Positions 1-64,000 of a stretch of 64,000 nucleotides of DNA are shown piece by piece. The stretch's first letter is position 1. Every line of letters starts with the position of its first letter. Below the pieces are notes generated by a model. The model made no database searches. It was given only the letters and a program-made list of their open reading frames with translations, and was not told where the DNA came from. Position numbers and translations under genes: made by a program. Source of the stretch: Methylopila sp. 73B (GTDB taxonomy: Bacteria; Pseudomonadota; Alphaproteobacteria; Rhizobiales; Methylopilaceae); contig NZ_JAFV01000001.1 in NCBI RefSeq assembly GCF_000526315.1, forward strand, positions 1,426,001 to 1,490,000, written 5' to 3'.

Positions 1-58
1 ATCGCACACTTCAGAATGGCTCCCGCAGCGTATCAGCGGGGTTGGAGTTAAAGTCATC

Positions 59-436
59 ATGTCGAGCACCATGGAACAGTACGAGCAACGCACCGGCGGG
101 GAATTCGCGACCGCGATCGACCTCGCTCACCTTTCCCGCCAGACCCTTGGCGACCGGACCCTCGAGCGCGAGGTCCTTGAGCTTTTCCGCCGTCAGGCGC
201 GCATCCTCCTCTTCCGTTTCGAAGCGGTGACCTGCCCGTCCGAGCGCGCCCAGATCGCGCACACGCTGAAGGGCTCGGCCCGCGGCGTCGGCGCCGGTCG
301 CGTGGCCTATGCGGCCGACGAGCTTGAGCGCGCGGCGAACGCCGGCGAGCCGACCGGCAAGGCTCTCGCCGAAGTCGCCGAGTCCGTCGCAGAGGCCACC
401 TCCGCGATCGAACTGCGCTTCGGTTTCGACCGCTGA
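59..436 (+). CDS. Hpt-domain phosphotransfer protein
   Basis: Small cytoplasmic histidine phosphotransfer protein of 125 residues. The Hpt signature HTLKGSARGVGA is visible, with the phospho-accepting histidine at about residue 68 inside a four-helix-bundle-like sequence. Such proteins relay phosphate between a hybrid histidine kinase and a response regulator. There is no kinase, receiver or output domain attached, and no two-component gene adjacent (ntrBC is 17 kb away), so the partners are unknown. The start is the ATG at 59; a second ATG four codons in is possible. The gene is followed by a 173-bp non-coding gap before the ferredoxin gene and looks monocistronic. The family assignment is firm; the pathway is unknown. 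Confidence 0.85.
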   Translation: MSSTMEQYEQRTGGEFATAIDLAHLSRQTLGDRTLEREVLELFRRQARILLFRFEAVTCPSERAQIAHTLKGSARGVGAGRVAYAADELERAANAGEPTGKALAEVAESVAEATSAIELRFGFDR

Positions 437-609
437 ACCTTCAGGCTTCGAACGTTTTGGCCGGCTGGATCAGCCGGCCGCGATCCGACCGCGTGACGAC
501 GGCGGCCGCCCGTCGTCTGGCGCGTGGATGCGAAACGCTCTAAACAGCCCGCCGAAGGATCGGCCGCGGCACGGCGGACCGGTCCGTCTGTGCAAGAGGC
601 GGCGCGGCG

Positions 610-930
610 ATGGCCCAGATCACCTTCATCGATCATGACGGCGGCGAACGCACGGTCGAGGCCCGAGAGGGCCAGACCGTGATGGAGGTCGCCATCGCGA
701 ACGACGTCCCCGGCATTGAGGCCGAGTGCGGCGGCGGATGCTCCTGCGCGACCTGCCACGTCTACGTGGACGAGGCCTGGAGCGAAGTGGTCGGCGGTCC
801 GACCCCGATGGAGGAGGACATGCTGGACTTCGCCTTCGACGTCCGGCCGTCCAGCCGCCTCTCCTGCCAGATCAAGATCACGCCGGCGCTCGACGGCCTC
901 AAGGTGACGACGCCGCAGCGTCAGGGCTGA
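610..930 (+). CDS. 2Fe-2S ferredoxin (adrenodoxin/putidaredoxin type)
   Basis: Soluble electron carrier of 106 residues. Cluster ligands can be read as C40-X5-C46-X2-C49 and C86, the vertebrate-type/bacterial class V ferredoxin arrangement; an extra cysteine (C44) lies within the loop. The acidic stretch after the cluster loop ([12 protein letters not shown]) fits docking to a reductase or P450. The gene lies 85 bp upstream of a TrxR-like ferredoxin-NADP reductase, so the two may form a functional pair, although such ferredoxins also serve iron-sulfur assembly or P450 systems; neither isc/suf genes nor a P450 are nearby. Length is normal for the family. Confidence 0.93.
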
Positions 931-976
931 CGCCGTTCGGCCGCCGGTCCTTTTCCCGCGCCCGCGCCTCCGCTAG

Positions 977-2044
<1,068 letters not shown>

Positions 2045-2080
2045 CGGCCAAGATGTCCGTTCTCGCGCCCATCTGGCGCC

Positions 2081-2110
2081 CGTTCGCCGCAACTCAGACT
2101 GTGGCGAACG
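2081..2110. terminator. hairpin between convergent genes, candidate terminator
   Basis: CGTTCGCC (2081-2088) is the reverse complement of GGCGAACG (2103-2110), giving an 8-bp stem with a 14-nt loop, followed on the plus strand by TGTTTTA. It sits between the ferredoxin reductase (ends 2044) and the convergent VWA gene (ends 2135). The short T-tract makes it a modest candidate for a rho-independent terminator of the plus-strand genes. Confidence 0.45.
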
Positions 2111-2134
2111 TGTTTTAGGGCGCCAACCGAACTC

Positions 2135-3313
2135 TCAGCGCGCCAGCGCCCGGGTCGCCCGATCGAGGCCGTCGAGGCTGAGCGGGTACATGCGCCCTTC
2201 GACCGCGTCCCGGACGATGTCGATGGACTCGGTCCACGACCAGCTCCGCTCCGGGAGGGGGTTGACCCAGGCGAGCTTCGGGAAGCGATCGACGAACCGT
2301 CGCAGCCAGACCCGGCCCGCCTCCTTGTTCATGTGTTCGACCGCGCCGCCGGGCGACAGCAGCTCGTAGGGGCTCATCGACGCGTCGCCGACGATCACCA
2401 CCCGGCACTCCGGCGGATAGCCGCGCAGCAGGTCGAGCGTCGGCGTGAGCTCGGCGCGCCGGCGACGGTTGTCGCGCCACACGTGCTCGTAGACGCAGTT
2501 GTGGAAATAGAAGTGGTCGAGCCGCTTGAACTCGGACCGCGCGGCGGAAAACAGCTCCTCACAGGCGCGCACGTGCCCGTCCATGGAGCCGCCGACGTCA
2601 AGCAGCAGCAGAAGCTGCACCGCGTTGCGCCGCTCCGGGCGCAGCTTCACGTCGAGAAAACCCTGGCGCGCGGTCGCGCCCACGGTGCCGTCGAGATCGA
2701 ACTCCTCCGCCGCGCCGGCGCGGGCGAAGCGCCGCATGCGCCGCAGGGCCACCTTGATCGCCCGCGTGCCGATCTCGACCTCGCCGTCGAGATCGCGGAA
2801 CTCCCGCTTGTCCCAGACCTTCACCGCCTTGAAGTTGCGGTTGCCCTCCTGCCCGATCCGGATCCCTTCCGGATTGTAGCCGTAGGCGCCGAAGGGCGAC
2901 GCGCCCCCCGTGCCCACCCACTTGTTGCCGCCCTCGTGCCGCGCTTTCTGCTCCGCGAGACGCTGCCGCAGAGTCTCGAGCAGCTTGTCGAGCCCGCCGA
3001 GCGCCTCGATCGCCGCCTTCTCTTCATCCGACAGCAGGCGTTCGAAGCGTTTCAGCAACCAGTCCGGCGGTATGTCCGTTCCAGCGAGGGCCTCCGCCAG
3101 GCTCTCGGCCCCGGCGAAGATCTGGGCGAAAACGCGGTCGAATCGGTCGAAGTGCCGTTCGTCCTTGACGAGGCAGGCGCGGGCCAGCGCATGGAGCCCG
3201 TCGGCGTCGGTCGGACGCAGTCCGCGGTCCAGCGCCTCCAGGAACGCGAGGTGCTCACGTAGGGACACGGGCACGCCGGCGCTGCGCAGCGCCTCGAAAA
3301 ACCTCAGGAACAT
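2135..3313 (-). CDS. CoxE-like VWA-domain protein
   Basis: 392-residue soluble protein of the CoxE/VWA family. The N-terminal half is a helical domain with a conserved block around the motif GTGGASPFGAYGYNPEG; the C-terminal third is a von Willebrand A domain whose metal site reads LLLDVGGSMDGHV (about residues 236-248), i.e. DxGxS instead of the canonical DxSxS, as I recall is usual in this subfamily. CoxE-like proteins typically act with a MoxR-type AAA+ ATPase in maturation or remodelling of a client; here no MoxR gene is adjacent on either side, so its ATPase must lie outside the window or be absent. It is convergent with the ferredoxin reductase and divergent from the giant gene. Start is the ATG at 3313. 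Confidence 0.85.
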   Translation of the reverse strand: MFLRFFEALRSAGVPVSLREHLAFLEALDRGLRPTDADGLHALARACLVKDERHFDRFDRVFAQIFAGAESLAEALAGTDIPPDWLLKRFERLLSDEEKAAIEALGGLDKLLETLRQRLAEQKARHEGGNKWVGTGGASPFGAYGYNPEGIRIGQEGNRNFKAVKVWDKREFRDLDGEVEIGTRAIKVALRRMRRFARAGAAEEFDLDGTVGATARQGFLDVKLRPERRNAVQLLLLLDVGGSMDGHVRACEELFSAARSEFKRLDHFYFHNCVYEHVWRDNRRRRAELTPTLDLLRGYPPECRVVIVGDASMSPYELLSPGGAVEHMNKEAGRVWLRRFVDRFPKLAWVNPLPERSWSWTESIDIVRDAVEGRMYPLSLDGLDRATRALAR

Positions 3314-3607
3314 GACGCGGGGCCGGCCGAATCGTTTGAGATGGTGAACAACCCGTTAACGACGTTTGCCAACGGATGGATTCCGCGGTTCTCTAGATGC
3401 GGGATCATCGGTACCATCAGAAGCGTGGAGACGCATGCCTGACGACGCCGCGGCGTTTTCGTGGCGATGGCGTGACGGCTCCAAACGGCGAGACGGGCCG
3501 TGTCTGTGTGGGGACACGATCCGGCAGAGGACGTTGTCAGTCTCGCGTGAGGCCGGCGGGTCCGAAGCGACCGATGTGTGCAGTGTACGGACGCGAGGCT
3601 TCAGACG
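3314..3607. other. divergent intergenic region, 294 bp
   Basis: Divergent promoter region between the CoxE-like gene (minus) and the giant repeat protein (plus). It holds an A+T-rich patch around 3340-3365 with a GTTAAC hexamer (3354-3359) and no convincing small ORF: the short open frames here have no family features. A GAGG sequence about 9 nt before the ATG at 3608 supports that start for the giant gene. I could not define -35/-10 boxes. Confidence 0.5.
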
Positions 3608-6600
3608 ATGGCGAATCCCAATCCTGCCAAGGATCCCGCGGAAGCGGCCCTGTCCGCCATCGAGGAGGCGCTGAATCTCGTCGCTCCCGGCGCCAAGGCG
3701 GTCGTCGCCCCGCGCAAGGCGGCGCCTGAGCCCACGGTGACGGAGCCCATGGTCGAGCCGCAGCTCCAGGCCGCGGCGCCCGAACGCCGCGTCGCGCCGA
3801 CGCCCGACCGGTCCGGCCGCCGCGCGCCCGCGAACGACGACGCCCGCTCCTTCGCGCACATCCTCTACGCCTTGCAGCGCAAGCCCTCGAACGGCCCCTT
3901 CGTGCTGGCGACCGCCGCCGCCGTGGCCTGGGCCGCGCTCGGCGCGCTCTACGTCTTTGGCGTCGTCGGCCTGGGCCAGGGCGGCGTCGATCTCGCCGAC
4001 CGCGCGATCCAGGCGCAGCTGGCCGCCGCCTTCGTCGGCACCTTCGCGCCGATCGTGTTCTTCTTCATGCTCGCGATGATGGCCTGGCGCTCGCAGGAGA
4101 TGCGCCTCGTCGCCCGTTCGATGACCGAGGTCGCGCTCCGCCTTGCGGAGCCCGAGACCTCGTCGACCGATTCCGTCACCTCGCTCGGCCAGGCCGTGCG
4201 CCGCGAGGTCGCGGCGATGGGCGACGGCATCGAGCGCGCCGTGAACCGCGCGGGCGATCTGGAGTCGCTGGTGCGGGGCGAGGTCTCCTCGCTCGAGCGC
4301 TCGTTCCACGACAACGAACTGCGGGTCCGCAACCTCATCGCCGAGCTGCAGAGCGAGCGCGAAGCCATCGACGGCAACGCCGAGCGCCTGCGCGAGACCA
4401 TCGCCGGGGCGCACGAGCTGCTCGCCCGCGACCTCAACGCCGCCGCCACGCTGCTGACCGCGAACATCGCCGAGTCAGGCGCGCGGGTGACGGAACATCT
4501 CGACGCCAAGAGCATGGAGCTGTCCGCGGCGATCGCCGAGGCCGGCGAGGCCATGCTCGTCGCCGTCGGCGGACGCGGCGCGGAGCTGATCGAGCGTCTC
4601 TCCAGCACCAGCGACGCCGTGACCCGCAGCCTCGACGAGACCGGCTCGCGGCTCGCCGAGACCGTCGCCGCCCGCGCGGACGCGGCGCGAGACGCCATGA
4701 CGGACAGCGGCGAGAGCCTCGCCCGCTCGCTCGAAGAGCGCACCGCGCTGCTCACCGACCGGCTGGCGGCGACCGGTCTCGACCTCGACGAGCGGCTCGC
4801 GCGCACCAGCGAACAGATCGTCGGCGTGCTCGACGGCCGCGGCAACCAGATGGCGAACGAGCTGGAGCGCTCCGGCGCGGCGGTCCTCGACCGCATCTCG
4901 GAGCGCTTCGGCGAGCTGCACGTCGCGCTCGACCGCACCAGCGCCGATCTCGGCGAAGGCTTCGCCGCCCGCGCGGGCGAGCTGACCGAAGCCCTCGCCT
5001 CCACCGCCGCCTCCGTCACGGAGGCGTTCGGCGAACGCGGAGCGCGCGTCACCGAGCAGCTCGAGACCGTGGCCACGCGCCTGTCCGACGACTTCGCCGC
5101 CCGCGGTGACCGCGCCGCGGAGACGCTGCAGCGCGCCGGCGACGACGTGACCGGCGGCTTCACCGAGCGCGCCGACCTCATCCTGCGCAGCCTCTCGGAG
5201 CGCGCCGAGGCGGTGTCCGAGGCGCTCCGCGAAGTGGGCGAGGACTTCCAGGGCGTGCTCGCGGTCCGCGCGGCCGAAGTCACCGAGGCCGTCAAGACGG
5301 CCGGCGACGGCGTCGTGCTCGACCTGTCGCTGCGCGGCTCCGAAATCACCGGCAAGCTCGACGAGACCGGCGGACGCCTTGCGGAGAGCATCTCGCTGAA
5401 GAGCGGCGAGCTGGCGGACCGTCTGTCCGAGGCGAGCGCCCGGATGCACGAGGCGATCGTCGTCCACGGCGGCGAGCTCGAGCGCCGGTTCGGCGAGAAC
5501 GGCGAGCGCATCGCCGCCCTGCTCGAGGAGCGCGGCGACAACGTCGCGACCCGCATCGCGGCGGCCAGCGACCGCGTCCACGAGGCCGTCGTCGGCCGTT
5601 CGGGCGAGGTCGAGCGCGAATTCGACGCGGCCGGCGCCCGCATCGTCGCGGCCATCGAGACCCGCGCCCTCGAAGTGCGCGAGAGCATCGAGGCCACGAC
5701 CGTCACGATCGCCGACGTGCTGTCGGAGCGCGGCGGCATCCTCGTCACCCAGCTGGGCGACACCGCCGAGCGCATCCACGACGTCGTCGTCGTCCGCGGC
5801 TCCGACCTCGAAAGCCGCCTAGCGGCGACCGGGGACCACCTCGGCGAGACCATCGAGGCCCGCGCCGTCGCGGCGCAGGCGGCGTTCGACGCGGCGGCCG
5901 GACGGATCTCCTCCGGCGTCGAGGAGCGCCTGCGCGCCTTCGAGGAGCGGCTTTCGACCACCGGCGGCTCCGTCGCCGAGATCATCGCGGACCGCGGCGG
6001 CGCCCTCGCCTCCACTCTCGAGGAGACCGCCGAGCGCATCCACGAGACCATCGTTTCGCGCGGCGGCGAGCTGGAGACCCGCCTGACGGCGGCGACCGGC
6101 GCCCTCGGCCGCACGATCGACAGCCGCGCCACCGCCGCGGAGGAGGCCTTCGCGGCCGCCTCCGACCGGGCGACCCAGGGCGTCGACGAACGGCTGTCGG
6201 CCTTCGAGGAGCGCCTTGCGGCTGCCGGCGGCGCGGCGGGCGAGATCATCGCCGACCGCGGCGGCGCCCTCGCCTCCTCGATAGAGGAGACGGCGGCGCG
6301 CATCCACGAGAGCATCGCAGGCCGGGGCGGCGAGCTTGAGGGCCGCCTCGTCGCGGTCGTCGGCTCGCTCGGCGAAGCCATCGACGGCCGCGCGGCGGCG
6401 GTCGAGGAGATCTTCGCGTCGGCGTCCGAACGCGCCACCTCCGGCCTCGACGAACGCCTTGCGGCGTTCGAGCAGCGCCTCACGGGCGCGGGCGGCGTGA
6501 TCGCCGAAGTGATCTCCGAGCGCGGCGGCGACCTTGCGACCCGCCTCGACGACACCGCCGAGCGGATCGACTCGCTGCTCGCGGGCCGCGGCGGCGCGCT

Positions 6601-9600
6601 CGGCGACCGGCTCGAAGCCGGCGCGGAGACCCTACGCTTGGCGCTCGAAGAGCGTGCGGCGGCGATCGAAGCCAAGTTCGGCGCGGCGGCGGAACGCGTC
6701 GCGACCGGCTCGGACGAGCGCCTGCGCGCCTTCGACGAGCAGATCACCAGCACGGGCGGCGTGATCGCCGAAATCATCGCGGAGCGCGGCGGGGCCCTGG
6801 TCTCCTCGCTCGGCGAAACCGCCGAGCGGATCCACGACGTCGTCGTGCTGCGCGGCGACGAACTCGAGCGCCGGCTTGCGGCGAGCGGCGACGGCCTCGG
6901 CGCCAAGATCGACGAGCGGGCGGCCGCGGCGGAAGCCGCGTTCGACGCCGCCACCGGCCGCATCTCCACCACGGTCGAGGACCGCCTGCGCGCCTTCGAG
7001 GAGCGCCTCGCCACCACAGGCGTCTCGGTGGCGGACGTCATCGCCGAACGCGGCGGCCAGCTGACCATGACGATCGGCGACACCGCCGAGCGGATCCACG
7101 ACGCCATCGTCAACCGCGGCGCCGATCTCCAGACCCGCCTCGCCTCCGCGGAGATCCGCTTCGTCGAGACGATCGACGCCCGGGCTCTCGCGGCCGAAGG
7201 CGCCTTCGACGCCGCCGGCCAGCGCCTCGGAGCGAACTTCGAGGAGCGGCTCGGCGCCTTCGAGCAGCGCTTCGACGGCGCGGGCTCCGCGCTCGGCGAG
7301 CGGCTCGCGGGTGAAGTCGCCCGCGCGGAGCGCCTGCTCGGCGAGGCCGCGAGCCTCGTCGCGCTGCGCCTGCGCGACGGCGCCCAGAACGCCGGCGCGA
7401 CGCTGCAGGCGTCCGTCGAAGGCTTCGGCGTCGCCCTCGACGGGCGCGTCGCCGAGGTCAACAGCCAGCTGGAGCGCGTCAGCGACGAGATCGGCGCGGC
7501 CATCGCGAGCCGCGGCGAGACCCTGAGCGAGGCGCTTGCGGCGACCGCGCGCCAGCTCGCCGACGAGATCGCGACCCGCGGCGGCGCCGTGAACGAGGCC
7601 TTCGCGGCCCAGCTCGCCGCGCTCGACAAAACGCTCGACGAGCGTGGCCCGGCGCTCGCCGACCGCATCGGCGCGGCGAGCGAAAGCTTCGCCGAAAGCG
7701 TCGCGTCGCACGTGGGCGACGTGGAGCGCGTGCTGCGCGAGGACGGCGGACGCCTGGCCGAATCGATCGGCGAGACCGCCGGCCGTCTCGAGACCTCCAT
7801 GGCTGACCGGCTGGCCTCGTTCGACGGCAAGATGTCCGAGTTCGACGGCGCCATCGCCGACCGGCTCGCGGGCTTCGACGACCGCCTTTCGGCGATCGAC
7901 CTCGCCTCTCGAAGCCACCTCGGCGCGGTCGACGGCCGCATCGAGCGGCTGGACGAGACCATCGGCGCACGCGTCGGGCAGTTCGACGAGAAGATCTCGA
8001 CCTTCGACCAGCTGTTCGCCGGTCGGATCACCGCGCTCGACGGCCAGATCCTGCGGCTCGACGAGACCATCGCGCTGCGCGTCGGATCGATCGACGAGAA
8101 GATCGGCGCCATCGACGAGACGGTGGGCGCCCAGGTCGGACGCATCGACGACCAGGTCGCGCAGCTCGACCGCGTGATCGGCGAGCGCCTCGGCGCCTTT
8201 GACGCGCGGGTGACGACGCTCGACGGCTCGCTCGGCGAACGCCTCGAAAGCTTCGCGGGCCGCGTCGCCGCGCTGGACGACTCGCTCAGCGAGCGCGTCG
8301 CGTCCTTCGACGACAAGGCGACCGGCATCGGCGAGGCGCTGACGAAGAGCCTCGAGACCTTCGACAACCGCGCCAACGTGCTCCACCGCGCTGTTGCCTC
8401 CCGCATCAATGTCTTCGACGCCAAGGCGACGGAGTTCGAGAAGGCCATCGCCGCCCATGCGGACGGCGTAAACACGCGCACGACCGAGCTCGAGGGCGTT
8501 CTGGCCCAGCGCTTCGGCGCCTTCGACGAGCAGCTAGGGGGGCGCATCGGCGACCTCGCGCTGTCGCTCGAGAGGCGCATCAGCCGCATCGACGACGGCC
8601 TCGAGGCGCGCACCCGCGCGCTGAACGAGACGCTGGCCGCCCGCACGCTGGAGCTCGCGCGCACGCTGGGCGACGGCTCGACCGGGGTCGCGGCCGCCCT
8701 CGCCGACCGCGCCGCCGAGTTCGCCGCGACGCTCAGCGAGCGCACCGACGAGCTGATCGCCTCCTTCGACGGCAAGGCCGAGACGGTCGGCGCGACGCTC
8801 GGCGCACGCGCGCTCGAAGTGGCGTCCGAGCTCGAGGGCCGCATCGGCCGCTTCGAGTCCGTGGTCTCCGCCGGGCTCGACGCTGTCAGCGCCAATCTCG
8901 GCGCCCGCGGCGACGCGCTCACCTCCGAGCTCGCGCTCAAGACCGACGCCTTGGCGCGCGCGATCGCCGAGGCGACCGAACGCGCCGAGGGCGACATGTC
9001 GCGCCTCTCGGGCGAGGTGACGGAAGCGCTGGTCGCGCGGATCGGCGAGCTGACGGTGACGCTCGAGCGGCAGGGCTATGGCCTCGTCGAGCGCTTCGGC
9101 GCCCAGAGCGCGGCCGTGACGCGCGAGATCGCAGCCGCCGGCGACGCGGTCTCGACCCAGATCGAGAGCCGTTCGGCGACCCTGATCGACGGACTGGCCT
9201 CGCGCAGCGACACGCTGAAGGAAACCCTCGAGGCGCTGAACGGCGACCTTGTGCGCACCTTCGAGACCCGCGGCGCCGAGACGGTGGAAAGCCTGAACTC
9301 GGTCGCGGACCGCCTGCGGGTGGTGTCGCATCGCCTGTCGGAGACCATGGGCCTCGAGACCTCCAAGGCGGTCGAGCACCTCGACGGCTCGAGCCGCAAG
9401 CTCCAGGAGGCCGTCGTCGAGGCGACCTCGACGCTTGCGACCACCGTCGCCCGGGAGAGCAAGCGCGCCGTCGCCGACCTGTCCCGGACCCAGACCGCCC
9501 TCACCGGCGAGATGGCGGACGTCCTGACCAAGCTCGCGGACTCGAACGCCGGCCTGCAGACGCTGCTCGACAACGCCGGGCAGAAGCTCGGCGCGGTCGA

Positions 9601-11005
9601 GAGCGAGCTTTCGGGCCGCGTCACGGCCTTCGAGGAGATCATGGCCGACATCGCGGAGACGACGACCCGCACCGGCGAGAAGGTCGGCGCCCAAGTCACC
9701 TCGCTCCGCGACGTTTCCTCCGGCGTGCTTCAGCGCGTCACAGAGGTGTCGAAGAAGCTCGACGACCAGACCCAGGCGATCGCGGCCGTCACGACGACGC
9801 TCGACGGCGCGCAGGGCCGCCTGGCCGGCGCGCTCGAGGAGCGCCGCTCCGCGCTCGAGACGCTGTCCGGGGCTCTCGTCGCCAAGGCGGACGAGCTCGG
9901 CGGCGTGATCGAGGGCTTCACCGTCTCGATCGACGGCGCGCTGTCGAAGTCGGAGCAGCGGGCGCAGAAGGTCGCCGAGAGCCTCGCGCAGCAGGTCGGC
10001 GCCACCGCCCAGCAGATCGCCGGGGAGTTCGAGAAGGTCCGCCAGACCACCGAGGCCGAGCGCGAGAAGACCGCGACGGCGCTCAAGGCCGCGAACGAGG
10101 AGGCGGCGCGCGACATCGCCAAGACCCTCGGCGCGGCGACCGGGCGCTTCGCGGAGATCACCCGCGAGCTGCGCGGCATGACCTCCTCCATCCAGGCCGA
10201 ACTCGACACGACCCGCGAGCAACTGCGTCGCGGCGTCCTGGAGATGCCCAAGGAGGCGGAGGAGAACGCGGCCGAGCTGCGCCGCGTGATGGCGGAGCAG
10301 ATCCGGGCCCTGACCGCGCTCGGCGAAATCGCCGCGCGCCAGGGCGCGTCGTTCGACGTGGCCGAGCCCGCCCAGGCCCGTGTGGCGGCGGCGAAGCCGG
10401 CTTCGACGCCTCCGCGACCGGCCGCTCCCGCGCCGGTTCGCGCGCCCGCCCCCGCCGCTTCGGCCCCCCGTCCCGCGGCGCCGAAGCCAGCCGCGCCCGC
10501 GACCGCCCGCGGCGCCGCCCCCGCGGAGGACAACGGCAGCTGGATTTCCGGCCTGCTCGCCCGCGCCTCGCGCGACGACGCCCCGGCGGGCGCTCCTTCG
10601 CCGACGGCGGTGCGCAAGCCCGCGCCGGCGGCCCCGCAGCAGCGCTCGCCGCTGCACGCGATCGAGTCCCTCGACAGCCTCTCGGTCGACATCGCCCGCA
10701 TGATCGACCATCAGGCCGTGACCGACCTGTGGGACCGCTACCGCCGCGGCGAGCGCAACGTCTTCACGCGCCGGCTCTACACGCTGCAGGGCCAGCAGAC
10801 CTTCGAGGAGATCCGGCGCAAGTACGGCGCGGAGCCCGAGTTCCGGGCGACGGTCGAGCGCTACATCTCCGAGTTCGAGCGGCTGCTCGAAGAGGTCGGC
10901 GAAGACGATCGCGACAACATGCTGACCAACACCTATCTCACCTCCGAGACGGGCAAGGTCTACACGATGCTCGCCCACGCGGCCGGAAAGTTCGATCCGA
11001 GCTGA
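3608..11005 (+). CDS. giant growth-pole-ring (GPR/RgsE-like) helical repeat protein
   Basis: 2465-residue protein, very probably the counterpart of Agrobacterium GPR and Sinorhizobium RgsE, giant apolipoprotein-like proteins that build a ring at the growing pole and are needed for polar growth and rod shape. Layout: Ala/Pro-rich N-terminus (1-90); two membrane segments at about 97-122 and 138-160; a helical repeat region (about 190-2240) made of 22-residue units, with an 18-residue-period block in the middle; an Ala/Pro-rich linker (about 2256-2345); and a C-terminal globular domain rich in aromatic and charged residues (VTDLWDRYRRGERNVFTRRL onward), likely conserved. The open frame runs 10 codons further upstream to 3578, but the ATG at 3608 has a GAGG ribosome site. 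The gene ends at a strong terminator and seems monocistronic. Family call is by architecture, not alignment. Confidence 0.85.
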   Translation: MANPNPAKDPAEAALSAIEEALNLVAPGAKAVVAPRKAAPEPTVTEPMVEPQLQAAAPERRVAPTPDRSGRRAPANDDARSFAHILYALQRKPSNGPFVLATAAAVAWAALGALYVFGVVGLGQGGVDLADRAIQAQLAAAFVGTFAPIVFFFMLAMMAWRSQEMRLVARSMTEVALRLAEPETSSTDSVTSLGQAVRREVAAMGDGIERAVNRAGDLESLVRGEVSSLERSFHDNELRVRNLIAELQSEREAIDGNAERLRETIAGAHELLARDLNAAATLLTANIAESGARVTEHLDAKSMELSAAIAEAGEAMLVAVGGRGAELIERLSSTSDAVTRSLDETGSRLAETVAARADAARDAMTDSGESLARSLEERTALLTDRLAATGLDLDERLARTSEQIVGVLDGRGNQMANELERSGAAVLDRISERFGELHVALDRTSADLGEGFAARAGELTEALASTAASVTEAFGERGARVTEQLETVATRLSDDFAARGDRAAETLQRAGDDVTGGFTERADLILRSLSERAEAVSEALREVGEDFQGVLAVRAAEVTEAVKTAGDGVVLDLSLRGSEITGKLDETGGRLAESISLKSGELADRLSEASARMHEAIVVHGGELERRFGENGERIAALLEERGDNVATRIAAASDRVHEAVVGRSGEVEREFDAAGARIVAAIETRALEVRESIEATTVTIADVLSERGGILVTQLGDTAERIHDVVVVRGSDLESRLAATGDHLGETIEARAVAAQAAFDAAAGRISSGVEERLRAFEERLSTTGGSVAEIIADRGGALASTLEETAERIHETIVSRGGELETRLTAATGALGRTIDSRATAAEEAFAAASDRATQGVDERLSAFEERLAAAGGAAGEIIADRGGALASSIEETAARIHESIAGRGGELEGRLVAVVGSLGEAIDGRAAAVEEIFASASERATSGLDERLAAFEQRLTGAGGVIAEVISERGGDLATRLDDTAERIDSLLAGRGGALGDRLEAGAETLRLALEERAAAIEAKFGAAAERVATGSDERLRAFDEQITSTGGVIAEIIAERGGALVSSLGETAERIHDVVVLRGDELERRLAASGDGLGAKIDERAAAAEAAFDAATGRISTTVEDRLRAFEERLATTGVSVADVIAERGGQLTMTIGDTAERIHDAIVNRGADLQTRLASAEIRFVETIDARALAAEGAFDAAGQRLGANFEERLGAFEQRFDGAGSALGERLAGEVARAERLLGEAASLVALRLRDGAQNAGATLQASVEGFGVALDGRVAEVNSQLERVSDEIGAAIASRGETLSEALAATARQLADEIATRGGAVNEAFAAQLAALDKTLDERGPALADRIGAASESFAESVASHVGDVERVLREDGGRLAESIGETAGRLETSMADRLASFDGKMSEFDGAIADRLAGFDDRLSAIDLASRSHLGAVDGRIERLDETIGARVGQFDEKISTFDQLFAGRITALDGQILRLDETIALRVGSIDEKIGAIDETVGAQVGRIDDQVAQLDRVIGERLGAFDARVTTLDGSLGERLESFAGRVAALDDSLSERVASFDDKATGIGEALTKSLETFDNRANVLHRAVASRINVFDAKATEFEKAIAAHADGVNTRTTELEGVLAQRFGAFDEQLGGRIGDLALSLERRISRIDDGLEARTRALNETLAARTLELARTLGDGSTGVAAALADRAAEFAATLSERTDELIASFDGKAETVGATLGARALEVASELEGRIGRFESVVSAGLDAVSANLGARGDALTSELALKTDALARAIAEATERAEGDMSRLSGEVTEALVARIGELTVTLERQGYGLVERFGAQSAAVTREIAAAGDAVSTQIESRSATLIDGLASRSDTLKETLEALNGDLVRTFETRGAETVESLNSVADRLRVVSHRLSETMGLETSKAVEHLDGSSRKLQEAVVEATSTLATTVARESKRAVADLSRTQTALTGEMADVLTKLADSNAGLQTLLDNAGQKLGAVESELSGRVTAFEEIMADIAETTTRTGEKVGAQVTSLRDVSSGVLQRVTEVSKKLDDQTQAIAAVTTTLDGAQGRLAGALEERRSALETLSGALVAKADELGGVIEGFTVSIDGALSKSEQRAQKVAESLAQQVGATAQQIAGEFEKVRQTTEAEREKTATALKAANEEAARDIAKTLGAATGRFAEITRELRGMTSSIQAELDTTREQLRRGVLEMPKEAEENAAELRRVMAEQIRALTALGEIAARQGASFDVAEPAQARVAAAKPASTPPRPAAPAPVRAPAPAASAPRPAAPKPAAPATARGAAPAEDNGSWISGLLARASRDDAPAGAPSPTAVRKPAPAAPQQRSPLHAIESLDSLSVDIARMIDHQAVTDLWDRYRRGERNVFTRRLYTLQGQQTFEEIRRKYGAEPEFRATVERYISEFERLLEEVGEDDRDNMLTNTYLTSETGKVYTMLAHAAGKFDPS
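5729..7312 (+). repeat. six in-register 264-bp (88-codon) internal repeats
   Basis: Within the giant gene the motif R-G-G following an acidic residue recurs with its CGC codon at 5729, 5993, 6257, 6521, 6785 and 7049, exactly 264 bp apart each time. Each 88-residue unit is four 22-residue sub-repeats with distinguishable sequence: one starting DRGGALAS, one SRGGELE, one starting SRA with an AAEEAF core, and one ERLxAFEERL. 88 is eight times 11, the helical period of apolipoprotein-like amphipathic helices. The copies are diverged in sequence but have no indels, so length is under tight constraint. Confidence 0.9.
7802..8503 (+). repeat. thirteen 54-bp (18-codon) internal repeats
   Basis: In the giant gene the period changes from 22 to 18 residues. 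Successive units read like ADRLASFDGKMSEFDGAI, ADRLAGFDDRLSAIDLAS, RSHLGAVDGRIERLDETI and so on, with an F/I-D pair near position 7-8 and a hydrophobic-D near 14-15; thirteen units fit from 7802 without a gap, weakening in the last one. Eighteen residues is five turns of an ideal alpha helix, so each unit would present the same face with no superhelical drift. Confidence 0.88.
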
Positions 11006-11019
11006 AGGCCTGGTTGACG

Positions 11020-11060
11020 CGAAAAAGCCCCGGCCGCACACGCGCGCCGGGGCTTTTTCG
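11020..11060 (+). terminator. strong rho-independent terminator of the giant gene
   Basis: Perfect inverted repeat: AAAAAGCCCCGGC at 11022-11034 and GCCGGGGCTTTTT at 11046-11058, extended by one C-G and one G-C pair at the base, with an 11-nt loop. It begins 15 bp after the stop codon at 11005. The A-tract on the left arm makes it bidirectional, so it can also end transcription of the DUF6152/DUF6644 genes coming from the other side (last stop at 11088). Confidence 0.92.
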
Positions 11061-11087
11061 TGGGCGAGCTCTGGCCGCGCAATGTCG

Positions 11088-11579
11088 TCAGACGTAGGCG
11101 ATCAGCCGGCCGAGCGCGGCGACGGTCAGCCACAGCGCGAGCGAGGCGGCGACCTGAACCCGGGCGGCGAGCGGCGCCGCCGCGTCCCAGTTCTTCAGCG
11201 CGCCGCTCCACACCGCGCGAAACAAAACGGCGTTGGCGCAGGCCGTCGCCACAAGGCCGAGCTTCCAAAGAAAGGCCGCGTTGCCGATCAGCGCCCGGGC
11301 GTCGGCGGCGAACAGCAGGACGCCGGTGACGACGAGCAGCCCCGCGCCGCAGAGCATCGTCGGCGTAAGGGCTTGCGCCACGGCGTGGGCTGCGAGCCGC
11401 CGGCCCGCGCCGAGCAAGCGGAGATCGAGCAGCAGCACCGAGCCGACGAGCAGCACCAGCCCGAGCAGATGGCCGAGGTTTACGATGGGATAGGCCGCGG
11501 ACGCGCCGCGCATGAACGCGCCCAGCGCGGACGCCTCGAGCGCGGCTGCCCAGCCCGGCGTGACCCCGTCGGCATCCAT
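11088..11579 (-). CDS. DUF6644-like multi-pass membrane protein
   Basis: About 163 residues with four predicted hydrophobic segments (after a short N-terminus: YPIVNLGHLLGLVLLVGSVLLL-like region, a GAGLLVVTGVLLF segment, a LWKLGLVATACANAVLF segment and a C-terminal AASLALWLTVAALGRL). The motif around the first helix (ASAAYPIVNLGHLLG followed by LLDLRLLG) matches what I know of DUF6644 inner-membrane proteins. The frame opens further upstream to 11660, but that would bury the start deep in the upstream DUF6152 gene; the ATG at 11579 just overlaps its end region and is preferred. Function unknown; the tight coupling to the DUF6152 gene suggests a joint role. Confidence 0.7.
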   Translation of the reverse strand: MDADGVTPGWAAALEASALGAFMRGASAAYPIVNLGHLLGLVLLVGSVLLLDLRLLGAGRRLAAHAVAQALTPTMLCGAGLLVVTGVLLFAADARALIGNAAFLWKLGLVATACANAVLFRAVWSGALKNWDAAAPLAARVQVAASLALWLTVAALGRLIAYV

Positions 11580-11583
11580 CCCG

Positions 11584-11934
11584 TCAGCGCAGTTCGACGG
11601 TCTTGGACCCCACGATGATGCGCTCCGCCCTGATTTCGGTCGCGACTCGGGTGCTGACATAGCCTTCGACCTTGACGGTCGCGCCGACCGCGATGTCGGA
11701 CTCGGTCAGGCCGCGCGCCGTCATGCGCGAGGGCGGGGCGAGCACCGCCTCCCAGCGCTTGCCCTCATGCTCGATGGTCAGGGAGCCATGGGGATTGCCG
11801 AAACGGGACTCGAGGACGGGACCCTGCAGCGTCACCAGCTTGGTCGAGTCGTAGCTCGACCACCCATGGTGCGCGAGCGCCGGCGTCGCCATCAGGCCGG
11901 CCAGCGTCAGTCCTCGAACGATCGTCGCTTTCAT
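11584..11934 (-). CDS. DUF6152-family periplasmic protein
   Basis: 116 residues with a cleavable signal peptide (MKATIVRGLTLAGLMATPALA, cut before HHGWSSY). The mature start HHGWSSYD, the GPVLESRFGNPHGSL block and the beta-rich remainder ending IIVGSKTVELR are typical of DUF6152, a small OB-like periplasmic domain of unknown function whose paired histidines hint at metal binding. The ATG at 11934 is chosen because GGGAGG lies 8 nt upstream; the open frame continues to a GTG three codons earlier. The downstream DUF6644 membrane gene starts at its stop codon, so both are probably one operon. Confidence 0.82.
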   Translation of the reverse strand: MKATIVRGLTLAGLMATPALAHHGWSSYDSTKLVTLQGPVLESRFGNPHGSLTIEHEGKRWEAVLAPPSRMTARGLTESDIAVGATVKVEGYVSTRVATEIRAERIIVGSKTVELR

Positions 11935-12020
11935 CGGCGCCACCTCCCGTGTTCGTCACAGGGAGGTGGCGCGCCCGAATGGCCGGTCGAGCGGGTTCCG
12001 GATGACGCCTGCGTGAGGGA

Positions 12021-12710
12021 TCAGAGGCGCTGGCCGGTCCACGCGACGAGGCCGCGCAGCACGTCGGCGAGCGCGGCGTTCAGCGCGCGCGTGGCGGTCG
12101 GACCGTCGACGGCGCCGGGAAGCGGCTGGCGGGCCTGGAACACCTCGCCGGCGACGATCCTGCCGGTCTTGTCGCTGACGATCTTCGCGGTGAGCTCCAC
12201 CACGGCCTGTCCCTGCCCCGCGCGGATCTCGAAGGCGCGGAGCTCGGTGACGAGTTGGTAGTCGACGGCGAGCCGATCGCCGGGGCGACCGACGCTCTTC
12301 AGCCGGTTGGCGTTCTCGTAGGCCTCGATGATCTTGGCCTGCACGAGCTTCGGCAGGCGGTCGGACCACTGCGAATCCGGAAGGTAGGTCACCTGCCCCG
12401 CGTCCGGCTTCACGACGATCCGCTGGCCGTCGATGACGGCGACGGCGACCGGTTCGCCCACCACGAGGTTGCCCTTCTGCGAGCCGCCGCGCGGAAGGTC
12501 GGTCGGGGCCGTGAGGTCGTAGGTCGCCGGCGGCTTGCCGGCGAGCAGGCTGGAGCAGCCGGCGAGCGCGACGCCCGCGAGCAGGAGGGCCGTGGCGCTC
12601 AAGGTCTTGGCGCTCAAGGTCTTGGCGCGGATTGAACGGGTACGCGGTGCGGTCACGGCTCTCTCCGAGCTCGTCGGGATACGGGGCGATGCGGCGGATC
12701 GGCTGGTCAT
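12021..12710 (-). CDS. ABC-type transport auxiliary lipoprotein (Mla/MCE operon)
   Basis: 229-residue lipoprotein of the ABC_trans_aux/PqiC-like family. A long basic N-terminus leads to a hydrophobic stretch and lipobox LAGC (Cys at about residue 52), after which the mature part follows. The body contains the family-typical PRGGSQKG and LPDSQWSDRLPKLVQAKI segments. Its start codon overlaps the stop of the upstream MlaD-like gene by 4 bp, so it is translationally coupled and last in the mlaEFD operon. Such lipoproteins are thought to sit in the outer or inner membrane and assist MCE-protein lipid trafficking. The unusually long pre-lipobox region may mean that translation really starts further in. 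Confidence 0.88.
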   Translation of the reverse strand: MTSRSAASPRIPTSSERAVTAPRTRSIRAKTLSAKTLSATALLLAGVALAGCSSLLAGKPPATYDLTAPTDLPRGGSQKGNLVVGEPVAVAVIDGQRIVVKPDAGQVTYLPDSQWSDRLPKLVQAKIIEAYENANRLKSVGRPGDRLAVDYQLVTELRAFEIRAGQGQAVVELTAKIVSDKTGRIVAGEVFQARQPLPGAVDGPTATRALNAALADVLRGLVAWTGQRL

Positions 12711-14287
12711 CGGCGGTTGTACTCGCGCACGCCGCCCGTGTCGCCGAACAGGAACTGGCGCGGGTTGCTCTGGAGGCCGCGCAGCACGCGGTCGAGTTCG
12801 TTCAGCGTGCGGCGGCCGTCGGCGGCGAAGCCCTGAAGGTCGCGGACGCCGGAGGTCGAGAGCTTGTTCACGCTCGCGGTGATGTCGGCGGTGCGGCCGT
12901 CGAGGCGCTGCGCGAGTTCGCGGATCGCCTGGCTTGTCTTCTGGAAGTCGGCGATGGCCCCTTGCGTCTGGTCGCTGCCGATCACGCGCTGCGCGTCGGT
13001 GATGACCGCGTCCAGCTTGTCGGCGGTGCCCGTGAGCCGCCCCGAGATCTGCCGGGCGTCGGCGACGATCTGGTCGACGTCGTTCGTGCTGCGGCCGAGA
13101 GCGGCCGCGAAGCTGTTCACGTTGTCGATGGTGGAGCGCACCTTCTCGCTGTCGACGGCCGAGATCACCCGGTCGACGTTGGCGATCGTGCGGCTGATCG
13201 TCGGGCCGTCGATCGAGGTCGCAAGGCTGGTGAAGCCGTCGACCGCGCGATTGATCTTCTCGGGATCGATCGCCGCGATGGCGCGGTCCGCGTTGCGGGC
13301 GGCGTTCTCCACCGAGGTCACCGCGTTCGAGACCTTCTGCGGATCGACCGAGTTCAGCAGCGCGGCGAAGCGATCGACCGCGCCCGAAACCTTCTGCGGA
13401 TCGACGCCGCGCACGATCTCCTGGACGCCGGCCAGCACGGAATCGATGCGGCCGCCGGAGGCTTTCAGCTGGGTGGCCAGCGCCGCGACGTCCTTGAGGG
13501 CCGTCTCGATCTGGGGCGCGCCGTTCTTCAGCGACTCCGAGAAGGCGACGACGTTGGACATGGTCTTGTCGACCTTCGCCACGTCCACCGCGCGCACGAG
13601 GTTCTGAACGTCGGTCACGAGCGGCACGAGATTGTCGGCGAGGGTGCCGATCTGGCGCGCGGCGATGCCGGTGTTCTGCATGAAGCTCTTGAGGTCGTCA
13701 GAGTTCGCGGCGAGCGCCGCCGTGAACTGCTCAACGTTGAGCAGCGAGCGCTCCACCGAGCCGCGGCTGTTCGCCACCAGCCCCTGGACGTCGTTGAAGG
13801 TCAGCTGCGCTTTCTCCAGCACGCTGCGCGCGCCTTCGAGGATGTCCTGGAAGGCGGAGGGCTCGGCCACCAGCACGGGCGCGTTGTTCGGGTCGCCCGA
13901 CTCCGTCGTCACCTTCGGCAGCGGCGCGGCGGTCGAGGAGCCGCCGGCGAGCTGGATGACGGAGCCGCCGGTGAGGCCGGTGATCTCGAGCCGCGCCTTG
14001 GTGTCCGAGCGCACGGGCGTGTTGGTGAAGACCTCGATCCGCGCGACCACCTTCGCGGGGTCGAGGGGATCGAAGTTCAGATTCGTGACGTCGCCGACGC
14101 GGATGCCGTTGAACAGCACGCCGGAGCCGGGCGTCAGCCCGGACACCGCGCCCTGGAACTGCACGCGGTAGATCGCCCGCTCGCGCTGCTGGCCGGCGGA
14201 GGTGAACCACCAGACGAAGGCGAAGGCCGCCGCCACGACGAGGAGCGTGAAGGCGCCGACGAGGGCGTGATTGGCGCGGGTTTCCAT
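12707..14287 (-). CDS. mlaD: MlaD-family MCE lipid-binding protein
   Basis: 526 residues. One membrane anchor near the N-terminus (HALVGAFTLLVVAAAFAFVWWF, about 7-28) is followed by a single MCE domain (about 36-115; GAVSGLTPGSGVLFNGIRVGDV is the recognisable core) and a long, mostly helical periplasmic tail with repeated DRxIAAIDPEKI/VDRFAALLNSVDPQKV-like units. E. coli MlaD is about 183 residues; the long helical tail is the larger alphaproteobacterial form and could form a tunnel or bridge across the periplasm. It lies 21 bp downstream of the ATPase gene and overlaps the lipoprotein gene by 4 bp. Role: phospholipid transport between outer and inner membranes. Confidence 0.9.
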   Translation of the reverse strand: METRANHALVGAFTLLVVAAAFAFVWWFTSAGQQRERAIYRVQFQGAVSGLTPGSGVLFNGIRVGDVTNLNFDPLDPAKVVARIEVFTNTPVRSDTKARLEITGLTGGSVIQLAGGSSTAAPLPKVTTESGDPNNAPVLVAEPSAFQDILEGARSVLEKAQLTFNDVQGLVANSRGSVERSLLNVEQFTAALAANSDDLKSFMQNTGIAARQIGTLADNLVPLVTDVQNLVRAVDVAKVDKTMSNVVAFSESLKNGAPQIETALKDVAALATQLKASGGRIDSVLAGVQEIVRGVDPQKVSGAVDRFAALLNSVDPQKVSNAVTSVENAARNADRAIAAIDPEKINRAVDGFTSLATSIDGPTISRTIANVDRVISAVDSEKVRSTIDNVNSFAAALGRSTNDVDQIVADARQISGRLTGTADKLDAVITDAQRVIGSDQTQGAIADFQKTSQAIRELAQRLDGRTADITASVNKLSTSGVRDLQGFAADGRRTLNELDRVLRGLQSNPRQFLFGDTGGVREYNRR

Positions 14288-14308
14288 CCGGTCTGCTCCT
14301 TGCCCCCG

Positions 14309-15103
14309 TCAGGCGGCCGTCGCGCCGATGCCGGCCGCGCGGGCCCGCTCGCCACGGAAATACTGCTGCATCCAAGGGTCGTCGTTCTTGACCATGTCGG
14401 ACATCGGGCCGACCGCCAGCGTCTTGCCGCCCTTGAGGGCGGCGATCCGGTCGCAGGCCGTGGTCAGGCTGTCGAGGTCGTGGGTCACCATGTAGACGGT
14501 GAGCCCCAGCGTGTCCCGCAGCGTCATAATGAGCTTGTCGAAGTCGGCCGCGCCGATCGGGTCGAGGCCGGCGGTCGGCTCGTCCAGGAAGACGATGTCC
14601 GGATCGAGCGCAAGCGCGCGAGCAAGCGCCGCACGCTTGATCATGCCGCCGGAGAGCTCGGAGGGAAAACGGTCCGCGGCCTCGGGCTTGAGGCCGACGA
14701 GATCAATCTTGAGACGCGCGATTTCGTCCAGCAGCTTGGGCGACAGCGAGGTGTGCTCGCGCAGCGGCATCTGGATGTTCTGCAACACGGTCTGCGAGGA
14801 GAACAGCGCGCCCTGCTGAAACAGCACGCCCCAGCGCCGCTCCACCGCGAGCCGCTCCTTGGCCGTCGCCTGGTCGAGATCGACGTTCAGCACCTCGACC
14901 GTCCCGGCCTTCTTCGGCAACAGCCCGATCACCGCGCGCAGCGTGACGGACTTGCCGGCGCCGGACGGTCCGACGACTCCCAGAATCTCGCCGCGGCGGA
15001 CGTCGAGGTCGAAGCCGTCGATGACGTTGCGGTCGCCGAAGCCCACGACGAGGCCGCGCACGCTGATGATGTTGTCGGGGGCCGCGCCGTTTCCTTCGGC
15101 CAT
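14309..15103 (-). CDS. mlaF: MlaF-type ABC transporter ATPase
   Basis: 264-residue ATPase. Walker A GPSGAGKS at 45-52, signature LSGGM, Walker B IVFLDEPTAG and the H-loop MVTHD are all intact. The sequence after Walker A (the FQQGALFSSQTVLQNI block) is characteristic of the MlaF/Ttg2A group that powers MlaE-type permeases. Start is the ATG at 15103, 2 bp after the stop of the permease gene; the open frame continues upstream only because it crosses that gene in another frame. C-terminal tail is typical, with RGERARAAG after the last helix. Confidence 0.93.
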   Translation of the reverse strand: MAEGNGAAPDNIISVRGLVVGFGDRNVIDGFDLDVRRGEILGVVGPSGAGKSVTLRAVIGLLPKKAGTVEVLNVDLDQATAKERLAVERRWGVLFQQGALFSSQTVLQNIQMPLREHTSLSPKLLDEIARLKIDLVGLKPEAADRFPSELSGGMIKRAALARALALDPDIVFLDEPTAGLDPIGAADFDKLIMTLRDTLGLTVYMVTHDLDSLTTACDRIAALKGGKTLAVGPMSDMVKNDDPWMQQYFRGERARAAGIGATAA

Positions 15104-15105
15104 GG

Positions 15106-16251
15106 TCAGATCCCCATCGCCGCGAAGAACATCGCGAACACGCCGTCGAGCACGATCACGATGAAGATCGACTTCACCACCGAAGAGGTGGTGCGCGCGC
15201 CGAGCGATTCGGCCGAGCCCTCGACCTTCATGCCCTCCGTGCAGGCGATCAGGCCGATCACGATCGCCATGAAAGGCGCCTTCACCAGACCGACGAAGAA
15301 AGTCTGAAGCGAAAGCGCGTCCTTGAGCCGCTGCAGGAAGGTGACCGGCGTCACGTCGCCGTAGAGCCAGGCCACCAGACCGCCGCCGAGCAGCGCCGAC
15401 ATGGAGGCGATGAAAGCGAGCAATGGCATGGCGATCACGAGCGCGACCAACCGCGGCATCGCGAGGATCTCGATCGGATCGAGGCCCATGGTCTTCAGCG
15501 CGTCGATCTCCTCGCGCATCTTCATGGATCCGATCTCGGCGGTGAAGGCCGAACCCGAGCGGCCGGCGACCATGATCGCGGTGAGCAGGACTCCAAGCTC
15601 GCGCAGCACGAGGATGCCGAGCAGGTCGACGACGAACAGCGTCGCCCCGAAGTTCTTCAGCTGGAAGATCGACTGCTGCGAGACGATCGCGCCGACGAGG
15701 AACGAGATGAGCGCGATGATCGGCACGGCGCGCAGCCCGACGCGCTCCAGATGCACCACGGTCGAGGTGTAGCGGAACCGCCATGGGGCGAGGAAGAGCT
15801 TGCCGGTCGCAGCCACCACCGCGCCGAGGAAGGAGGTGGCGCGGATGGCGTCCTGGCCGATCTCGACGACGCTCTCGCCGACATCGGCGAGCAACGCGAT
15901 AGGTCCGGATTCGCTCGCCTTCTCAGGCGGATCTCCTCGGCCGCGGTCGCTCAGCGCGTCGAGCAGGCGCTGGTGCGGCGGCTTGGCGTTGTGGACCTCG
16001 ACCTTGGCGCCGATCTCGGCCGCACGCGCCTCGAGATGATGCAGCACCAGGACGCCGACGGTGTCGAGGCGATCCAGTTGTCCCAGATCGAACGCGAGCG
16101 TCTTGCCCTTCGCTCCCGACAGATCGACCTTCTCGGCGCGGCGCGCGGCCGCGTCGACGCCTTCGGCGGTCCAGGCGCCCAGCGGGCTCAGCACGAGCCC
16201 TTCGTCGAAGGTCTCGATCTTCAGATCGCCGGTCTTGGCTTCAACCTGCAC
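15106..16251 (-). CDS. mlaE: MlaE-type permease with fused STAS domain
   Basis: 381 residues. Residues 1-110 form a STAS-like domain (in proteobacteria such as E. coli this is a separate protein, MlaB); the rest is the MlaE permease with five or so membrane helices and the family blocks LISFLVGAIVSQQSI, GRSGSAFTAEIGSMKMREEIDALKT-like and IGLIACTEGMKVEG. It is first in the mlaE-mlaF-mlaD-lipoprotein operon and divergent from the DUF1611 gene with 112 bp between them, where the operon promoter should lie. Fusion of STAS to the permease removes the need for a separate mlaB, consistent with its absence here. Confidence 0.92.
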   Translation of the reverse strand: MQVEAKTGDLKIETFDEGLVLSPLGAWTAEGVDAAARRAEKVDLSGAKGKTLAFDLGQLDRLDTVGVLVLHHLEARAAEIGAKVEVHNAKPPHQRLLDALSDRGRGDPPEKASESGPIALLADVGESVVEIGQDAIRATSFLGAVVAATGKLFLAPWRFRYTSTVVHLERVGLRAVPIIALISFLVGAIVSQQSIFQLKNFGATLFVVDLLGILVLRELGVLLTAIMVAGRSGSAFTAEIGSMKMREEIDALKTMGLDPIEILAMPRLVALVIAMPLLAFIASMSALLGGGLVAWLYGDVTPVTFLQRLKDALSLQTFFVGLVKAPFMAIVIGLIACTEGMKVEGSAESLGARTTSSVVKSIFIVIVLDGVFAMFFAAMGI

Positions 16252-16363
16252 GTGCGCTCGCTGTTGGCTCCCGGAGACTCGACCGCTTGCCCGACAAGAC
16301 CCTAGCCTTAATAGTCAGGCTATCAGCCGCGTGTCGAGGCGGCGTCGAGAGGCGGAGCGCGTT

Positions 16364-17371
16364 GTGGAGATTGCAAAGCCCTACCTGTTGTTTCTGGGCG
16401 ACGCCCCGGACGCGCTGGCGGCGAAGACGGCGGCTGGAGTGGTCGACTGGCGGCGAGACTGGTGCGTGGGCCAGATGCGTCTTCCCGGTTGCGGCGCGAA
16501 CGTAGGCCTGCCCGATATGGATGTCCCGGCGGCCGTCGCCGCAGGCGCCAAGACCTTCGTCATCGGCGTCGTGAACGCGGGCGGGGTGCTGCCCGACCAT
16601 TGGGTCGACGAGATCGTGGCCGCCCTGGAGGCGGGCCTCGACGTCGCCAGCGGCCTGCATGGCCGCCTGAACGACACGCCCCGCATCGCCGAAGCCGCCG
16701 AGCGCGCCGGCCGGGCGCTGCACGACCTCCGGCACGCCACGGAGCGCTTCGCGACCGGCAAGGGGACCAAGCGTCCCGGACGGCGGCTGCTGACGGTCGG
16801 AACCGATTGCTCGGTGGGGAAGAAATACGCCGCTCTTGCGTTGGAGGCCGAGATGCGGGCCCGCGGGCTCGACGCCGAGTTTCGCGCCACCGGCCAGACC
16901 GGCGTCCTGATCGCCGGCCGCGGCGTCGCGGTAGACGCCGTGATCGCCGATTTCATCTCAGGCGCCGCGGAGTGGCTGACGCCTGCCAACGACCCCGGGC
17001 ATTGGGACGTGGTGGAAGGCCAGGGCTCGCTGTTCCACCCCTCCTTCGCCGGCGTCACGCTGGGCCTGCTGCATGGCGCGCAGCCCGACGCCTTCGTGGT
17101 CTGTCATGAGCCGACGCGCACGACGATGCGAAACGTCTCCCATCCGCTGCCGACGATCGGCCAGGTGATCGAGGCGACGGTCGCCGCCGGCCGTCTCACC
17201 AATCCGGAGATCCGCTGCGTCGGAATCTCGATCAACACCGCGGCGCTGCCCGAGGCCGAGGCCCGCGCCACGCTCGACGCGGCGACGGCGGAGCATGGCC
17301 TGCCCGCCAGCGATCCAATCCGCTTCGGGGTGGCCCCGATCGTGGACCGGCTGCTGGAAGAGTTCCCGTGA
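16364..17371 (+). CDS. DUF1611 protein, DgcN-like N-acyltransferase
   Basis: 335 residues with a Rossmann-like N-domain (PYLLFLGDAPDALAAKTAAG) and a C-terminal P-loop domain (VGTDCSVGKKYAAL at the Walker A). This is the DUF1611 family; a member, DgcN, was described as the D-glutamate N-acetyltransferase that works with the racemase DgcA in D-glutamate catabolism. Usually a dgcA-type enolase-superfamily gene follows at once; here there is none, only a palindromic repeat, so the substrate is uncertain. The start chosen is GTG at 16364 with GGCGGAG about 8 nt upstream; another in-frame GTG at 16331 is possible. The open frame to 16061 overlaps mlaE and is rejected. Confidence 0.8.
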   Translation: MEIAKPYLLFLGDAPDALAAKTAAGVVDWRRDWCVGQMRLPGCGANVGLPDMDVPAAVAAGAKTFVIGVVNAGGVLPDHWVDEIVAALEAGLDVASGLHGRLNDTPRIAEAAERAGRALHDLRHATERFATGKGTKRPGRRLLTVGTDCSVGKKYAALALEAEMRARGLDAEFRATGQTGVLIAGRGVAVDAVIADFISGAAEWLTPANDPGHWDVVEGQGSLFHPSFAGVTLGLLHGAQPDAFVVCHEPTRTTMRNVSHPLPTIGQVIEATVAAGRLTNPEIRCVGISINTAALPEAEARATLDAATAEHGLPASDPIRFGVAPIVDRLLEEFP

Positions 17372-17412
17372 GCGAAGCGGACCGAATCGCCGCGCGCCGC
17401 ACGCTCGCGTCG

Positions 17413-17501
17413 GTCCGGGCGAAGTCCCGGACCCCATGCCCCCCCGGCTTGAGGAGTAAGCTCGACCGGCGGGCTTATGGGCCCCGGCGCAAGGCCGGGG
17501 C
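17413..17501. repeat. palindromic intergenic repeat, family A copy 1
   Basis: Two hairpins between the convergent DUF1611 and ntrC genes: GTCCGGG/CCCGGAC (17413-17419 and 17426-17432) and GCCCCGGC/GCCGGGGC (17481-17488 and 17494-17501). The sequence GGGCTTATGGGCCCCGG just before and within the second hairpin is shared, with few changes, with the element at 23077-23155. Confidence 0.75.
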
Positions 17502-17560
17502 GCCGGCGTCACGTGGGACTGATGGCCGAAAGTCCCGCCGCCGGCCCGTTCAGACGCCAG

Positions 17561-19003
<1,443 letters not shown>

Positions 19004-19010
19004 GGGGCGA

Positions 19011-20138
19011 TCAGCTCCGCTGGCGGCGGCTGTCGCCGCTCGTGAACATGGGCATCAGCACGCGGAAGGTCGTCCGCCGCGGCTGGGATTCGCATTCGAT
19101 GATGCCGCCGTGGTTGCCGACGATCTTGGCGACCAACGCAAGGCCGAGGCCGGAGCCGGTCGGCTTCGTGGTCACGAACGGGTCGAACAGGTGCGGCAGC
19201 AGGTCTTCCGGCACGCCCGGTCCGTTGTCGCGCACCGTGAACTGCAGCGGCAGGCTCACGCGCGTGCTGGAACCCGGCACCGACAGCCGCACGCCGGGAC
19301 GGAAGGCGGTCGTGAGGTGAATCTCGCCGTCCTGAGCGTCGCCAATGGCTTCCGCGGCGTTCTTCACCAGGTTCAGGAACACCTGCACCAGCTGGTCGCG
19401 GTTTGCGAGCACCGGCGGCAGCGAGGGATCATACTCCTCGATGATCCGGATCCCGCGCGCGAAGCCCGAAACCGCGATGCGCTTCACATGCTCGAGCACG
19501 GCGTGGATGTTCACCGCCTCGCTCTCAATCGGCCGCTCGTCGGAGAACACCTCCATGCGGTCGACCAGCTTCACGATGCGGTCGGCCTCGTCGCAAATCA
19601 GGCGGGTGAGGACGCGGTCCTCGTCGCTGGCGGACTGCTCCAGAAGCTGCGCCGCGCCGCGGATGCCGGACAGCGGGTTCTTGATCTCGTGCGCGAGCAT
19701 CGCGGCGAGCGCGGTCACCGAGCGCGCCGCGCCGCGGTGCGTGAGCTGGCGGTCCATCTTGTCCGCGATCGTGCGCTCCTGCAGCACGACCACCAGGACG
19801 TCCGGACGCTCGTGCAGGGGCGCGACGTGAATGTCGACGATGCGCTCCCCGCCGTTTCGCGGCGTTCCCAGATCCACGCGGTACTCGTTGACCGGGGCGC
19901 CGCGGTCGCGGGCCTGCTCGATCAGCGAGATCAGCGGCGAGCCGAACGGCACGAACTCGCGGATGTCGTGCCGGCGCAGCACGTTGGCGCTCGCCTCGAA
20001 GAAGGCTTCGGCGGCGACGTTGACGTCCACGATCCGGCCGGCGTCCGCGACGCAGATGACGGGATGGGGCAGCGCGTTCAGCACCGCTTCCGGCGCGCCG
20101 GCGCCGGTGCGGGGACGATCGCTCGGCGCGAGGCTCAT
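19011..20138 (-). CDS. ntrB: nitrogen sensor histidine kinase NtrB
   Basis: 375 residues, soluble: PAS domain (about 15-125; starts [20 protein letters not shown]), then a HisKA domain with H-box [20 protein letters not shown] and a catalytic domain with N-box ([13 protein letters not shown]), DNGPGVP and GSGLGLAL. No membrane segments, as expected for the kinase that reads nitrogen status through PII (GlnB). The ATG at 20138 overlaps the stop of dusB by 4 bp, indicating translational coupling. Much longer open frames in this region come from reading through dusB in another frame. Confidence 0.97.
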
Positions 20139-21163
20139 GCCGCGGCCCTCCAGCCGAGTTCGTCGTAGGCGGCGACGAAGGCGGAGCGCGCCTCGTCCGC
20201 GGTGGGAGCGCTCTGGGCGGCGGCCTTCAGAGTCGCCGGAACGGGCGTCCCGGCGCTCGCCGCCGCGGCGTCGAGATACCAGCCGAGATGCTTGCGGGCG
20301 TGCCGCACGCCGACGTCGCGTCCGTAGAGCGCGAGGAGGCCTTCGTAGTGCTCGAGCGCCAGATCGCGCTGCACGTCGAGATCCGGCGCTACGACCTGGC
20401 GGCCGGCGAGATAGGCGGCGACCATGCCGGGGAACCACGCCCGCCCCTGCGCGCCGCGGCCGATCATCACCGCGTCCGCGCCGGAGGCCTGCAGCATCGC
20501 AGGCGCATCCTCGACCTTGATGAGGTCGCCGTTCGCAACCACGGGAATCGAGACGCGATCGACGATCGCGCGGATCGCGCCCCAGTCGGCCCGGCCTTCG
20601 TAGAACTGCGCCCGGGTCCGGCCGTGGACCGTCACCATCGCGACGCCCTCCGCCTCCGCCCGAGCGGCGAGCTCCGGCGCGACGATCGAGGCGGCGTCCC
20701 AGCCGAGCCGCATTTTCACCGTCACCGGCGCGTCGACCGCCGCGACCGTGGCGGCGATCAGGCGCGTCGCGAGGTCGAGATCCTTGAGCAGCGCGGAGCC
20801 GCCGTGGCCGCCCACGACCTTCTTGGCCGGGCAGCCCATGTTGATGTCGACGATCGAGGCGCCGGCGCCGACCGCGACGCGGGCAGCCTCCGCCATCCAT
20901 GAGGGATCGCGGCCGGCGAGCTGAACCACATGCACGCCCAGACCGTCGCCCTCGGCGCGCAGCCGCGCTTCGTCGTCGGCCGTGGCGAGTTCGCGGGAGG
21001 CGACCATCTCGGACACCACGAGCCCTGCGCCGAGACGCGCGGCGATTCGGCGGAACGCGAGATCCGTCACGCCGGACATCGGCGCGAGAAGCACCGGATT
21101 GGCCGGGGACACGCGTCCGACGACGAAATTTTGGGCGAGAGGCACGGGGGCGATGCTGCTCAT
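20135..21163 (-). CDS. dusB: tRNA-dihydrouridine synthase (DusB/NifR3)
   Basis: 342 residues. FMN-dependent TIM-barrel enzyme reducing uridines in the D-loop of tRNA. Seen: [15 protein letters not shown] near the N-terminus, [19 protein letters not shown] with the catalytic Cys, [21 protein letters not shown] and VVANGDL. It is first gene of the nifR3-ntrB-ntrC arrangement classical for alphaproteobacteria. Start is uncertain: ATG 21163 (MSSIAPVP) fits the family length, while an ATG at 21193 and a GTG at 21217 extend it by 10-18 residues and would run over the palindrome at 21181-21192. Confidence 0.93.
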
Positions 21164-21180
21164 AAAATTGGCCGGCGTCT

Positions 21181-21192
21181 TGTGTGCACACA
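21181..21192. promoter_or_regulatory. 12-bp perfect palindrome in the dusB/ispDF divergent region
   Basis: TGTGTGCACACA is its own reverse complement. It lies 17 bp upstream of the preferred dusB start and 132 bp upstream of ispDF. A dimeric regulator could bind it, but the regulator is unknown and the site would be coding if dusB starts at the upstream GTG. Confidence 0.35.
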
Positions 21193-21324
21193 TATTAGAC
21201 AGATTGCGATCGGACACAACGCCGCAAAACGCGTGTTTCGGTCGCCGCGCGACATCGAGGCCGCGCTTCGTTAGAAGACGGCGGGAAATTCGGCGCCCGT
21301 CGCGCCGGCATCAAGCGAAAAGCG

Positions 21325-22548
21325 ATGGCATTGTCCACAGATTCCAGCGGCCGGACGGTCGCCCTGATCTGCGCCGCCGGCGGCGGACTTCGCGCCGGCG
21401 CCGGCGCGCCGAAGCAGTACCGCCTGCTTGGCGGAGAGCCGATGCTCGCGGTCGCCGCGCGCCTGTTCCTTGACCATCCGGACGTGGCGGAACTGAGGGT
21501 GATCATCGGGCCCGGCCATGACGACCACTATTATGAGGCGATGGCGCCGTGGCTCGGCCACCCGAAGCTTGGCGAGCCCGTGCTCGGCGGCGCGACGCGC
21601 CAGGCTTCGGTCCACGCCGGATTGCAGGCGCTCGACCGCGACGTAGACGTCGTCCTGGTCCATGACGCCGCCCGCCCCTTCGCAAGCGCCGCGCTGGTCG
21701 CCCGGGCGATCGCCGCCGGCCGCGCCCATGGCGGCGCTGTTCCGGGCGTCGCGGTGGTCGACACCGTCTGCGCGGTCGCGGCCGACGGCGAACGCGGCGC
21801 CACGATCGACCGCGCCGGAGCCCGCGCGCTGCAGACCCCGCAGGCGTTTCGCCACGCGCCGCTCCTCGCCGCCCATGCCCGCGCGGCGGCGGAATGTCGC
21901 GAGGATTTCACCGACGACGGCGCGCTGTACGCCTGGGCGGGGCATAGGGTCGTCGTGTTCGAAGGAGAGGTCCGCAACGTGAAGCTCACGACCGCAGAGC
22001 AATTCGACGACGACCTGCTCCGGCGCGCCGGCGCCGAGTTCCTGGCCCGCGGCGACCTCCGCACCGGCACAGGCTTCGACGTCCACGCCTTCGCGGAAGG
22101 CGACCATGTGACGATCGGCGGCGTGAAGGTCCCGCACGGCTTCGGCCTGTCCGGCCATTCCGACGCCGACGTCGTGCTGCACGCGCTGACCGACGCGGTG
22201 CTCGGCGCGCTCGGCGACGGCGACATCGGCGCCCATTTCCCGCCGTCGGACCCGACCTGGAAGGGCGCCGACTCCGCGCAGTTTTTGGAGGACGCCGTGG
22301 CGCGCGTCAGAGCGGCTGGCGGCGTCATCGCCCATCTCGACGTGACGGTCATCGGCGAAGCGCCCAAGGTCGGGCCGCACCGGGAGGCCATGCGGGCGCG
22401 CATCGCCGAGATCGCAGGCGTCGCCGTGGGCCGCGTCGGGGTCAAGGCGACCACGACCGAGCGGCTCGGTTTCGCGGGTCGCCGCGAAGGCCTCGCCGCC
22501 ATGGCCTCGGCCACGATCCGACTGCCCTTCCGGGAGGACCTGGCATGA
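21325..22548 (+). CDS. ispDF: bifunctional IspD/IspF of the MEP isoprenoid pathway
   Basis: 407 residues carrying two enzymes. N-terminal part (about 10-235) is 2-C-methyl-D-erythritol 4-phosphate cytidylyltransferase: ICAAGGGLRAGAGAPKQYRLL, VHDAARPF and the FTDDGALYAWAG segment. C-terminal part (about 247-407) is 2-C-methyl-D-erythritol 2,4-cyclodiphosphate synthase: GTGFDVHAF (metal-binding D and H), LSGHSDADVVLHALTDAVLG and VKATTTERLGF. The fusion is standard in alpha- and epsilonproteobacteria. It overlaps the next gene by 4 bp (ATGA). It is divergent from dusB. Confidence 0.97.
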   Translation: MALSTDSSGRTVALICAAGGGLRAGAGAPKQYRLLGGEPMLAVAARLFLDHPDVAELRVIIGPGHDDHYYEAMAPWLGHPKLGEPVLGGATRQASVHAGLQALDRDVDVVLVHDAARPFASAALVARAIAAGRAHGGAVPGVAVVDTVCAVAADGERGATIDRAGARALQTPQAFRHAPLLAAHARAAAECREDFTDDGALYAWAGHRVVVFEGEVRNVKLTTAEQFDDDLLRRAGAEFLARGDLRTGTGFDVHAFAEGDHVTIGGVKVPHGFGLSGHSDADVVLHALTDAVLGALGDGDIGAHFPPSDPTWKGADSAQFLEDAVARVRAAGGVIAHLDVTVIGEAPKVGPHREAMRARIAEIAGVAVGRVGVKATTTERLGFAGRREGLAAMASATIRLPFREDLA

Positions 22549-23048
22549 ACCCGACCCTCTACGATCTCACCGAGGAGACGCTGCGCCTCGCCCGCGGCGC
22601 GGGCCTCACCATCGCGACCGCCGAATCCTGCACCGGCGGGCTGGTGGCCGCGGCGCTGACCGAAGTGCCGGGTTCGTCCGACGTGGTTGACCGCGGCTTC
22701 GTGACCTATTCGAACGCGGCGAAGACGGCGCTGGTCGGCGTGTCCGAGGAGTTGCTCGCCGCGCATGGCGCTGTCAGCGAGCCCGTCGCCCGCGCCATGG
22801 CCGAGGGCGCTCTTGCGGCCGCCGGCGTAAGCTTAACGGTCGCGATCACCGGCGTCGCAGGCCCCGGCGGCGGGTCGGAGGACAAGCCCGTCGGGCTGGT
22901 GCATTTCGCGGCGGCGCGCGCCGGCCGTCCGACCCTGCACCGCGAGCGCCGCTTCGGCGACCTCGGCCGCGCCGAGATCCGTCGTCGGTCCGTGATCGAG
23001 GCGCTGGCGATGCTGCAGGAGGCCGCGGGCGCGATCGCAGCGGCGTGA
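22545..23048 (+). CDS. pncC: CinA C-terminal-type nicotinamide-nucleotide amidohydrolase
   Basis: 167 residues, a stand-alone CinA C-terminal domain. Motifs: TIATAESCTGGLVAAALTEVPGSS, the DRGFVTYSN block and AITGVAGPGGGSEDKPVGLVHFA. PncC deamidates nicotinamide mononucleotide to nicotinate mononucleotide, recycling NMN produced by DNA ligase. The N-terminal MoaB-like domain of full CinA is missing, as is normal in alphaproteobacteria. It is translationally coupled to ispDF; this pairing is common in the order. A palindromic repeat follows 28 bp after the stop. Confidence 0.92.
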   Translation: MNPTLYDLTEETLRLARGAGLTIATAESCTGGLVAAALTEVPGSSDVVDRGFVTYSNAAKTALVGVSEELLAAHGAVSEPVARAMAEGALAAAGVSLTVAITGVAGPGGGSEDKPVGLVHFAAARAGRPTLHRERRFGDLGRAEIRRRSVIEALAMLQEAAGAIAAA

Positions 23049-23076
23049 CGCCGCCGCCGTCGCTCCGGGCAAAGTC

Positions 23077-23155
23077 CCGGAGCCTATAAGCCCGCCGCCA
23101 ACAAGGCGCGACACACCTCACCGATGATCGTCATCCGCGGGCTTATAGGCTCCGG
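23077..23155. repeat. palindromic intergenic repeat, family A copy 2
   Basis: A perfect 19-bp inverted repeat, CCGGAGCCTATAAGCCCGC (23077-23095) and its complement GCGGGCTTATAGGCTCCGG (23137-23155), with a 41-bp centre, plus a small hairpin CTCCGGG/CCCGGAG overlapping the left edge (23063-23069 and 23076-23082). It fills the space between convergent pncC and the carbonic anhydrase-like gene. The core GGGCTTATAGGCTCCGG matches the element at 17471-17487 with few changes. Confidence 0.85.
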
Positions 23156-23192
23156 CATTTCGCTGCGCTTCAGCCGGAGCGACAGCGCCCCC

Positions 23193-23723
23193 TCAATCCA
23201 CCCGCTTCATGCCCTTGGCGAAGCGGCGGGCGTTGGCGACGTAGCGCCCGGAGGTGCCGAGCAACTTGATCTCCCACTCCGGCCCGAGCGTCTTCACGAC
23301 CTTGGCCGGCGACCCGACGATCATCGAGAAATCCGGAAACTCCTTGCCCTCGGTCACGAGCGCGTTGGCGCCGACGAGGCAGGACTTTCCGATCTTCGCG
23401 CCGTTCAGCACGGTCGCGCCCATGCCGATCAGGCTTCCGGCCCCGATGGTGCAGCCGTGCAGGATCGCGCCGTGGCCGACCGTGCAGTCCGGCCCGATGT
23501 CGAGCGGAAAGCCGGGGTCGGTGTGGAGGATGCAGCCGTCCTGGACGTTGGAGCGGGCGCCGACGGTGATCGTCTCGTTGTCGCCGCGCATCACGGTTCC
23601 GAACCAGATGTTGGCGTCCTCCTCGAGCACGATCTTGCCCACGAGCACCGCCGTCTCCGCCACCCAGTACCGGCCGTTGGCGGGCGTCTGGGGGCGTTCG
23701 CCGTCGAGTTCGTACAGGGCCAT
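23193..23723 (-). CDS. gamma-class carbonic anhydrase-like protein
   Basis: 176 residues of left-handed beta-helix hexapeptide repeats (IWFGTVMRGDNETITVGARSNV, then IGPDCTVGHGAILHGCTIGAGSLIGMGATVL). The three zinc-ligand histidines are present in LHTDPGF and VGHGAILHG. Belongs to the YrdA/PaaY/Cam-like group, which includes active gamma carbonic anhydrases and homologues of unclear activity. The ATG at 23723 gives the usual length; the much longer open frame upstream is a shadow. It is followed upstream on the same strand by two small DUF genes, possibly one transcript. Confidence 0.9.
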   Translation of the reverse strand: MALYELDGERPQTPANGRYWVAETAVLVGKIVLEEDANIWFGTVMRGDNETITVGARSNVQDGCILHTDPGFPLDIGPDCTVGHGAILHGCTIGAGSLIGMGATVLNGAKIGKSCLVGANALVTEGKEFPDFSMIVGSPAKVVKTLGPEWEIKLLGTSGRYVANARRFAKGMKRVD

Positions 23724-23746
23724 GACCGGCTCCCCTTTTCCAAACG

Positions 23747-24061
23747 TCACATGCCCAGCGCCGCCGCCCCCGAGAGCGCGACGGAGCCGAGCGCGAGGCT
23801 CCACAGGCCGGCGAGCACCGTGCCTATGGCCACCCCGATCGCCGACCGTCGGCGGGCGCGAAGGGCGATCAGGTTGCGCGCCATCATGTACGGCGCGGCG
23901 ACGGTCACAAGCGGCACCGCGACCACGGCCGTCGAATCCGGCGAGCGCAGCAGCCGAAAACTCGCCCGACGCGCGGTCGCCGCCTCGAAGGCGGAGGCCG
24001 CGAGCGCCGACAGGGCGAAGCCAAGGCAGAGAGTGAACAGGCTGGCGACGAAGGGCGACAT
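23747..24061 (-). CDS. small membrane protein, DUF6949-like
   Basis: 104 residues with three hydrophobic stretches: SLFTLCLGFALSALAAS at the N-terminus, VVAVPLVTVAAPYMMA in the middle and IGVAIGTVLAGLWSLALGSV near the C-terminus. The blocks FRLLRSPDS and PYMMARNLI resemble the small DUF6949 proteins that often sit beside gamma carbonic anhydrase genes in Hyphomicrobiales; this is from memory. Starts at ATG 24061 and ends 23 bp upstream of the carbonic anhydrase start, so probably cotranscribed. Function unknown. Confidence 0.72.
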   Translation of the reverse strand: MSPFVASLFTLCLGFALSALAASAFEAATARRASFRLLRSPDSTAVVAVPLVTVAAPYMMARNLIALRARRRSAIGVAIGTVLAGLWSLALGSVALSGAAALGM

Positions 24062-24153
24062 GGGCCTCTCCCGACGACGGCGGGGGCCGCCGTCCGAAGC
24101 ATGACGCCAGCAACATCCGGGCCGTCCCTGATTGGGACGCGACCCGGCCGACC

Positions 24154-24363
24154 TCACTCGAGGTCGGTCTCCAGGATCGCCATCTGGAAATTGTAGGACA
24201 GGTCGCCGTCCTCGTCGTCGCGGAACACGACGCCAATGAACTCCTCGCCGAGATAGACCTCGGCGCTGTCGTCCTTGCGCGGGCGCGCCACGACGCGGAC
24301 CGTCTGGTTCTGGAACAGGCGGCGCATGTAGCTCTGCACGCGCTCGATTTCGCGCTTTTCCAA
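24154..24363 (-). CDS. DUF3126 family protein
   Basis: 69 residues: EKREIERVQSYMRRLFQNQT followed by VRVVARPRKDDSAEVYLGEEF and IGVVFRDDEDGDLSYNFQMA, the complete DUF3126 signature. This is a short conserved alphaproteobacterial protein of unknown function. The start is probably TTG at 24363, because GGGAGG lies 5 nt upstream; a GTG at 24369 overlaps that ribosome site and is less likely. It lies between cysE and the DUF6949-like gene on the same strand, a neighbourhood (cysE-DUF3126) often conserved in the order. Confidence 0.88.
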   Translation of the reverse strand: MEKREIERVQSYMRRLFQNQTVRVVARPRKDDSAEVYLGEEFIGVVFRDDEDGDLSYNFQMAILETDLE

Positions 24364-24478
24364 CGTCACCTCCCAGAGTGGACTGGCTTGACGCGCCGAC
24401 GCGGAAGGCCGGCGCGAGAGGCCGCACGCCTTGCCACGGGCGGCGGCGGGAGGCAAGGCGGCGCGAGCGACGACCGCG

Positions 24479-25303
24479 TCAGAGACCGGCGTCGTAGAAG
24501 ATGTGGTCCATGGTCCGCGACGGCTCCTTGCAGGGCGACGCGCCGACCACGCGAGCGGGGACGCCGGCGACGGTGGTGTTGGCCGGCACGTCCTGCAGCA
24601 CGACGGAGCCCGCCGCGACGCGCGAGCAATGGCCGACCTCGATGTTGCCGAGGATCTTCGCGCCGGCGCCGATCAGCACGCCGTGGCGGATCTTCGGGTG
24701 CCGGTCTTCCGTGCTCTTGCCCGTGCCGCCCAGCGTCACGCCGTGCAGGATCGACACGTTGTCCTCGATCACCGCCGTCTCGCCGATCACGACGCCGGTG
24801 GCGTGGTCGAAGAAAAGGCCCCGGCCGATGCGGGTCGCCGGATGGATGTCGACCTGGAAGATCGACGACGAGCGACTCTGCAGATAGAGCGCGAAGTCAT
24901 GCCGCCCCTGCGTCCAGAGCCAGTGCGCGAGCCGGTGCGTCTGGATCGCGTGGAAACCCTTGAAGTGGAGCAGCGGCTCCAGCGCGCGAGTGCAGGCCGG
25001 ATCGCGCTCGACGACGGCCGCAAGGTCGGCGCGCACCGCCGCGCCGATCGTGGGATCGGCGGCGACGGCCTCGTCGTAGGTCTGGGAGATCATGGAGGAC
25101 GACAGGTCCTCATGGCCGAGGCGCGAAGCGATGCGGTGGCCGATCGCCTGCTCCAGCTTTTCCTGATTGATCACCGTCGCGATCAGGAAGCTCGCAAGCT
25201 CCGGCTCCCGACGCAGAGCCTCCTCGGCCTCGGAGCGCACACGCGCCCAGACGGGATCGAGGGTGAGCAGGTTATGGCTCTCGGCGCGCGCGAGCTTGGC
25301 CAT
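24479..25303 (-). CDS. cysE: serine O-acetyltransferase
   Basis: 274 residues. N-terminal helical domain (WARVRSEAEEALRREPELASFL onward) and C-terminal left-handed beta-helix with the active-site block SIFQVDIHPATRIGRGLFFDHATGVVIGET, in which the DIHP...DH residues are the serine/acetyl-CoA site. Transfers acetyl from acetyl-CoA to L-serine, the first step of cysteine synthesis. Length and motifs match CysE closely. Upstream (minus strand) is an alpha/beta hydrolase with 96 bp between, downstream DUF3126. Confidence 0.96.
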   Translation of the reverse strand: MAKLARAESHNLLTLDPVWARVRSEAEEALRREPELASFLIATVINQEKLEQAIGHRIASRLGHEDLSSSMISQTYDEAVAADPTIGAAVRADLAAVVERDPACTRALEPLLHFKGFHAIQTHRLAHWLWTQGRHDFALYLQSRSSSIFQVDIHPATRIGRGLFFDHATGVVIGETAVIEDNVSILHGVTLGGTGKSTEDRHPKIRHGVLIGAGAKILGNIEVGHCSRVAAGSVVLQDVPANTTVAGVPARVVGASPCKEPSRTMDHIFYDAGL

Positions 25304-25399
25304 GGCGTAAAACTCCGGGGGACCGTCGTTCCGTATCGCGGTTCTCTACCACACATGGTCTCGGCGCGCGCTGAAGAAAGGGCGCGCCGCCCATGCGCC

Positions 25400-26152
25400 T
25401 CAGGGGCGCCTCGACAGGAAGTCGACCACGCCCTGCTTGTAGACCTTGTCGCCGACCGCGCGGTTGTGGTCCCGGCGCGGGATTTCGAGCACCTCCGCGC
25501 CGGGGATCAGCCTGGCGAGCGCGTGCGGATCGCCCGCGACGTCGTCCTCGGTCCCGACCGCGATCAGCACCGGCGTGGTGATGGTCCCGAGCTTCTCCGG
25601 GTCGACCAGCGAACGCTGCGCCCGCATGCAGGCGGCGAGCGCGCGGCGATCCGCTTTGGTCGCCTCCGCGAAGCGCCGGAACATCTTGGCGGTGGGGTTC
25701 ACGATGTCGTCGACGCTGTCGGCGAGCAGGCCTTCGGCGATTTCGTCCGCCGAGGGCGCGCCGCGCAGAAGCCCCTCCCCCATGCCGCCGATGATCGCGC
25801 TCCGCAGCCGCTCCCGGTTCCGGATCGCCATCAGCGAGGTGACGCGGGCGCCCATGGAGTAGCCCATGACGTCCGCGCGGGCGATGTCGAGATGGTCGAG
25901 CAGCCGCAGCGCGTCCTCCGCCATCAGGTCGGAGCTGTAGAACGCCGGGTCGTAGAGCTTCTCGCTCGCGCCATGGCCGCGGTTGTCGATCGCGATGACG
26001 CGGCGGCCGTCGGCCTTCAGCAGGTCGAACCAGCCGGGGCCGACCCAGTTCACGTCGAGGTTTGAGGCGAAGCCGTGGATCAGCAGGATGGGATCGCCCT
26101 CGCCCTCGTCGCGGTAGGCGAGGTCGAGCCCGTCGGAGGAGAAGGTCGGCAT
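25400..26152 (-). CDS. alpha/beta-fold hydrolase
   Basis: 250 residues. Motifs: LIHGFASNLDVNWVGPGW (oxyanion HG), nucleophile elbow GYSMGAR with Ser, the VGTEDDVAGDP acid region and PRRDHNRAVGD with the catalytic His. This is a PcaD/haloperoxidase-like soluble hydrolase without a signal peptide; substrate not predictable. ATG at 26152. The neighbouring cysE gene lies downstream on the same strand, and a divergent zinc-finger gene lies upstream. Confidence 0.9.
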   Translation of the reverse strand: MPTFSSDGLDLAYRDEGEGDPILLIHGFASNLDVNWVGPGWFDLLKADGRRVIAIDNRGHGASEKLYDPAFYSSDLMAEDALRLLDHLDIARADVMGYSMGARVTSLMAIRNRERLRSAIIGGMGEGLLRGAPSADEIAEGLLADSVDDIVNPTAKMFRRFAEATKADRRALAACMRAQRSLVDPEKLGTITTPVLIAVGTEDDVAGDPHALARLIPGAEVLEIPRRDHNRAVGDKVYKQGVVDFLSRRP

Positions 26153-26307
26153 GGCGGCTCCGGTCGTGCGGGGGGAGAGCGAGGCGTCGAGGGGCCGCGA
26201 CCCTAACCGCAGCCGAGGTTAGACGAAAGCCGTGGGACCGCTTGTCCGCGCCGCGCAAACGGCCTAATCCGAAGCGCAGGCTGCACGACGATCGAGGACC
26301 CGCGCCC

Positions 26308-26556
26308 ATGGCCGACCACGGAACCCCGCATTTCGCCAACGACGCCGGCGTGAGCGTCATCCACATCGGGGCGAAGGAGTTCCAGTGCATCGGCGCGAAG
26401 CCGCCGTTCGACCACCCGCACGTCTTCCTGGACATGGGCTCGGACGACGAGATCATCTGCCCCTACTGCTCGACGCTCTACAAGCTCCGCGCCGACCTGC
26501 ATGCCGACCAGTCCGATCCGGCGGCCTGCCTGTGGAAGGCGCCCGCCGCGGCCTGA
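26308..26556 (+). CDS. NDUFS6-like zinc-finger protein
   Basis: 82 residues. The pattern C27, then HPHVF, then CPYCSTLYKL gives the Cys/His/Cys/Cys zinc site of the CHCC zinc-finger family related to the mitochondrial complex I subunit NDUFS6. In alphaproteobacteria this small protein is thought to associate with NADH dehydrogenase or iron-sulfur assembly. ATG at 26308 yields a compact protein that begins MADHGTPHFANDAGV; the longer open frame to 26062 is noncoding. The flavin monooxygenase GTG starts 7 bp after its stop, a conserved pair in relatives as far as I recall. Confidence 0.9.
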   Translation: MADHGTPHFANDAGVSVIHIGAKEFQCIGAKPPFDHPHVFLDMGSDDEIICPYCSTLYKLRADLHADQSDPAACLWKAPAAA

Positions 26557-26563
26557 CGCGGCC

Positions 26564-27703
26564 GTGACGCGCCCGGTCCTGATCGCCGGCGCGGGCATCG
26601 GCGGACTGACGCTCGCGCTCGCGCTGGCGCAGCGCGGCCTCGCCAGCGAGGTCTTCGAACGCGCCTCCGCGCTCGACGAGGTCGGCGCCGGCGTTCAGCT
26701 CGCGCCAAACGCCAGCCGCATCCTCGACGAACTGGGCCTCGGGCCGGCGCTCGACGCCGTATGTTGTCGGCCGGAGGGCGTCGTGATCTCGGACGCGCCG
26801 AGCGGCCGCGCTCTCAAGACGATCCCGCTCGGAGCCGCCGCCGAACGGCGGTGGGGGGCGCCCTACCGCGTGATCCATCGCGCGGATCTGCAGGCGGCGC
26901 TGCGCGACGCCGTCTGCGCGACGTCGTCCATTCGCATGACGCTCGCCGCGCGGGTTCTGAGGGCGGACGACGCCCCCGCCGGCGCGTCCCTCGCGGTCGA
27001 GACCGCGGGCGAGCGCAGGACGGTCGACGGCTCCTTCGTCGTCGGCGCGGACGGCCTCCGCTCGGTCGTGCGGCAGGCCGTGAAGCTTCCCGAGGCCGTC
27101 CGCGAGACCGGCCTGGTCGCCTTTCGCGCCGTGCTGTCCGCCGAGGCGCTGCCGGACGCCTTCCCGCTCACGCACGTCAGCGTCTGGCTCGCGCCCGGGG
27201 CGCACATGGTGGTTTATCCCGTCCGCGCGGGTCGGGAGGCCAATGTCGTCCTGATCGGAGCGCTCGGCGCGACGACGCCGGGGGAGCGGGTCGCGCGCTG
27301 GGCGGCCCCCCCCCGCGCTCTGGTCGCGGCCGCCCCGCGCTGGACCGAGTGGCCGCTGTTCGACCGCGCTCCGGCGGCGCGCATGCGGCGGGGGCGGGTC
27401 GCGCTGATCGGCGACGCCGCCCACGCAACGCTGCCCTCGCTCGGCCAGGGCGCCGCCTTCGCGATCGAAGACGCCGCGACGCTCGCCCGCGTGATCGGCG
27501 AAGGCGGACCCGATCCGCTGGCCGCCTACGAGACCGCCCGGATCATGCGCGCCATGCGCCTGCCCGAAGCCTCCCGCCGCCAGATCGCGATCGACCACAT
27601 GGGCGGCCTCGCGGCGCGCGCGCGCAACCTCGCGCTCGCCGCGGCGCCGACGAGCGCGCTGCTCCGCGGGCTGGACTGGATCTACGACTGGCGGGACGGC
27701 TGA
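26564..27703 (+). CDS. FAD-dependent aromatic monooxygenase
   Basis: 379 residues. Class A flavoprotein hydroxylase fold: GAGIGGLTLALALAQRG (FAD N-terminal site), VGADGLRSVVRQ (the DG motif for NADPH and FAD) and GDAAHATLPSLGQGAAFAIEDA (FAD ribityl contact). Closest in look to salicylate 1-monooxygenase and related hydroxylases, so it probably inserts one oxygen into an aromatic ring; no aromatic catabolic genes are adjacent. Start is GTG at 26564, right after the zinc-finger stop; the open frame continues further only by overlapping that gene. Confidence 0.88.
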   Translation: MTRPVLIAGAGIGGLTLALALAQRGLASEVFERASALDEVGAGVQLAPNASRILDELGLGPALDAVCCRPEGVVISDAPSGRALKTIPLGAAAERRWGAPYRVIHRADLQAALRDAVCATSSIRMTLAARVLRADDAPAGASLAVETAGERRTVDGSFVVGADGLRSVVRQAVKLPEAVRETGLVAFRAVLSAEALPDAFPLTHVSVWLAPGAHMVVYPVRAGREANVVLIGALGATTPGERVARWAAPPRALVAAAPRWTEWPLFDRAPAARMRRGRVALIGDAAHATLPSLGQGAAFAIEDAATLARVIGEGGPDPLAAYETARIMRAMRLPEASRRQIAIDHMGGLAARARNLALAAAPTSALLRGLDWIYDWRDG

Positions 27704-27724
27704 CGCGACCACGAGGGAGACGGC

Positions 27725-28693
27725 ATGACGAACTATTCCCCGCGCACGGACGAACTCATCAAGGCCTTTCCGGAGCGAATCTCGACGCCGCCCGCGCTTC
27801 TGCTCGCCTTCGCGGACTGGCTCGCGGCGCGTCCCTGGGGCTCGGTCGGCGCCTTCGACCTCTCGCCCGGCTGGTCGGACCACATGATCTTCGGCGGCGA
27901 ACGCTTCTTCCGCCAGTTCGCGTTCGTCGTCCGGTTGCCGGACGGCTCCCGCGCCGGCTACTGGCTGCGCGACGACCGACCGCTGGAGCAGGCGCCCATC
28001 GTGCTGCTCGGCTCGGAGGGCGAGGCCGAGACCTGGGCCCCTGATCTGCCGAGCTTTCTGGTGCGGCTCGCGACCGCCGACTTCGACGACAGCGGCCCGG
28101 CGAGCGACCTGATGCCGAGCCCGGACGACGCCGATCCGAACCTCCGCGGAGACCTCGCCGCGTGGCTTGGCGCGCGGCTGGGCGCGTCCGGCGCAGATCG
28201 GCTGAAGCGGCCGCGGCCGGGCGAACCCGACGCGTTTCGGGATTGGTATCTGACGGGTGCGCGTGAGCCCGAGACGGATCTCGCGCACGATCCCGATACG
28301 CAGGCGATAACAAAACTGCTGGAACGCTACCGGCCTCCGGCTTCGGCGGCGCCCTGGGACGTGACGACGCTCTCCGTGGGCTGGGCCGGCGACCACGTTG
28401 AGATCGTGAACGCATCGGCCGGCCATGGAGCTGTGCCCGAGAAAGACGCGCTCCTGCCGCACCTCGCCGCGCTGCGCCGGAAAGGCGCGGAGCGCACGCC
28501 GGGGGTCGGCCTGTGGCACCACGCCTGGATCACGATCGCGAACGAGGACCCAGCCCGGCTCGACGCGATCTATCTGTTCGAACCGAAGTTCTTCCTCGGC
28601 CAGCCGCCGGCGGAGGCGTTCCGGGCCGACCAGCGGAGCGCGCCGCGCGCGGCGCGACGCATCCCCGACTGGCTGGCGGCCCTGCTCGCCTGA
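27725..28693 (+). CDS. hypothetical protein, 322 residues
   Basis: Not recognised. It is soluble (no signal peptide or membrane segment) and starts at ATG 27725, 21 bp after the monooxygenase stop. Residues 50-120 contain a block (WSDHMIFGGERFFRQFAFVV, then APIVLLGSEGEAETWAPDL and PSFLVRLATADF) that recalls SMI1/KNR4 (SUKH) proteins, which are often immunity or regulatory domains; this is a weak pattern call. The C-terminal half (AHDPDTQAITKLLERYRPP to VGLWHHAWITIANEDPARLD) shows no family I know. No toxin-like gene is adjacent. Likely cotranscribed with the monooxygenase. Confidence 0.55.
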   Translation: MTNYSPRTDELIKAFPERISTPPALLLAFADWLAARPWGSVGAFDLSPGWSDHMIFGGERFFRQFAFVVRLPDGSRAGYWLRDDRPLEQAPIVLLGSEGEAETWAPDLPSFLVRLATADFDDSGPASDLMPSPDDADPNLRGDLAAWLGARLGASGADRLKRPRPGEPDAFRDWYLTGAREPETDLAHDPDTQAITKLLERYRPPASAAPWDVTTLSVGWAGDHVEIVNASAGHGAVPEKDALLPHLAALRRKGAERTPGVGLWHHAWITIANEDPARLDAIYLFEPKFFLGQPPAEAFRADQRSAPRAARRIPDWLAALLA

Positions 28694-28699
28694 GCGTCG

Positions 28700-29659
28700 T
28701 CACTTCCCGTCCGAAAAGCCCTTGAAGGTCACGTCGGGGGCGCTGGTGTTGTGCTTCGAGGGCTCGACGCGGTCGAAGCGCACCTCGGTGGTGCTGGCGC
28801 TCTTGAAGTCCATCACCGGCTCCACAAACAGCCCGCCTTCCATCCGCCAGTTCACCCGCGCCGTGTCGGCGTTGTCGGACGTCACGAACATCGAGCGGAT
28901 GCCGGCGAAGGGAGCGAGCTTGTCGCCGGCCGGCAGCCCGTCGAGCTTGACCTCGAGCGTGACCCCGTCCCGCTCCGCCTTCGCGACCTTGAGTTCGCCC
29001 ACGCCGCCGCGGGCGTAGGTCATGCGGAAGGTCAGCGTCTTGGGATCGATCTCGAGCTTCGAGACGTCCACGATCGGCCGGTGCTGCTCCTCGATCGGCC
29101 CGAGCAGGAACGAGGTGCCGTAGGCGGCCTCGGGGAACTTCACCGGCGGGATCGGCTTCGCGCGCCAGTAGCCGTCGAAGGGGTAGAACACGAGATATTC
29201 GACGAACTTGCCGTCGACCTTCTTCAGCGCCTGGATCAGGTGGATGTCGCTCTCGTCCACCCCGCCGACGACGACCTCCGCGCCGCGCGCGCGCCAGCTC
29301 ACCTCGTGGGTGAACCCCAGGATCTTGGTGTCGGCGTCTTCGTAGAGCGTCAGCGTTTTCGGTTCGAACTTGAACTTCGGGTCGTCCTTCATCGCGTCGC
29401 AGTGGTCGAAGTTCGGCGCGGTGTCGTCTTTCTCCAGAGCGTCGAGATAGACCGGAGGCGTGACCTCGATGGCGAAGCGGCGCACGTCTGCGCTCGTCAT
29501 CGTGTAGTAGACGTTGTCGAATTCGGCGCACTGGGTGGGATGGCTGCGGTTCTCGACCAGCGCCCGCGCGTCGCTGGCCGCGGCCGGCGCGGCGAGGGCC
29601 ACGCCCGCGCTCCACAGCGCGAGAATCACGGCGGCGAGGCCGCCCTTCGGATTGCGCAC
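28700..29659 (-). CDS. hypothetical secreted protein, 319 residues
   Basis: N-terminal signal peptide (MRNPKGGLAAVILALWSAGVALA, cleaved near AAPAAASD). Mature part is hydrophilic and beta-rich with two cysteines (HPTQCAEFDN and FDHCDAMK) that could form a disulfide. The blocks NVYYTMTSADVRRFAIEVTPP and KTLTLYEDADTKILGFTHEVSW look well structured but match no domain I can name. It probably is a periplasmic protein. Convergent with the 322-residue hypothetical gene (6 bp between stops) and 46 bp from the SDR gene upstream. Confidence 0.65.
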   Translation of the reverse strand: MRNPKGGLAAVILALWSAGVALAAPAAASDARALVENRSHPTQCAEFDNVYYTMTSADVRRFAIEVTPPVYLDALEKDDTAPNFDHCDAMKDDPKFKFEPKTLTLYEDADTKILGFTHEVSWRARGAEVVVGGVDESDIHLIQALKKVDGKFVEYLVFYPFDGYWRAKPIPPVKFPEAAYGTSFLLGPIEEQHRPIVDVSKLEIDPKTLTFRMTYARGGVGELKVAKAERDGVTLEVKLDGLPAGDKLAPFAGIRSMFVTSDNADTARVNWRMEGGLFVEPVMDFKSASTTEVRFDRVEPSKHNTSAPDVTFKGFSDGK

Positions 29660-29705
29660 GTCGAAATCTCCGGCAGGTGTCGTCGGTTGAAAGCTATAGC
29701 GCGCC

Positions 29706-30464
29706 TTAGCGGCCGCCGGTGACCCGTATGTTCGCGCCGGTAACGTAGGAGGCCGCGTCCGACAGCAGCCAGACGATCGCCTCGGCGGTCTCCTCCGCCG
29801 TTCCGGCCCGGCCGATCGGGATGCTCGAGGCGAGGCGCTGGAGGCGGTCGGGCTGGCCGCCGGCGGCGTGGATCTCGGTCTCGATAAGCCCGGGCGACAC
29901 GGCGTTCACGCGGACCCCCTCGGCGGCGAGCTCCCGTGACAGCCCGATCGTCAGGCTGTCGATCGCGCCCTTGGTGGCGGCGTACCAGACGAACTCGCCG
30001 GGCGATCCCAGATTGGCCGCCGCCGACGACAGATTGACGATGGAGCCGCCCTGCCCCCCGCGGGCGGTGGAGAGCGTCCGGGCCGCCTCCCGCGCCACAA
30101 GCAGCGCGCCGGTGACGTTCAGCGCCACGACGTCCTTCAGCATGTCCGCCGCGGCGTCCGCGAGCTTTCCGGCGGGCGCGCCGGTGATCCCGGCGTTGTT
30201 GACGACGCCTCTGGCGGGCCCGAGCGCCGATTGCGCCCTGTCGAACAGGTTGCGCACGTCGCTTTCGATCGCGACGTCGCCCTGCACGACGGTCGCCTTG
30301 CGGCCGAAGGCGCGAACCTCGTCCGCCACCTTCTCGGCCGCCGCTTTGTCGCGGGCGTAGTTCACCGCGACGTCCCAGCCGTCCCGCGCCGCGAGCCGGC
30401 AGACCGCCGCGCCGATGCCGCGGCCGCCGCCGGTGACGATCAACACCTTACCTTGGTCGTTCAC
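29706..30464 (-). CDS. SDR family oxidoreductase
   Basis: 252 residues, classical short-chain dehydrogenase: VTGGGRGIGAAVCRLA (cofactor site), NNAG, catalytic Ser in IVNLSSAAANLG and YAATK as the Tyr-X3-Lys, ending PIGRAGTAEETAEAIVWLLS and NIRVTGGR. The basic residues after the second strand (NYARDKAAAEKV) suggest NADP. Substrate unknown; FabG-like. Upstream (30465-30741) lies a 277-bp divergent promoter region towards the UbiH-type gene with no gene in it. Confidence 0.9.
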   Translation of the reverse strand: MNDQGKVLIVTGGGRGIGAAVCRLAARDGWDVAVNYARDKAAAEKVADEVRAFGRKATVVQGDVAIESDVRNLFDRAQSALGPARGVVNNAGITGAPAGKLADAAADMLKDVVALNVTGALLVAREAARTLSTARGGQGGSIVNLSSAAANLGSPGEFVWYAATKGAIDSLTIGLSRELAAEGVRVNAVSPGLIETEIHAAGGQPDRLQRLASSIPIGRAGTAEETAEAIVWLLSDAASYVTGANIRVTGGR

Positions 30465-30741
30465 TGCAGCGCCCTCGCCTTTGCCGAACGTCGCGAGCGG
30501 CTTCGCTCTTCACGTTCCTTGGGTATCGCGCGGCGCAGACGCGCCGTCGTGGAGCGACATACACCCGCCATGACCCAGCGCAAGGCGAAGAGGGACACGT
30601 CGGCCGATCACAACGGCGTCGACGGGCCTCGGACCGGACGCGAAATTTCTCGTCCGACAACTCGGCGAGCGAGACTTTCGGCCGACCCCGCGCCATTTAA
30701 GTGGGGCAACCGCGCGACGCGCGAAGGGACGGGACGCAGCC

Positions 30742-31917
30742 ATGAAAGACGCCATGACAGCCGACGTGGCCGTGGTCGGCGGCGGTCCCGCAGGCCTGCT
30801 CGCCGCGCTGCTCTGCGCCCGCGCCGGCGCTTCGACGGCGCTGATCGCCGCCCCGCTTCCCTCCGACGCCCGAACCACCGCGCTGCTGGACCGCTCGGTG
30901 GCCGCGCTGCGCGACGCCGGGCTCTGGGAGCCGCTTGCGGCGGTCGCGGCCCCGCTCCGGAAGCTCCGGGTCATCGACGGCGGCCGGCGGCTGGTGCGCG
31001 CGCCGGAAGTGCTGTTCGACGCGGCGGAGCTGAACCTCGACGCCTTCGGCTGGAACGTGCCGAACGTCGCCCTCGCGGCCGCGCTCCGGGAGGCGCTCGC
31101 CGCCGAACCGAACGCGACGCTGATCGACGCCGCGGCGGTCGCCAGCCGCCCAGGCGAGGACGACGTCGAGATCGAGCTGGCCGACGGACGCGTGGTGCGC
31201 GCCGCTCTCGCCATCGCCGCCGACGGCAAGCGCTCCCTGATGCGGGAGGCGGCCGGTCTTGCGCTGCCGCTGACGCCGCGGCCGCAGACCGCCCTCGCCT
31301 TCACCGCTGACCATGAGCGGGACCACGGCGGCGTCTCGACCGAGATCCACTTCGAGGAAGGCCCGTTCACGCTCGTGCCGATGCCGGGCGGCGTCCGCTC
31401 CAGCGTGGTGTGGGTCGTCCGCCCCGCTGAGGCCGGGGACCTTCAGGCGCTGTCGCCCGAAGCCTTCGGCGAGGCCGCCACCCATCGCGCCGGACGGCTG
31501 CTCGGCGCGATGTCGCCGGTCGGCCGGGTCGGGGCCTTCCCCATCGCCGTCGGCGCGGCGACACGGCTCGCGGCCCGCCGCACGCTTCTCGTCGGCGAAG
31601 CCGGCCACGCCCTGCCGCCCATCGGCGCGCAGGGGCTGAACCTCGGCGTCCGCGACGCGGTCTCCGCGGCCGATCAGGTCCGGCGCGCCATAGCCGCAGG
31701 CCGCGACGTCGGCGGCCTTCCGACGCTCGCCGGCTACATGCGCGACCGGGCGGCGGATGTCTGGTCCCGCACGCTCGCCACCGAGGGGCTGAACCGCACC
31801 CTCACCTCGGCGCATCCCTCGCTCCACGCGCTGCGCGGCGCAGGGCTCGCGGCGCTTCAGGCGATCGGCCCGCTCCGGCGCTTCGTCATGCGCCAGGGCA
31901 TCGGCGGCGCGGCGTGA
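30742..31917 (+). CDS. UbiH/COQ6-family FAD-dependent hydroxylase
   Basis: 391 residues. FAD monooxygenase with VVGGGPAGLLAALLCARAG at the N-terminus, AADGKRSLMREAAGL in the middle and LLVGEAGHALPPIGAQGLNLGVRDA near residue 285, where Glu replaces the usual Asp of GDAAH, as is common in the alphaproteobacterial UbiL/UbiH group. It most likely hydroxylates the ring of a ubiquinone precursor; which position cannot be told from sequence alone. ATG at 30742, or a second ATG four codons in at 30754. Convergent with the AEC transporter with 4 bp between stop codons. Confidence 0.88.
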   Translation: MKDAMTADVAVVGGGPAGLLAALLCARAGASTALIAAPLPSDARTTALLDRSVAALRDAGLWEPLAAVAAPLRKLRVIDGGRRLVRAPEVLFDAAELNLDAFGWNVPNVALAAALREALAAEPNATLIDAAAVASRPGEDDVEIELADGRVVRAALAIAADGKRSLMREAAGLALPLTPRPQTALAFTADHERDHGGVSTEIHFEEGPFTLVPMPGGVRSSVVWVVRPAEAGDLQALSPEAFGEAATHRAGRLLGAMSPVGRVGAFPIAVGAATRLAARRTLLVGEAGHALPPIGAQGLNLGVRDAVSAADQVRRAIAAGRDVGGLPTLAGYMRDRAADVWSRTLATEGLNRTLTSAHPSLHALRGAGLAALQAIGPLRRFVMRQGIGGAA

Positions 31918-31921
31918 GGGC

Positions 31922-32878
31922 TTACGGCAGCATGCCGTGGACTACGAGGTAGAGCATGCCCGTCACCGTCAGCACGGACAGCACCGTGCCGACGAGGATC
32001 ACGCTCGAGGCGCGCTCCACGTAGGTCTGGTATTGGCTCGCCATCACGAAGATGTTGAGCGCGGGCGGCAGCGAGGCCATCAGCACCGCCGTCGACACCC
32101 AGATGCGATCAAAGCCGCCGACCAGCGTCAGCAGCGTGAACACGATCAGCGGGTGAACCAGCAGTTTGATCGCAAGCAGCGCCGGAAGCTCGCCGGGGAT
32201 GCGCTTCAGCGGCCGCAGGGCGACGGTGACGCCCAGCACGAACAGGGCGCAGGGCGCGGCGGAGCCGCTGAGCAGACGGACGATCTCGTCGATCGGCTTG
32301 GGCGGGACGTAGTGCAGGTAGGCCGCGATCCCGCCGGCGAGCGTGGCCAGATTGAACGGGTGCAGCGCGACCCGCCGAACAACCAGCGCCGCCGTCGCCC
32401 ATAGGCTCTCTCGCTTGCTCGCCGCCACCGACATCAGGAAGGGGACGAGCGTGAAGAACAGCATGCAGTCGAACACGAAGATCAGCGCCGTCGGAGCCGA
32501 GGCGGTCGGTCCGAGCGCGGCGAGCGTGAGCCCCGGCCCCATGTAGCCGACGTTGGAGTAGCTGCCGCCCATGGCCTGGATCGTCGCCTCGGGGATTTTG
32601 CCGCGGGCGGCGATCATCCCGACGCCGAAGGACAGCGCGAAGGCGAGAAAGGTCGAGGTCGTGGTGACCACGATGAAGCCGACGTTCGCCAGCTCCTCGA
32701 ACGGCGTGCGCGAGATCAGGACGAAATAGAGCGCCGGGACCGCCACATAGACGATGTAGACGTTGAACCACTCCAGCCCCTCGACCGGCGCCTTGCGCAG
32801 GCGGCCGCAGGCGAAGCCGAGGAAGATCAGCCCGAAGAACGGCAGGGCGAGGCCGGCGACGTCCGCCATGCGGTCCAA
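31922..32878 (-). CDS. AEC family transporter
   Basis: 318 residues, about ten membrane helices, of the auxin efflux carrier (AEC) family. Recognisable blocks are AVPALYFVLISRTPFEEL in the first half, the MGGSYSNVGYMGPGL crossover motif and LFVLGVTVALRPLKRIPGEL. Bacterial members export or import small organic acids such as malonate, malate or amino acid derivatives. Substrate unknown. Convergent with the UbiH-type gene and divergent from the acyltransferase gene. Confidence 0.92.
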   Translation of the reverse strand: MDRMADVAGLALPFFGLIFLGFACGRLRKAPVEGLEWFNVYIVYVAVPALYFVLISRTPFEELANVGFIVVTTTSTFLAFALSFGVGMIAARGKIPEATIQAMGGSYSNVGYMGPGLTLAALGPTASAPTALIFVFDCMLFFTLVPFLMSVAASKRESLWATAALVVRRVALHPFNLATLAGGIAAYLHYVPPKPIDEIVRLLSGSAAPCALFVLGVTVALRPLKRIPGELPALLAIKLLVHPLIVFTLLTLVGGFDRIWVSTAVLMASLPPALNIFVMASQYQTYVERASSVILVGTVLSVLTVTGMLYLVVHGMLP

Positions 32879-32956
32879 CAGGGCTCGGTGCGGCCCGGCG
32901 GGCCGCTTGACGTGCGGCTAACGCCTTTGCCAAGAGGGGTCAACGCCGCGAGACGA

Positions 32957-33895
32957 ATGTCAGACATCCAGCCCCCCGCGCTCCCGCCGTCCTCGCCTGA
33001 GAGCTCCCGCGGGCGCACGCGCCGGAAGCGTCGCGGCCGCCTGCGCAACGCGCTCGAGGCCGCCGGCGTGCGGCTGATCGCAGGCCTGTGCCGGCTGCTC
33101 GGCCTCGACGCCGCGTCGGCCGTGTCGGGCGCGGTCTGGCGCACGCTCGGGCCGTTCAATCGCCGCCACCGGCGCGCGCTCGACAATCTCGCGAAGGCGT
33201 TTCCCGAGAAAACCCCGGCCGAACGCGAGCGCATCGCCCGCGCCGCCTGGGAGAACCTCGGGCGCAACATGGCGGAAGGCTTCCTGCTCGACCGCCTGCT
33301 CGCCTCGCCCGAGCGCTTCGACGACCGCGCCGTCCCCATCTTCGCCGCCGCGCGCGCCGAGGGGCGCGGCCTCGTCGCCGTCTCCGCCCATTACGGCAAC
33401 TGGGAGCTCGGCGCGAAGTCCGTGGTCGAGGCCGGCTTCCGGCCGATGGGCGTCTACCGGGCGATCGAAAACCCGCACGTCGACGCGCTGGTCCGCAGGA
33501 TGCGGGAGCCGCTCTACCTCGGCGGGCTCGTGGCGAAGGGCCCCGAGGCGCCGCGCAGGCTGATCGGCCACGCCCGGTCGGGCGAGGCGGTGGTGATCAT
33601 GGCGGACCTGCGCGACGGACGCGGCGTCGAGGTCCCGTTCCTCGGGCGCCCTTCGCGTTCCACCCCCTTCCCCGCAATCGTCGCGCGGCTGCTCGACGCG
33701 CCCCTGATCGCAGGCCGCGTGGTCCGGACGAAGGGCGTGCGCTTCGAGATGCTGTGCGAGCGGATCGACGTGGTCCGGACCGGGGACCGCGACGCCGACG
33801 TGCTGGCGACCACCGCGGCGGTGGCGGCGCTGTTCGAACGCTGGATCCGCGAGCGGCCCGAGCAGTGGATGTGGAGCATGGGCCGCTGGCGCTAG
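32957..33895 (+). CDS. LpxL/HtrB-like lipid A acyltransferase
   Basis: 312 residues. The acyltransferase motif HX4E is seen in [11 protein letters not shown] (catalytic His and Glu), preceded by [23 protein letters not shown] and followed by [13 protein letters not shown] and [21 protein letters not shown]. Belongs to the lysophospholipid/LpxL family that adds secondary acyl chains to Kdo2-lipid A at the inner membrane. The start chosen is ATG 32957 ([12 protein letters not shown]); the protein has a basic Arg-rich N-terminus before the first amphipathic helix. Which lipid A position it acylates is not predictable. Confidence 0.9.
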
Positions 33896-33986
33896 CGCCG
33901 CTGCGACGAAAGCAGCGTTGCGCCGCAGCATGGGCGCGGGGAATGTGCCGGCGTCCCAGCCCACTCGCCCGAAAGGCCGTCCGCTC

Positions 33987-35027
33987 ATGATCGTCCCGAG
34001 CGCCTACTACCGCCCGCTCGCGCTCGGCGCGCCCGCGCCCTTCCGGGAGCCGCCGGTCAAGGTGGAGCGGATGATCCATTTCGTGCCGCCCCATGTGGAG
34101 AAGATCCGAAACCGCGTGGGCGAGCTCGCGACCCAGGTCGACGTCGTGCTCGGCAACCTCGAGGACGCGGTGCCGGCCGACGCCAAGGAGGCGGCGCGCG
34201 CGGGCTTCATCGAGATGGCGAAAGCCAACGACTTCGGCGCGGCGGGCCTCTGGATCCGCATGAACGCGCTCGACAGCCCCTGGGCGCTCGACGACGTCAT
34301 CGAGATCGTCGGCGCGGTCGGCGACAAGCTCGACGTCATCATGCTGCCGAAGGTCGAGGGCGCGTGGGACGTGCACTACCTCGACCGCCTGCTGGCGCAG
34401 CTCGAGGCCCGCCACGAGATCAAGCGGCCGATCATGATCCACGCCATCCTCGAGACGGCGCAGGGGGTGATGAACGTCGAGGAGATCGCGAAGGCGAGCC
34501 CCCGCATGCACGGCATGAGCCTCGGCCCCGCGGATCTCGCCGCCTCGCGCCGGATGAAGACCACCCGCGTCGGCGGCGGCCACCCCGGCTACGGCGTCCT
34601 GACCGACAAGGAGGGCGACGCCCCCCGCGCCTTCTACCAGCAAGACCTGTGGCACTACACGATCGGCAAGATGGTCGACGCCTGCGCGGCGAACGGCATC
34701 AAGCCGTTCTACGGCCCGTTCGGCGACTTCTCCGACGGCGCGGCCTGCGAGGCGCAGTTCCGCAACTCCTTCCTGCTCGGCTGCGTCGGCGCCTGGACCT
34801 TGCACCCCTCACAGGTCGCGATCGCCAAGCGCGTGTTCTCGCCGGACGTAGAGGAGGTAAAGTTCGCCAAGCGCATCGTCGACGCCATGCCGGACGGCAC
34901 GGGCGCCGTGATGCTCGACGGCAAGATGCAGGACGACGCCACCTGGAAGCAGGCCAAGGTCATCGTCGACCTCGCCCGGCAGGTGGCCGAGCGCGAGCCG
35001 GAGATGGCGGCCGCCTACAGCCTCTGA
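33987..35027 (+). CDS. HpcH/HpaI-type CoA-ester lyase (malyl-CoA/citramalyl-CoA lyase family)
   Basis: 346 residues of the CitE-like TIM-barrel family. Motifs: [19 protein letters not shown] (metal-binding Glu/Asp), [28 protein letters not shown] (catalytic Glu) and [20 protein letters not shown]; a C-terminal helix [19 protein letters not shown] closes the site. Members cleave or form malyl-CoA, beta-methylmalyl-CoA or citramalyl-CoA, e.g. in the serine cycle or ethylmalonyl-CoA pathway. The exact ester is uncertain, and no other gene of those pathways is nearby. Start at ATG 33987 has AAAGG about 9 nt upstream. Confidence 0.87.
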
Positions 35028-35155
35028 ACCGACCGAGCCTGTTTGGCGTATGCGAGGCGGTCGGACACGATCGCGTCGCAATGCCGTCGCATGCCATTGA
35101 CTTGGGGCCGCGGTCGCGATCCTTTCCGCGTCCCGAAGCGAGACGTAACGTCGTC

Positions 35156-35497
35156 ATGGCCGCCCGCGCACAGTATCGAAACGCCAGGTTCAAGATCGGC
35201 GAAGTGGTCCGCCACCGCGTCTATCCCTTTCGGGGCGTGATCTATGACGTCGACCCCACCTTCTCGAACACCGAGGAGTGGTGGCAGGCGATTCCCGAAG
35301 ACGTGCGTCCGGAACGGGACCAGCCGTTCTACCACCTCCTCGCCGAGAACGCGGAGACCGAGTACGTCGCCTATGTCTCGGAGCAGAACCTGCTGCCGGA
35401 CACCACCGGAGAGCCGGTGCGGCACCCGCAGGTGGAGGCGATCTTCGAGCGCTCCAGCGACGGCTCCTATCGCGTCCGCCGCGACGTCCGGCACTGA
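35156..35497 (+). CDS. hspQ: heat shock protein HspQ
   Basis: 113 residues. Complete HspQ/YccV signature: FKIGEVVRHRVYPFRGVIYDVDPTFSNTEEWW and RPERDQPFYHLLAENAETEYVAYVSEQNLLPD. HspQ binds hemimethylated DNA in E. coli and is a specificity-enhancing adaptor of Lon protease. ATG 35156 gives a protein starting MAARAQYRNARFKIG, normal for alphaproteobacteria. The longer open frame to 34364 overlaps the lyase gene and is noncoding. I could not define a heat-shock promoter upstream. Confidence 0.95.
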   Translation: MAARAQYRNARFKIGEVVRHRVYPFRGVIYDVDPTFSNTEEWWQAIPEDVRPERDQPFYHLLAENAETEYVAYVSEQNLLPDTTGEPVRHPQVEAIFERSSDGSYRVRRDVRH

Positions 35498-35546
35498 CGG
35501 CGCGCGTCGCGGTCGCGTGGCGCTTTAAAAGCGTTGCCGTCTCTGA

Positions 35547-35566
35547 GTCCCGGCCTTCGCCGGGAC
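35547..35566. repeat. short intergenic palindrome GTCCCGGC-CTTC-GCCGGGAC
   Basis: Perfect 8-bp stem with a CTTC loop, 50 bp after the hspQ stop. Its sequence style (tCCCGGcct...gCCGGGa) matches the other dispersed palindromes in the window. No T-tract follows, so it is not a good terminator by itself. Confidence 0.6.
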
Positions 35567-35608
35567 ACGAGCGTGAGGCCGGCCGCTAGCCGGACATCCC
35601 ACAAACGA

Positions 35609-35639
35609 AACGCGCGGCCCGGAGACCGGACCGCGCGTT
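35609..35639. terminator. bidirectional hairpin between hspQ and ialB
   Basis: AACGCGCGG (35609-35617) pairs with CCGCGCGTT (35631-35639), with an inner CCGG/CCGG stem (35619-35622, 35626-35629) and one mismatch. On the minus strand it is followed by TCGTTTGT, on the plus strand by only a weak T-run. Placed 31 bp after the ialB stop, it is the likely terminator of that gene. Confidence 0.6.
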
Positions 35640-35670
35640 CGTCAGTCGTCGCGGGCGCGAGCCCGCGGGA

Positions 35671-36399
35671 TCACGGCTGCTTGGCGGGCGCCTGGCCGGC
35701 CGGCGCAGGCGTCGCGCTGGGCGCTGCGCCGCCCTGCGACTGCAGCCTGTCGCGGGCCTCTTCGGCCCGCTTGGTCATCTCGGCGTTCAGGCGCTCGCGC
35801 TCCTGCTGCACGACCTTGGGGTCGAGCGCCGGGCCGTCGTAGGCCTTGCTGAAGCCGGAGAGGCTGATCGGGAAGTTCACCGTCTTGGCCTGCTGGTTCA
35901 TGGCCTGGACCACGAGGTTGTTGCCCTTCTTCACATTGGCGAAGAAGGCGTCGGTCACCTCGACCTCGGCGTAGCAGGCGTTGGGGAAGCAGATCGAGTA
36001 CTTGCCGGTCACCGGCTGGTTCTGATCGACGGCGACGCGGACGCCGGGCTGGATCAGCAGCCCGGGGGGCACGGCGGCGAGGAAGAAGCGCTTGCTCTCG
36101 CCGCTCACCTGCCGGATCGCGATCGAGGCGACGGTCTGGCCGGTGTCGGCCTTCACGTCGCGGGAGGTGAGGCACACCTCCTTCTTCGCCTGCGGATCGG
36201 TGTTGCAGATCTTCATCCAGTTCGGCTGCTGCGCCGCCTGGGGAGTTCCAGCCGGAACCGCCCCGTTGTCGGCCGGCGCCGCCTGCTGGGCCTGAGCCGC
36301 GGGCGCCTTCTTCTCCTGCGCGAACGCCTGCGACGTCAGAGCGACGGAGGCGATCGCCGTGGAGATGGCGGCGACGCGGGAGTACCTACCAAGATTCAT
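35671..36399 (-). CDS. invasion-associated locus B (IalB) family protein
   Basis: 242 residues. Signal peptide MNLGRYSRVAAISTAIASVALTSQAFAQ, an Ala/Gln-rich linker, then the IalB domain: WMKICNTDPQAKKEVCLTSRD, IRQVSGESKRFFLAAVPPGLL and YSICFPNACYAEVEVTDAFF with four cysteines that likely form two disulfides. The tail is Ala/Pro-rich. Periplasmic; IalB contributes to erythrocyte invasion in Bartonella, but homologues are general in Hyphomicrobiales and their role is unknown. The ATG at 36399 has AAGGGA 8 nt upstream and is preferred over an ATG five codons earlier. Confidence 0.92.
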   Translation of the reverse strand: MNLGRYSRVAAISTAIASVALTSQAFAQEKKAPAAQAQQAAPADNGAVPAGTPQAAQQPNWMKICNTDPQAKKEVCLTSRDVKADTGQTVASIAIRQVSGESKRFFLAAVPPGLLIQPGVRVAVDQNQPVTGKYSICFPNACYAEVEVTDAFFANVKKGNNLVVQAMNQQAKTVNFPISLSGFSKAYDGPALDPKVVQQERERLNAEMTKRAEEARDRLQSQGGAAPSATPAPAGQAPAKQP

Positions 36400-36649
36400 G
36401 AGCGTTCCCTTCATGTCGTTCGAGACGACCGTCGCATCGGCGGCCGCGCGGATCAGGTGGCGTCAGCACGTGCGCCGAGATGCGCGAAGCCGAGCGTTTC
36501 TAACGCGAAGACGTCGCTGTCTGTCCAGCAAATGCGGCGACAGAGTGGCGCTTTTCGCTCCGTCTCCGCCTCGTCCGGGCGCGCTTCGCGGTTGTGATAC
36601 GCTCTTTCTCGTGATTTGCGAATCGGACCCCGCGTCGGACCCTTACCGA

Positions 36650-38509
36650 ATGCCGACACGATCCGACAGATGTCCGCGGCGCCGACTTTCGCTGATGCTG
36701 GCGACGGTCGCTCTCGCCGCCGTCCCGTGGTTCGCCGCAAGCGGCCCGGGCGCAGCCGAGGAGCCCGTGCTGCGCGCCGGCGTCGCCATGCACGGCGCGC
36801 CGGCGCTCGCCCCCGGTTTCGACCACTTCCCCTACGCCAATCCCGACGCGCCGAAGGGCGGGCGGGCGATCTACGGCTGGCTCGGCGCCTTCGAGACGCT
36901 CAACCCCTTCGGCTACCGCGGCAAGCCCGCGCAAGGCCTGAAGGCCAACGTCTACGAAAGCCTGCTCGCCCGGTCCTACGACGAGCCGTTCTCGCTCTAT
37001 GGGCTGATCGCCGAGAGCGTGGAGCTTCCCGACGACCGCAGCTCCATCACCTTCCATCTCAATCCTAAGGCGCGGTTCTCCGACGGCGAACCGATCACCG
37101 CCGACGACGTCATCTTCACCTTCGAGCTGCTGCGCGAGCGCGGCCACCCGTCGTTCCGCGCCAACTACCGGCGGGTACGCTCGGCCTCCGCCGAGGACGA
37201 GCGCACGGTGCGCTTCGACCTCGGCGGGTCCGATGACCGCGAAATGCCGTTGATCCTCGGGCTGATGCCGGTGCTGCCCCGGCACGCGACCGACCCCCGG
37301 ACGTTCGAGGAGACGAGCTTCAAGCCGCTCGTCGGGAGCGGGCCCTATGTGGTGAGCGACGTCGCCCCGGGCCGCGCCGTGACCTTTCGGCGGGACCCGA
37401 ACTACTGGGGCGCGGAGCTGCCGGTGAACCGCGGCCTGAACAACTTCGACGAGATCCGCTACGACTACTACCGCGACGCCAACGCCCTGTTCGAGGCCTT
37501 CAAGGCCGGGCTGATCGACGTCCTGCCGGAATCGGACCCGATCCGCTGGACGACCGGCTACGACTTCCCCGCCGTGCGCAACGGCGACGTCGTCCGTGAC
37601 GAGCTGAAGACCGGTCTGCCCTGGGGCATGAGCGCCTTCGTGTTCAACACCCGCAAGCCGCTGTTCGCCGACATCCGCGTACGGGAGGCCCTCGCGGCGC
37701 TGTTCGACCACGCCTGGATCGACCGCAACCTCTACGGCGGCGCGACGGTGCGGACCTCGAGCTACTACGAAGGCTCCGAGCTCGCCTCCACCGGCCACGC
37801 CGCCGACGCCCGGGAGCGCGCGCTGCTCGCGCCGTTCCCCGGGGTCGTGCGGCCGGACGTGATGGACGGGACGTGGCGGCCTTCGGCCAGCGACGGCTCC
37901 GGCCGCGACCGCGACCAGCTCCGCCGCGCGCTGGAGCTCCTGGCCTCGGCCGGCTGGACCGTGCGCAACGGCGAGCTGCGCGACGCGGCCGGCTCGCCGT
38001 TCCGCTTCGAGATCCTGGTGAGCGACAAGGACTTCGAGCGCCTGTCGCTCGCCTATGTCGGCGCGCTGGAACGCGCCGGCATCCGCGCGACGGTGCGGCT
38101 GGTCGACTCCACGCAGGCCTTCCGGCGCCTGCAGACCTACGACTTCGACATGATCCCCTACAAATGGGTCTCGACGCTCTCGCCCGGCGCCGAACAGAAG
38201 AAGTACTGGAGCGCCGCCGCCGCCGACACGCCCGGCGAGCGCAACTACATCGGCGTCAAGCAGCCGGCGGTCGACGCGATGATCGAGGCCCTGCTCGCGG
38301 CGCGGGAGCGGGAGGATTTCGTCTCCGCCGCGCGCGCGCTCGACCGGGTTCTGCTTTCGGGTTTCTACGTGGTCCCGCTGTTTCATCTGAAGGATCAATG
38401 GATCGCACGCTGGCGGCGAATCGAACGACCCGATACGACTCCTTTGTACGGCGCGGCGTTCGAGACTTGGTGGCGTGCGCCGATTTCCGCGGACCGACCG
38501 CGCCCCTGA
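36650..38509 (+). CDS. oligopeptide-type ABC transporter substrate-binding protein
   Basis: 619 residues, signal peptide with Arg-rich start (RCPRRRLSLMLATVALAAVPWFA). SBP family 5: the opening HGAPALAPGFDHFPYANPDAPKGGRAIYG and the blocks TFHLNPKARFSDGEPITADDVIFTFELL and FRRDPNYWGAELPVNRGLNNFDEI are those of the YejA-like group (peptide/microcin C uptake). No permease or ATPase genes follow, so its transporter is encoded elsewhere. Two ATGs upstream of 36650 exist in the frame, but the ATG at 36650 gives a good signal peptide. Ends 16 bp before the next gene. Confidence 0.88.
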   Translation: MPTRSDRCPRRRLSLMLATVALAAVPWFAASGPGAAEEPVLRAGVAMHGAPALAPGFDHFPYANPDAPKGGRAIYGWLGAFETLNPFGYRGKPAQGLKANVYESLLARSYDEPFSLYGLIAESVELPDDRSSITFHLNPKARFSDGEPITADDVIFTFELLRERGHPSFRANYRRVRSASAEDERTVRFDLGGSDDREMPLILGLMPVLPRHATDPRTFEETSFKPLVGSGPYVVSDVAPGRAVTFRRDPNYWGAELPVNRGLNNFDEIRYDYYRDANALFEAFKAGLIDVLPESDPIRWTTGYDFPAVRNGDVVRDELKTGLPWGMSAFVFNTRKPLFADIRVREALAALFDHAWIDRNLYGGATVRTSSYYEGSELASTGHAADARERALLAPFPGVVRPDVMDGTWRPSASDGSGRDRDQLRRALELLASAGWTVRNGELRDAAGSPFRFEILVSDKDFERLSLAYVGALERAGIRATVRLVDSTQAFRRLQTYDFDMIPYKWVSTLSPGAEQKKYWSAAAADTPGERNYIGVKQPAVDAMIEALLAAREREDFVSAARALDRVLLSGFYVVPLFHLKDQWIARWRRIERPDTTPLYGAAFETWWRAPISADRPRP

Positions 38510-38525
38510 CTTCCGGACCCGGCCC

Positions 38526-40040
38526 ATGCGCCTTCCCGCCGCTTCGAACGAGCCTCTCCCCAACCCGGTCGCGGGACGTTCGACGCTTGACGAGGTGCTC
38601 GCCCACAACGCCGCCGGACACCCGGACGGCCGCGCGCTCGTGGACGCCGCCCTGCCCTTCGCGGGCGCCTGGCGCGAGGTGGACCGGGCGGTCTCCGCGC
38701 TCGCCGCGCGCTTCGCCGCCTGGCGGCTGAGCCCGGACGCCGCGGTCGGCGTGCAGATGGGGTCGAGCGCCGAGGGCGCGCTCGTCATCGCCGCGCTGTG
38801 GCGCGCCGGCCTGATCCCCGCCTTGCTTCCCCTGCCCTGGCGGCGTCGCGAGATCGCGGCCGCGCTCGACGCCGTGCGCGCCGAGGCGATCGTCGCGGTC
38901 ACCGAACGGTCCGGCCTGAAGGCCGCGGAGAACGCGTGCGAAGCGGCCGTCGGCCTCGAACGGATTCGCTTCATCGGCTCGTTCGGCGCGAACCCGCCGG
39001 ACGGCGCGACGCCGCTCGACGCCGCGCTCGCCGAACCCGCGACTCCGTTCGAGCGGGCCGGCCGGCCGGACGACGCCGCCGACCATGTCGCGGTGATCAG
39101 CTTCGAACTCGGCGCCGTGCCCGTCGCCCGCACCCACAACGAGCTCGTGGCGGCAAGCCTCGGCGCGCTGCTCGCGTCGCAGCTCGACGCCTCCGGCCGG
39201 CTGCTGTCCACGCTCGACCTCGGCGGCCTCGCAGGCCTCGCCACCGGCCTCGCGCCCTGGCTGCTGGCGCGGTCCGCCGCGACCTTCCACCAAGCCTCGA
39301 CGACAGCCGCCTTCGCCGCCGCCGCGCGCGCCCTCGACGCGACCCACGTTGCGGCGCCCGGCCGGGCGCTGGAGCGGCTCGTGGGCGACGGCGCGCTGGG
39401 CGGGACCATGCCCGACGCGCTGATCGCGGTCTGGCGCGCGCCCGATCCCCGCAGCGGGGCCTCCGCCTCCGGCCTGACCACGGCCGCGACGCTGGTCGAC
39501 GTCACCCTGTTCGGCGAGCTCGGCCTCTTCGCCGCCGCCCGCAAGGCGCCGACCCGGCCCGTGGCGACGGCCCTTGGCCCGATCGCGCCGGAGGGGCTTG
39601 CGCCCCTGATCGAGACGCAGGTGACGCCCGACGGACGGCTGCTGGTGCGCGGCCCCGCCTGCCCCGGCGGCCGCTTCCTCGCCGCCGGCGGCGCGCGGCT
39701 GACCCACGACGCGGACGGCTTCGTCGACACCGGCCTCGTCGGCATCGCCGACCGCACCGCCGGCCAGATCTCGCTCGGCGGCCGACGCCGCGGCGTGGCG
39801 CAGGTGGGCGGCGTCGCGCTCGCGCTGGCCGAGGCGGACGCCGCCATGGCCGCCGTCGGGCTGCCCGGATCGGTCTCCGTCGAGGACGACGCCGTTCTGG
39901 GCGGCAGGCTTAGGCTCGAGGCCGCGGGCGGCCGGAGCGTCACGGAAACAGAAGCCGCCGACGCGCTCTCCGAAGCCGGTTTCGGCGTGGCCTTCGCCCC
40001 GCTGACGACGCCGGCGGAGCGCGCGCGGCTGACGGCCTGA
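38526..40040 (+). CDS. degenerate acyl-CoA synthetase-like (AMP-binding) protein
   Basis: 504 residues with the overall outline of an ANL-superfamily adenylating enzyme (N-domain GVQMGSSAEGALVIAALWRAG; C-domain VDTGLVGIADRTAGQISLGGRRRGVAQVGG). The P-loop that should read like TSGTTGxPK is replaced by SFELGAVPVARTHNEL, and I cannot find the YG(M/W)TE motif; the DTGD aspartate motif reads DTGLVG. It is therefore probably not a working ATP-dependent synthetase or has changed chemistry. Starts at ATG 38526, 16 bp after the binding-protein gene, possibly coupled to it. The reading frame is intact and Ala/Leu-rich, so it is not a plain pseudogene. Confidence 0.65.
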   Translation: MRLPAASNEPLPNPVAGRSTLDEVLAHNAAGHPDGRALVDAALPFAGAWREVDRAVSALAARFAAWRLSPDAAVGVQMGSSAEGALVIAALWRAGLIPALLPLPWRRREIAAALDAVRAEAIVAVTERSGLKAAENACEAAVGLERIRFIGSFGANPPDGATPLDAALAEPATPFERAGRPDDAADHVAVISFELGAVPVARTHNELVAASLGALLASQLDASGRLLSTLDLGGLAGLATGLAPWLLARSAATFHQASTTAAFAAAARALDATHVAAPGRALERLVGDGALGGTMPDALIAVWRAPDPRSGASASGLTTAATLVDVTLFGELGLFAAARKAPTRPVATALGPIAPEGLAPLIETQVTPDGRLLVRGPACPGGRFLAAGGARLTHDADGFVDTGLVGIADRTAGQISLGGRRRGVAQVGGVALALAEADAAMAAVGLPGSVSVEDDAVLGGRLRLEAAGGRSVTETEAADALSEAGFGVAFAPLTTPAERARLTA

Positions 40041-40137
40041 GGGCGCGGCGCGCCATCCGCCGCGGCGACAAGGCTTACGTCGACGCGCGCCGAGGCCTAT
40101 ATCGGGCCGACGCGTCCCCGATTTGAAAGCGTCCGCC

Positions 40138-40803
40138 GTGGCTTCCGAACCTCTCACCATCGACGTCTTCGCCGATCCCGTCTGCCCGTGGTGCTGGCTC
40201 GGCAAGCGCCGGCTCGACGCCGCGCTCGCCGCTCGGCCGGACGTCAACGCCGAGGTGCGCTGGCGGCCCTATCAGCTCGACCCTTCGGTGCCCCCCGAGG
40301 GCGCGGACCGGGCGGAGTATCTCGAGGCAAAGTTCGGCGACGTCGCGCGCGTCCGCGCGACCCACGAGCAGCTCGTCGCCATCGGCCGCGACGAGGGCGT
40401 CGCCTTCCTGTTCGGCGAGATCGAGCGCTTCCCCAACACGCTCGACTGCCACCGCGCCATTCGCCTCGCGGCCGAGGAAGGGCTGGTCGCGCAGGGCGCC
40501 TTCGTCGAGCAGCTGTTCGAACTCTACTTCACCGAAGGCGAGGACATCTCCAGCCCCGACGTCATCGCCCGCGCGGCCGATGAGGCCGGCCTTGACGTCG
40601 AGACGCTGATGGAGCGGCTCGACTCGGACGACGACTCCGAGGACGTGCGCGACGAGATCGAGCGCGCCCGCGCCATGGGCATCGACGGCGTGCCCTGCTT
40701 CATCTTCGCCGGCAAGCTGGTGGTAATGGGCGCGCACCCGCCGGAGGTTCTGCTGGAGGCGGTGGACCGCGCGCTCGGCGACGAGGACGACGTCGAGGAC
40801 TAG
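40138..40803 (+). CDS. DsbA family oxidoreductase (FrnE-like)
   Basis: 221 residues, cytoplasmic. Thioredoxin fold with active site DPVCPWCWLG (CPWC, C16 and C19 from the chosen start), a helical insert, and a cis-Pro region IDGVPCFIFAGK. Resembles FrnE/2-hydroxychromene-2-carboxylate isomerase-like proteins, with the two-Cys motif arguing for a thiol oxidoreductase. The start is uncertain: GTG at 40138 (GAAAG ahead) or TTG at 40123. No signal peptide. A palindromic repeat follows. Confidence 0.88.
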   Translation: MASEPLTIDVFADPVCPWCWLGKRRLDAALAARPDVNAEVRWRPYQLDPSVPPEGADRAEYLEAKFGDVARVRATHEQLVAIGRDEGVAFLFGEIERFPNTLDCHRAIRLAAEEGLVAQGAFVEQLFELYFTEGEDISSPDVIARAADEAGLDVETLMERLDSDDDSEDVRDEIERARAMGIDGVPCFIFAGKLVVMGAHPPEVLLEAVDRALGDEDDVED

Positions 40804-40840
40804 CAGACTGCGGAATCCGCGCTCCAGAGGCGCCGCCGTC

Positions 40841-40920
40841 ATGGTCCGGCCTGACCGGACCATCCACCTCCAAGGTGGGGCTCCACGCCGACGGTGGGTC
40901 CTCCGGTCAAGCCGGAGGAC
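40841..40920. repeat. palindromic intergenic repeat, family B
   Basis: Three hairpins in a row: ATGGTCCGG/CCGGACCAT (40841-40849, 40855-40863), CCACCT/AGGTGG (40864-40869, 40873-40878) and GTCCTCCGG/CCGGAGGAC (40898-40906, 40912-40920). All stems are perfect with 3-5-nt loops. The element fills the space between the DsbA-like gene and convergent argC and may work as a bidirectional terminator, but it has no T-tract. Confidence 0.85.
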
Positions 40921-40941
40921 GACGGCTCGCTAGGGACAAGT

Positions 40942-41994
40942 TCACGGAAAAATGGCGAGCTGGTTCAGGCCTTCGGTCTCCGGGAAGCCGGAGATCAGGT
41001 TCATGTTCTGCACGGCCTGACCCGAGGCGCCCTTCACCAGATTGTCGAGCGTCGAGATGACGATCGCCCGGTCCGGCCCGCGGTCGGCGACCACGCCGAG
41101 CTGCACGTTGTTCGAGCCGCGCACATGGCGCGACTGCGGGACCTTGCCGAACGGCAGCACCTGCACGAAGGGCTCGCCGGCGAAGGCCGCGCCCAGCGTC
41201 TCATGCAGCTGCTCGGCCGTCGCGCCGGCCTCGAGCGTCACGGTGATGGTCGCGTAGATGCCTCGGTTCATCGGGATGAGCTGCGGCGTGAAGGTCGCGA
41301 GCGACGGCCGGCCGGCGGCCTTCGCGAACTCCTGGTCGAGCTCGGAGGTGTGCCGATGCTTGCCGACGCCATAGGCGTGGACGCCCTCGGACACCTCGGA
41401 GAACAGCATCTCCTCCTTGGCCGCCCGCCCCGCCCCGGACATGCCAGTGGACGAGACGATCACGATCTGGGCCGGATCGATCAGCTTCGCCGTCAGCAGT
41501 GGCACCAGAGGCAGGATCGACGTCGTGGAATGGCAGCCGGGGTTCGCCACCAGCCGCGCGCCGCGGATCGTCGCGCGGTTCAGCTCGACGAGGCCGAAGG
41601 CGGCCTCCGCCTGCAGCTCCAGCGCCTGATGCGCATGGCCGTACCACGTGGCGTAGGCTTCCGGGTCCGACAGTCGGAAGTCGGCGGAGAGGTCCACGAC
41701 CTTCAGCTCGGGTTTCTGCGCGAACAGATCCTTGATCACCGTCTGGGTCGTGCCGTGCGGCAGCGCGCAAAACACGAGGTCGACGGCCGCAAGGTCCAGC
41801 TCGGCGATCGTGACGAGCTGCGGCAGATCGAGCCCCGCGAACTGCGGAAAGACGTCCGCCATCGCCTGCCCCGCCTTGCGGTCGGCGGTCAGCGCCCGGA
41901 TCGCCACGCGCGGATGGCGCGCGAGCAGGCGCACCAGCTCGGAGCCGGTGTAGCCGGAAGCGCCAAGGATCGCGACGTTCAGTTCTTCCGCCAT
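40942..41994 (-). CDS. argC: N-acetyl-gamma-glutamyl-phosphate reductase
   Basis: 350 residues. NADP site VAILGASGYTGSELVRLLARHP at the N-terminus, active site LVANPGCHSTTSILPL with the nucleophilic Cys, and HRHTSELDQEF and QLIPMNRGIYATI in the C-terminal domain. Third enzyme of arginine synthesis, reducing N-acetylglutamyl phosphate. Length and motifs are textbook for type 1 ArgC. No other arg gene is adjacent. It lies between two palindromic repeats (families B and C). Confidence 0.96.
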   Translation of the reverse strand: MAEELNVAILGASGYTGSELVRLLARHPRVAIRALTADRKAGQAMADVFPQFAGLDLPQLVTIAELDLAAVDLVFCALPHGTTQTVIKDLFAQKPELKVVDLSADFRLSDPEAYATWYGHAHQALELQAEAAFGLVELNRATIRGARLVANPGCHSTTSILPLVPLLTAKLIDPAQIVIVSSTGMSGAGRAAKEEMLFSEVSEGVHAYGVGKHRHTSELDQEFAKAAGRPSLATFTPQLIPMNRGIYATITVTLEAGATAEQLHETLGAAFAGEPFVQVLPFGKVPQSRHVRGSNNVQLGVVADRGPDRAIVISTLDNLVKGASGQAVQNMNLISGFPETEGLNQLAIFP

Positions 41995-42022
41995 TGTCGT
42001 TCCCGCACGTCTAAAAGAAACG

Positions 42023-42140
42023 CGTCATCCCGGCCGCAGCGCAAGCGGAGAGCCGGGATCGCACGATTGGAACGCTATAGCAGACCTTCGCCTTGCGCGG
42101 ATGACGATCCCGGCTCGGCCTGCGGCAGTCCGGGATGACG
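42023..42140. repeat. palindromic intergenic repeat, family C copy 1
   Basis: Nested inverted repeat: outer arms CGTCATCCCGG (42023-42033) and CCGGGATGACG (42130-42140), inner arms AGCCGGGATCG (42051-42061) and CGATCCCGGCT (42105-42115). Lies between argC (starts 41994) and the oxidoreductase gene (stop 42170). Shares the CGTCATCCCGG outer arm with the copy at 45361-45463. Confidence 0.88.
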
Positions 42141-42169
42141 TCTTCCGGTCGCCGAGGTCGTTCGGCCTC

Positions 42170-43153
<984 letters not shown>

Positions 43154-43236
43154 GTCGAGCTCCTGACGTGTGACGTTCGGGTGAGGCCCTAGATAGAGGG
43201 CCGCCCCCCGTTCGTCATCCCGCAGGCGGCGCGCGA

Positions 43237-44010
43237 TCAGCCCTCCATCGCGTCCAGCGCGCCGGTGTTCTCCGGCAGCACCTGGCCGCCGTCGACCACG
43301 ATCGTCTGGCCGGTGACGTAGTTCGCGACGTCGCTCGCGAAGTAGAGCGCGGCGCCGGCGATGTCGGCGACGACGCCGAGCCGCTTCATCGGCACCGAGG
43401 CCGCGGTCTTGTCGATGTAGTCCTGCCCGACGCCCGCCATGCCCTCCGTCATGATGTTGCCCGGCATGACCGCGTTGACGGTGATCCCGAACGGCGCGAG
43501 CTCGATCGCGGCGGTGCGCATGAAGCCGAGCTGGCCGGCCTTGCTCGCCCCGTAGTGCGACCAGCCGGGATAGCCGGTGATCGGCCCGGTGATCGAGGAG
43601 GTCAGCACGATCCGGCCGGCCTTCGACGCCTTCAGCGCCGGCAGGCAGGCTTGAACCGAGAGAAAGGTGCCCTTCAGGTTGACGTCCATGACGAGGTCGA
43701 AGTCGGCCTCCGTCATGTCGGCGAGCTTGGCGGCCGGAAAGATGCCGGCGTTGGCGCAGAGCACGTCGATCCCGCCGAAGCGCTCGACTGCGGCGGCCGC
43801 CATCGCCCGGACGTCGGCGAGCTTCGACACGTCGGCGGCGAAGCCGCTTGCCCCGCCGCCGATCTCGGCCGCGACCGCTTCGGCCTCCGCGCCGTTCCGC
43901 GCCACCACAAGCACGCGGTAGCCGGCGTCGGCGAAGCCCCTGGCGATGCCCTTGCCGATCCCCTTGGAGCCGCCCGTCACGATCGCGGTGCGGGATGTTG
44001 CGTAAGTCAT
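43237..44010 (-). CDS. SDR family oxidoreductase (FabG-like)
   Basis: 257 residues. [24 protein letters not shown], catalytic Ser in [10 protein letters not shown] and YGASK as the Tyr-X3-Lys; C-terminal [25 protein letters not shown]. Resembles 3-oxoacyl-ACP/acetoacetyl-CoA reductases. The ATG at 44010 gives the standard length; an in-frame extension to 44076 has no homologous look. 83 bp upstream of the AcuI-like gene in the same direction, so the two may be cotranscribed. Confidence 0.9.
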
Positions 44011-44181
44011 GGGCGCCCTTGCCGTCTGCCTGTTTCGGCAGCAAGGTCGCTCATAAAAACTACGTTGTAAACCCAACAGACCGGGCGATACTCACCACAG
44101 AAAATGACCGACTTGCCAAGTCGGCGGAGACGGCCGCGGCGCCCGCGGCTTGGCGATCACTTGGGGATCAGGGGACTTCGC

Positions 44182-45321
44182 ATGACCACCGTGACGAAGC
44201 GCCACGCGCTGAAACTCTTGGGCGGGGCTGCGCTTGCGGCGCCCTTCGCCGGCGCTCTTCCGGCGTTCGCCGCGCGCGAGAGCGAGCTGAACATCCTGTG
44301 CTGGGAAGGCTACAACTCCGCCCAGGTGCTGGACCCCTTCCGGTCGGCCAAATCCGCGACCGTCAAGGCCGAAAGCCTCACCAACGACCCCACCATGATC
44401 AACCGGCTTCGCGCCGGCGAGACCAAGGTCTGGGACCTGATCAACGTCAACAACCCTTGGGCCCGCAAGGCGATGTACCCGGAGGGCCTGATCAAGCCGC
44501 TGCCGAAGGCCGAGTTCGAGCCGTTCTTCGATAAGATGCTGCCTCAATTCAAGGCGCCCTACCGCTGGGCCATGAGCGACGACGGCAAGGACCTGCTGGG
44601 TATGGCCCAGCGCTTCGGGCCCTACAGCTTCGTCGTGAACACCGACAAGGTGAGCCGGAAGACCGCGGAGGAGCAGGGCTGGGAGCTGTTCAACGACCCC
44701 TCGCTCAAGGGCAAGTACGGCATCCTGGAGAGCGACGACTGGAACGTCTTCAACATCTTCATGATCGCGGGCATCAACCCGTTCAAGGTCCATGACGCGG
44801 CCGAGATGGCGACGTTCGGCGAGACGGCGAAGAAGGTCTTCGGCGGCGCCAAGCTCGTCGGCGACATCGCGGCGATGAACCAGGCGCTGGTGTCCGGCGA
44901 GATCGACCTGCACATGACGGGCGGCACCTACTCGGTCTCCCCCGCCCGCGCCGACGGCCATCCGGAGCTTCGCGCGGTCACCCCGCTCAAGGGCCCGATC
45001 GACGGCAAGGGCGGCATCTCCTGGATCGAGATCACCTCGACCGTGAACAACCCCAACCTGTCGCCGCTTGCGGCGGAGTTCCTGAAGTACGTGCAGGACC
45101 CGAAGGTGGCGCACACCGTGGCCTTCGCCGAGGGGACGTTCAACCCGGTGGCGCAGATGGGGAACAAGGCCTGCTTCGACCTCTTCACCAAGGAGGAGCT
45201 CGACGCCATCCAGTGGGACAGCCTCGAGGAGGAGATGTCGCGCTCGGCCGAGTACGACATCGTGCCGGACTACGACAAGGCGCTCGAGATCATGACCTCG
45301 GCCAAGCGCACCAAGGGCTGA
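44182..45321 (+). CDS. polyamine-type ABC transporter substrate-binding protein
   Basis: 379 residues. Tat-like or Sec signal (TKRHALKLLGGAALAAPFAGALPAFA) before mature ARESELNILCWEGYNSAQVLDPF. SBP family similar to PotD/PotF, with LNILCWEGY and the later WDLINVNNPWARKAMYPEG and GRDL-like hinge segments. First gene of a four-gene importer operon (SBP, ATPase, two permeases), which would bring in spermidine/putrescine or a related cation. ATG 44182 follows a GGGGATCAGGGGA stretch. A family C palindrome separates it from the ATPase gene. Confidence 0.9.
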   Translation: MTTVTKRHALKLLGGAALAAPFAGALPAFAARESELNILCWEGYNSAQVLDPFRSAKSATVKAESLTNDPTMINRLRAGETKVWDLINVNNPWARKAMYPEGLIKPLPKAEFEPFFDKMLPQFKAPYRWAMSDDGKDLLGMAQRFGPYSFVVNTDKVSRKTAEEQGWELFNDPSLKGKYGILESDDWNVFNIFMIAGINPFKVHDAAEMATFGETAKKVFGGAKLVGDIAAMNQALVSGEIDLHMTGGTYSVSPARADGHPELRAVTPLKGPIDGKGGISWIEITSTVNNPNLSPLAAEFLKYVQDPKVAHTVAFAEGTFNPVAQMGNKACFDLFTKEELDAIQWDSLEEEMSRSAEYDIVPDYDKALEIMTSAKRTKG

Positions 45322-45360
45322 GACGGCGATCTCAAGCCGCCGTCCACGCCGGCTCATGGA

Positions 45361-45463
45361 ACGTCATCCCGGACGAAGGCGGAGCCGTCGATCCGGGATC
45401 GTCCTGAAACGAGCGCGCTCTTCGCGCGAACCCGGCTCTCGCTCCGCTCGGCCGGGATGACGT
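45361..45463. repeat. palindromic intergenic repeat, family C copy 2
   Basis: Arms ACGTCATCCCGG (45361-45372) and CCGGGATGACGT (45452-45463) are perfect complements; the inside carries GATCCGGGATC and CCCGGCT segments similar to copy 1 at 42023-42140. Sits between the SBP gene (stop 45321) and the ATPase gene (start 45495) of the ABC importer and could form a large mRNA hairpin that protects or ends the SBP transcript. Confidence 0.88.
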
Positions 45464-45494
45464 CCCTCGATCCAAGACGCATGAGGTTCAGGCC

Positions 45495-46607
45495 ATGACG
45501 GCGACCGCTCTCGCCTCGCCCAAGGCGCCCTCGCCTCTCCCGGAGGCTTTGCCCATCCTCCAGCTCGTCGGCGTGCGGAAGACCTTCGGCGCCTTCGCCG
45601 CCGTCGAGCGCATCGACCTCGACATCCGCGACGGCGAGTTCCTGACGATCGTGGGGCCCTCCGGGTCGGGCAAGACGACGCTGCTGCGGATGCTGGCCGG
45701 CATGGAGGCGCCGAGCGAGGGCGACATCAGCCTGCGCGGCGTGCGCATCAACGAAACGCCGCCGGCCCGGCGGCCGACTTGCCTCGTGTTCCAGTCGCTC
45801 GCGCTGTTCCCTCACAAGACGGTGGGCGAGAACATCGAGTTTCCGCTGAAGGTGAAGAAGGTCGCGGTCGTGGCCCGCAAGGCCCGCGCGCTGGAGCTGC
45901 TGCGCCTCGTCCAGCTGCCGGAGAGCTACTACGCCAAGAACGTCATGCAGTGCTCCGGCGGCGAGCGGCAGCGCGTGGCGCTGGCCCGCGCGCTCGCCTA
46001 CGACCCCGACGTGCTGTTCTTCGACGAGCCGCTCTCGGCGCTCGACTACAAGCTCAAGAAGGTGATGGAGAAGGAGCTCAAGGACCTCCATCGGCTGAGC
46101 GGCAAGACATTCGTCTACATCACCCACAGCCTCGAGGAGGCGATGGTGATGTCCGACCGCATCGGCGTGATGCGCGCCGGCCGCCTCGTGCAGGTCGGGA
46201 CGCCGGAGGAGATCTACACCCGGCCGTCGACGAAGTTCGTCGCCGAGTTCATGGGCGAGGTGAACGTGTTCGACGCCGCCCGCACCGAGAGCGGCTGGCG
46301 GATCGACGGCCTGGACGGGCTGGCGGCGCTCGACCTGCCGCCGGCGCTGCGCGAGGCGGACGCCGCGGCGGTCGTGGTGCGGCCGGAGTTCCTGCGCTTC
46401 GTGGACGGCCCCGCCGGCGCGCAGAACCGGCTCGCGGGCGTCGTTTTCAACGAGTACGCGCTGGGCTCCCGCATCCAGTACCAGGTGCGCGTGGGCGAGA
46501 AGACCTTCCTGCTGGAGCTCTCCCGCGCCAACGCTTGGGGCGGCAAGCCCGGCGACGCCGCGACCATCGGCTGGGACGCCCGCGACGCCATCGTGGTGGC
46601 GGCGTGA
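45495..46607 (+). CDS. polyamine-type ABC transporter ATPase
   Basis: 370 residues. Walker A GPSGSGKTTLLRML, Q-loop, signature CSGGERQRVALARAL, Walker B VLFFDEPLSALD and H-loop ITHSLEEAM; C-terminal TOBE regulatory domain (VVVRPEFLRFVDGPAGAQNRLAG). PotA-like. ATG at 45495; its stop overlaps the GTG of the next permease (GTGA), showing translational coupling. It energises import of the substrate bound by the protein encoded upstream. Confidence 0.93.
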   Translation: MTATALASPKAPSPLPEALPILQLVGVRKTFGAFAAVERIDLDIRDGEFLTIVGPSGSGKTTLLRMLAGMEAPSEGDISLRGVRINETPPARRPTCLVFQSLALFPHKTVGENIEFPLKVKKVAVVARKARALELLRLVQLPESYYAKNVMQCSGGERQRVALARALAYDPDVLFFDEPLSALDYKLKKVMEKELKDLHRLSGKTFVYITHSLEEAMVMSDRIGVMRAGRLVQVGTPEEIYTRPSTKFVAEFMGEVNVFDAARTESGWRIDGLDGLAALDLPPALREADAAAVVVRPEFLRFVDGPAGAQNRLAGVVFNEYALGSRIQYQVRVGEKTFLLELSRANAWGGKPGDAATIGWDARDAIVVAA

Positions 46608-47644
46608 GCGGGGCCGCGACCGGCGCCCCCATCGACGGCGCACGCGCGATCCCTCCCCTGGGACAGGGGAGGGTGGACGACGAAGCCGGACGGGTGGGGT
46701 CCGGCGCCGGACTGCGCTCCGCGCCGAAGACCCCACCCGACCTCGGCCTTGCGGCCGAGGCCACCCTCCCCGCTGCGCGAGGAGGGAGAGGGACGGCGTT
46801 TCGCCTGTCGCGCGGCGCGCTCTGTTCGCTTCCCGTAGGCCTGACGCTGCTGCTGGGCTTCGTCGCGCCGCTCGCGACCGTCGCGGCCTACGCCTTCGCG
46901 ACGCCGAAGAGCTTCGACGTGTTCCGCTCGTTCACGTTGGTGAACTTCGCCGCGATCTTCGATCCGGCGAACACCGTCTGGCAGTCCTTCGCCTGGTCGC
47001 TCGGGCTCGCGGTGCTGACGGTGGTCGCGCTCGCGGTCGTGGCCTACCCCATCGCCTGGGGCCTCGCCCGCAGCTTCGGGCGCTGGTCGGGCTTCATCAG
47101 CGTGCTGTTCGTGTTCCCTCTGTTTGTGTCGGAGAACGTGCGGCTCTACGGCTGGACGCTGTTCTTCCTCAAGAACGGCGTGCTCGACGGCACGCTGAAG
47201 CTGGTCGGCGGCGCCGGCCCGGAGGTGCTGTACACGCCCGGCGCCATCCTGTTCGGCATGGTCTACGTCTACCTGCCCTTCATGCTGTTCCCGATGACGC
47301 TCGGGCTCGCCATGGTGCCGAAGGATCTTGTCGAGGCCGCGCGCGATCTCGGCGCCTCCCGCCTGCTGATCTGGCGTGAGATCGAGCTGCCGCTCGCGAC
47401 CCCCGGCGTCCTGATCGGCATGCTGCTCACCTTCGTGCTGGCGGTCGGCGCGGTGGCGGAATCCAAGGTGCTCGGCGGGCAATCGGTGATCGTCATCACC
47501 CACGACATCGAGATCGCCTTCACCTACGCCCAGAACTGGCCGCTCGGCTCCGCGCTCGCGCTGCTGCTGACCGTCATCGTCGGCGCGCTGTCGCTCACGG
47601 CGCTGGCGAAACTCGACCTCGACCGCATTCTCGGGAGGCGGTGA
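46604..47644 (+). CDS. ABC transporter permease with repeat-derived N-terminus
   Basis: 346 residues. PotB/HisMQ-type permease: membrane helices from LPVGLTLLLGFVAPLATVAAYAF on, with the EAA loop DLVEAARDLGASRLLIWREIELPLATPGVL. The GTG at 46604 overlaps the ATPase stop. Residues about 17-56 (PPLGQGRVDDEAGRVG onward) are encoded by a palindromic element (46651-46771) that is elsewhere intergenic; no ATG/GTG/TTG occurs in frame between its end and the first helix, so translation must start before it or inside it (e.g. GTG at 46673). The frame is open throughout. Same operon as the SBP and ATPase genes. Confidence 0.85.
   Translation: MSGAATGAPIDGARAIPPLGQGRVDDEAGRVGSGAGLRSAPKTPPDLGLAAEATLPAARGGRGTAFRLSRGALCSLPVGLTLLLGFVAPLATVAAYAFATPKSFDVFRSFTLVNFAAIFDPANTVWQSFAWSLGLAVLTVVALAVVAYPIAWGLARSFGRWSGFISVLFVFPLFVSENVRLYGWTLFFLKNGVLDGTLKLVGGAGPEVLYTPGAILFGMVYVYLPFMLFPMTLGLAMVPKDLVEAARDLGASRLLIWREIELPLATPGVLIGMLLTFVLAVGAVAESKVLGGQSVIVITHDIEIAFTYAQNWPLGSALALLLTVIVGALSLTALAKLDLDRILGRR
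46651..46771. repeat. palindromic element, family D copy 1, inside a coding frame
   Basis: Complex inverted repeat: CCCTCCCCT/AGGGGAGGG (46651-46659, 46665-46673), CGGGTGGGGTC/GACCCCACCCG (46691-46701, 46729-46739), CCTCGGCC/GGCCGAGG (46741-46748, 46753-46760) and outer GGGGAGGGTGG/CCACCCTCCCC (46666-46676, 46761-46771). Same general style as the element at 47664-47780. It lies within the permease reading frame, without a stop. Confidence 0.85.
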
Positions 47645-47663
47645 TGGTGTTTCTCCAGAGGCC

Positions 47664-47780
47664 CCCTCACCCGGCCCTGCGGGCCGACCTCTCCCCGCTG
47701 GGGAGAGGCGCCAGACGGCGCCGTTCTTCACCTCTCCCCCGCGGGGAGAGGCCGCAAGGCTCCAGCCTTGCGGGTGAGGG
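47664..47780. repeat. palindromic intergenic repeat, family D copy 2
   Basis: Outer arms CCCTCACCCG (47664-47673) and CGGGTGAGGG (47771-47780); inside, two identical-type hairpins CCTCTCCCC/GGGGAGAGG (47688-47696 with 47700-47708, and 47731-47739 with 47743-47751) and GCAAGGC/GCCTTGC (47754-47760 with 47765-47771). Sits between the two permease genes, so the operon mRNA would carry a large structured region here. Confidence 0.88.
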
Positions 47781-47807
47781 AGCTCAACGGTCGGGAGGTC
47801 CCGCGAT

Positions 47808-48623
47808 ATGAACCAGTCCGCCCGTCGCTCCAACTTCCTGATCTGGGTCTGGACGCTGTTCGTCCTCGTGCTCGTCTACCTGCCGATCGTCTGCGGCGCG
47901 CTAGCGGGGCTGTCGAAGAGCCGGTACTTCGGGTTCCCCGTCGCCCGCTGGTCCACGGAGTGGTGGAGCCGCGCGCTGGAGAGCTTCGAGGTCCAGACCA
48001 TCGTCAAGACCTCGCTCGCGATCGCCTTCATCGTCACGGCTGTGGCCGTCGTCGTGGCCTTTTTCGGCGCGCTCGCTTTCGCGCGCTACGACTGGAAGGG
48101 CCGCCGGCTCTATCAGAAGCTGGTGCTGCTGCCGATCTTCTTTCCGCAGCCGGTGCTCGGCCTCGCGCTGCTGCTCTGGTTCAACGCGGTCGGGATCCAG
48201 CCGACCTGGCAGACGGCGATCTTCGCCCATCTGGTCTGGATCGTGCCGGTCGTGACGCTGGTCATCGCGATCCAGGTCTACGGCTTCGACCCGGCGCTGG
48301 AGGAGGCCGCCGCCGATCTCGGGGCGGGCCGCCTGTTCATCCTGCGCGAGGTGACGCTGCCGATCCTGTGGCCAGGCGTCTGGTCCGGGGCGCTGTTCGC
48401 CTTCCTGCTGTCCTGGGGCAACTTCCCGCTGTCGCTCTACACCACGGGCGCGGATTCCACCGTCCCGGAGTGGCTCTATTCGAAGATGGTGGCGGGCTAC
48501 ACGCCGATGGTGCCGGCGCTCGGCACCATGAGCACGCTTGCGGCCGCGACCCTGCTGCTCGCCGGCGGCCTGATCGCCGCCCTGCTCCGCCGCCGCGCCG
48601 CAGGCAAGGCGGCGAGCGCGTAA
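47808..48623 (+). CDS. ABC transporter permease, PotC-like
   Basis: 271 residues, six membrane helices, beginning MNQSARRSNFLIWVWTLFVLVLVYLPI. EAA loop DPALEEAAADLGAGRLFILREVTLPILWPGV is clear. Forms the second half of the transmembrane channel with the previous permease. ATG 47808 has GGGAGG 6 nt upstream. Ends 21 bp before the convergent valS stop. Fourth and last gene of the importer operon. Confidence 0.93.
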   Translation: MNQSARRSNFLIWVWTLFVLVLVYLPIVCGALAGLSKSRYFGFPVARWSTEWWSRALESFEVQTIVKTSLAIAFIVTAVAVVVAFFGALAFARYDWKGRRLYQKLVLLPIFFPQPVLGLALLLWFNAVGIQPTWQTAIFAHLVWIVPVVTLVIAIQVYGFDPALEEAAADLGAGRLFILREVTLPILWPGVWSGALFAFLLSWGNFPLSLYTTGADSTVPEWLYSKMVAGYTPMVPALGTMSTLAAATLLLAGGLIAALLRRRAAGKAASA

Positions 48624-48644
48624 GGCACGGGCGCGGCCGGGCGC

Positions 48645-51350
48645 TCAGCCGCCCAGCTGCGTCAGCGCCGCCTCGATCTTGGCGAGCCGGGCGGCGTAGT
48701 CCGCGCGCTTCTCGCGCTCGGCCTCCACCACCTCCTCCGGCGCGCGGGCGACGAAGCTTTCGTTGCCGAGCTTGCCGTCGATACGCTTGATCTCGCCCTG
48801 CGTCTTGGCCCGCTCCTTGGCGAGCCGGTCCTTCTCAGCCGCAATGTCGACCACGCCTTCGAGGGGCACGGCCACGACGCAACCGCGGACGATGAGCTGG
48901 ATCGCCGCCTGAGGCGAAGCGTCCGCGAACGACACGCCAGAGACGCGGGCGATGCGCGCGAGCGTCGGCGCGGCGCGCTCGGCCCGGGCGCGCGTCTCGG
49001 CGTCCCCGCCGACCACCACCAGAGGCAGCGTGGCGGAGGCCGGCACGCCCATCTCGGCGCGGGCCGAACGCAGCTCGGTCACCAGCTCCACCAGCCAGCC
49101 GATCTCGGACTCCGAGGCCGCGTCGCCCAGCCCTCCGAGCGCCGGCCAGCGGGTGAGCGCCAGCACGTTTGGGCGCGCGACGTCGCCGGCGCGCGCGGCC
49201 CACAGCTCCTCAGTCACGAACGGCATGAACGGGTGCAGCAGCTTCGCCACCTCGTCGAGCACGAAGGCGACGGTGGCGCGGGTCTCTTCGGCCTCAGCGT
49301 CCTGCCCTTCGCCCTGGAGCACCGGCTTCACCAGCTCGAGGTACCAATCGCAGACGACGTTCCAGGTGAAGCGGTAGGCGGCGCCCGCCGCCTCGTTGAA
49401 GCGGTAGGCCTCCAGCGCCGCGGTGGTGTCCGCCACCGCCTTGGCCGCCTCGCCGAGGATCCAGCGGTTCACGGTCTCCTTCACCGTCGAGGGGTCGAAG
49501 CCCGCGACTGGACGGCAGCCGTTCATCTCGGCGAAGCGCGAGGCGTTCCAGAGCTTGGTCGCGAAGTTGCGGTAGCCTTCGACGCGGGCGCGGGCGAGCT
49601 TGATGTCGCGCCCCTGCGCCGCCATCGCCGCCAGCGTGAAGCGCAGCGCGTCCGCGCCATAGGCGTCGACCAGCTCGATCGGATCGATGACGTTGCCCTT
49701 CGACTTCGACATCTTGGCCCCCTTCTCGTCGCGGACGAGGGCGTGGATGTAGACGTCGCGGAACGGCACCTCCTTCATGACGTAGAGGCCCATCATCATC
49801 ATCCGGGCGACCCAGAAGAAGATGATGTCGAAGCCCGTCACCAGCACGGCGTTGGGATAGTACTTCTTCAGCTCCGGCGTGTGGTCCGGCCAGCCCATGG
49901 TCGAGAACGGCCAGAGCGCGGAGGAGAACCAGGTGTCCAGCACGTCCTCGTCGCGGGTGAGCTCAGTCGGCGCGCCGTAGTGCGTCTCCGCGGCCGCGAG
50001 CGCCTCGGCCTCGGTCTCCTCAACGAAGATCGCGCCGTCCGGCCCGAACCACGCCGGGATCTGGTGGCCCCACCAGAGCTGGCGCGAGACGCACCACGGC
50101 TGGATGTTCTCCATCCAATCGAAGTAGGTCTTGGACCAGTTCTCGGGGATGAAGCGGGTGCGGCCGTCGCGGACCGCGGCCATCGCCTCCACCGCGAGCT
50201 TCGCGGCGTCGACGTACCACTGGTCGGTCAGATAAGGCTCGATCACCACGCCCGAACGGTCGCCGTGCGGCACCTGGTGGACGTGGGGCTCGGTCTCGAC
50301 CAGAAGCCCGAGCTCCTCGAGGAGCGCCAACACGCGCTTGCGCGCGTCCGCGCGGTCCAGCCCGTCGAGCGACATCATGAGATCGAGGTCGAGCGTCTCC
50401 GGCGCGCCGTCCAGGAACGCGTCGTTGCCGAGCAGCGCGAGGCGGCCGTCCGGCGTCAGCACGTTGATCAGCGGCAGGTTGTGGCGCTTGCCGACCTCGA
50501 AGTCGTTGAAGTCGTGCGCCGGCGTGATCTTGACCGCGCCGGTGCCCTTCTCAGGGTCCGAGTACTCGTCCGCGATGATGGGAATGCGCCGGCCGACGAG
50601 CGGCAGGACGACGTGCTTGCCGACGAGATGCCTGTACCGCTCGTCCTCCGGGTGCACCGCGACGGCGGCGTCGCCCAGCATGGTCTCGGGCCGCGTGGTC
50701 GCGACGACGATCGACTCGTCGCTCCCCTCGACGGGATAGCGCAGATGCCAGAGATGGCCCTTCACCTCGACCGACTGGACCTCGATGTCCGAGATCGCGG
50801 TGAGCAGCTTCGGGTCCCAATTGACCAATCGCTTGTCGCGGTAGATCAGCCCGTCCTTGTGCAGGCGGACGAACAGCTTCACGACCGCGCGCGACAGGCC
50901 CTCGTCCATGGTGAAGCGCTCGCGCGACCAGTCGGCGGAGGCGCCGAGCCGCTGCAGCTGCTTCAGGATCATGCCGCCGCTCTCGGCCTTCCACTCCCAG
51001 ACGCGCTCGACGAATTTCTCGCGACCCATGTCGCGCCGGCCGGGCTGCTGGCGCTCGGCCAGCTGGCGCTCGACGACCATCTGGGTGGCGATGCCGGCGT
51101 GGTCCATGCCGGGCTGCCACAGCACGTCCTTGCCGCGCATGCGCTCGAAGCGCGCGAGGATGTCCTGCAGCGTGTCGTTGAGCGCATGCCCCATGTGGAG
51201 CGAGCCGGTGACGTTCGGCGGCGGGATGACGATGCAGTAGGGCTCGGCGCCCGGCTCCGCCCCCGCGCCCGCCTTGAACGCGCCGACCTCGTCCCAGCGG
51301 GCCGCGATCCGCTCCTCGATGTCGGCCGGCGAATAGGTCTTGTCGAGCAT
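48645..51350 (-). CDS. valS: valyl-tRNA synthetase
   Basis: 901 residues. Class I synthetase with HIGH-type motif PPPNVTGSLHMGHALNDTLQ, CP1 editing domain (VATTRPETMLGDAAVAVHP), KMSKS motif GAKMSKSKGNVIDPIEL, the anticodon-binding domain and a C-terminal coiled-coil (DIAAEKDRLAKERAKTQGEI). Charges tRNA-Val and edits Thr-AMP. ATG 51350. Downstream of popZ and tolC in the same direction with a 348-bp gap upstream; valS near popZ is a conserved alphaproteobacterial neighbourhood. Confidence 0.98.
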   Translation of the reverse strand: MLDKTYSPADIEERIAARWDEVGAFKAGAGAEPGAEPYCIVIPPPNVTGSLHMGHALNDTLQDILARFERMRGKDVLWQPGMDHAGIATQMVVERQLAERQQPGRRDMGREKFVERVWEWKAESGGMILKQLQRLGASADWSRERFTMDEGLSRAVVKLFVRLHKDGLIYRDKRLVNWDPKLLTAISDIEVQSVEVKGHLWHLRYPVEGSDESIVVATTRPETMLGDAAVAVHPEDERYRHLVGKHVVLPLVGRRIPIIADEYSDPEKGTGAVKITPAHDFNDFEVGKRHNLPLINVLTPDGRLALLGNDAFLDGAPETLDLDLMMSLDGLDRADARKRVLALLEELGLLVETEPHVHQVPHGDRSGVVIEPYLTDQWYVDAAKLAVEAMAAVRDGRTRFIPENWSKTYFDWMENIQPWCVSRQLWWGHQIPAWFGPDGAIFVEETEAEALAAAETHYGAPTELTRDEDVLDTWFSSALWPFSTMGWPDHTPELKKYYPNAVLVTGFDIIFFWVARMMMMGLYVMKEVPFRDVYIHALVRDEKGAKMSKSKGNVIDPIELVDAYGADALRFTLAAMAAQGRDIKLARARVEGYRNFATKLWNASRFAEMNGCRPVAGFDPSTVKETVNRWILGEAAKAVADTTAALEAYRFNEAAGAAYRFTWNVVCDWYLELVKPVLQGEGQDAEAEETRATVAFVLDEVAKLLHPFMPFVTEELWAARAGDVARPNVLALTRWPALGGLGDAASESEIGWLVELVTELRSARAEMGVPASATLPLVVVGGDAETRARAERAAPTLARIARVSGVSFADASPQAAIQLIVRGCVVAVPLEGVVDIAAEKDRLAKERAKTQGEIKRIDGKLGNESFVARAPEEVVEAEREKRADYAARLAKIEAALTQLGG

Positions 51351-51698
51351 GGGACGGCCTCGGACGCGCTTGGAAACCTGCGGGCCGCGAACGGCCCGCG
51401 CGCGTTGAACCCCAAGCGCGGCGGGGGTGTCAATCTCGGGAACCGGGGGAGCGGTCGCCAGCCTGCGGTGGAGCCGCCGTCATGACGCCCGAAGGCCGGC
51501 GTTCAGGCTCCGGAGCGTCTCGCATCAGCGGACCTGCAATCTGCCTCCCGCGCTTCGCCGTCGCCCCGGGCCTGTCGCGGCGTCCATAATCCTTGCACGC
51601 TGCGGCCTGCATGGACCGGCAGGCTGATGGGTTCCGGAACGTCGCCCGGAACGACGCGGGGTTCCCCGCGCCTCCGTCACCGAAGATCGCGACGCGCC
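51351..51698. other. valS leader/popZ trailer region, 348 bp without a gene
   Basis: Between popZ (stop 51699) and valS (start 51350). It contains a strong hairpin GCGGGCCG-CGAA-CGGCCCGC (51380-51399) 30 bp upstream of the valS start, and a family A-like palindrome GTTCCGG/CCGGAAC (51631-51637, 51646-51652) preceded by AGGCTGATGG. The open frames seen here have no coding character. No T-box or other known leader motif is visible. Confidence 0.6.
51631..51652. repeat. palindromic repeat, family A-like copy 3
   Basis: GTTCCGG (51631-51637) and CCGGAAC (51646-51652) form a 7-bp stem with an 8-nt loop. The preceding AGGCTGATGG and the stem together resemble the GGGCTTATGGGCCCCGG core of the copies at 17471 and 23138, with several changes. 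Confidence 0.5.
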
Positions 51699-52343
51699 TC
51701 AGCGGCCGCCGCGGGCGACGCGCTCGATCTCGTGGCGCACCAGGCGCTCGACCAGCGGCGGCAGGTTGTCGTCGAGCCACGCCTTCAGCATCGGCCGCAG
51801 CATCTCCTTGACGAGGTCGTCCAGCGTTCGGGCGTTCTGCGACAAGATGGTGTGGGCCAGCGAGCCGAAGGCGGCGTTCACGGCCTCGCCCGCGGGTTCC
51901 GAGATCAACCGCTCCGCGATCGCTTCGCGCGACGCGGACGCGGGGCGCGGACTGAACGCCGCCTGCGCGGCCTCCAGCTCCGGTTCCGCCGTCATTTCGT
52001 CCGTGAGCTCGAAGACGTCGATGTCGTCGATCTCCGGATCCGGCTCTGGCGCGGCTTCGACGACCACCGGGCGGAGCGGCGCCCTCACCTCCGCCGCAGG
52101 CTTCGCGGCAGCCTTCGGCTTCTCGAGCGGCTCCGCCTTCGGCACGGGCGGCGCGTCGAACGACGCGAGCATGGCGTCGATGTCGTCCTGCCCGAGCGAA
52201 CCCGACGCTTCAGCTTCCATCGGCTCGGGCGCCTTCAACGGCTCGGCCTTGGCCTGCGCCGGCTCGTCATCGGAGATGATGCGACGGATCGAGGCCAGGA
52301 TTTCCTCCATCGTCGGCTCGTGAGCCTTCGCGGCAGTGCTCAT
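51699..52343 (-). CDS. popZ: polar organizing protein PopZ (DUF2497)
   Basis: 214 residues. N-terminal helix EPTMEEILASIRRIISDDE (about 9-27; partner-binding), a Pro/Glu/Asp-rich disordered linker (about 28-130) and a C-terminal oligomerisation region ending DDLVKEMLRPMLKAWLDDNL and VRHEIERVARGGR. This architecture is that of PopZ, which forms polar condensates, recruits ParB and cell-cycle kinases and, in Rhizobiales, marks the growing pole. Longer than Caulobacter PopZ (177 residues) mainly in the linker, as in rhizobia. Lies between tolC and valS, same strand. Confidence 0.93.
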   Translation of the reverse strand: MSTAAKAHEPTMEEILASIRRIISDDEPAQAKAEPLKAPEPMEAEASGSLGQDDIDAMLASFDAPPVPKAEPLEKPKAAAKPAAEVRAPLRPVVVEAAPEPDPEIDDIDVFELTDEMTAEPELEAAQAAFSPRPASASREAIAERLISEPAGEAVNAAFGSLAHTILSQNARTLDDLVKEMLRPMLKAWLDDNLPPLVERLVRHEIERVARGGR

Positions 52344-52486
52344 CCATCTGTCCTCTCACTCGCGCGGCCGCCCCTGCGCGATCGCAACCGGCACGAATCG
52401 CCTGGCCGCACGCCGATTTCCGCGAGTATGGCGCCGTCGACTCGGCTCACAAGCGGCGGCGGCGCGCCGCCCACAGCCTCGCGCGG

Positions 52487-53947
52487 TCAGCGGCCGTCCG
52501 GGGTGCGCAGGCCGATCCACTTGTCGCGCACCTGGTCGTAGTGGACGTTGGGATCGTAGCGCGCGACCTGCAGGCCCAGGCGCTCGGCCGTCAGCCAGCC
52601 GACCGACGAAAGCAGCGCATAGGTCGCGACGACCCGGTCGCGCTGGGCGGTGATGAGCGACTGCCGCGCGTTCAGCAGGTCCTGCTGCGCGTTCAGCACG
52701 TCGAGCGTGGTGCGCTGGCCGACCTTGGCCTCCTCGCGCACGCCGTTCAACGCGGTCTGCGACGCCTCGATCTGGGCCTGCGCGGACTTGATCTGCGCCG
52801 TGGTGGCTTCGACCTGGCCCCAGGCGGAGACGACCGCCTGCCGCACCTGATCGCGCGACACGTCCGCCTCCAGCCGGCGCTGTCCCGCGGTCTCCTTGGC
52901 CTGCCGGGCCTGCGAATAGACCGTGCCGCCTTCGTAGATCGGGATCGTCAGCTGGCCGACGACGGAGCCCGACGTCGTGCGGTTGATCGACGAACCGGGC
53001 TCGTACCGCCGCTGGAACGACGCCTGCAGATTGAGCGACGGCAGCAGGTTGCCCTCGACCACGCGGATGTCGAGGTTCGCCGCGTCGACGCCATGCAGCG
53101 CGGCGAGGATCGCCGGGTGCTGCGCCTGGCTAAGACCGATGGCCTGCGACAGCGACTTCGGCAGCAGGCGGTCGATCGACTTCGCCGCCCGCGGCCGCGC
53201 GATGTCCTCGCCCACCACCTGACGGTAGGTCGCCCGGCTGGTGTTGAGCTGCGCCTCGGAGGCGCTGACCTCGGAGCGTGCGCCCTGCAGCGCGGCCTCG
53301 GCCTGCGCGGTGTCTGTGCGCGTCACTTCGCCGACCTGGAAGCGCTCGCGCGCGGCGCGCAGCTCCTCCTCCAGCACCTGTACGTTGTTCTTGCGGACCT
53401 CGAGGATCGCGTAGTCCCGCAGCACGTCCATGTAGGCCTGGGCGGCGTCGAACAGGATGTTCTGCTCGCTGTTCCGAAGCGTCTCGCGCGCCCCGAGGAT
53501 GTTCGACTCGGCCCGACGGACGGAGTTCTTGGTCTGAAAGCCGTTGAAGACGTTCTGCTCGACGGTGACGCCGGCGCCACGGGGATAGCTGTTCTCGATC
53601 AAGTTGTACTTGGCGCCAACCTGACCGACGCCTCCGGGAGCGGTCGGATCAAGGATTGAGCCGCTCTGCGTGCCCTTGGTCCGGTCGCGCTGAAATCCAG
53701 CGTCCACGGTCGCACTGATCGTCGGCCGGTAGCCCGACAGCGCCTGCGGCACCTGTTCGTCGGTGGCGCGCACCTGGGCGCGCTGCGCGTTGAGATTGGG
53801 ATTGCCCTGGTAGGCGCGCGACAGCGCGCCCTCGAGCGTCTGGGCCTGCGCCGCCGTCCCCCCAAACGACAGCGCGGCCAGGACGGCCATCGCTGCGACG
53901 CCTAGCGCACGGCGCTGGCGGAGACGATACGAGTCGCTCGTCGACAT
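52487..53947 (-). CDS. tolC: TolC-family outer-membrane channel protein
   Basis: 486 residues. Signal peptide RRALGVAAMAVLAALSFGGTAAQA with cleavage before QTLEGAL; two outer-membrane efflux (OEP) repeats: LSRAYQGNPNLNAQRAQVRATDEQVPQALSGYRP-like start and the second half from LSQAIGLSQAQHPAILAALHG. C-terminal GLQVARYDPNVHYDQVRDKW is typical of alphaproteobacterial TolC. Trimer forming the exit duct for efflux pumps and type I secretion. The region upstream carries a TTAACCAT sequence at 54064. No secretion or pump genes adjoin. Confidence 0.95.
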   Translation of the reverse strand: MSTSDSYRLRQRRALGVAAMAVLAALSFGGTAAQAQTLEGALSRAYQGNPNLNAQRAQVRATDEQVPQALSGYRPTISATVDAGFQRDRTKGTQSGSILDPTAPGGVGQVGAKYNLIENSYPRGAGVTVEQNVFNGFQTKNSVRRAESNILGARETLRNSEQNILFDAAQAYMDVLRDYAILEVRKNNVQVLEEELRAARERFQVGEVTRTDTAQAEAALQGARSEVSASEAQLNTSRATYRQVVGEDIARPRAAKSIDRLLPKSLSQAIGLSQAQHPAILAALHGVDAANLDIRVVEGNLLPSLNLQASFQRRYEPGSSINRTTSGSVVGQLTIPIYEGGTVYSQARQAKETAGQRRLEADVSRDQVRQAVVSAWGQVEATTAQIKSAQAQIEASQTALNGVREEAKVGQRTTLDVLNAQQDLLNARQSLITAQRDRVVATYALLSSVGWLTAERLGLQVARYDPNVHYDQVRDKWIGLRTPDGR

Positions 53948-54131
53948 ATACTCACCGAATTTCGTGCGCGGCGACGGAACGAGATGCCCATCGCGCGTCG
54001 TGACGCGTCCCGGCGGCGATCCTACCGGCGCCGTCCCGCCATGGAAACGACCGAGGCGCGCCGTTAACCATTAAGTCACGACCTGTGACGCAGCGGCGCC
54101 ACAGCGGTTCACGCGGAGGTGATGTCCGCGC

Positions 54132-54776
54132 TCAGAGCGCGAACACGTCCTCGGCCGCAAAACCGGGGAGAACCGCCGCATGCGCGTCGAACGCCGGCGC
54201 CGCTCCAAGCTCCGCGCCGTTGCGGCGGAAGATGGTGGCCTTCGTCGGCCGCGTGCGGCCTGCGGCCGCGATGATCCGGCCGTGGGGCTTCAGCTGCGCG
54301 GCGAGAGCGCGAAGGCCGTCCTCGACCGCGCCGTCGATGAAGATCAGGTCGTAGGGCGCGCCGGCGGGCGCCCCGGCCGGCAGCGGCCCCTCGACCAGCG
54401 TCACGCCTTCGCCCGCAAGATTCGCCCGCGCCGCCGCCGCAAGCGCGGGATCGCTCTCGACCGCCGTCACCGTGGCGACGAGTCGCGACAGCACCGCGGC
54501 CGCATAGCCGAGCCCGGCCCCCACGACGAGCGCGGTTTCGCCCTCGCGCGGATCGGCGAGCTGCACGAGCTTGGCGAGGGTCATCGGGTCGAGCATCTCG
54601 CGGCCGCCGCCGAGCGGCGCGCGCGAATCGAGATAGGCGACGTCGCGGCGGCCGGCGGGCATGTAGTTTTCGCGCGGCGTCTCGGCGAAGGCGGCGATGA
54701 CCCGCGGATCGGTCACGTCCGCGACGCGGATCTGGCAATCGACCATGCCCTGCCTGAGGCGCGCGAAATCCGACAT
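54132..54776 (-). CDS. pcm: protein-L-isoaspartate O-methyltransferase
   Basis: 214 residues. SAM-dependent repair methyltransferase for isoaspartyl residues. MVDCQIRVADVTDPRVIAAFAETPRENYMP is the family's N-terminal block, LDPMTLAKLVQLADPREGETALVVGAGLGYAAAVLSRL holds the SAM site and YDLIFIDGAVEDGL is motif II. Upstream of tolC, same strand, 184 bp apart. A Pcm-TolC-PopZ-ValS order is common in alphaproteobacteria. The variant VVGAGLGYAAA in place of GTGSGY is normal for this alphaproteobacterial branch. Confidence 0.93.
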   Translation of the reverse strand: MSDFARLRQGMVDCQIRVADVTDPRVIAAFAETPRENYMPAGRRDVAYLDSRAPLGGGREMLDPMTLAKLVQLADPREGETALVVGAGLGYAAAVLSRLVATVTAVESDPALAAAARANLAGEGVTLVEGPLPAGAPAGAPYDLIFIDGAVEDGLRALAAQLKPHGRIIAAAGRTRPTKATIFRRNGAELGAAPAFDAHAAVLPGFAAEDVFAL

Positions 54777-54970
54777 GACGTCTCGTCTCCGAACGGTCCT
54801 GGCGCCGGGCCAGCCCCGCGCCGCGACGTTCTATCTGCGGCGCCGCGCCGCGTCAGGCAAGCGCGCCGCGTCATTCGCGTGTTGCGATGGCTCGACCTGC
54901 AGGCTATGGAGAGCCGCCGTTCCGCGAGCAGCATCCGCCGGGTCTCGAACCCCAGCCGCATCTCGCACGA

Positions 54971-55044
54971 GGCCACGTGGCGGAATGGTTACGCAGAGGA
55001 CTGCAAATCCTTGTATCCCGGTTCGATTCCGGGCGTGGCCTCCA
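54971..55044 (+). tRNA. tRNA-Cys (GCA)
   Basis: Cloverleaf folds by eye: acceptor GGCCACG (54971-54977) pairs with CGTGGCC; anticodon loop CTGCAAA with anticodon GCA; T-loop GGTTCGATTCC-type arm; discriminator T and genomically encoded CCA at 55042-55044. A U73 discriminator is expected for tRNA-Cys. Confidence 0.96.
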
Positions 55045-55183
55045 CTCTTCAGCGGCGCATCCGCCACAGTCTGTTGATCTCTCGACGACTACGCAGTTTC
55101 ACTCTCACCCGAATCGTCGTGCGTCCGTCATCCCCCCGTCTGCGGCCGCCACGTGCGCGGCCACTTCGGGGGATTTGGGACTT

Positions 55184-55657
55184 ATGCGCTTCGTTCTCGT
55201 CATCGCCGCGGCGGCCTCGCTCGCAGGCTGCGCCAGCATCACGCGCGGCTCCACCAACCAGATCACGGTCACGACGGAGCCGGCGGGGGCCAGCGTCCGC
55301 ACCTCGATGAACCACGGCTGCCCGACCAGCCCCTGCACCTTCACGGTCGGCCGCAAGGACGAATTCATCGTGACGGCCTCGAAGCCGGGCTACCGGGACG
55401 CCGCCATGCCGGTGAAGACGCGGATCGCAGGCTCCGGCGCGGCGGGCTTCGCGGGCAACGTGCTCGTCGGCGGCGTCATCGGCATGGGCGTCGACGCCGC
55501 GACCGGCGCCACGCTCGAGCATTATCCCAACCCCATCGTGCTCGCGCTGCAGCCCGAGGCGCCGGCCTCCGCGCCGGGGCCGCGCCGCAAGAAGGCGCCC
55601 GCCTCCGGGCCCGGCTCCAAGCCGGTCGCGCAGGCGGAAATCACGCCCGCGTCGTGA
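55184..55657 (+). CDS. small lipoprotein
   Basis: 157 residues. Lipobox ASLAGC with Cys16, then a beta-rich mature domain (ITVTTEPAGASVRTSMNHGCPTSPC, FTVGRKDEFIVTASKPGYRD, which looks PEGA-like) with two further cysteines, a glycine-rich hydrophobic stretch (AAGFAGNVLVGGVIGMGVDAATGATL) and a Pro/Ala/Lys-rich tail. Probably an outer- or inner-membrane lipoprotein of the 'translation initiation factor 2'-misannotated family in alphaproteobacteria; function unknown. Lies between the two tRNA genes. Confidence 0.85.
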   Translation: MRFVLVIAAAASLAGCASITRGSTNQITVTTEPAGASVRTSMNHGCPTSPCTFTVGRKDEFIVTASKPGYRDAAMPVKTRIAGSGAAGFAGNVLVGGVIGMGVDAATGATLEHYPNPIVLALQPEAPASAPGPRRKKAPASGPGSKPVAQAEITPAS

Positions 55658-55740
55658 CGTCGTCGCGAAAGCGGCTTGGCGCCCGGTCGAATCTTCTGCT
55701 ATAGGCGCGGCCTCCCGAGAGCGCGGCGCGCTTCTCGCGG

Positions 55741-55815
55741 TCCTCGGTAGCTCAGCGGTAGAGCCCTCGACTGTTAATCGAGTTGTCGCAGGTTCGAATC
55801 CTGCCCGGGGAGCCA
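55741..55815 (+). tRNA. tRNA-Asn (GTT)
   Basis: Acceptor TCCTCGG (55741-55747) pairs with CCGGGGA (55805-55811) with one G-T; anticodon stem CTCGA/TCGAG enclosing loop CTGTTAA with anticodon GTT; T-arm GCAGG/CCTGC; discriminator G and encoded CCA at 55813-55815. The gene ends 36 bp before a bidirectional terminator. Confidence 0.96.
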
Positions 55816-55850
55816 GTTTCAGACCAGGCGGTTGATCCGCTTCGCTCCAA

Positions 55851-55882
55851 ACATCCCCGGACGCCCGCGCGTCCGGGGATGT
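55851..55882. terminator. bidirectional terminator between tRNA-Asn and the HTH gene
   Basis: Perfect 13-bp inverted repeat ACATCCCCGGACG (55851-55863) and CGTCCGGGGATGT (55870-55882) with a 6-nt loop; AA precedes and TT follows, so it has short T-tracts in both directions. It lies between tRNA-Asn on the plus strand and the stop of the minus-strand HTH gene (55896). Confidence 0.8.
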
Positions 55883-55895
55883 TTGCGTTCGGGCC

Positions 55896-56660
55896 TCAAC
55901 GGAACAGCGCGAACCCCTCGCCCCTCACCCGGTCGAGCCGTTCGCGGCAGGCGGCGTAGGCGGCGTCGCCCGGGCGCACGCGGCCGAGCGGGGCGGCGCT
56001 CCAGTCGGTCTCCCGCACGAAGGCGATCGGCGCCGCGATCGGCGTGAGCTGCGAGCCGAGGCCGGCGAGCAGCGTCGACAGCACGCCGTACATCGCGCCG
56101 TCGATGGTGGGCCGCCCCACCGTGATGAGCCGGTGCTGCCCATGGCGGTTGGTGACGAGGTAGAGGTGGCCGGACTGGTGCGGCGCCGCCACCTCGCCGG
56201 ACTGCGCGTAGGGCGCGTCGAGCCGCTCCCGCTCCACGAACACGAGACGGCTGGCGTCGTCGCTCCAGAAGATGTCGGTGCGGTAGGCGTAGACGGCGTC
56301 GGCGTCTCCAAAGGAAGGCCGCAGCGTGAGGTAGGCGCCCTCGAGCCAGCGCACCGCGGGCCGGGAATAGGCGCCCAGCGAATCCGGCGCGGAGGCCTCG
56401 CCCTGGGCGGGCGCCGAGGTCTGCGCCGGACCCTCGCGCAACCGCACGCCGAGCGCGTCCTCGAGCCGGATGACGCTCGCCAGCGTGAAGGGACGGCGGC
56501 CGGACAGCGCCTTCTCCAGCGTCGAGATGCTGATGCGGGCGAGGTCGGCGAGCCCCTGCCGGGACATCCGCCGCAGCGCCAGCTCCTCGCGCACGCGGAG
56601 CGCCAGCGCCTGGGCCGCCGCGCCTACGATCTCCCCGTCCGCCCCCGGCGTTCCGTTCAT
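55896..56660 (-). CDS. HTH (XRE-type) regulator with C-terminal sensory-like domain
   Basis: 254 residues. N-terminal XRE helix-turn-helix: LALRRMSRQGLADLARISISTLEKALSGRRPF, about residues 28-62. The remaining about 160 residues form a distinct domain with a conserved-looking core (WLEGAYLTLRPSFGDADAVY, YRTDIFWSDDASRLVF, HQSGHLYLVTNRHGQHRLI, TVGRPTIDGAMYGVLSTLL) that I cannot name. The gene is divergent from the sortase substrate gene (177 bp between starts), so it is the obvious candidate regulator of that locus. ATG at 56660; a longer open frame to 56879 runs into the substrate gene. Confidence 0.78.
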   Translation of the reverse strand: MNGTPGADGEIVGAAAQALALRVREELALRRMSRQGLADLARISISTLEKALSGRRPFTLASVIRLEDALGVRLREGPAQTSAPAQGEASAPDSLGAYSRPAVRWLEGAYLTLRPSFGDADAVYAYRTDIFWSDDASRLVFVERERLDAPYAQSGEVAAPHQSGHLYLVTNRHGQHRLITVGRPTIDGAMYGVLSTLLAGLGSQLTPIAAPIAFVRETDWSAAPLGRVRPGDAAYAACRERLDRVRGEGFALFR

Positions 56661-56836
56661 ATCCGCACCGTTCCGCACAAAACCGCACACGCCGCGACAG
56701 TGCCGCGCCGCCGTCCGCCGGACAAGGCGGAGCGCGCCGGAAGCTTGCCGATCATCACGCTCGTGCGGCGCAGGTCCTCCGGGCACGACGGAGAGGCGGC
56801 CGATCGGGCCGCGATCCTCCATGCGGAGCGCCTGCG

Positions 56837-59098
56837 ATGTCCCTGCCCTGCCGTCCCTCCACCCCGTTCGGCGCCGCACGCCGTCCCGCCGCGGACCGGA
56901 CCCCGCCGCTGCGGCTCGACCACGGCCGCGCGTCCGTCCGGCGCTTCCTGATCGCGCTGGCGACGCTGTTCGTGGTGCTGGCGTCGAGCTTCGGCGGCCT
57001 GCTCGCCATGGCCGCCGGCGGCCGCGCCGCGGAGATCCCGGCCGTCTCGCCGGCGACGGCGCGGGCCGGCGCGCTGCTGCTGAAGGGCGCGACCCCGGGC
57101 GCCTATGTCGAAGCCCCCGCGGTGCGCGCGGACTACGACGTGACGGTCAGCGGCTCAACCCAGCGCACACGGGTGACGCAGGCCTTCGTCAACCCCGGCT
57201 CGGGCTGGATCGAGGGCGTCTATGTCTACCCGCTGCCGGAGAACGGCGCGGTGGACGCCATGCGGATGGTGGTCGGCGGCCGCGTGGTGGTGGCGGAGAT
57301 CAAGGAGCGCGCCGCGGCCAAGGCCGCCTACGAGCAGGCCAAGCGCGCGGGCCAGGCCGCCGCGCTGACCGAGCAGGAACGGCCGAACATGTTCACCAAC
57401 TCGGTCGCGAACATCGGGCCCGGCGAGACGGTCGTGGTTCAGATCGAGTACCAGGCGCCGGTGCGCCGCGACGGCGACGTGTCCTCGCTCCGCATCCCGC
57501 TGGTCGTCGGACCGCGCTACGCGCCGGCGGCGGCGGCGCAGGTCGAGACGGTCTCCGACGCCCCGTCCGAGACGGCGCGCGGCGGCGATCCCGTTCCGGA
57601 CCGCGACCGTGTCACGCCGCCCGTGCTCGACCCGGCGACCTCCGCGCCGAGGAATCCGGTGACGATCACCGTGCGGCTTCAGGCGGGCTTTCCCGTGGCG
57701 ACCATCGAAAGCGCGCACCACGCCGTCCACACGGAGGCCCCCGCCCCCGACCAGCGCGTGGTCACGCTCGACGGTCCCGTCGCCGCCGACCGCGACTTCG
57801 AGCTGAGCTGGACGTCGACGCCCGCCGCGGCGCCCTCCGTCGGCCTGTTCCGCGAGCGCGTCGGCGACGCCGACTACCTGCTGGCCTACGTCACGCCCCC
57901 CGCGGCGAAGGCGGCGCCGGTCGAGACGCCGCGCGAGGCGGTGTTCGTCATCGACAACTCCGGCTCCATGGGCGGCCCGTCGATGGCGCAGGCCAAGGCC
58001 AGCCTCGCCTTCGCCCTACGCCGCCTGAAGCCTGACGACCGGTTCAACGTGATCCGGTTCGACGACACCATGGACATGCTGTTCGCCGACGCGCTGCCCG
58101 CGACCGAGGCCAACGTGACGCGCGCGCTCCGCTTCGTCGAGGCGCTGCAGGCCCAGGGCGGCACGGAGATGCTGCCGGCGCTGAAGGCCGCGCTCAACGA
58201 TCCCCGTCCCGCCGACGAGCGCTTCCTGCGCCAGATCGTCTTCCTCACCGATGGCGCCGTGGCCGACGAACAGCGCATGTTCGACGCCATCGCCGCCGGC
58301 CGCGGCCGCAGCCGCCTGTTCATGGTCGGCATCGGCTCGGCTCCCAACAGCCACCTGATGAGCCGCGCGGCGGAGCTCGGCCGCGGGACCTTCACCCACA
58401 TCGGCTCGGCCGCGCAGGTCAAGGAGAACATGCGCGCGCTGTTCGGCAAGCTCGAGAGCCCGGCGGTCACCAACCTCTCGCTCGCGATCCCCGGCGGCGC
58501 GGCCGACATGACGCCCGCGGTTCTCCCGGACCTCTACCGCGGCGAGCCGCTGGTGATGGCCCTGCGCCTGCCGCGCGCCGAGGGCGCGATGGAGATCCGC
58601 GGGGCGATCGGCGGCCAGCCGTGGCGCGAGACGCTGAACCTCGCGGACGCGACGCCGGGCGCCGGCGTCTCCAAGCTCTGGGCGCGGCGCAAGATCGACG
58701 ACGCCGAGATCGCCCGCACGACCGCTGCGCTGACGCCGGACCAGGCCGACGCCGCCATCCTGCGGCTGGCGCTGGAGCACCACCTCGTCACCCGCCTCAC
58801 GAGCCTCGTGGCCGTGGACGCCACCCCGCGCCGCGCCGCCGACGCGCCGCTCGACCGCGCCGACGTGCCCCTCAACCTGCCGGCCGGCTGGGACTTCGAG
58901 ACGGTGTTCGGTCCGCGCGCGCCGGCCGCTCCCATGCGCTCCGCCGATCTCGGCGAACCCGTCGCCGTCGCCGCCGCGCAGGAGGTCTCCCTGCCGCAGA
59001 CGGCGACCGACGCCGAGCTGCGGCTGCTCGGGGGCCTCGGGCTGCTCGGCGCCGCCCTTCTGGTCGCCGTCTCCCGCCGGCGGGAGCGGCGCGCGTGA
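56837..59098 (+). CDS. sortase substrate with VIT and VWA domains (marine proteobacterial sortase target type)
   Basis: 753 residues. Signal-anchor segment (RRFLIALATLFVVLASSFGGLLAMAAG, about 36-60); a VIT domain (about 85-200; TQAFVNPGSGWIEGVYVYPLP is the core); a VWA domain (about 365-530) with complete metal site DNSGSM at 373-378; and a C-terminal sorting signal: LPQTAT (719-724), a hydrophobic helix (LLGGLGLLGAALLVAVS) and a RRRERRA tail. This is the organisation of the sortase target that accompanies class GN sortases in Gram-negative bacteria. The sortase gene overlaps its stop by 4 bp. Likely anchored in or beyond the inner membrane; target ligand unknown. Confidence 0.92.
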   Translation: MSLPCRPSTPFGAARRPAADRTPPLRLDHGRASVRRFLIALATLFVVLASSFGGLLAMAAGGRAAEIPAVSPATARAGALLLKGATPGAYVEAPAVRADYDVTVSGSTQRTRVTQAFVNPGSGWIEGVYVYPLPENGAVDAMRMVVGGRVVVAEIKERAAAKAAYEQAKRAGQAAALTEQERPNMFTNSVANIGPGETVVVQIEYQAPVRRDGDVSSLRIPLVVGPRYAPAAAAQVETVSDAPSETARGGDPVPDRDRVTPPVLDPATSAPRNPVTITVRLQAGFPVATIESAHHAVHTEAPAPDQRVVTLDGPVAADRDFELSWTSTPAAAPSVGLFRERVGDADYLLAYVTPPAAKAAPVETPREAVFVIDNSGSMGGPSMAQAKASLAFALRRLKPDDRFNVIRFDDTMDMLFADALPATEANVTRALRFVEALQAQGGTEMLPALKAALNDPRPADERFLRQIVFLTDGAVADEQRMFDAIAAGRGRSRLFMVGIGSAPNSHLMSRAAELGRGTFTHIGSAAQVKENMRALFGKLESPAVTNLSLAIPGGAADMTPAVLPDLYRGEPLVMALRLPRAEGAMEIRGAIGGQPWRETLNLADATPGAGVSKLWARRKIDDAEIARTTAALTPDQADAAILRLALEHHLVTRLTSLVAVDATPRRAADAPLDRADVPLNLPAGWDFETVFGPRAPAAPMRSADLGEPVAVAAAQEVSLPQTATDAELRLLGGLGLLGAALLVAVSRRRERRA

Positions 59099-59709
59099 CC
59101 CGGCGGCGGCTCCCGCTCAGGACGGCGCTCGTCGCCGTCCTGACGCTCTCAGGCCTGACGCTCGCGGCGCAGGGGCTGTGGATCCCCGCGAAGGCGGCGC
59201 TGGCGCAGGTCCTGCTCGACCGCGCCTTCGCCCGCACGCTGAGCGAAGGTCGGCCGGAAAAGGCCTGGGGTTGGGCGGACACCTGGCCGGTGGCGCGCAT
59301 CTCCGTCCCGCGGCTCGGCCGCAGCGCCGTGGCGCTGTCCGGCGTGAGCGGCGAGGCGCTGGCGTTCGGTCCGGGCTGGGCGCCCGGCACGCCCGAGGCC
59401 GGCGACGACGGCGTCGCGGTCTACGCCGCCCACCGCGACACGCATTTCGCCTTTCTCGCCGACCTCGTGGTCGGCGATGTGATCGAGGTGACGCGGCGCG
59501 ACGGCCGGAGGGCGCGGTACCGGATGACGGGCGCTCGCGTCGCATCGTGGGACCGATCCGGGATCGACCCGAACGCCGCCGGCCGCGGGCTGGCGCTGGC
59601 GACCTGCTGGCCCTTCGGCGCGCGCACCTCGGGGCCTCTGCGCTACGTCGTCGAGGCGACGGCGGTGGAGGACGCCCCGGTCACGGCCTCGGCGGAACGC
59701 CGTCCTTGA
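59095..59709 (+). CDS. class GN sortase
   Basis: 204 residues. N-terminal signal-anchor (LRTALVAVLTLSGLTLAAQGLW) and a sortase domain with the catalytic triad visible: His113 in YAAHRDTHF, Cys171 in LATCWPFG and Arg183 in GPLRYVV. The TCWPF motif is typical of class GN (Gram-negative) sortases. It would cleave the LPQTA(T) sorting signal of the protein encoded immediately upstream and transfer it to an amine acceptor that is not known in Gram-negatives. GTG start at 59095 overlaps the substrate stop (GTGA). The 3' end overlaps the convergent binding-protein gene by 29 bp. Confidence 0.93.
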   Translation: MTRRRLPLRTALVAVLTLSGLTLAAQGLWIPAKAALAQVLLDRAFARTLSEGRPEKAWGWADTWPVARISVPRLGRSAVALSGVSGEALAFGPGWAPGTPEAGDDGVAVYAAHRDTHFAFLADLVVGDVIEVTRRDGRRARYRMTGARVASWDRSGIDPNAAGRGLALATCWPFGARTSGPLRYVVEATAVEDAPVTASAERRP

Positions 59710-60478
59710 GCGCCGCTACGATGGCCTCGAGGCCGTCGGTGAGCGCGGCGGGACCCGGCTGGAGAATCAGCGGCGACTTGATCTCGAAGATGCGGCCGTC
59801 GCGCACCGCGGGGATCGCGTCCCAGCCGGGGCGCGCGCGGATCTTCGCGGGCGAGACCTTCTTCCCGCACCACGAGGCGAGGATCACGTCCGGCGCGGCG
59901 GCGATCACCGCCTCGGACGAGACGATCCGGTCCTTCGCCGCGGCGTTGCGCGCGAGGTCTGCGAAGACGTCCTCGCCGCCGGCGACCTCCACCAGTTCGG
60001 AAACCCAGCCGATGCCGCTGATCATCGGCTCGTCCCACTCCTCGAAATAGACCTTTGGCCGCGCCCGCCCCGCGACTTGCGCCCGCCGCGCCGCGAGGTC
60101 CGCGGCGTAGCCCTCCGCGAGGCGCTCGGCCCTGTCGCCCGCCCCGACGAGCGCGCCGACGCAGCGGATCATCGCGAGGACGCCCGCGACGTCCCTGTGG
60201 TTGAAGCCATGAACGCCGACACCAGCCCGCAGCAGCTCGGCCACGATCTCCGCCTGCAGGTCGGAGAAGGCGAACACGAGGTCGGGCGCGAGGGCGAGGA
60301 TCTTCGGGATGTCGGCGGAGGTGAACGCCGAAACCCGCGGTTTCTCGCGCCGCACCTGCGGAGGGCGGACGGCGTAGCCGGAGACTCCGACGATCCGCCT
60401 ATCCTCCCCCAGGAGGTAGAGCGTCTCCACCGTTTCCTCGGTCAGGCAGACGATCCGCTCCGGCGGAAAACAGCGCAT
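59681..60478 (-). CDS. BtuF-type periplasmic-binding-fold protein, orphan
   Basis: 265 residues. Cobalamin/iron-siderophore binding protein fold: RIVCLTEETVETLYLLGEDRRIVGVSGYAVRPPQ at the start, ILALAPDLVFAFSDLQAEIVAELLRAG and PDVILASWCGKKVS later. No signal peptide is visible at the chosen start (MRCFPPERIVC), which has GAGGCGAGGAG just ahead; the frame extends upstream to 60739 but overlaps phrB. No permease or ATPase gene adjoins and the lack of a signal peptide raises the possibility of a cytoplasmic ligand-binding protein. Confidence 0.82.
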   Translation of the reverse strand: MRCFPPERIVCLTEETVETLYLLGEDRRIVGVSGYAVRPPQVRREKPRVSAFTSADIPKILALAPDLVFAFSDLQAEIVAELLRAGVGVHGFNHRDVAGVLAMIRCVGALVGAGDRAERLAEGYAADLAARRAQVAGRARPKVYFEEWDEPMISGIGWVSELVEVAGGEDVFADLARNAAAKDRIVSSEAVIAAAPDVILASWCGKKVSPAKIRARPGWDAIPAVRDGRIFEIKSPLILQPGPAALTDGLEAIVAALKDGVPPRP

Positions 60479-60571
60479 CTCCTCGCCTCTTAAGGTTCGC
60501 GGCGCCTCGGGACGTGCGGCCAGACCTAGCGGAACCGCCGTTGCGGGACCAGCGGCGAGCCCTCCGGCGAC

Positions 60572-60601
60572 TGATCCGTCGCCCGCCAGCATCCGTAGGC
60601 T
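60572..60601 (+). promoter_or_regulatory. candidate ECF (RpoE/ChrR-type) promoter of the photolyase gene
   Basis: TGATCC (60572-60577) and TAGGCT (60596-60601) are 18 bp apart, 35 bp upstream of the ATG at 60636. TGATCC with an 18-bp spacer to a TA-starting -10 matches the promoter type used by the singlet-oxygen sigma factor RpoE of Rhodobacter sphaeroides. The consensus is from memory and the -10 is only partly similar. Confidence 0.45.
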
Positions 60602-60635
60602 TGGAAACTCCCCCACGTCCCGCCCGCGGAGTCCG

Positions 60636-62102
60636 ATGCCCTCGTCCGGAAAGCCCTCGTCCTGCGCGCTCGTGTGGTTCCGCGAGGATCTGCGCCTCGC
60701 CGACAATCCCGCGCTCCGCGCCGCATTGGACTCGGGCAAGCCTGTGCTCGGCCTCTATGTCTTCGACGACGCCACCTCGGGCCAGCGGCCGCTCGGCGGG
60801 GCCTCGCGCTGGTGGCTCGCCCAATCGCTGCGCGCGCTTGCGAAGGAGTGCGCGGCGATCGGCCTTCCCTTCGTCATCCGCCGGGGCAAGACCGCCGAGG
60901 TCGTGCCCGCCGCCGTCGATGAGGCCGGAGCCGATACGGTGCTGTGGAACCGGCGCTACGTCGCGGCGGAAAACCAGATCGACGCGGCTCTCAAGGAAAG
61001 CCTGCGCAAGGACGGCCGCGAGGTCGAGAGCTTCAACGCGCGCCTGATGTTCGAGCCTTGGGAGGTCACGTCCAAAGCCGGAGGGCCGCTGAAGGTCTAT
61101 TCGCCGTTCTGGCGCGCCTGCATGGCGAAGGGCGAACCGCGGGCGCCGCTGCCGAAGCCGCGCAAGGGCGAGATCACCGCGGGGCCGGCGCTGAAGGGAC
61201 TGACGGTCGACGACCTTGGCCTGGAGCCGACGACGCCCGACTGGGCCGGCGGGCTGCGGGAGGCCTGGACGCCGGGGGAGACCGGCGCGCGCGAGGCGCT
61301 GACGGCGTTCATCGACCACGGCCTGCGCGGCTACGCGGAGGGCCGCAACCGGCCGGACCAGCCGCACGTGTCGCGCATGTCGCCCCATCTGCGGTTCGGC
61401 GAGGTGAGCCCCTATCAGCTGTGGCATGCGGTCGAGCGCGCAAAGGCCGAGGGCGACGCGACGGCGACGGACGTCGAGAAGTTTCGCTCGGAGCTCGGGT
61501 GGCGGGAGTTCTCGTATCACCTGCTCCACAGCAACCCGGACCTCGCCACAGAGAACTTCAATGCGCGGTTCGACGCCTTTCCCTGGAAAACCCCGGACCC
61601 CGCGCACCGGAAGGCCTGGCGGAAGGGCCTGACCGGCTTTCCGATCGTGGACGCGGGCATGCGGCAGCTCTGGACCACGGGCTGGATGCACAACCGGGTG
61701 CGGATGCTGTGCGCTTCGTTCCTGATCAAGGACCTCATGATCGACTGGCGCGAGGGCGAGGACTGGTTCTGGGACACGCTCGTCGACGCCGACCCGGCTA
61801 ACAATTCCGCGAGCTGGCAGTGGGTGGCGGGATCCGGCGCCGACGCGGCGCCGTACTTCCGGGTGTTCAACCCCTCGCTTCAGGGGAAGAAGTTCGACCC
61901 GCAGGGAGACTATGTGCGCGCCCTCGTCCCTGAGTTGAAGGACGTCCCTGCGAAGCACATCCACGAGCCGTGGGACGCGCCGCGCGAGGTTCTCGAGCGC
62001 GCCGGCGTGACCCTGGGCGAGACCTACCCCCAGCGCATCGTCGACCATGACGCCGCGCGCGACGCCGCCCTGAAAGCCTTCGGCCGGATCAAAGACCGAT
62101 GA
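60636..62102 (+). CDS. phrB: deoxyribodipyrimidine photolyase
   Basis: 488 residues. DNA photolyase N-domain (ALVWFREDLRLADNPALRAAL, VLGLYVFDDA) and FAD-binding C-domain (LRFGEVSPYQLWHAVERA, FREFSYHLLH-like WREFSYHLLHSNPD, LWTTGWMHNRVRML and the NNSASWQWVAGSGADAAPYFRVFNP block). Class I CPD photolyase using blue light to split cyclobutane dimers. ATG at 60636. Its stop overlaps the next gene start by 4 bp (ATGA), giving an operon with the flavin oxidoreductase and DUF1365. Confidence 0.95.
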   Translation: MPSSGKPSSCALVWFREDLRLADNPALRAALDSGKPVLGLYVFDDATSGQRPLGGASRWWLAQSLRALAKECAAIGLPFVIRRGKTAEVVPAAVDEAGADTVLWNRRYVAAENQIDAALKESLRKDGREVESFNARLMFEPWEVTSKAGGPLKVYSPFWRACMAKGEPRAPLPKPRKGEITAGPALKGLTVDDLGLEPTTPDWAGGLREAWTPGETGAREALTAFIDHGLRGYAEGRNRPDQPHVSRMSPHLRFGEVSPYQLWHAVERAKAEGDATATDVEKFRSELGWREFSYHLLHSNPDLATENFNARFDAFPWKTPDPAHRKAWRKGLTGFPIVDAGMRQLWTTGWMHNRVRMLCASFLIKDLMIDWREGEDWFWDTLVDADPANNSASWQWVAGSGADAAPYFRVFNPSLQGKKFDPQGDYVRALVPELKDVPAKHIHEPWDAPREVLERAGVTLGETYPQRIVDHDAARDAALKAFGRIKDR

Positions 62103-63406
62103 CGACGTCCCGCCTGCGCATCGCCGTCGTCGGCTCCGGCATCTCCGGCGCCGGCGCGGCCTTCGCGCTCCACCCCCACCACGACGTCACGGTCTACGAG
62201 CGCGAACCGCGTCCGGGCGGCCACAGCCACACGGTCGACGTCGACTACGACGGCGTGCGGATCGCCGTCGACACCGGGTTCATCGTCTACAATGGCCTGA
62301 ACTACCCGAACCTCACCGCCCTGTTCGACCATCTCGGCGTCGCCACCAAGGCGACCGAGATGAGCTTCGGGCTGTCGCTCGACCGAGGCGCTTTCGAATG
62401 GTCGGGCAAGACGCTTGGCGCACTGTTCGCCCAGCGCCGCAACTTGGTCGCGCCGTCCTATCTCTGGATGCTGCGCGAGGTGATGCGGTTCAACAAGCTC
62501 TGCGTCGCGGACAAGGCGGCCGGCGCGCTGGTCGGCCTCAGCCTCGGCGACTGGCTGGACCGGCGCCGCTTCGCCCGGCGCTTCCGCGAGGACTACCTCG
62601 CCCCCATGGCGGCCGCGATCTGGTCGACTCCCGCGGCGCACGTGCTGGACTTCCCCGCCGAGAGCTTCGTCGCCTTCTTCGCCAACCACCGGCTGATCAA
62701 CACCGAGCGTCCGATCTGGCGCACGGTCGAAGGCGGCAGTAGGTCCTACGTCGAGAAGCTCAACGCGCCCTTGCGCGACAGATTGCGCCTGGGCGCGCCC
62801 GTGGCGTCGATCGCCCGCGACGACCTCGGCGTCACCGTGACGGACGCCGCCGGCCGGGCCGAGCGGTTCGACCAGGTGGTCCTGGGAGCGCACACCGACG
62901 AATCGCTCCGGCTGTTGACCGACGCGAGCGACGCCGAACGCGCGGTGCTGGGCGCGATCCGGTACCGGCCCAACGACGTCTGGCTGCACAGGGACGCGCG
63001 CCTGATGCCGAGGCGCAGGGCGGTGTGGTCGGCCTGGAACTACCTCGGCAGCCGGACCGATCCCGCCGTCGCCGCACGCGACGTCGCGGTGACCTATTGG
63101 ATGAACGAGCTGCAGGGCGTCGATCCCGAACGTCCGCTGTTCGTGACGCTGAACCCGCCGTTCGAGCCCGACCCGGCGCTGACCTTCGCCCGCTTCCGCT
63201 ACGACCATCCTCAGTACGACGCCGCAGCCTTGGCGGCCCAGCGGCGGTTGCCCGAGATCCAGGGCAAGCGCCGGACGTGGTTCTGCGGCGCCTGGACCGG
63301 GTTTGGGTTTCACGAAGACGGCTTGTCATCGGGCCTCGCCGTGGCGGATGCTCTGGGAGCCGCGCCGCCGTGGCGCGCGCCGAGCTTCGCCGAGGCTGCG
63401 GAGTGA
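62099..63406 (+). CDS. FAD-dependent oxidoreductase, amine oxidase-like
   Basis: 435 residues. IAVVGSGISGAGAAFAL at the N-terminus (FAD Rossmann), then REPRPGGHSHTVDVDYDG, VDTGFIVYNGLNYPNLTALF, and a C-terminal RRTWFCGAWTGFGFHEDGLSSG closing the FAD site. Same group as the COG2907 predicted NAD/FAD-binding proteins that sit next to DUF1365 and cyclopropane-fatty-acid synthase genes. Probably acts on an unsaturated or modified fatty acid. It overlaps phrB and DUF1365 by 4 bp each, so all three are coupled. Confidence 0.92.
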   Translation: MTTSRLRIAVVGSGISGAGAAFALHPHHDVTVYEREPRPGGHSHTVDVDYDGVRIAVDTGFIVYNGLNYPNLTALFDHLGVATKATEMSFGLSLDRGAFEWSGKTLGALFAQRRNLVAPSYLWMLREVMRFNKLCVADKAAGALVGLSLGDWLDRRRFARRFREDYLAPMAAAIWSTPAAHVLDFPAESFVAFFANHRLINTERPIWRTVEGGSRSYVEKLNAPLRDRLRLGAPVASIARDDLGVTVTDAAGRAERFDQVVLGAHTDESLRLLTDASDAERAVLGAIRYRPNDVWLHRDARLMPRRRAVWSAWNYLGSRTDPAVAARDVAVTYWMNELQGVDPERPLFVTLNPPFEPDPALTFARFRYDHPQYDAAALAAQRRLPEIQGKRRTWFCGAWTGFGFHEDGLSSGLAVADALGAAPPWRAPSFAEAAE

Positions 63407-64000
63407 CGGGATACGAGGCGCCCAGCTTTCGGCCGCCGGAGGCCGCCGCGTCGCTCTACCCGGGCGAGGTTATGCACGCGCGCCTCAAGCCGTTTGTTAA
63501 CCGGTTTGTTTACCGGGTGTTCGCCTTGTTGATCGATTTGGACCGGCTTGACGTCGCTTGCCGCGCCGCGCGCCTGTTCTCGGTCGGCCGCTTCAATCTC
63601 GCGAGCTTCCACGAGGCGGACCACGGGCCGGGCGACGGCTCCTCGCTGTCGACCCATGTCCGCGGCCTGCTGGCGCGGGCCGGACAGGACCCGGAGGGCG
63701 GCCGCGTGCTGCTGCTCTGCTACCCCCGCATCCTCGGCTACGTGTTCAATCCCTTGAGCGTCTACTGGCGCTACGACGACGCGGGCGCCCTCACCGCCGT
63801 CGTCTACGAGGTGACCAACACCTTCGGCGAGCGGCACGCCTATGTCGCTCCGGTCAAGGATGGCGAACTCACCGAAGCCGGGCTCCGCCAGGAGCGGGAC
63901 AAGCTGTTCTACGTCTCGCCCTTTCTCGAGACCGCGATGCGCTACGCCTTCCGCATCCGCCCGCCGACCGACGACGTTCGGCTGCGCATCCTAGAAAGCG
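63403..64000 (+). CDS. DUF1365 family protein (cut off by window end)
   Basis: At least 199 residues, open at the window edge. GTG at 63403 overlaps the previous stop. Motifs of DUF1365: LYPGEVMHARLKPFVNRFVYRVFALLIDLD, then FNPLSVYWRYD and VYEVTNTFGERHAY. DUF1365 proteins are about 260-280 residues and usually precede a cyclopropane-fatty-acid-synthase-like methyltransferase gene. Rhodobacter relatives of this cluster belong to the singlet-oxygen response and to furan fatty acid synthesis; assigning that role here is inference. Confidence 0.9.
   Translation, partial: MTGYEAPSFRPPEAAASLYPGEVMHARLKPFVNRFVYRVFALLIDLDRLDVACRAARLFSVGRFNLASFHEADHGPGDGSSLSTHVRGLLARAGQDPEGGRVLLLCYPRILGYVFNPLSVYWRYDDAGALTAVVYEVTNTFGERHAYVAPVKDGELTEAGLRQERDKLFYVSPFLETAMRYAFRIRPPTDDVRLRILES

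Follow-up and report, generated by a model that had tools for sequence, protein, structure and literature searches.

An exact 18-residue repeat block within the hendecad rod of a GPR/RgsE homologue from Methylopila sp. 73B

For Agrobacterium, the protein GPR has been described as forming a ring at the growth pole and as having a role in polar growth, for which it is reported to be essential (PMC8262873). For Sinorhizobium, RgsE has been called 'large and repeat-containing', and it was described as the sole dispensable Rgs protein, although normal growth and cell shape depend on it (PMC7327166). An apolipoprotein-like folding of GPR was argued for on the ground that the GPR foci are 50 nm, so that the protein must fold (PMC8262873). 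The words 'repeat', 'periodic', 'supercoil' and 'parallel' do not occur in the main text of that paper, and a literature search, judged by titles and abstract openings, yielded no report on repeat periods in GPR or RgsE.

The window analysed here is a stretch of 64,000 nucleotides from Methylopila sp. 73B. It contains the gene for a GPR/RgsE homologue of 2465 amino acids (3608..11005, plus strand, ORF from the ATG at 3608), for which an alternative GTG start at 3578 would give 2475 amino acids. Two hydrophobic N-terminal stretches (aa ~96-124 and ~136-161; 3893..4090; 19-residue Kyte-Doolittle mean >1.6) are, by their sequence, likely to form a membrane anchor. A rod follows that as a whole comprises about 2000 residues. 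It begins with a hendecad (11/22-residue) region (aa 250-1390; 4355..7777; Fourier peak 3.666, power 148), in which Tandem Repeats Finder identified five copies of a 264-nt super-repeat (88 aa = 4 x 22; 5729..7057). The block of 13 exact 18-residue units (aa 1399-1632; 7802..8503), supported by lag identity, unit profile, Fourier analysis and AlphaFold2, is followed by a 14th unit that forms the transition to hendecads again (aa 1633-1650; 8504..8557; profile run and unit table) and by a hendecad stretch of 11-residue repeats (aa 1651-1879; 8558..9244), the first 50 residues of which form a conserved marker with blastp matches in outgroups. The C-terminal rod (aa 1880-2250; 9245..10357) has a Fourier period of ~3.57-3.60 and is connected by a Pro/Ala-rich linker (aa ~2252-2347; 10361..10648) to a conserved C-terminal domain (aa 2348-2465; 10649..11002) recognised in genome searches and by alignment. 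All these features lie on the plus strand.

A search found the C-terminal domain in 59 of 61 genomes, counting the one from which the window comes, and from this distribution the domain was taken as the marker of the GPR/RgsE family. PF01442 matches the protein with an E value of 8.2e-81. Together, the C-terminal domain, the predicted N-terminal membrane anchor and the long PF01442-like helical rod support, at the sequence level, the assignment of the 2465-aa protein to the GPR family; by analogy with Agrobacterium and Sinorhizobium, it probably organises growth at one cell end. An assignment as a ZorA tail (NF033914) was rejected, with a score of 39.3 against the curated cut-off of 190 bits. 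Antisense to gpr, a 1682-aa open frame (3949-8997, minus strand) was observed, which is probably a by-product of the codon use at high G+C.

Codon 1399, counted from the ATG at 3608, corresponds in frame to window base 7802. A preliminary description of this DNA had reported that from this codon on, units of exactly 18 residues repeat 13 times. This was borne out: lag 18 ranks first over the 13 units (z 12.9), ahead of 36 (12.2) and 54 (8.4), while in the flanks the leading lags are 22 and 44 on the upstream side and 11 and 33 on the downstream side. The possibility that no peak at 18 would emerge, which the same description had raised against itself, is thereby removed. Over 14 units the lag-18 identity is 0.303, compared to a maximum of 0.154 in 20,000 shuffles, and to a mean of 0.138 and a maximum of 0.222 in 5000 shuffles that exchanged hydrophobic and other residues only within their class. 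The 14th unit still fits the 18-residue profile. Counted by eye over the 13 units, position 7 is hydrophobic in 13 and F or I in 10, position 8 is D in 11 (an F/I-D pair at 7-8 in 9), position 14 is hydrophobic in 13 and position 15 is D in 9. These counts agree with the proposed motifs of F/I-D near positions 7-8 and hydrophobic-D near 14-15. In the DNA of the block, Tandem Repeats Finder identified no 54-nt array and only a 21-nt pair at 8090-8131; a recent tandem origin at the DNA level was thus not seen.

The Fourier peak of the hydrophobic residues ILMVFWY lies at 3.664-3.666 before the block (3.666 for aa 250-1390), at 3.598 for aa 1399-1650, at 3.666 for aa 1640-1880 and again at 3.598 for aa 1880-2250. 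The claim that one protein combines two helical geometries, with a switch to 18/5, therefore holds, as 3.598 is found between flanks of 3.666. The handedness had to be corrected: the 22-residue period had been described as a slight left-handed twist, but in two coiled-coil papers the undistorted helix is given 3.63 residues per turn, and 11/3 = 3.667 lies above this value and is slightly right-handed (PMC4786415, PMC9858780). Compared to a helix of 3.63, 18/5 is slightly left-handed; the description of 18 residues as ideal, straight turns is valid only if the helix has 3.60 residues per turn. Measured against a 3.63 helix, the drift of the hydrophobic stripe changes direction on entering the block and changes back after it, as follows from 11/3 being slightly right-handed and 18/5 slightly left-handed. 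Membrane-lining segments had also been suggested. For a HeliQuest-type scale, the cut-off for lipid binding is D 1.34. None of 1569 18-residue windows exceeded this HeliQuest-type threshold, and in the block D was >1.34 in 0 of 234; the net charge is -17 for the block and -87 for the 22-mer region, Trp and Tyr are absent, and the suggestion was not supported.

In a single-chain AlphaFold2 model of aa 1355-1700, based on a gapped alignment, helices were predicted for residues 2-118 and 127-345 of 346 (pLDDT 77.5, pTM 0.23), with a low-confidence break at aa 1473-1480 that adjoins a gapped stretch of the alignment. A second run, on aa 1399-1650 and with only the last 10-14 units of each relative aligned, predicted a single helix for residues 2-251 of 252 (pLDDT 90.8, pTM 0.30); as this alignment was chosen after the break in the first run, the unbroken helix is no independent test. 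Both models place the block in helix, which disposes of the disordered segment considered in the preliminary description. The only Pro within aa 232-2060 is found at 1348, outside the block. A hydrophobic period of 3.60 within a continuous helix is a trait of 18/5 coiled coils, and here the period is 3.598 within one predicted helix. A PDB sequence search with the block gave no match at E<=0.1, and PF01442 was not among the three families matched by the block alone at E<=1e-3. At the rise of 0.15 nm per helical residue, the 252 residues correspond to ~38 nm. At the same rise, 1,700 helical residues would span ~255 nm, for which 600 nm is stated in the Conclusions of PMC8262873.

In the blocks of the genus, the core positions of each 18-mer are 4, 7, 11, 14 and 18, with a spacing of 3-4-3-4-4, so that the unit consists of one hendecad and one heptad. 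On a 100-degree wheel the core lies within +/-40 degrees, giving a stripe ~80 degrees wide. In these genus blocks, 72% of the units have a basic residue at position 3 and 70% at position 10; an acidic residue is present at position 8 in 74% and at position 15 in 67%. The stripe is therefore bordered by basic residues on one edge and by acidic ones on the other, at i to i+5. Opposite charges at i to i+5 are the g-to-e' rule of parallel, in-register coiled-coil chains. This trait was identified in the block of the window (18 (+,-) pairs, z 6.1) and in four genus blocks (the window, L033, L034 and L046; 66 pairs, z 10.7), but neither in the 22-mer region (z -0.3) nor in the stretch following the block (z -1.2). 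Any fixed repeat produces several non-random spacings, of which i to i+5 is here the largest; for (-,+) pairs, z is 8.5 at i to i+1 and 5.0 at i to i+8. Among 72 non-independent units, basic residues at position 10 and acidic ones at position 15 are associated (p 0.0013); for positions 3 and 8 no association was found, and the odds ratio of 0.36 has the wrong direction (p 0.16).

The genus of the window, in the family Methylopilaceae, is represented by 13 genomes, including those of Hansschlegelia plantiphila, H. zhihuaiae and H. beijingensis. The block was identified in all 13 (E<=1.1e-47). A profile iterated without a fixed spacing came to include ordinary hendecads and was abandoned in favour of fixed-phase runs, by which 12-16 units were found in 11 of 11 intact proteins of the genus, the window included. 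The two others, G007 (gene in pieces, with a C-terminal frame of 324 aa) and G010 (separate contigs), also hold the block but do not figure among the intact proteins. An irregular 14+11 step breaks the 18-residue spacing in L035 and L044, so that their first three units have poor scores and ten good ones remain; the same step is present in L042. L036 and L046 contain a 29-residue periodicity besides the 18-residue block. For eight of ten other genus members, units with the same index in the window share an identity of 0.42-0.55, compared to 0.24-0.27 for units with a different index, and the same-index unit is the best match for 5-9 of 10 units in these eight relatives. With the order of the units kept between species and no 54-nt array in the DNA, the block looks, on the sequence evidence, old and maintained at the protein level.

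In a search across the order, as proposed earlier, at least 180 of 397 genomes match the block at E<=1e-3, with up to six candidates scored per genome; under the same limit, the best match listed outside the genus has an E value of 4.7e-11 and 29% identity. In 29 proteins examined from other genera, no fixed-phase run exceeded two units. Of 534 loci confirmed through their C-terminal similarity, the best 80, many of them named only to order, were compared: 12-13 units were counted in the three from Hansschlegelia and no more than two in the remaining 77, where for five of the 77 the region may be missing from frames of <800 aa. Three outgroups were aligned. In L047, regular 22-mers lie just upstream of the conserved marker and align with the block through repeated 4-residue gaps, which are not found in clean form in L037 and L062. 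The 18-mer could thus be a 22-mer less one helical turn, as judged from this one outgroup.

The proposed periodicity scan of homologues was extended to 150 distinct sequences of >=800 aa. This is an uneven sample: 41 and 80 sequences, less duplicates and frames of <800 aa, gave 112, and of 40 regions chosen among the stronger block matches outside the genus, 38 were entered (L207, without a C-terminal frame, and L210, with 306 aa only, were left out). A class was counted where at least two windows had the respective top lag at z 8. The protein-lag entries numbered 379 for 11n, 33 for 7+11n (18, 29, 40 and 51) and 7 for 14+11n (36, 47 and 58). Lag 5, seen at z 8 in L121 and L152, was left out of the series as probably of low complexity. 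At z 6, the lags 7 (two proteins) and 25 (three) fit the classes, and 16 and 26 (one protein each; 26 also at z 7) fall outside. Helix geometry by itself accounts for part of this regularity, as a repeat has to be close to a multiple of 3.6 residues in length. With one heptad per n hendecads, repeats of 18, 29, 40 and 51 residues give 3.60, 3.625, 3.636 and 3.643 residues per turn. For the actinobacterial proteins FilP and Scy, a 51-residue (4 x 11 + 7) pattern was reportedly given by Walshaw in 2010.

Blocks of 18 residues are rare outside the genus. The number of proteins with lag 18 rises from 12 at z 8 to 14 at z 6, and among 139 homologues outside the genus, 18 or 36 was flagged at z 8 in L155, with a long block, and in L156, which was rejected as an 18-residue block because it has only about three near-identical copies. 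L155 (Rhizobiales bacterium 65-79) contains an independent 18/36-residue block at aa ~577-1110, followed by a 29-residue block; the charge rule is missing from it (z -1.3). The preliminary statement that no 18-residue block had been reported in GPR-type proteins thus stands for the literature found, judged by titles and abstract openings, but not for the family itself, in which L155 has one. Blocks of 40 residues (7 + 33) were identified in L049, L054, L057, L205, L206 and L230. On a quick tree of the C-terminal domain (~125 residues), the 18-residue class (13 of 150) takes three changes, the 29-residue class (15) nine and the 40-residue class (6) two. At ~240-180 residues before the linker, the period is <3.58 in 80% of 294 strong windows of GPR homologues. 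Stretches below 3.63 are therefore not new to the family, as the C-terminal rod of the homologues is commonly already below this value. An exact tandem block of 18-mers in the middle of the rod is unusual.

Upstream of gpr, a gene with a VWA_CoxE match (PF05762) is located at 2138-3313 on the minus strand. Convergent to gpr, an MCE/MlaD lipid-transport gene (PF02470) and a gene for an ABC_trans_aux lipoprotein are found at 12024-14287 (minus strand). Among 120 gpr loci, which are not independent, an MCE protein was identified in 88 (tblastn E<=1e-10), downstream of and convergent to gpr in 84, at a median distance of 1176 nt from the C-terminal match over the 88 loci and within 3 kb in 79. Of the 120 loci, 11 that extend downstream by 6 kb or more lack it, and a further 21 end early. 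Through this conserved neighbourhood, lipid transport may be linked to growth at the pole; a literature search on it returned nothing relevant.

We read the block as a lineage-specific part of a coiled-coil rod of hendecads into which heptads are inserted at regular intervals; its oligomeric assembly and its function are inferred. In the genus, a rod built of hendecads (11/3) changes in its middle to units of one hendecad and one heptad, which lowers the period from 3.667 to 3.60. Over ~38 nm, the shallow right-handed supercoil would thereby give way to a straight or shallow left-handed course. With R3 and R/K10 along one flank of the stripe and D8 and D15 along the opposite flank, g-to-e' salt bridges could form, which would lock neighbouring chains parallel and in register. 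From the period change and the salt bridges together, the block would be a stiff, register-locking zipper that offsets the twist of a ring scaffold. We assign a probability of about 0.55 to the reading that the block is such a stiff, register-locking and twist-offsetting part of a parallel homo-oligomeric coiled coil in the GPR/RgsE growth-pole scaffold, with the polar-growth role of the 2465-aa protein carried over from Agrobacterium and Sinorhizobium.

Neutral drift of the repeat length, in which any period near 3.6 keeps the rod helical and 18 has no special function, is possible but rather doubtful. The other GPR homologues with 22, 29, 40 or 51 residues instead, the nine changes of the 29-residue class and the irregular step inside the run of some genus members are what drift would produce. 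It is less easily reconciled with the fixed-phase runs throughout the intact proteins of the genus (fewer units scoring well in L035 and L044), with the unit-by-unit orthology and with a charge pattern confined to the block as compared to the 22-mer region and the stretch after it. Drift is compatible with a coiled-coil structure and excludes only a special role of the number 18. The monomeric single alpha-helix of the ER/K type, a spacer suggested by a long, charged helix without Pro, is hardly credible here: opposite charges at i to i+4, enriched in such helices, are depleted in the four genus blocks (z -4.3 and -3.0), and the hydrophobic stripe is continuous.

An apolipoprotein-like bundle, with the chain folding back on itself and the 18-mers antiparallel within one molecule, would agree with the PF01442 matches throughout the protein, with the broken helix of the first AlphaFold2 run and with the two GPR domains modelled on apolipoprotein A-IV (PMC8262873). 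However, PF01442 does not match the block alone, the second run predicts no turn, and antiparallel packing would, by its geometry, bring basic edges to face basic and acidic edges to face acidic ones. On these grounds such a bundle appears unlikely. The apolipoprotein-type match, the predicted N-terminal anchor and the adjoining MCE gene could also point to a lipid-facing amphipathic helix on the membrane of the growth pole. We consider this quite improbable, as the block is net negative, lacks Trp and Tyr, stays below the lipid-binding cut-off in every window and has a narrow stripe with opposite charges at its two edges.

For the parallel coiled coil, the clean switch of the period and the charge pattern provide a concrete and testable rod model with parallel, in-register pairing, in which a coiled-coil scaffold has its local twist set by the number of heptads. 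The block piece of 252 residues is short enough for experiments, and the family series of 18, 29, 40 and 51 offers material for comparison. It is conceivable, though we advance this only tentatively, that blocks with one heptad per set of hendecads represent an evolvable twist code for the pole-ring scaffold, adjusted lineage by lineage, with Hansschlegelia as the n = 1 extreme, counter-twisted and register-locking, which would compensate the right-handed hendecad rod.

The apolipoprotein A1/A4/E domain (PF01442) consists of 11/22-residue helical repeats; it matches the protein as a whole in 13 stretches, but not the 18-residue block alone at E<=1e-3. Coiled coils of the 18/5 type are already known, and they are described as consisting of heptads with a delocalised stutter and as having the same periodicity, 7+7+4 = 18 residues over five turns (PMC4786415). 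The block of the window differs from these in its 13 equal tandem units inside an 11/3 rod, as identified from the sequence. FilP and Scy from actinobacteria are described, like the protein here, as long hendecad coiled coils and as cell-division and polar-growth proteins (PMC9858780), but they belong to another family, with a DivIVA-like N terminus, and to another phylum. The closest resemblance is to GPR from Agrobacterium tumefaciens (Atu1348) and RgsE from Sinorhizobium meliloti (SMc00190), which are also ~2100 aa in length and membrane-anchored, with a PF01442-like rod (PMC8262873, PMC7327166). For GPR, a Pro-rich region at aa 1890-2000 is comparable to the Pro/Ala-rich linker of the window protein (PMC8262873). 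The likeness rests on the published descriptions, and the mid-rod block of exact 18-residue units, which goes unmentioned in the available parts of both papers, belongs to the window protein.
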